Positions 1 through 5,070 of a DNA stretch of 5,070 nucleotides are shown here, piece by piece. Within the stretch, counting starts at the first letter, position 1, and the number at the start of each line of letters is the position of its first letter. Below the pieces are notes generated by a model, which was not told where the DNA came from, did not search any database, and saw nothing but the letters and a program-made list of their open reading frames with translations. Source of the stretch: Nitrospirota bacterium (lineage in GTDB: Bacteria > Nitrospirota > UBA9217); the NCBI GenBank assembly GCA_017885365.1, contig JAFNGD010000179.1, positions 1 to 5,070 on the forward strand, in the 5' to 3' direction. A program made the translations under genes and the position numbers.

Positions 1-10
1 AACTCCGGAG

Positions 11-34
11 AACAGGTTTATAAGCGAACAAGCT
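11..34 (+). repeat. 24-bp imperfect repeat, copy 1 (IS target)
   Basis: This copy matches 1582-1605 at 19 of 24 positions without gaps, sharing aacaggtt at the start and acaagct at the end. It abuts the IS end exactly. With the IS removed, the two copies are directly tandem, so the IS entered at the unit boundary. Confidence 0.6.
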
Positions 35-37
35 GAT

Positions 38-51
38 ATGGCTGACAGTTG
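38..51 (+). repeat. IS subterminal inverted repeat, transposase-3' end
   Basis: The sequence atggctgacagttg is a perfect inverted copy of 1561-1574. It lies 3 bp inside the predicted IS end at 35, the spacing expected at the transposase-distal end of IS1111-group elements. Confidence 0.85.
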
Positions 52-55
52 TCAA
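50..55 (-). promoter_or_regulatory. -35 half of a predicted IS circle-junction promoter
   Basis: The minus strand reads a consensus TTGACA, partly inside the inverted repeat and pointing outward. When the IS ends are joined, it falls 18 bp before CATAAT (1573-1578, minus strand) at the other end, giving a near-consensus sigma-70 promoter aimed at the transposase. Junction promoters are known in IS110-family elements; this one is inferred from sequence. Confidence 0.6.
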
Positions 56-120
56 GAAGAAAACAGCTCCCCCGCCCCTCCGTACAAAAGGGATGACATC
101 AGTTATTGCTCCAGGGCATG

Positions 121-300
121 ACCAGAGACGGGACCTTTCGGCGACGATTGATCACTCTGATATTCGCGGGTTTGACCGCATGACTTGTCTTCATCGCGGA
201 GCTGTCTCGCTCTAAAAGCGGAAATTCGGCTGGGCCTTATTCCATAGCTTGTACGAGAGTTCTCCAGATCGTGGTCGCGTCTCTGCTGATACCCTGGATG
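121..300 (-). ncRNA. Candidate guide (bridge/seek) RNA of the IS
   Basis: The 310 bp between the transposase stop and the IS end (52-364) have no credible gene, and IS1111 elements are known to carry their guide RNA there. On the minus strand a stem pairs 265-262 (GGAG) with 201-198 (CTCC) and 258-254 (TCTCG) with 209-205 (CGAGA). Inside it, the 5' arm reads cgtacaagCTa (255-245), matching the restored target cgaacaagCTa at 10 of 11 positions across the CT core. The 3' arm reads ttAG (215-212), complementary to the target's CTaa. A second stem (243-240 with 223-220) closes the loop. Separately, atatcAGa (163-156) matches the predicted circle junction at 8 of 8, next to a possible GCGA/TCGC stem (167-164 with 144-141). 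The RNA ends are not determined, and the donor loop is less clear than the target loop. Confidence 0.55.
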
Positions 301-364
301 GTTGTATTTGGTCCTGACGGTTCTCCTTAATCGCTGCCTTGTTCTTTGAAAGCAGTTGCTGCTC

Positions 365-1474
365 CTATGCCGGCATGGGCACTTCTTTGGCGATGGCCCA
401 CATGAAGCCGGAAAGTTCTCGTGCGATCGCGGTTACCGTACGGTTTCTATTTTTCCCCTTGGCCATGAGTTTCCGGAATCGTCCGCAAAGCCGCACTTGG
501 GCTTTCCAGGACATTGCCTTGATCTCACGCGGCAGACCTTCCTGACGTTTTCGAAGCTCCCTGCTGACTCTCGCCGGGAAACCGTACGCCTGGGCCGCCT
601 CGATCAGGGCGCGTCGGGCATGTCCGTTGCCCGTTTTCGTGATGCCGCCCCGCTTGGTGGTCTGGCCGCTGGAATTCTCGGACGGGACAAGGCCCAGATA
701 CGCCATGACCTGCCGGGGATTCTCAAACCGTCTGAAGTCCCCGACTTCGACCACCATGGTTGTTGCCACAATGTCTGCCACGCCGCGAAGGGCCTGAAAG
801 GCGGCAACGACCGGGGCCATTCGCCATGACGGGAGCAGTTTCAAAATCTGTTCGGTCAGACGGACAATGCGCTCTGAACACTCTTCGACGCTGTGGATAT
901 ACTCCTGGAGCGCGATCTGCTGTGCCGGATGCGGCATCTTGATGTCCGCAAGCCACTTCATATGAGCCGGGCTCCATGCTTTTCTGCCCGAATACCGGAA
1001 ACCATGACGGAGAACAAAGGCGCCCAAACGCTGCCGTGCATGCCGAGTGGCGTTTACCGCGTCTTCCCGGCCCCGGACGAGGTCCCGCATGGCTTCATCG
1101 TCCTCGCGGGGGACATACACCGGCGTCAATTCTCCCGCACGGTACAGCCGGGCCAGGGACAGCGCATCCCGCCGGTCGGTTTTGATCCGATCGCCGCTCT
1201 TCTTCGGCGTCATCGAAGGCGCGATGACATCACAGTGGAATCCCTGTGCGGTCAGGTGCCGGTAGATCTCATAGCCGCAGGGGCCGGCTTCATATACGAA
1301 ACGAAGTTCAGCGCCAGAACGACGGAATTTCCGGATCGCCTTGTCGAGAGCATCCAGATCGCCGTCGATGGTGCCGTAGAACCTGACTTCTCCGTTCCTG
1401 CCGTCATCGGCCAGGGCGATATCAATAGAATCTTTGTGTACATCGAGTCCGACAAAAATGATAGAATGTTTCAT
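365..1474 (-). CDS. IS110/IS1111-family transposase (DEDD plus serine recombinase)
   Basis: This 369-residue protein would catalyse excision and RNA-guided insertion of the surrounding IS. The N-terminal RuvC-like DEDD domain (about residues 6-160) shows GLDVHK with Asp11, VYEAGPCGY with Glu62, and KTDRRDA with Asp100 and Asp103. The C-terminal Transposase_20 domain (about 228-294) begins at LRGVADI and holds GLVPSENSSG, whose serines (265, 268, 269) include the expected catalytic one, followed by KTGNGHARRAL. All key residues are present and length is normal, so it appears functional. The frame is open 26 codons further upstream, but ATG at 1474 is chosen because a perfect AAGGAGG (1481-1487) lies 6 nt before it and family proteins begin near GLDVHK. 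The antisense open frames across this gene are shadows. Confidence 0.95.
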   Translation of the reverse strand: MKHSIIFVGLDVHKDSIDIALADDGRNGEVRFYGTIDGDLDALDKAIRKFRRSGAELRFVYEAGPCGYEIYRHLTAQGFHCDVIAPSMTPKKSGDRIKTDRRDALSLARLYRAGELTPVYVPREDDEAMRDLVRGREDAVNATRHARQRLGAFVLRHGFRYSGRKAWSPAHMKWLADIKMPHPAQQIALQEYIHSVEECSERIVRLTEQILKLLPSWRMAPVVAAFQALRGVADIVATTMVVEVGDFRRFENPRQVMAYLGLVPSENSSGQTTKRGGITKTGNGHARRALIEAAQAYGFPARVSRELRKRQEGLPREIKAMSWKAQVRLCGRFRKLMAKGKNRNRTVTAIARELSGFMWAIAKEVPMPA

Positions 1475-1480
1475 GACCTG

Positions 1481-1487
1481 CCTCCTT
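1481..1487 (-). promoter_or_regulatory. Shine-Dalgarno site of the transposase
   Basis: The minus strand reads AAGGAGG here, 6 nt before the ATG at 1474. This decides the transposase start over upstream alternatives in the same frame. Confidence 0.85.
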
Positions 1488-1503
1488 GGTTGTGGCTCTG
1501 TAT

Positions 1504-1522
1504 TTGGGAACCCGGTTCCCAA
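1504..1522 (-). promoter_or_regulatory. Hairpin in the transposase leader
   Basis: A perfect inverted repeat, ttgggaacc-c-ggttcccaa, can form an 8-9 bp stem between the IS end and the ribosome site. There is no U-run after it, so it is not a standard terminator. It could block readthrough into the transposase from outside, or bind a protein; both roles are inferred. A weak TATACT -10-like box lies just upstream (1522-1527 on the minus strand) without a convincing -35. Confidence 0.45.
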
Positions 1523-1560
1523 GTATAACCCACGTTGCAAGGGGCAGGTCACTTGATTTT

Positions 1561-1574
1561 CAACTGTCAGCCAT
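1561..1574 (-). repeat. IS subterminal inverted repeat, transposase-5' end
   Basis: The sequence caactgtcagccat is the exact reverse complement of 38-51 and lies 7 bp inside the predicted end at 1581. The unequal outer spacers (7 and 3 bp) are the IS1111-group signature. Confidence 0.85.
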
Positions 1575-1578
1575 TATG
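1573..1578 (-). promoter_or_regulatory. -10 half of a predicted IS circle-junction promoter
   Basis: The minus strand reads CATAAT (5 of 6 to consensus) between the outer end and the inverted repeat, pointing into the transposase. In the integrated form it has no matching -35 inside the IS. In the circle it would be paired with TTGACA from 50-55: 15 nt from one end plus 3 nt from the other gives 18 nt. Confidence 0.6.
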
Positions 1579-1581
1579 TCT

Positions 1582-1605
1582 AACAGGTTAACAGGCTGAC
1601 AAGCT
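1582..1605 (+). repeat. 24-bp imperfect repeat, copy 2 (IS target)
   Basis: This copy starts at the first base outside the IS and matches 11-34 at 19 of 24 positions. Five mismatches argue against a recent target duplication, which IS110 elements do not normally make. It also contains an internal aacagg repeat. The following bases to 1626 hold no gene. Confidence 0.6.
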
Positions 1606-1626
1606 CGTTAGCTGTATGTTTGAACC

Positions 1627-1765
1627 TTAACAGACTGTTGAAAAAGCCTCCGATCACCCTTCGACAGGCTCAGGGCGAACGGAGGGAGCATTGAAATTAT
1701 TGACATCTGTCCGTTCGTGGTGAGCTTGTCGAACCACTCAAAACACTTTTTCAACAGCCTGTTAA
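1627..1765. repeat. 139-bp MITE-like palindromic element
   Basis: The outer 20 bp (1627-1646, beginning ttaacagactgttg) and 1746-1765 are inverted copies with one mismatch. A second inverted pair lies inside: 1660-1683 and 1710-1733 match at about 20 of 24 positions, around the motif ttcgaca-gctca---cgaacgga. The whole can fold into a long cruciform and codes for nothing. The inner motif resembles the 'TTCGACAAGCTCAGGGCGAACGG' repeat found dispersed in many genomes (from memory). The TTAA at each tip may be a duplicated target or part of the repeat. It ends 20 bp before the next gene and may act as a bidirectional terminator or carry the promoter. Confidence 0.7.
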
Positions 1766-1784
1766 AGAAAGGGTTAGTATCGCC

Positions 1785-2099
1785 ATGGCTAAATCGACAG
1801 AGATCAAATGTCCGGTGTGCTGTTCCGAAGCACTCTACCGGTACGGCCGGGCGAAGAACGGGATGCAACGGGTCAAATGCATCGCCTGCGGGAGGCAGTT
1901 CATCCCCGGACATGAGCGGCATGAGCTGGACAACCGTCCCCTTTGTCCTACCTGCGGGAGCGAAATGCATCTCTATATGCATACGAAGCAGCTGGTCCGG
2001 TTCAGATGTTCACAGTACCCCGATTGCAAGTCCTATCAAAAAGTCCTTATCAGGGAGGGAATATCGAATGAACTTTTATGTTCACAACGTGCCGGGTAG
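1785..2099 (+). CDS. Small double zinc-ribbon protein (InsA-like finger plus topoisomerase-type finger)
   Basis: This 104-aa protein has two four-cysteine metal sites. The first (Cys9, Cys12, Cys32, Cys35) has the form CPxC...YRYGRAKNGMQRVKCxxCGRQF, like the N-terminal finger of IS1 InsA and related transposases. The second (Cys54, Cys57, Cys75, Cys81) reads CPTCGS...VRFRCSQYPDCK, like the C-terminal zinc ribbon of type IA topoisomerases. Both types bind nucleic acid in known families, so DNA binding is likely, but no catalytic domain is present and the real role is unknown. ATG at 1785 follows a weak gaaaggg 11 nt upstream (1767-1773). The last 32 nt overlap the next gene in another frame, suggesting translational coupling. 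It could be a domesticated or remnant transposase finger. Confidence 0.75.
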   Translation: MAKSTEIKCPVCCSEALYRYGRAKNGMQRVKCIACGRQFIPGHERHELDNRPLCPTCGSEMHLYMHTKQLVRFRCSQYPDCKSYQKVLIREGISNELLCSQRAG

Positions 2100-2439
2100 A
2101 TTGCGGATCAAGCATCGGATGTTCAAGAACGGTGCGGACCATTACGAGATCAAGAAGGCCCTGGTGCAGATGGGGCACGGCATCGGCACCGTTGATTTCA
2201 ACATCACGACCGGCAGCATGCTGATCTCGTACGATCCGGCTGAGATCAACCACAGGGACATCCTGGGCACCCTTGAGCGGGCCGGTTTCTATCAACCCGA
2301 AAAAATGGTCACGAACGACCAGGTCATTCACCAGGCAACATCCAAGGCATTCCACGTCGTGACCAAGGCGGTTTCCGGAGCGTTCCTGGACACGGCCCTT
2401 CAGGGCACCGGGCTTTCGTTCCTGGCGATCCTGCTTTAA
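2068..2439 (+). CDS. HMA2-type heavy-metal-associated domain protein
   Basis: This 123-aa protein begins with VHNVPGRLRIKH, the opening strand typical of the HMA2 (heavy-metal-associated, type 2) domain found free or at the N-terminus of some P-type metal ATPases. Residues 1-77 fit a ferredoxin-like fold, with GTVDFNITTGSMLISYDP as the middle strands and DILGTLERAGFY as the last helix. There is no CxxC pair, as is usual for this subtype, so direct metal binding is uncertain. The C-terminus (about 92-123, SKAFHVVTKAVSGAFLDTALQGTGLSFLAILL) is hydrophobic and may associate with the membrane. AGGGAGG (2052-2058) 9 nt before ATG 2068 decides the start within a longer open frame. No ATPase follows; the next gene is convergent. 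Confidence 0.8.
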   Translation: MNFYVHNVPGRLRIKHRMFKNGADHYEIKKALVQMGHGIGTVDFNITTGSMLISYDPAEINHRDILGTLERAGFYQPEKMVTNDQVIHQATSKAFHVVTKAVSGAFLDTALQGTGLSFLAILL

Positions 2440-2613
2440 GATCGTTGAACTGATCCTTTCCGTCATGCGGCTGGCATTGACGCGAGTCCTTTCCCCCCTT
2501 TTTTCCGTTCCTGACGTTCAGTTGTTCTCACCTCCCGCTGAACCGTTTATCCTCACCTTGATGCTTATAGTCTCATGGTTCTCGCAAAGGTGCATACGAT
2601 GCGTCCCGGTTCA
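2440..2613. other. Convergent intergenic region, no gene seen
   Basis: This 174-bp gap separates the ends of two convergent genes. It holds a pyrimidine-rich run ending in six T (about 2488-2505) without a clear preceding stem. There is also a weak 6-bp inverted repeat gttcag/ctgaac around 2516-2545. No convincing terminator, RNA gene or coding frame is visible. Confidence 0.5.
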
Positions 2614-3897
2614 TCATTCGAGCCGTCCCAGGCGTCCGAAAATATCCTGATAGCTCGCGGCCAGTTCACGCGCGCTCTTCTCACTTTGTACCTTCTTCAG
2701 CTCCTTCAGAACATCGACAACATACGCCCCGGTTTCTCCACCCGCACGATCCCCCATACAATAGACAGGGGTGTATGCAGCAGACCCCAGCGCAAGGCCG
2801 TTATTGTTCCTGACGAGATCGATATTGAATATGATCGACTGTCTGCATTCCCGCGTATACATGGCTGAAACGAAATTGCCGAGCGAATAGGCGATGATGG
2901 CCCTTCGGTACCCTGGACCGGAGCGGTCCTGAACGTTGTCGAAACCAAATGGCCTGTCTGCGTTCACCTCGATGATCTCGAACGGTTGAACAACATGCGG
3001 GTGGTGCCCCATGATCACATCGACGCCCCGGGCGACCAACTGCCTGGCGATCGTCATCATATGGCGGGTCGGATACATCTCGAACTCATGGCCCCAGTGG
3101 AGCGAGCAGACGATCAGCTCGGCCTGTTCCGCGCGCGCCTGCCTGACATGTTCCTCGACCAGGGAATAATCGGTAGGCTTTGACGGATCGCAGAGGTTCA
3201 GCAGGTTGAGACGGACCGGACCCCTGTACCGCTGGTCCTTACCCCTGTTCAGGCCCCACGCATAGGCGAGGAATGCGACCGTTGAACCGTTTTTCCTGAT
3301 CAGGGAGTATTCCCGGTCCCGGTCGTTCGCGCAGGCGCCCGCATGAAGGATCTTCCGCTCATCGAGCTCCCTGAGGGTATTGAGAAGACCGACGACCCCC
3401 TGGTCGAGGCAATGGTTGTTCACGACCGAGAGGGCCGAGAAACATCGTGCCAGATGGTCAAGCATGGTCGTTGGACCGTTGAAGGAAAACAGGTCCGGCA
3501 GGCATTCAATGACCCTGTGGTCGGAAGAAACGGGGGTTTCGAGATTCCCGAGCACGATATCCCGCTGCGAGAGGAAGGACAGGACCTCCTCCGAGAGGAA
3601 ACTGCTCCATCCCTTTCTCATCCACATGATATCGCCCACCATGCTGAGACGCAGAGGCAGCATTGGTGTGCCCTGCTCTTTCTGGATGCCGGACACGGAA
3701 CGGAAGTTCGGTGAGCTTCTTTGGCGGGCGAAATGTCCGATGATCGCGGGATTGGCCGAGTACTTCTTGCTCCGATATTTTCTCAGGTACTGTATGGCGG
3801 AGGTGACATTGCAGGGTGAAAATTTCGTTATCTCATACCGTATCCGTTCATAGCTCTTTGCAAACACCTCTTGGACCATCGTTTCCGAACACTTCAC
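2614..3897 (-). CDS. CapA/PGA_cap-family metallophosphatase-like protein
   Basis: The protein resembles CapA, the poly-gamma-glutamate capsule protein family with a calcineurin-like metallophosphatase fold. All family motifs are visible, numbered from the TTG at 3939: SMVGDIMW (99-106), GNLETP (131-136), NNHCLDQG (174-181), HAGA (199-202), SLHWGHEFEMYPT (279-291), GHHPHVVQPFE (311-321) and YSLGNFVSAM (351-360). They supply the expected Asp, Asn and His metal ligands. About 75-95 residues precede the domain and match nothing I recognise; no signal peptide or membrane helix is obvious. The frame opens at TTG 3939; GTG 3897 is preferred because GAGGG (3904-3908) sits 6 nt upstream, with ATG 3879 as an alternative. 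No capB/capC genes are nearby, so polyglutamate synthesis is not implied. Confidence 0.85.
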   Translation of the reverse strand: MKCSETMVQEVFAKSYERIRYEITKFSPCNVTSAIQYLRKYRSKKYSANPAIIGHFARQRSSPNFRSVSGIQKEQGTPMLPLRLSMVGDIMWMRKGWSSFLSEEVLSFLSQRDIVLGNLETPVSSDHRVIECLPDLFSFNGPTTMLDHLARCFSALSVVNNHCLDQGVVGLLNTLRELDERKILHAGACANDRDREYSLIRKNGSTVAFLAYAWGLNRGKDQRYRGPVRLNLLNLCDPSKPTDYSLVEEHVRQARAEQAELIVCSLHWGHEFEMYPTRHMMTIARQLVARGVDVIMGHHPHVVQPFEIIEVNADRPFGFDNVQDRSGPGYRRAIIAYSLGNFVSAMYTRECRQSIIFNIDLVRNNNGLALGSAAYTPVYCMGDRAGGETGAYVVDVLKELKKVQSEKSARELAASYQDIFGRLGRLE

Positions 3898-3948
3898 GCC
3901 CTGCCCTCGTCTGCCGGTCCGGAATTTCCAGTCAGCCAATGTTTTTCA

Positions 3949-4209
3949 TTACAACTCCCCGGAACGGCTTCTTCGCCCGTCGATGTCCGGAGGCGGCGTT
4001 GTATCTCGCAGAACTTCCTTGACCCGCTTAACGACAAGCGGTGAAAGAAAGTATTTGATCCGGGCTTGCTTCTTGTAATGCCTGAGCACCATCTGGTAAA
4101 GAGTATTGACGCCGTCGATAGAATGATTCAGGCTCTGTGCCAGGTTTTCAATAGCGATCTGATGTTGACGCGGACTTGCCTCAATATCACGTAAACCATT
4201 GTTGTCCAT
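3949..4209 (-). CDS. Small protein of unknown function
   Basis: I do not recognise this 86-aa protein. It begins MDNNGLRDIEASPRQHQ and is predicted largely helical, with a likely helix at IENLAQSLNHSIDGVNTLYQMVLRHYKKQARIKYF and another at SPLVVKRVKEVLRD; the tail is polar and proline/arginine rich. It has no cysteines, signal peptide or membrane segment and is probably cytosolic. The start is ATG 4209 rather than the upstream in-frame ATG 4227, because GGAGGG (4218-4223) is spaced 8 nt from the former. It lies 55 nt after the CDF gene stop and about 50 nt before the preferred CapA-like start (9 nt before the TTG alternative), all on one strand, so co-transcription is likely. Confidence 0.65.
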   Translation of the reverse strand: MDNNGLRDIEASPRQHQIAIENLAQSLNHSIDGVNTLYQMVLRHYKKQARIKYFLSPLVVKRVKEVLRDTTPPPDIDGRRSRSGEL

Positions 4210-4217
4210 GATAAAGT

Positions 4218-4223
4218 CCCTCC
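4218..4223 (-). promoter_or_regulatory. Shine-Dalgarno site deciding the small-gene start
   Basis: The minus strand reads GGAGGG, 8 nt before ATG 4209. The alternative ATG at 4227 would place this motif inside the coding sequence. Confidence 0.7.
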
Positions 4224-4264
4224 GCATGACTTGTGCACTGGAACCTGTGCGCTACCTGCCCGCT

Positions 4265-5070
4265 TCACTCCACCAGCTGACCGCAACCGATTGTCGCAGG
4301 AGCCGATGATACTTCGTGCGGTTTGCCTTCATATCCTTCGATGTAGACATCAAAGAAACCGAACTGCTTGCGGAGAACGCTCTTCATCAGCTTCATGGCA
4401 TCCCGGCCGTATCCCGACCCGTTCGTCCTGTCCCTTGCCACCAGGATAATTTTTTCAGGTGATAGGCCCCAGATGTGGATATCCTTGACATTCCGTATTT
4501 CGGGGAACGATCGATGCAGAAAGCCGGAAACGTCATCGGCATCTATGTGGGCGGTATTCCCCTCCATCAGGATCTTCACACTGTCCCTGATCAAAAAATA
4601 AGTTGGATACGCAGCCAGGCAGCCGATCAGGATGCCGGCAAGGGGGTCCACAAAATAAAGATGAGTATACCGTATGATGATGGCGGAACCGATAACACCG
4701 ACCGAGCCCAGAGTATCGTTCAAGATCAGGACCAGCGCCCCCTTGATATTCACATCCTTAGAGTACCGGTAAAGTTGTACGAGACCGAAGGCGTTCGCAA
4801 CGAGACCCAGAACGGCGATCACCAGGACCTTGTCCGCTTCAATGGGGTGCGGATGCAGGATCTTCTGGAAAGCTTCCGTGAAAACATAGAACAGGATGAA
4901 GCCGACCAACATCCCATTGAACAGGCCAGACAGTACTTTCGCGCGCTCGTACCCGAAGGTATTGACTTTATCGGGGAGTCTGCGGGCAAGCCTGGTCACC
5001 CACAGCGCGATGACCTGTCCCGAGATATTGACGGCCATGAACGAGGCGTCGGTCACGAGGGCAATGCTGT
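4265..5070 (-). CDS. Cation diffusion facilitator (CDF) transporter, 5' end beyond window, atypical metal site
   Basis: CDF proteins are dimeric inner-membrane antiporters exporting Zn2+, Fe2+, Mn2+ and similar ions. About 268 residues are visible, from TM2 to the C-terminus; roughly 20-40 more should lie outside. Family landmarks include SIALVTDA (TM2), FGYERAKVLSGLFNG, HPHPIEAD before TM4, NDTLGSVGVIGS (TM5), VDPLAGILIG (TM6), then a cytoplasmic domain with EGNTAHIDADDV and VKDIHIWGLS. In typical members TM2 has H(or D)xxxD and TM5 has H(or D)xxxD as the transport site. Numbering from the valine codon at 5056, this protein has Phe6, Asn10, Leu110 and Asp114, so only one of four ligands remains. 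There is no His-rich loop. The frame is otherwise intact, so it may be a divergent or non-classical CDF member. It leads the minus-strand cluster. Confidence 0.85.
   Translation of the reverse strand, partial: SIALVTDASFMAVNISGQVIALWVTRLARRLPDKVNTFGYERAKVLSGLFNGMLVGFILFYVFTEAFQKILHPHPIEADKVLVIAVLGLVANAFGLVQLYRYSKDVNIKGALVLILNDTLGSVGVIGSAIIIRYTHLYFVDPLAGILIGCLAAYPTYFLIRDSVKILMEGNTAHIDADDVSGFLHRSFPEIRNVKDIHIWGLSPEKIILVARDRTNGSGYGRDAMKLMKSVLRKQFGFFDVYIEGYEGKPHEVSSAPATIGCGQLVE

Follow-up and report, generated by a model that had tools for sequence, protein, structure and literature searches.

The window, a 5,070-nucleotide stretch of Nitrospirota DNA, carries an insertion sequence of the IS110 family and IS1111 type (positions 35-1581, minus strand, 1547 bp), which very probably moves by RNA-guided recombination with a guide drawn from the non-coding region downstream of its transposase gene. 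The ends of this element, the structure of the RNA and the tracking of insertion sites by its guide segments are read directly from sequence. The RNA appears to be another bridge RNA or seekRNA of an IS1111-type element, a kind that is already known, and the principle of RNA-guided transposition was published in 2024 (PMC11187229, PMC11208160). The present analysis adds a clade of RNA-guided recombinases in which both target guides are assigned through covariation with the insertion sites. Closely similar RNAs in this clade carry different guides at different matching sites, which constitutes natural evidence of reprogramming, and the clade offers new recombinases with compact guides.

The insertion sequence and its surroundings

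The transposase gene is located at 365-1474 on the minus strand and encodes a DEDD transposase of 369 amino acids, where the ATG at 1474 is chosen as the start of an open frame that begins at 1552. The protein carries the Pfam domains PF01548 (DEDD_Tnp_IS110, 61.1 bits) and PF02371 (Transposase_20, 77.7 bits), and it scores 261.9 bits against a cutoff of 140 with NF033542, the NCBI model for 'IS110 family RNA-guided transposase'. Its characteristic residues are D11, E62, D100 and D103, together with S269-G270 in an SG motif; we take the catalytic residues to be among D11, E62, D100, D103 and S269, as assigned by motif. The only relatives with solved structures at E 0.001 are the transposases of ISCro4 and IS621 (two distinct sequences). 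A scan of genome contigs yields 21 loci with a related transposase, at identities from 90% down, and the closest of these (L001) comes from a Nitrospirae metagenome-assembled genome. The sources of the relatives include Nitrospirae, Desulfuromonadales, Desulfobacterales, Acidobacteria and others. Among viral contigs there are three pattern matches, none of which encodes a relative, and among plasmids there are 284 records with a 60-80% DNA match, none of which covers 80% of the query.

Published marks of IS1111 elements are subterminal inverted repeats and a long non-coding region 3' of the gene (PMC11187229, PMC11208160). The repeats span 7-17 bp (PMC11208160), and the transposases are marked by a C-terminal motif, GL-P----S(t)G (PMC11187229). 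The window element has subterminal repeats of 14 bp, a long non-coding region with the guide RNA core (142-282) downstream of the transposase gene, and a translation that includes GLVPSENSSG, which fits the motif. The length of 369 amino acids falls outside the 330-350 amino acids of IS1111 transposases, which is a spread of lengths and no defining rule (PMC11187229).

The ends of the element are set by its subterminal inverted repeats and by the 14 of the 21 relatives in which both ends can be read. The left repeat (IR-L, 1561-1574, minus strand) is complementary at all 14 bp to its partner, the right repeat (IR-R, 38-51, minus strand). Outside IR-L lies the extension AGACATA (1575-1581, minus strand), which forms the left donor half, and outside IR-R lies the extension ATC (35-37, minus strand), which forms the right donor half. 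AGACATA is also the left-end extension in 11 of the 14 relatives, with AGACACA, AGACAGT and AGACAGA in the remaining three, and ATC is the right-end extension in 13 of them, with ACC in L021. The extensions in the window are those of its relatives, and therefore the element is placed at 35-1581 and the restored plus-strand site reads GCGAACAAGCT/AACAGGTT. The position of the CT core (AG on the minus strand) is ambiguous between 33-34 and 1580-1581. The left target half, GCGAACAAGCT, occupies 24-34 on the plus strand with the CT core at its end, and the right target half, AACAGGTTAAC, occupies 1582-1592. Insertion is expected between CGAACAAGCT and AACAGG, and the predicted circle junction is ...GCCATATC-AG-ACATAATGGC... 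There are 330 nucleotides between the stop codon of the transposase gene and the right end.

The rest of the window holds several observations of its own. An empty insertion site was sought in the genome G209, which keeps synteny with the window at 67-80% identity in the genes next to the element (zinc-ribbon, HMA, DUF3562 and efflux); nothing in it aligns in the insertion region, and no empty site came to light. In the window, a PGA_cap-type gene (PF09587) at 2614-3939 separates the HMA gene from the DUF3562 gene; in G209 these two genes are close together, and a DNA match to the PGA_cap-type gene is found on another contig. For the cation-efflux protein encoded at 4265-5056, a fragment in G213 gives 91% identity over 187 residues and a fragment in G209 gives 75%. 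Because both of these genomes are relatives of the Nitrospirae genome G001, the matches suggest that the window comes from the G001 lineage. There is also a palindromic repeat of 139 bp at 1627-1765, whose arms (1627-1646 and 1746-1765) are 95% complementary and enclose a nested 24-nt pair. It resembles a miniature inverted-repeat element, with partial matches of 76-90% at 10 places in G001 and one of 77% in G213. Related insertion sequence copies in the genomes G102 and G158 use sites of the type found at its tip, CAACAGCCTGTTA.

The structured RNA and its donor-side region

The probable extent of the guide RNA is 110-298 on the minus strand, bounded by a long closing inverted repeat (298-273/135-110) whose 26-nt arms are 85% complementary. 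This 189-nt stretch is matched in all seven of the relatives' genomes that were searched. The minus strand from 310 to 105 is predicted to fold at -77.8 kcal/mol, compared with -52.2 kcal/mol for shuffled sequences (z -5.6), and is better than 200 of 200 shuffles. A conserved core at 142-282 (minus strand) is described by covariance model R1, with which the window, itself one of the 14 core sequences behind the model (the others are 13 relatives), scores 144.2 bits. The consensus from the 14 cores includes 20 pairs, nine of them with two-sided changes. The model matches 21 of 195, 6 of 245 and 22 of 194 genomes in three sets, for a total of 49 of 634, several of which had already been found in the transposase scan. 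At the gathering score, Rfam has no match in the window.

The consensus includes a target-binding stem-loop at 198-265 (minus strand) that is formed by the helices 265-262/198-201 and 258-255/205-208 and an inner helix, 243-240/220-223. The first two of these correspond to the stem-loop that the original prediction had drawn at 265-198. Covariation was examined in 39 RNAs outside the model together with the window, aligned with MAFFT without structure and with the structure transferred via the window. In this alignment, 92.6% of cells are paired; column shuffles give 87.7%, and displacing the partners by one to three columns gives 38.6-49.6%. The sequences are related, and most were found by a structure-aware model, which favours paired cells. 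Two-sided changes occur in 35 cells against 5.3 in shuffles, a value that none of 500 shuffles reaches, and the count of further pair types is equalled in 8 of 500. Conservation of the structure, with covariation, thus extends to sequences that were not used to define it. A sigma-70-like promoter was looked for in positions 1-460 of the window and none was found; the guide RNA may derive from the transposase transcript or from a promoter at the circle junction.

The donor side of the RNA includes a conserved hairpin at 166-179 (179-176/166-169, minus strand), which is paired in 98.1% of cells. Beyond it is the predicted right donor guide, ATATCAG, at 157-163 (minus strand), which equals the right end plus the core. 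Of the 37 distinct RNAs whose left end is known, 36 carry this sequence; the exception is L014 with ATCTCAG, and a further RNA outside the 37 (L137) has ATATCAA. An eight-base match to the predicted circle junction, ATATCAGA at 163-156, had been proposed earlier and is present. Seven of its bases, ATATCAG, are conserved, and the eighth (156) varies between copies.

A probable left donor guide, AAGTC, is located at 182-186 (minus strand) and matches the left donor ATGTC at four of five positions. Base 186 follows base -6 of the left end (0.92 compared with 0.63 expected), which is the top signal of the donor scan, and AAGTC (186-182) was placed against ATGTC on account of this signal. The assignment draws on one covarying base and is less certain because position -5 is mismatched in most copies and the left ends are narrow in variety (24 of 37 are identical).

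One possibility is that the short target stem-loop (~80 nucleotides, a seekRNA in the strict sense) makes up the whole functional RNA and that the second region does not read the donor. In its favour, the transposases of ISEc11 and ISKpn4 co-purify with a predominant 82-nt RNA (PMC11187229), and the left donor guide is weak in the window. However, the near-constant identity of ATATCAG with the right end plus the core, the tracking of left-end variants by base 186 and the almost uniform pairing of the donor-side hairpin argue against it, and we consider it rather unlikely. The longer RNA with two reading regions is the preferred reading.

Target guides and the sites of insertion

The left target guide, ACAAGCTA, is located at 245-252 (minus strand), with the core CT at 247-246, and it tracks target positions -7 to 0, matching at 8 of 8 positions in the window. 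The right target guide, TTTAG, is located at 212-216 (minus strand), with the core AG at 213-212. Bases 214-216 are complementary to target positions +0 to +2 across copies, and two of these three informative positions pair in the window. The guide segments therefore match both target strands and overlap at the core, which is the mark of a bridge RNA or seekRNA. The 5' guide is complementary to the strand that carries the transposase gene in the sense orientation. In published IS1111 seekRNAs the complement of the top strand lies 5' of the match to the bottom strand (PMC11187229), and the order in the window fits if 'top' denotes that strand.

These assignments grew out of a proposed match between the stem-loop and the insertion site. 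As proposed, the minus strand at 255-245 reads CGTACAAGCTA against the restored site CGAACAAGCTA (in which the flank up to 34 is joined to the flank that starts at 1582), an agreement of 10 in 11 whose sole mismatch is base 253, with T for A, and TTAG is indeed present on the 3' arm at 215-212. In the window alone, the match is suggestive only: when the 316-nt region is shuffled 300 times with dinucleotides preserved and both strands are considered, three of the shuffles reach 10 of 11. The extent of the guide has been narrowed to the informative bases 252-245, since base 255 is paired in the constant stem, base 254 is constant in most copies and base 253 matches at chance level. ACAAGCT occurs again at 1599-1605, a site that the element has not used. 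The two bases after it are CG and not AA, and these are the positions to be read by the right guide and the last part of the left guide.

The original prediction would fall if the 255-245 segment failed to track the flanks of homologous copies at different sites, and this comparison supports it. The covariance model gives 98 matches in 100 sources, with none in L008 or L021. In L008, the non-coding region (1211-1400) stops inside the guide segment and is followed by unrelated sequence, as if cut or rearranged. After omission of L102 and L159 as repeats of L018 and L016, there are 96 tabulated rows, from which 24 without a right-end flank found by script and five without a CTCG anchor are set aside, leaving 67. 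To locate the guide segment, the analysis used the constant CTCG stem together with a rule for the core that is blind to the target. The 67 loci carry 40 distinct guides, and over the six positions that precede the core the guides match the target at a mean of 4.24 of 6, compared with 1.73 (sd 0.17) when guides are permuted; none of 20,000 permutations reaches 4.24 and the largest gives 2.43, although kinship among the sequences makes these permutation figures, and the shuffle figures above, overstate independence. With the 28 CT-core guides only, the means are 4.47 and 1.78. From position -8 to position -1, the fractions of matches are 0.29, 0.54, 0.77, 0.87, 0.92, 0.85, 0.98 and 0.98, where the value for -8 (base 253) is close to the chance level of 0.23 and holds little information. 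At the position that follows the core, guide and target agree in 45 of 47 cases, including the rarer G (two) and C (one).

There are some misfits. L140 matches at none of the six positions, and L099, L009, L157, L162 and L163 match at two. L021, a relative of 49% identity with readable ends and no model match, has a guide with a different core that matches at about three of six positions by eye. Of the five rows without an anchor (L016, L142, L144, L161 and L170), the three read by eye give 5 of 6 (L016), 5 of 6 (L144) and 3 of 6 (L161). The 11 copies in G102 and G158, which belong to the 24 flankless rows and were resolved later, match at four or five of six positions by eye. All of these hand readings in G102, G158, L016, L144 and L161 are kept out of the statistics. 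The set searched with the model leaves out L169, L175, L176, L178 and L019, as well as the loci with 1500-base flanks (L022-L096), which are mostly duplicate places; consequently, it includes no place from G063, G114 or G582, and several short end pieces are absent as well.

A scan of every column of the alignment against every target offset (51 distinct RNAs, 7,540 tests with at least 15 rows) recovers the same segments. Of the 11 strongest signals, 10 come from the left diagonal, in which window bases 252, 251, 250, 249, 248, 247 and 245 equal target positions -7, -6, -5, -4, -3, -2 and 0, or from the right diagonal (214-216). Further down the ranking is base 246 (target -1), which hardly varies. 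The one remaining signal among the 11, between base 156 and target -3, probably reflects kinship because base 156 tends to split relatives with a GTTA guide from others.

Sister elements exhibit the same tracking. The window and L001 are 95% identical in the core outside the guide, and four of the 11 differences across the core fall within the guide. Four of the five guide positions counted differ, and all four changes are mirrored in the two insertion sites. In a set of 17 disjoint sister pairs, the guides differ at 55 positions in all; at 39 of these, both guides match their own targets, and none match when the targets are swapped. The pairs L160/L158 and L162/L099 score 0. Multi-copy elements exhibit constant sites. 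All 11 copies of the G080 element are at GAGCACT/A with the guide TGAGCACTA, and all four copies of the G020 element are at GGGACACT/AG with the guide AGGACACTA.

A motif of seven bases shared by every copy of a G080-type element is also what would be expected if the matched flank were the element's own end, such that guide and flank covary as parts of one element and the RNA does not choose the site. This explanation is highly improbable. In G102 (six copies) and G158 (five copies), the matched flank continues into a separate repeat with the tip CAACAGCCTG..., and exact searches of these genomes find four CTGTTA and seven CTGCTA tips, of which 9 of 11 are far from the listed insertion sequence copies. 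In G158, two pairs of opposite tips are 148 bp apart, like intact repeats free of the insertion sequence. The left target half in the window is likewise part of a host repeat that recurs at 1582-1605, such that the left flank AACAGGTTTATAAGCGAACAAGCT has a second copy, at 79% identity, beyond the other end of the element. In addition, the extensions AGACATA and ATC are nearly constant while the flank varies. Still less credible is a coincidental match to an ordinary terminator or attenuator hairpin downstream of the transposase gene, given that, whatever the shuffled regions allow for the window's match by itself, the guide column tracks the flank over 40 distinct guides and heads the all-column scan, and that no terminator-like site was found on the minus strand of positions 1-460.

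The preferred reading, an RNA that chooses the site, suggests the following mechanism. The non-coding region after the transposase gene would yield a structured minus-strand RNA with a core at 282-142, and this RNA would read DNA in two regions. One region would address the target: its 5' arm, ACAAGCTA (252-245), would pair with one strand and its 3' arm ending in TTTAG (216-212) with the other, with an overlap at the CT core. The other region would address the excised circle, whose joined ends would pair with ATATCAG (163-157) and probably with AAGTC (186-182). Both DNAs would be held on the RNA by the transposase, which would exchange strands at the core, such that the element lands between GCGAACAAGCT and AACAGGTT. 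Transcription, the circle intermediate and strand exchange would here proceed as in published relatives. The programmable bridge RNA or seekRNA envisaged in the original prediction is thus supported by the tracking of sites, by covariation and by the published work on IS1111 elements (PMC11187229, PMC11208160).

Reading of the core and comparison with known systems

The core of the left guide follows the core of the target in most of the 46 distinct RNAs, with agreement for CT in 33, TT in 10 and CC in one; under the core rule, L162 and L140 disagree. In 45 of the 46, the right guide has AG at the aligned core positions. There are 12 loci (L009-L014, L017, L121, L122, L134, L143 and L179) in which the left guide has a TT or CC core that matches the target and the right guide has AG, and in the 11 of these where the left end was read it begins with AG. 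Against this pattern, in G102, which is outside the 46, the guide core is TT but the right junction is CT in all six copies, a combination that a wobble pair could allow. The repeat tips in G102 and G158 occur both as CTGTTA and as CTGCTA, and the CT at the right junction in G102 may come from the donor or from the target. Perhaps only the left target guide reads the core of the target (CT, TT or CC) and a CT core is retained in the right guide and in the donor, such that natural insertion proceeds, with help from G-U wobble, at sites whose core differs from that of the element. We regard this reading as tentative and somewhat doubtful. If it is true, a split core would let the group reach integron recombination sites and small-repeat tips with its ends unchanged.

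Five relatives (L009, L012, L013, L014 and L017) have a GTTA guide at full GTTRRRY sites, and L011 is alike as far as its contig reads. L010 and L134 also have the GTTA guide, at sites that fit GTTRRRY in part only. We take GTTRRRY to be the consensus of the integron attC core site. An IS1111-attC group was reportedly described by Tetu and Holmes in 2008, and the relatives with GTTA guides (L009-L014, L017 and L134) look like members of that group, with the RNA guide accounting for the site. The five with full sites are alike with it in both site and guide. In contrast, the window element has ACAAGCTA as both guide and site, which is no integron site.

The seekRNAs described for the IS1111-family elements ISEc11, ISPa11 and ISKpn4 resemble the RNA in the window in that they are encoded in a non-coding region downstream of the transposase gene, in elements with subterminal inverted repeats (PMC11187229). 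They also have guides for both target strands, and the guide differs between elements with different sites (PMC11187229). The window represents a different element at a different site, with a transposase of 369 instead of 330-350 amino acids, and it is known from sequence alone (PMC11187229 for the three published elements). The bridge RNA of IS621, from the IS110 group, likewise has left and right target guides in one loop that overlap at a CT core, and it has donor guides, as the RNA in the window probably does (PMC11208160 for IS621). However, in IS621-type elements the RNA is encoded upstream of the transposase gene and its donor loop is simple, whereas the RNA in the window is located downstream and its donor side is predicted to be a multiloop, an arrangement that has been described for many IS1111 members (PMC11208160).
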